A stretch of DNA of 6,749 nucleotides, taken from positions 1-6,749 of the forward strand of contig JAUVLC010000126.1 in the NCBI GenBank assembly GCA_030595925.1. Reading direction: 5' to 3'. How positions within the stretch are numbered: the stretch's first letter is position 1; every line of letters starts with the position of its first letter. Below the pieces are notes generated by a model. That model worked only from the letters and a program-made list of their open reading frames with translations, did not search any database and was not told the origin of the DNA. Source of the stretch: Clostridia bacterium. Its GTDB lineage: Bacteria; CBDUZB01; JAGLHV01. The position numbers were made by a program, and so were the translations under genes. Of this stretch, positions 1 to 6,749 are shown one piece after another.

Positions 1-1
1 T

Positions 2-454
2 ATTTTACGTGCTCTACCGGATGTTTTAGATATTTTAACGGTAGCAGTGGAAGCAGGGCTGGATTTTAATGCTGCATTAATTAAATTAATTGAATTGGAA
101 GATAAAAATAATCCGTTGGTAAAGGAGATTTTCCAAATGCAGCAGGAAGTTCATGTGGGAAGCAGCCGTGTAGAAGCTTTATACAATATGGCAGTAAGAG
201 TGGATGAGCCGGGTTTATCTGCAGTTTGTTCTTCTTTAATACAGGCAATTAAAATGGGAACAAGCCTTGGGCCGATTTTACGTCTTCAATCGGAACAAAT
301 TAGAGTCCAACGTTTTCAAAAAGCAGAAAAATTAGCTGGCGAAGCTCCGGTAAAAATGCTTTTTCCATTAATTTTTTTGATTTTACCAACGGTTTTTCTT
401 GTTTTGTTTATTCCGTTGATTTTGACTTATATATCTAGTGGAATAGATTTTTAG
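2..454 (+). CDS. tadC: TadC-like type II/IV secretion system F protein (3' part)
   Basis: This is the C-terminal 150 residues of a T2SSF-domain inner-membrane protein; the reading frame is open from base 2, so the gene begins outside the window. The first visible residues, LPDVLDILTVAVEAGLDFNAAL, split as LPDVLDILTVA and VEAGLDFNAAL, are the hallmark of TadC rather than TadB or PilC. Later hallmarks are SLIQAIKMGTSLGPILR, the basic stretch RVQRFQKAEKLA, and APVKMLFPL leading into a hydrophobic C-terminal segment (about visible residues 118-145). TadC is a platform protein of the Tad (Flp) pilus machine, working with TadB and the TadA ATPase in the inner membrane. Other tad genes would be expected upstream, outside the window. 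It ends 40 bases before the convergent sensor gene, and I see no terminator hairpin between them. I am confident of the family and of the TadC assignment. Confidence 0.9.
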   Translation: MLRALPDVLDILTVAVEAGLDFNAALIKLIELEDKNNPLVKEIFQMQQEVHVGSSRVEALYNMAVRVDEPGLSAVCSSLIQAIKMGTSLGPILRLQSEQIRVQRFQKAEKLAGEAPVKMLFPLIFLILPTVFLVLFIPLILTYISSGIDF

Positions 455-494
455 TTTTAGGGTTTTATGTATTAAAAAACTATAAGAATAGAAT

Positions 495-1592
495 TTATTG
501 GGGGGATAAGGGATAAAAGAGAATGATTCCTCCTATATGGTTGTTTTCTTTATCTTTAATCATCGTAATTTTTATATTATAGTGTGTCTCGTTTGTTGAA
601 TAAAAATCTTTGATTATTTGGTTCGGGTTATTTAAAGCTTTATTTATTATTTTTAAAATATCAGGGTTTTTGAATACATCTAAGATGTGGCAATTTAAAA
701 TATTATCTTTTTTTAAATTCAGGATTTTGCAGGCTGAGTTGTTTATAAAAACGATTTTATTATTTGAATCTAATAATAAATTTCCTTCGTTTAGCGTTTT
801 ACCTATATTTTTTAGAAATAGATTTATGTTTTCTTTGTGAAGAACTGATTGATTTTTAAAAAAGAGTTGTTCTTCTTTAAAATGTTTGAATATCTGGTTA
901 AATTTTTGTCTGATACAACTAAATTCCCCGACTGATTTTTGATTCAAGGATAGCAATTTTGGAAGAGGAAAATATTCAATAGCGGATTTTAAGTTTTTCA
1001 AGGGGGTAATAATAGTAAATTTTAGTATTATCAGAAGCCACAGACCAATGAGTAGTAAAGAAACGAAGATAGTTATATAAATAGTCTTTTTTATGGTTTT
1101 CAGCTTTTGATTAATATGCAGACTGGTTGCTTCTATTTGTAAGAGTCCAATAAGTTTGTTCTTTTTTTTAAGAGGAAAAATAATATAAATTCCTTTTTTG
1201 TTTTTGTGGATTACGGATTTTCCGGATTTTAAAACTTGTTTTATTTCCGAATCTTGGTATATCTTTCCCCAATGATTTAGTTGGCTGTGGGCAAGTATTT
1301 TACCTTCAGGGTTTAGAACCATAGAATAGGAGACGTTCGTGTTTTTAGTTATTTCATTTATGTGTCGCAAAAGTTTGAGATCGTTTTTATCTTCGAGTGC
1401 TTTTTCGCAGGAAGGAATGAACTTTTTGCCTGAAGAGAAAATTTCTTTGGTTAATTCTTCAACAAAAATGATTTTTTGTTGATAAAGAGAAAAAGCGGAC
1501 AGGAAAAATAAAATCGTTCCAATCAGGAAAATAGTAGGAATAATAATTTGCAAAAGAATATTTGATTTTAATTTATTAAGCAGTTCTTTCAT
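495..1592 (-). CDS. Membrane-bound PAS sensor protein with no output domain
   Basis: The 365-residue product looks like the sensory half of a histidine kinase. A basic N-terminus precedes a transmembrane helix (about 13-35). An extracytoplasmic region (about 36-168) follows, resembling a single Cache-type sensor with a VLNPEGKILAHS strand-turn and a YIIFPLKKKNKLIGLLQIE strand pair. A second helix (about 172-194) leads to ITPLKNLKSAIE, which resembles the start of a HAMP linker, then a polar helical region and a PAS domain (about 265-355: LLLDSNNKIVFINNSACKIL ... GGIILFYP). In kinases the PAS core is followed by a D-I-T linker and then HisKA/HATPase. Here the frame stops seven residues after IGGIIL, and tadC occupies the DNA beyond, so no kinase remnant can exist downstream. 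The protein may act by protein-protein contact or be a decayed kinase. The ATG fits the N-terminal membrane anchor, although the Shine-Dalgarno is poor. A promoter is predicted at 1650-1678. Confidence 0.82.
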   Translation of the reverse strand: MKELLNKLKSNILLQIIIPTIFLIGTILFFLSAFSLYQQKIIFVEELTKEIFSSGKKFIPSCEKALEDKNDLKLLRHINEITKNTNVSYSMVLNPEGKILAHSQLNHWGKIYQDSEIKQVLKSGKSVIHKNKKGIYIIFPLKKKNKLIGLLQIEATSLHINQKLKTIKKTIYITIFVSLLLIGLWLLIILKFTIITPLKNLKSAIEYFPLPKLLSLNQKSVGEFSCIRQKFNQIFKHFKEEQLFFKNQSVLHKENINLFLKNIGKTLNEGNLLLDSNNKIVFINNSACKILNLKKDNILNCHILDVFKNPDILKIINKALNNPNQIIKDFYSTNETHYNIKITMIKDKENNHIGGIILFYPLSPQ

Positions 1593-1649
1593 TTTGGATT
1601 GTTGTTGATAAAATTGTGAAAAGAATGATTTTATTGATTTTATAGAACG

Positions 1650-1678
1650 AATATAGCAAATTTTTTTCTAATTAGCAA
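1650..1678 (-). promoter_or_regulatory. Predicted sigma70-type promoter for the PAS sensor
   Basis: Read on the minus strand there is a TTGCTA -35 box (1673-1678), a 17-base spacer and an extended -10, TGC-TATATT (-10 hexamer at 1650-1655). Transcription would start near 1643, giving a 5' leader of about 50 bases before the ATG at 1592. The octamer ATTTGCTA occurs at both boxes, 19 bases apart, so it could also be a pair of binding sites for a regulator. This was found by eye only. Confidence 0.45.
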
Positions 1679-1727
1679 ATAGTTTATCTTAGAAAATAAT
1701 TGAAATTTTTTTTGTTTATATTTTTTT

Positions 1728-1756
1728 TTGTAATTTATAGGGGACTTTAATAGAAT
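1728..1756 (+). promoter_or_regulatory. Predicted promoter for the HEAT-repeat gene
   Basis: TTGTAA (1728-1733) and TAGAAT (1751-1756) are separated by 17 bases, so a transcript would begin near 1763, about 55 bases before the HEAT-gene ATG. The leader contains a short AT-rich inverted repeat, AATTTGA (1768-1774) with TCAAATT (1785-1791), then a strong ribosome binding site (GGGGGAG, 1804-1810). In DNA this AT-rich, promoter-like hexamers arise by chance, so support is moderate to weak. Confidence 0.35.
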
Positions 1757-1817
1757 AACTAATAAAAAATTTGATTAAAGCTTTTCAAATTGCCATTTTA
1801 AAAGGGGGAGAAAAAAA

Positions 1818-3068
1818 ATGAAAAAAAGGCGAAGAAGTAATGTTTTAATGGGGGTAGGGGTGGTATTATTTTTGGTGGGTGGATTGATGTCGGGTAAGGC
1901 AATTTCAAAAGAAAAAGAAATTGTATCAAAGAAAACAGTACCAACAGAAAAAGAAATTCAGTCAAATATTGCGCAATTAAAAAATTCTTCAGATGATGTC
2001 GTCTTAAAAGTACAACGGGAATTAGTGAGAATCGGTAAACCGGCAGTTCCTTTTTTAATTAAAGCTCTTAAGAAAAAGTCTAATGCACAAATGCGCAAGA
2101 ATATTTGTCAGATTTTAGAAAGAATAAGAGATGAAAGAGCTCGGGAGACCTTGATAAAAAGGTTAAAAGACAGGGATGTTTTTGTGCGGCTGGCAGCTGC
2201 TTCGGCATTAATTGCATTAAGGGATAAATCGGGAATTCCTGTTTGTCTAAAAGCACTGAAAAAAAAGGATGTTAAGGCTCGACGATTAGCAATAAGAATT
2301 TTAGGCCGGGGTCCTGACCCACAGATATGTCCGGTTTTAAAGAATTCATTAAAAAATGATAAGGATGCGGAAGTCAGAAGTGTGGCAGCGTTGATTTTAG
2401 GAATGATTCCTGATAGGACAGCCGTTAATTCCTTGAGGGAAGCACTGGGAGATAAAGAAATATCAGTGCGAAAAAATGCTCTTGTTGCTTTGGGATTGAT
2501 TAAAGATAACTCTGTAGTTCCTGATTTGGTAAAATTATTGGAGGCAGAAGAGGCGGAAATAAGACTGTTATCCGTTATTTCATTAATGAGGATAGGAGAT
2601 AAAAGTGCTGTGCCTGCATTGATAAAAGCAGTAGATGATAAACTCGTAAAAATTAAATTAGCGGCCTTATCCGCTCTTGGTGAATTACGCGATGTAAAAG
2701 CGAAAGAAGTACTTGTTTTGGCTTTGAATGATGACGAAAATGAGGTTAAAATTAAAGCAGTAATTGCTTTGGGGAAAATTAAGGATAAAGGAACCTTCAA
2801 GAAGATTGTAGTCCTCATGAAAGATAAAGATTTCACTGTGCGAATGAATACTGTTTTGGCGTTAGGTTCTTTGGAGGATTTACGGGCGGTTACATATTTA
2901 ATGAAAGCACTAAAGGATGAAAATGCTTATGTACGCAGGAATGCAGCTATTGTTCTGGGTAAACTTGGCGATGAAAAAGCAGTACCTGTTTTAAAAAAAG
3001 CCTGTCAGGATAAGATATCTTTTGTTTCTATAGCAGCTAAAAATGCTTTAGAAAAGTTTAAAAAATAG
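1818..3068 (+). CDS. Exported HEAT-repeat (PBS-lyase HEAT-like) protein
   Basis: The 416-residue protein is almost wholly made of about eleven alpha-helical HEAT repeats of roughly 31 residues (about 47-416). A recurring pattern is D-x-x-V-R-x-x-A-x-x-A-L-G-x-[IL]-x-D-x-x-A-V-x-x-L, seen for example as ISVRKNALVALGLIKD, AYVRRNAAIVLGKLGD and KSAVPALIKAV. The N-terminus is MKKRRR followed by a hydrophobic stretch (about 9-24) and SGKA, so it is either a Sec signal peptide or a membrane anchor that places the solenoid outside the cytoplasm. PBS-lyase-type HEAT solenoids usually serve as protein-binding scaffolds; no catalytic residues are visible and no phycobilin pathway is implied. The ATG at 1818 is preceded by GGGGGAG at a 7-base distance, which supports this start. 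Cys is rare. The gene lacks its own terminator, so its transcript would run into the riboswitch and terminator at 3162-3299. The partner is unknown. Confidence 0.9.
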   Translation: MKKRRRSNVLMGVGVVLFLVGGLMSGKAISKEKEIVSKKTVPTEKEIQSNIAQLKNSSDDVVLKVQRELVRIGKPAVPFLIKALKKKSNAQMRKNICQILERIRDERARETLIKRLKDRDVFVRLAAASALIALRDKSGIPVCLKALKKKDVKARRLAIRILGRGPDPQICPVLKNSLKNDKDAEVRSVAALILGMIPDRTAVNSLREALGDKEISVRKNALVALGLIKDNSVVPDLVKLLEAEEAEIRLLSVISLMRIGDKSAVPALIKAVDDKLVKIKLAALSALGELRDVKAKEVLVLALNDDENEVKIKAVIALGKIKDKGTFKKIVVLMKDKDFTVRMNTVLALGSLEDLRAVTYLMKALKDENAYVRRNAAIVLGKLGDEKAVPVLKKACQDKISFVSIAAKNALEKFKK

Positions 3069-3071
3069 TAC

Positions 3072-3116
3072 TTGACAAAACCAAAGAGAGGTGTTAGTTT
3101 TGAAATAGAGGGTGTG
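3072..3116 (+). promoter_or_regulatory. Possible promoter for the riboswitch transcript (-35 box clear, -10 uncertain)
   Basis: A perfect TTGACA lies at 3072-3077, immediately after the HEAT stop codon. No good -10 hexamer stands at 16-18 bases from it (3094-3101 reads TTAGTTTT). A second, weaker option is TTAGTT (3094-3099) with GATAAA from 3116, preceded by TGT. A promoter between the HEAT gene and the aptamer is expected if the riboswitch controls its own transcript, but its exact position cannot be fixed by eye. Confidence 0.25.
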
Positions 3117-3161
3117 ATAAAAAACACATTCTTTTAAGTTACTAAACTTTAAAATGTTTAA

Positions 3162-3243
3162 CTCTGATAAAGGTAAACCCCATGAAATTGGGGGGCACAA
3201 AACTACGGTTCCATGCTTAAAGTGGAAGGCTGAGTTGCCAGGG
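3162..3243 (+). promoter_or_regulatory. GEMM-I riboswitch aptamer (cyclic di-GMP-I)
   Basis: This is the ligand-binding domain of a GEMM/c-di-GMP-I riboswitch. The order of motifs matches the class: P1 strand CTCTG (3162-3166), linker AUAAA, core GGTAAACC (3172-3179), a hairpin CCCCA/TGGGG (3178-3182 with 3189-3193) carrying a GAAA tetraloop (3184-3187), then GGCACAAAACTACGG (3194-3208). A second hairpin TTCCA/TGGAA (3209-3213 with 3223-3227) follows, then GGCTGAGTTGCC (3228-3239), and the P1 partner CAGGG (3239-3243). Aligned from memory to the Vibrio cholerae Vc2 aptamer, G20 is kept (G3172), the G21-C46 pair is kept (G3173-C3198), C22-G45 becomes U3174-A3197 (a compensatory change), and A47 is A3199. 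G at position 20 favours cyclic di-GMP; an A there is typical of the cGAMP-responsive variants. It lies between the HEAT gene and the secreted-protein gene, with a terminator right behind it. Confidence 0.85.
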
Positions 3244-3256
3244 GGAAGATTTGTGG

Positions 3257-3299
3257 AACCGGATTAACCGTGGTAAAAGCGGTATAATCCGGTTTTTTT
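3257..3299 (+). terminator. Intrinsic terminator: riboswitch expression platform
   Basis: AACCGGATTA (3257-3266) pairs perfectly with TAATCCGGTT (3285-3294). The stem extends inward as ACCG (3267-3270) with CGGT (3280-3283), leaving A3284 bulged and a nine-base loop. Seven T residues (3293-3299) follow. The placement 14 bases after the aptamer and 29 bases before the next start codon is that of a transcription-terminating riboswitch. The 5' arm can alternatively pair upstream: TGGAACCG (3254-3261) is complementary to CGGTTCCA (3206-3213) inside the aptamer, which would act as an antiterminator. It would also end transcripts coming from the HEAT gene. Confidence 0.9.
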
Positions 3300-3328
3300 A
3301 TAAGTAATAAATATAAAGGATAACAATA

Positions 3329-3790
3329 ATGAAAAAAATAAGGTTTTTGCTTTTTGTGTTTCTTGTTTTTTCTATGTTGGCTGGAAAGATTTATGCTTCT
3401 TGTTTTCGCCCCCATTTTACTGCGGTTAAGATTGAATCTAATAATTTTTTTCAGCTTACAACAACACATGATTTTTGTTTTCGGGCAAAAGTACAATCTT
3501 TGCCTCTTTATTTGGTTTTTCCGGATATGGATATTAGAGATGAAGGGAACAACCCAATAAAAAATTACAAAAATTTGTTTTTGAATGTTAATTATAATCA
3601 ATATGAAATTTTTAATGTTTGGGGAATTATTAAGAAAAGAAACAGATTTAGAAATGTAAAATTGCGATTGGTAAATTTGAATAAGTTGCAAATTAAAGAT
3701 TCACAAAGGAATGCGAAACATTTTTTTATTGCCTTTCAGGTTTTTGAAGAAGTAGACCTTCCTTTAAAGTATAGCACTTTTTTGTGTTGA
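3329..3790 (+). CDS. Secreted protein of unknown family, riboswitch-controlled
   Basis: The 153-residue product begins MKKIRFLLFVFLVFSMLAG and ends its signal peptide around KIYAS-C25, a good Sec signal with an Ala-x-Ser-like cleavage end. The Cys at +1 hints at a lipoprotein, but Tyr at -4 to -3 makes a poor lipobox. The mature part (about 25-153) is rich in aromatic and basic residues and looks beta-stranded (PLYLVFPDMDI, NLFLNVNYNQYEIFNVWG, VKLRLVNLNKLQI, FFIAFQVFEEV). It has three Cys (25, 50, 153), the last being the final residue. I do not recognise the family. AAAGGA at 3315-3320, 8 bases before the ATG, supports the start. It is the only gene immediately behind the cyclic di-GMP riboswitch and terminator, so its level should follow cyclic di-GMP. 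A role at the cell surface or in adhesion is inference from that control and from secretion. Confidence 0.8.
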   Translation: MKKIRFLLFVFLVFSMLAGKIYASCFRPHFTAVKIESNNFFQLTTTHDFCFRAKVQSLPLYLVFPDMDIRDEGNNPIKNYKNLFLNVNYNQYEIFNVWGIIKKRNRFRNVKLRLVNLNKLQIKDSQRNAKHFFIAFQVFEEVDLPLKYSTFLC

Positions 3791-3942
3791 AACCTTTCTC
3801 TTTTCCCCAGAATTTTCAAAAAAATAATTAGTGGAATAGAAATGTAGTATGGAAAGACTGATTTTTGGAAGTTGAAAAAAAGAATAAAAAAGCAAAGGGT
3901 CTTTCGTACAAGAAAATAAAATAATGCAAGTGGAGGAATAAA

Positions 3943-4122
3943 ATGAATTTACGAATAGTTTTTGAACCGTTGGCAGATGGAGGTTTTGTGGTTTCCTGTC
4001 CGGATCTTCCGGGTTGTTCGGCACATGGGAAAACTTTTAACGATGCATTAATAAAAATAAAGGAAGTTATTCAGGAATATCTTCAATATAAAGTGCAGAA
4101 TAAATCTGTTCTCTTGAATTAG
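3943..4122 (+). CDS. HicB-like antitoxin (short, orphan)
   Basis: This small gene encodes 59 residues. The sequence MNLRIVFEPLADGGFVVSCP followed by DLPGCSAHGKTFNDALIKIK has the hallmarks of the HicB/UPF0150 partial RNase-H fold: a first strand, a D-G-G-F/Y-V turn, the C-P-D-L-P-G-C motif, then G-x-T-x-x-D-A and a helix I-x-E-x-I-x-x-Y-L. HicB antitoxins bind the HicA mRNA interferase and often carry a C-terminal DNA-binding domain; this one ends after the core fold, so it resembles the short stand-alone version. GGAGG (3932-3936), 6 bases before the ATG, supports the start. No hicA-like gene (a short dsRBD-like ORF with a G-S-H motif) is visible within 150 bases on either side, so it appears to be an orphan. 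Its function as an antitoxin is therefore uncertain; the family call is firm. Confidence 0.85.
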   Translation: MNLRIVFEPLADGGFVVSCPDLPGCSAHGKTFNDALIKIKEVIQEYLQYKVQNKSVLLN

Positions 4123-4143
4123 TCCGGTTAAGAAGGAGGAACG

Positions 4144-4161
4144 ATGAAAAACAGAAACTAA
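4144..4161 (+). other. Five-codon ORF with a strong ribosome binding site
   Basis: AAGGAGG (4133-4139) stands 4 bases before an ATG at 4144, followed by only four further codons (MKNRN) and TAA. This is the best Shine-Dalgarno in the window. The mini-ORF is in the same frame as the downstream FN3/FlgD gene (ATG at 4183), from which it is separated by two in-frame TAA codons (4159, 4165). It could be a leader peptide allowing re-initiation, the remnant of a lost start or lost hicA-like gene, or chance. Confidence 0.3.
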
Positions 4162-4182
4162 GGTTAAAATAGGGGTCAATTT

Positions 4183-5028
4183 ATGTCATTACTGTGTCCG
4201 GGTTTTCTATCTAATAGAGCGATAAAATTGAGATGTGCAAGCTATATTGCTCTTTTTTTGGTAATAATTTTGATTTCAGAAACGGGAGCGGAACTATCTA
4301 ATGATTTGAAAAAGCATAATATTGAGAGTCCTCCTTTTGATTCGTTGGATTTGATTTCTTGTTTTTTTTCTAATTTATTACCGGTTGAGACCAAAGTAGA
4401 AAACGATTGTACTCCTCCTCTTGCTCCGGGAAAACCTGCGTTTTATTCCAGCCTTTTAAGCAATACTTACATAATATTTTGGCATTGTTCCCTGGATATC
4501 GAATCCGGGGTTGTTTGCTATGAATTACAGGAAAAAAACGGTATTTCATCGGACTGGAGAAAAATAAATGACAATATTTCTGCTGTTTTAAGCTGCTATT
4601 CAATTATAGGCAGGGTACCGGGGCATTATTATTATCGGGTACGGGCTAAAAATGCAGTTGGTTTATGGAGTGAATGGTCTTTAGTTTCTAAAAAAACAAG
4701 TATTAATTTTCCGGATAAGATAATTACCCGGGTTTCTAATTTTCCTAATCCGATAAATTCAAAAGAAGGAAATACTATTATTACTTATTTTCTTAATCAG
4801 GATGCAGAAATAACCATAACTATTTATGATTTGATGGGATATGAAATTAAAATATGGTCTTTTGGTGCAGGGGAAGAAGGGGGCAACCAGGGAATAAATA
4901 ATATTGTTTGGGATTGTAAGGATGATAGAGGAGATAAAATATTTAAAGGATGTTATCTTTGTCGGATTAGAGCAAAATTTAACCAAAAAGTAACAATAGT
5001 TACGAGAAAAATCGGAGTAATTTATTGA
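4183..5028 (+). CDS. Secreted fibronectin III / FlgD-Ig-like domain protein
   Basis: The 281-residue protein has an N-terminal hydrophobic export segment (about 18-34, SYIALFLVIILIS). A short linker follows, then a fibronectin type III domain (about 78-172) with the P-P-x-A-P-x-K-P opening, YYYRVRAKNAVGLWSEWS at its end, and conserved Trp100 and Tyr113. The C-terminal domain (about 182-281) is FlgD Ig-like, as used in secreted proteins of FCB and candidate-phylum bacteria. Its features are SNFPNPINSKEGNTIITYFL, ITIYDLMGYEI, VWDCKDDRGDKIFKGCYLCRI. The usual W-D-G is W-D-C here. Such domains mediate anchoring or sorting at the cell surface; no enzyme is present. Ten Cys is high for an exported protein of this size. 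The start has AGGGG (4171-4175) at a 7-base distance; upstream in-frame stops at 4159 and 4165 exclude a longer form. Confidence 0.85.
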   Translation: MSLLCPGFLSNRAIKLRCASYIALFLVIILISETGAELSNDLKKHNIESPPFDSLDLISCFFSNLLPVETKVENDCTPPLAPGKPAFYSSLLSNTYIIFWHCSLDIESGVVCYELQEKNGISSDWRKINDNISAVLSCYSIIGRVPGHYYYRVRAKNAVGLWSEWSLVSKKTSINFPDKIITRVSNFPNPINSKEGNTIITYFLNQDAEITITIYDLMGYEIKIWSFGAGEEGGNQGINNIVWDCKDDRGDKIFKGCYLCRIRAKFNQKVTIVTRKIGVIY

Positions 5029-5184
5029 TAATTTAAAAATAATTGTTTTTATTATAATGAAGTTTGAAATTAGAAATGAGTGATAATGGATTAAATTAAA
5101 CAAAATGTATAATAATTTAAGTTTGAAAATGTACTATATTTATATAGGAAGACAAAAAATAATAGAGAGCGTTAATGGGATAAG

Positions 5185-6669
5185 ATGAATAAAAAGAAAA
5201 AAATTATTTTTATTGGTTGTTTTGTTTTTTACGGTATTCTTCAACCGATATTTTGTGCAGCTGAAAAGGAAGGTACAACTGCAGGAATTATTTTAAAAGA
5301 AGAAATAGGTGTCCGTCAAATGGGTATGGGCGGAGCACAGGTGGCTGTAGCAGGTGATGTGAATACCCTTTATTATAATCCTGCCGGATTAGCTGATATT
5401 GGACAAGCGGAAATAAGCACGATGTACATAGATGGATTGGCAGATGTAATTTATGGTTCTATAGGATATGTCCACCCATTAAAAATTAGTTCCGATTTAA
5501 AAGACAAAAAAAAAGAAAGGGAGAGTAAATACGGAACTGTGGGAATAGGGATGATTACTTTGCAGGGTGGAGAAATAGAAATAAATTATTTAGACGGAAC
5601 TTCGGAAAAGAGAATAGTACAAGCGGATTATGTTTTAACCTTAGGATATGGAAGAGAAATTAAAAAAGTACTGTTGGGAGTAAATCTTAAAACAATTTAT
5701 ACTACTTTGATAGAAGAATATAGTGCTTATGCTTTTGCCTTAGATATGGGTGGAATTTATAGGTTTCCTTATGAGAAGTTGAAAGGATTAAGGGTTGGCG
5801 TTGTTTTGCAAAACTTAGGTACGGAAATAAAATATAAGGAAGAGGGAGATCCATTGCCTTTAACTATAAAAATGGGTGCTGCTTATGAAAAAAGGTTTAA
5901 CCGGATTCATTATGTACAGGGAGCGGTAGATGTGGTAAAAAGTATTGACAGTCAAATAAGGGAAAACATAGGGGTGGAATATATATTTAAAGATATGTTG
6001 GCCGGAAGAGTAGGAACCAGAATGGAGTATGATTTGGGTTTAATGACTTATGGTATAGGGCTATATATCAATAAAGTGAAATTAGATTATGCCTGGATGT
6101 ATGGAGAAGAATGGGATAGTCAACATCGAATTTCACTTTCCTTTCAATTTTCCGGCCGTTCAATGAAAAAGAAAAGAAAAGTAAAAAAAGAAAAAATAAA
6201 GACTAAAATGGCTATAGAAAAGGTCCGGTTAGGTATGGATTTTTTTATGAGAAAAGAATGGGTAAAAGCATTGGAAGTATGGGAAGGAATATTAGAGAAA
6301 AATCCAAAACATGAATTAGCTCAAAATTATGTGAGTAAGACAAAAGAAAGATTGAATAAAGTAATAAAAAAATATTGTGATAAAGCAAAACATTATTATG
6401 AAAAAAAACAATGGTTAAAAGCTTCTCAATTATGGACAAGGGCATGGGAAATATCCGGGAAAAAAGAAAAAAGAGCAAAAGAAGGAATAGAAAAGATAGA
6501 AAGAGAAATAAAATTTATGTTTGATTCGGGAGAGAAATTTTATATGAAAGGTAAATATGATGAATCTCTCAGGCAATGGCAGGAGATTAACAACAGATAT
6601 CCGAACTATCTAGTGTGCTGTCTCATAAATCCCTTGACATTTGAATATTTATTTTGTATAACATTATGA
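5185..6669 (+). CDS. PorV/PorQ-family outer-membrane barrel fused to TPRs, 3' end cut by an IS
   Basis: The 494 codons encode a signal peptide (1-25, ending FCAAE), then a PorV/PorQ (UPF0164)-type barrel (about 28-325). The barrel opens with the family signature VRQMGMGGAQVAVAGDVNTL and YYNPAGLADI, and its strands end at RISLSFQFSG. A Lys-rich linker (327-345) leads to tetratricopeptide repeats. Repeat 1 starts at about 347 (MRKEWVKALEVWEGILEKNP), repeat 2 at about 394 (YYEKKQWLKASQLWTRAWEI) and repeat 3 at about 445 (YMKGKYDESLRQWQEINNRY). PorV-like proteins shuttle or anchor secreted cargo at the outer membrane in type IX-type systems; the TPR part would sit in the periplasm. The native sequence ends at Leu476 (codon 6610-6612). 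The last 18 residues (VCC ... ITL) are encoded by the left end of an IS630-family element, so the gene is truncated in repeat 3 or beyond. Shine-Dalgarno is weak (GGGA, 4 bases before the ATG). A lone TATAAT at 5108-5113 is a possible -10. Confidence 0.85.
   Translation: MNKKKKIIFIGCFVFYGILQPIFCAAEKEGTTAGIILKEEIGVRQMGMGGAQVAVAGDVNTLYYNPAGLADIGQAEISTMYIDGLADVIYGSIGYVHPLKISSDLKDKKKERESKYGTVGIGMITLQGGEIEINYLDGTSEKRIVQADYVLTLGYGREIKKVLLGVNLKTIYTTLIEEYSAYAFALDMGGIYRFPYEKLKGLRVGVVLQNLGTEIKYKEEGDPLPLTIKMGAAYEKRFNRIHYVQGAVDVVKSIDSQIRENIGVEYIFKDMLAGRVGTRMEYDLGLMTYGIGLYINKVKLDYAWMYGEEWDSQHRISLSFQFSGRSMKKKRKVKKEKIKTKMAIEKVRLGMDFFMRKEWVKALEVWEGILEKNPKHELAQNYVSKTKERLNKVIKKYCDKAKHYYEKKQWLKASQLWTRAWEISGKKEKRAKEGIEKIEREIKFMFDSGEKFYMKGKYDESLRQWQEINNRYPNYLVCCLINPLTFEYLFCITL
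6634..6662 (+). promoter_or_regulatory. Promoter of the IS630 transposase
   Basis: A perfect TTGACA (6634-6639) and TATAAC (6657-6662) are separated by exactly 17 bases, the best promoter in the window. The start point would fall near 6668-6670, at or next to the transposase ATG at 6670, implying a leaderless message. Confidence 0.65.
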
Positions 6670-6749
6670 ATGAACATAACAGAACGAATAATACTTACTT
6701 CAAAAGAAGAATCAACTATAAACCGTTGGTCACAAGGGAAAAGATTTCC
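6670..6749 (+). CDS. IS630-family transposase (N-terminal 26 codons)
   Basis: The frame opens with ATG at 6670 directly behind the TGA (6667-6669) that ends the interrupted host gene, in the same frame. It runs off the window edge. The residues MNITERIILTSKEES then TINRWSQGKRF match the N-terminus of IS630 transposases, which have an I-x-L-T-x-x-E-x-x-x-L-x-R-W opening before an HTH region. The DDE catalytic domain lies outside the window. No Shine-Dalgarno is visible ahead of this ATG. An ATG at 6666 in another frame is rejected because it gives no family match. Confidence 0.75.
   Translation, partial: MNITERIILTSKEESTINRWSQGKRF

Follow-up and report, generated by a model that had tools for sequence, protein, structure and literature searches.

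A probable c-di-GMP OFF switch and CRP-type operator ahead of an orphan secreted-protein gene in a Clostridia bacterium

The window, i.e., the whole 6,749-nt stretch of DNA analyzed here, is the entire contig G000:C193 of a 2.6 Mb genome that is 97% complete. Its region 3073-3299 is likely a two-input leader in which a c-di-GMP OFF switch and a CRP-type operator would jointly control the gene of a secreted protein. In the proposed mechanism, a sigma-70-type promoter would fire a transcript that carries the CRP-type operator in its first bases, then a c-di-GMP-I aptamer and then an intrinsic terminator. When c-di-GMP is absent, the 5' strand of P3 (3202-3213) would pair with the emerging 5' arm of the terminator, with AT2 (3254-3261) first and with AT1 (3266-3274) afterwards. 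Such pairing would disrupt the aptamer as well as impede the terminator, and the gene at 3329 would be transcribed. With c-di-GMP present, the P3 strand would be kept by the aptamer, the terminator would form and transcription would halt. A CRP-family protein bound at ≈+14 would serve as a second check, most simply by repression through a block of the polymerase.

Judged by its sequence, the aptamer at 3162-3242 of the forward strand is a genuine c-di-GMP-I (GEMM-I) riboswitch. The sequence-only reading had proposed such an element, to be checked with the Rfam covariance model RF01051. The search (cmscan, Rfam 15) produced a significant match of 57.9 bits (E-value 1.1e-9, model positions 1-87 of 87) compared to the gathering cut-off of 35 bits, and this was the sole RNA match of the window at the gathering threshold. 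The intact motif order was also where that reading had placed it: GGUAAACC, the P2 hairpin with its GNRA cap (GAAA at 3184-3187), GGCACAAAACUACGG, GGCUGAGUUGCC and the closing helix P1 (3162-3166 with 3239-3243). The top match was to the general RF01051 model rather than to the c-di-GMP-I subfamilies RF03167 (GGC) and RF03168 (UAU), which belong to the same Rfam clan.

The folding z-score for positions 3150-3303 was -3.7. The U3174-A3197 pair, earlier interpreted as a compensatory replacement of C-G, proved to be just that: of 43 aptamers in the genus, 31 have C-G here, 12 have U-A and none has a mismatch, and the orthologous leader in a sister genome (G002:C2) has C-G where the window has U-A.

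Promoter and CRP-type operator

A probable sigma-70-type promoter, P1, is located at 3073-3101 of the forward strand (TTGACA at 3073-3078, a spacer of 17 nt, TAGTTT at 3096-3101). It has a poor -10 box, with 9 of 12 matches overall, and it was absent from the list given by a generic promoter scan of the window. The controlled gene belongs to an orphan family with seven leaders, and each of these has a TTGACA-N16/17-TATAnT-like box in the corresponding position. Another -35/-10 pair, downstream of the operator, was considered and rejected as inconsistent across these leaders.

The operator, TGTGATAAAAAACACA at 3113-3128 (recorded without a strand), has one mismatch to TGTGA-N6-TCACA and is centered at ≈+14 from the P1 start. 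An equally good match was observed in 19 out of 200 shuffles of the window, therefore the single window site taken alone is weak evidence. The strong test is the genome-wide enrichment. Perfect TGTGA-N6-TCACA sites numbered four, one and one in the three genomes of the genus, and three, one and one of them (5/6) fell within c-di-GMP-I leaders; the fourth perfect site of G000, the genome of the window, precedes a PorV-like gene by ≈55 bp. The pattern TGTGA-N6-[TA]CACA, with at most one mismatch, was present in 7/7 leaders of the orphan family, where its center was situated 41-48 bp before the aptamer and at ≈+12 to +14.

We detected one Crp-type HTH protein in G000 (L096:1949-2629, minus strand), and it carries a cNMP-binding domain. 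Its counterpart in G002 shows 92% identity, and in G001 it is found as two contig pieces. Alignment to solved relatives placed TAREIITK in the recognition helix, with the Arg-Glu pair kept; in E. coli CRP, the Arg-Glu of this helix contacts TGTGA. Thus, the genome holds both the TGTGA-N6-TCACA motif and a CRP-family regulator, the two marks of a CRP-type operator. This protein is the candidate for binding to the operator, and the location of the operator past the start site suggests repression as its putative sign.

The palindrome could have other roles, which we regard as possible but rather unlikely, instead of being the site of a P1 repressor. Its arms are able to form a hairpin of 4-5 bp at the 5' end of the RNA, yet TGTGA was invariant in the seven leaders and compensatory changes were absent, which is the pattern of a protein site. 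It could also bind an activator of a second promoter, with the CRP center at -41 and TAAAAT (3150-3155) as the -10 box. This box is situated 29 bp beyond the center both in the window and in G002:C2, but no good -10 occurs at that spacing in the remaining five leaders, while P1 is seen in all seven. Repression of P1 from the operator is the simplest reading.

A leader with a similar set of elements is that of Vibrio cholerae gbpA with Vc1, where a CRP site and a GEMM-I element also accompany a secreted surface-type protein gene (PMC4545359). There, repression by c-di-GMP is independent of Vc1 (PMC4545359). The window differs from gbpA in having the operator downstream of P1 and in sharing it with all paralogs of the family.

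A perfect CRP-type site was observed as well upstream of a 162-nt c-di-GMP-I-like element with an insertion (L097:458-619 in G000:C32, 34 bits). The contig ends before any gene, and a group II intron fragment occupies L097:1-172.

Terminator, antiterminators and direction of control

The intrinsic terminator spans 3257-3299 of the forward strand, with the 5' arm at 3257-3270, the 3' arm at 3280-3294 and the T-run at 3293-3299. Its stem of 14 bp, AACCGGAUUAACCG / CGGU(A)UAAUCCGGUU, has a single bulged A and is followed by seven T. The length of the stem agreed with the sequence-only reading, which was wrong, however, in having the terminator follow the aptamer at once: it starts 14 nt past the end of helix P1.

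The 5' strand of P3 within the aptamer (ACUACGGUUCCA, 3202-3213, forward strand) could double as the 5' strand of an antiterminator. Its two potential 3' strands, at 3254-3274 of the same strand, overlap the 5' arm of the terminator. AT1 pairs 3202-3210 with 3266-3274 (AACCGUGGU) in 9 bp including one G-U, while AT2 pairs 3206-3213 with 3254-3261 (UGGAACCG) in 8 bp with no imperfection.

Fold energies were computed with the nearest-neighbor model, in which tertiary contacts are left out. For transcripts ending at 3261-3290, the better of the AT2 and AT1 folds beat the ligand-free aptamer by 1.5-4.7 kcal/mol, the gap being that of the best competing fold per length, with the aptamer represented by its secondary structure without ligand; for transcripts whose 3' arm is still incomplete, the predicted advantage was 1.5-4.1 kcal/mol. 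With the 3' arm completed, the terminator and the aptamer coexist at -45.3 kcal/mol compared to -46.9 kcal/mol for the unconstrained fold. By this calculation, the aptamer is compatible with the terminator and incompatible with either AT1 or AT2. The AT1 state leaves the lower half of the terminator stem free.

The AT1 pairing recurred across the genus in 16 leaders, among them the seven that belong to the orphan family. In this set of mutually related sequences, with the 16 strings and the register chosen by us, 84.4% of cells were paired and the covariation score was 0.287. None of 500 shuffles matched this score, and six slid registers reached at most 0.089. The strands paired better with their own partners than with swapped ones (p 0.0015, Watson-Crick pairs). 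For example, we observed CUACGG/CCGUAG, CUGCGG/CCGCAG (in two separate lineages) and CUACAG/CUGUAG.

Since the aptamer coexists with the terminator and not with the antiterminators, a transcriptional OFF switch is the best reading. OFF is the most likely direction of control under the assumption of co-transcriptional competition. The defining features of a Cd1-type OFF switch, an aptamer compatible with its terminator and an antiterminator that excludes the aptamer, were seen in both the energies and the covariation. The Cd1 riboswitch of the Clostridioides difficile flgB leader shares with the window the GEMM-I aptamer, a separate downstream terminator, an antiterminator that destroys the aptamer and the OFF logic (PMC9262584). 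The antiterminator of Cd1, however, employs the aptamer-stabilizing 3' strand A (G147-C87, C148-G86; PMC9262584), whereas that of the window employs the P3 5' strand. The window differs also in the CRP-type operator ahead of the aptamer, in the lineage and in the gene. In reporter tests in C. difficile, the functional class I riboswitches were uniformly OFF and those of class II were ON (PMC6200980).

The same aptamer would work as an ON switch if ligand binding blocked the terminator, as in the pilM or Vc2 logic. Other leaders of this genome (C140, C72:1543, C56, C86 and others) look like pilM-type ON switches: the aptamer 3' end doubles there as the terminator 5' arm, thus the aptamer and the terminator are mutually exclusive. 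In the window, such an overlap with the aptamer 3' strand is absent, as the terminator 5' arm lies outside the aptamer, which ends at 3242-3243, and the coexistence of the two structures is cheap in terms of the energies given above. We consider the ON direction improbable for this leader, while both signs, ON and OFF, seem to occur with class I in this genome. The Geobacter metallireducens pilM riboswitch itself has the same aptamer fold and the ON logic of those other leaders; its ligand is cGAMP and its terminator and aptamer exclude each other, a layout different from that of the window.

We give still less credence to a degenerate or constitutive leader, with an aptamer that binds without exerting control and a strong terminator that just limits expression. 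Indeed, the window has an imperfect AT1, and in the orthologue G002:C2 this helix is weakened (CCGUAA) and AT2 alone is intact. Nevertheless, the 8 bp of AT2 are perfect in both orthologues despite changed flanking bases, and the pairing within the aptamer has been maintained through compensatory changes.

Ligand position and c-di-GMP-I leaders of the genus

The specificity position of the aptamer is G3172, which is Rfam position 11 and the equivalent of Vc2 G20 (PMC9262584). An A at this position would mark a GEMM-Ib (cGAMP) aptamer; we found G in the window and, counting the window, in 39 of the 43 aptamers of the genus. The earlier view that G3172 favors c-di-GMP over cGAMP holds as far as the presence of the G goes, with the reservation that G at position 11 acts as a selectivity factor and is no hard filter (PMC9262584). 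A preference for c-di-GMP is therefore what we infer from sequence, and its binding by this aptamer is putative. A preference for 3',3'-cGAMP, or promiscuity, for which one may cite this loose selectivity and the A at position 11 in four leaders of the genus, is very unlikely given the G shared by the window with most aptamers of the genus and the GGDEF proteins encoded in the genome.

The four leaders with A are G000:C56:6807-6887, G002:C179:3265-3345, G001:C125:1077-1160 and G001:C323:7260-7343. Apparent orthologues or close relatives of these leaders (G000:C122, G000:C140/C72:1543) retain G, and the difference may reflect a switch of ligand between close relatives.

The number of c-di-GMP-I elements above the cut-off was 18 in G000 (that of the window and 17 others) and about a dozen in each of the two sister genomes; 38 further genomes elsewhere in the domain had no more than two. 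Nine GGDEF domains are encoded in G000, so the c-di-GMP signal is made in this genome. The leaders precede genes of pilin-like, TadE/Flp-like, large secreted repeat, MshEN-type and T9SS-like secreted proteins, and a PilZ gene is close to one leader; the pilin, TadE, MshEN, subtilase and relaxase labels used in this text are our reading of the sequences, while the other gene names are domain matches. We found no paper in the literature that links such riboswitches to this lineage.

Two neighboring pilin-like genes of L061 (G000:C72) have c-di-GMP-I leaders of opposite predicted sign, with the ON layout at 1543-1626 and the OFF layout at 4036-4122. Four near-identical leaders with very high scores, L054:679-765, L055 (G000:C183:3664-3751), L056 (G000:C48:3027-3111) and L080 (G002:C333:321-408), precede unrelated genes, one of which has a C-terminal PDDEXK nuclease match (YhcG/NucS); at one of these loci a relaxase-like gene is located further on. 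This pattern suggests that the leader is mobile or that genes of defence or of mobile elements are under c-di-GMP control. A partial tandem, in which the aptamer 3' end (GGCAGCCGAGCTACCGA) is repeated and the second copy makes the terminator 5' arm, was observed at G000:C178:2822-2901, G001:C31:4467-4608, G002:C336:3944-4085 and G000:C9:5693-5784. Finally, at G000:C122:4965-5047, G001:C125:1077-1160 and G002:C354:4011-4093 the start codon is situated 2 bp past the aptamer with no terminator after it; these three are probable translational GEMM-I switches of a secreted subtilase-like gene.

The controlled gene and its family

The controlled gene (3329-3790, forward strand), preceded by AAAGGA, codes for a protein of 153 aa with an N-terminal signal peptide-like segment. 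We found no relative of this protein in Pfam, NCBIfam or the PDB sequences, in agreement with the initial description of a secreted protein of no recognized family; a match to TetR_C_19 (E-value 0.64) was attributed to chance. Among ≈290 genomes searched, homologs were found in three genomes of a single genus (three in G000 and two in each of G001 and G002). Weak profile matches in G237, G073 and G214 were also judged to be chance: the one in G237 lies in a long reading frame, the longest ORF being a glycosyltransferase-like protein, and those in G073 and G214 lie in short frames with a stop.

The family has the conserved core FCFRxKxQxLPLYLVFPDLDIRDExNKP. The values of dN (0.12) and dS (0.29) between the 153-aa protein and its orthologue, with dN/dS about 0.4, are consistent with moderate constraint on the protein. 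An AlphaFold2 model built with two homologs had a pLDDT of 38.8, too poor for fold searches.

All seven genes of the family are located directly behind a c-di-GMP-I aptamer and start ≈75-90 bp after it. The family can therefore be assigned to the low-c-di-GMP program ahead of biochemistry. Its product is probably made when c-di-GMP is low, in the motile or dispersing state, and any role of the 153-aa protein there is putative. The suggestion that the gene may reveal a new c-di-GMP effector found no support as worded: the RNA is the sensor, the gene product is the controlled target, and nothing points to binding of c-di-GMP by the protein.

The next gene of the transcript is possibly that of a 59-aa protein with a HicB-like antitoxin fold (3943-4122, forward strand; Pfam HicB_lk_antitox, 7e-8), with no HicA partner nearby. 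It is followed on the same strand by genes of a secreted protein with a C-terminal T9SS/FlgD-like sorting-type domain (4183-5028) and of a PorV/PorQ-family outer-membrane protein with a TPR tail (5185-6669; NCBIfam PorV_fam, 150 bits), both conserved as neighbors in the sister genome G002. On the reverse strand, a gene at 495-1592, flanked by genes of a T2SSF protein and a HEAT-repeat protein, codes for a membrane protein with Cache and PAS domains and with neither a kinase nor a GGDEF domain.

The class of the RNA is known; the lasting interest is in an unknown family linked exclusively to this switch and in the CRP-type operator that travels with it. We see an even chance that these small secreted proteins form a family specific to the genus and gated twice by second messengers, through a CRP-family operator between promoter and aptamer and through a c-di-GMP OFF switch with the P3 5' strand as antiterminator, and that c-di-GMP-I ON switches are present on pilin-type genes in the same cell. 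A protein family with no known relatives would be tied to the c-di-GMP circuit. One aptamer class would occur naturally in this genome in both ON and OFF versions, some of them on neighboring pilin-like genes, and the leader in the window would place a CRP-type operator and a riboswitch in series. Together, these variants and this leader may give access in vitro to how one ligand sets opposite outputs.
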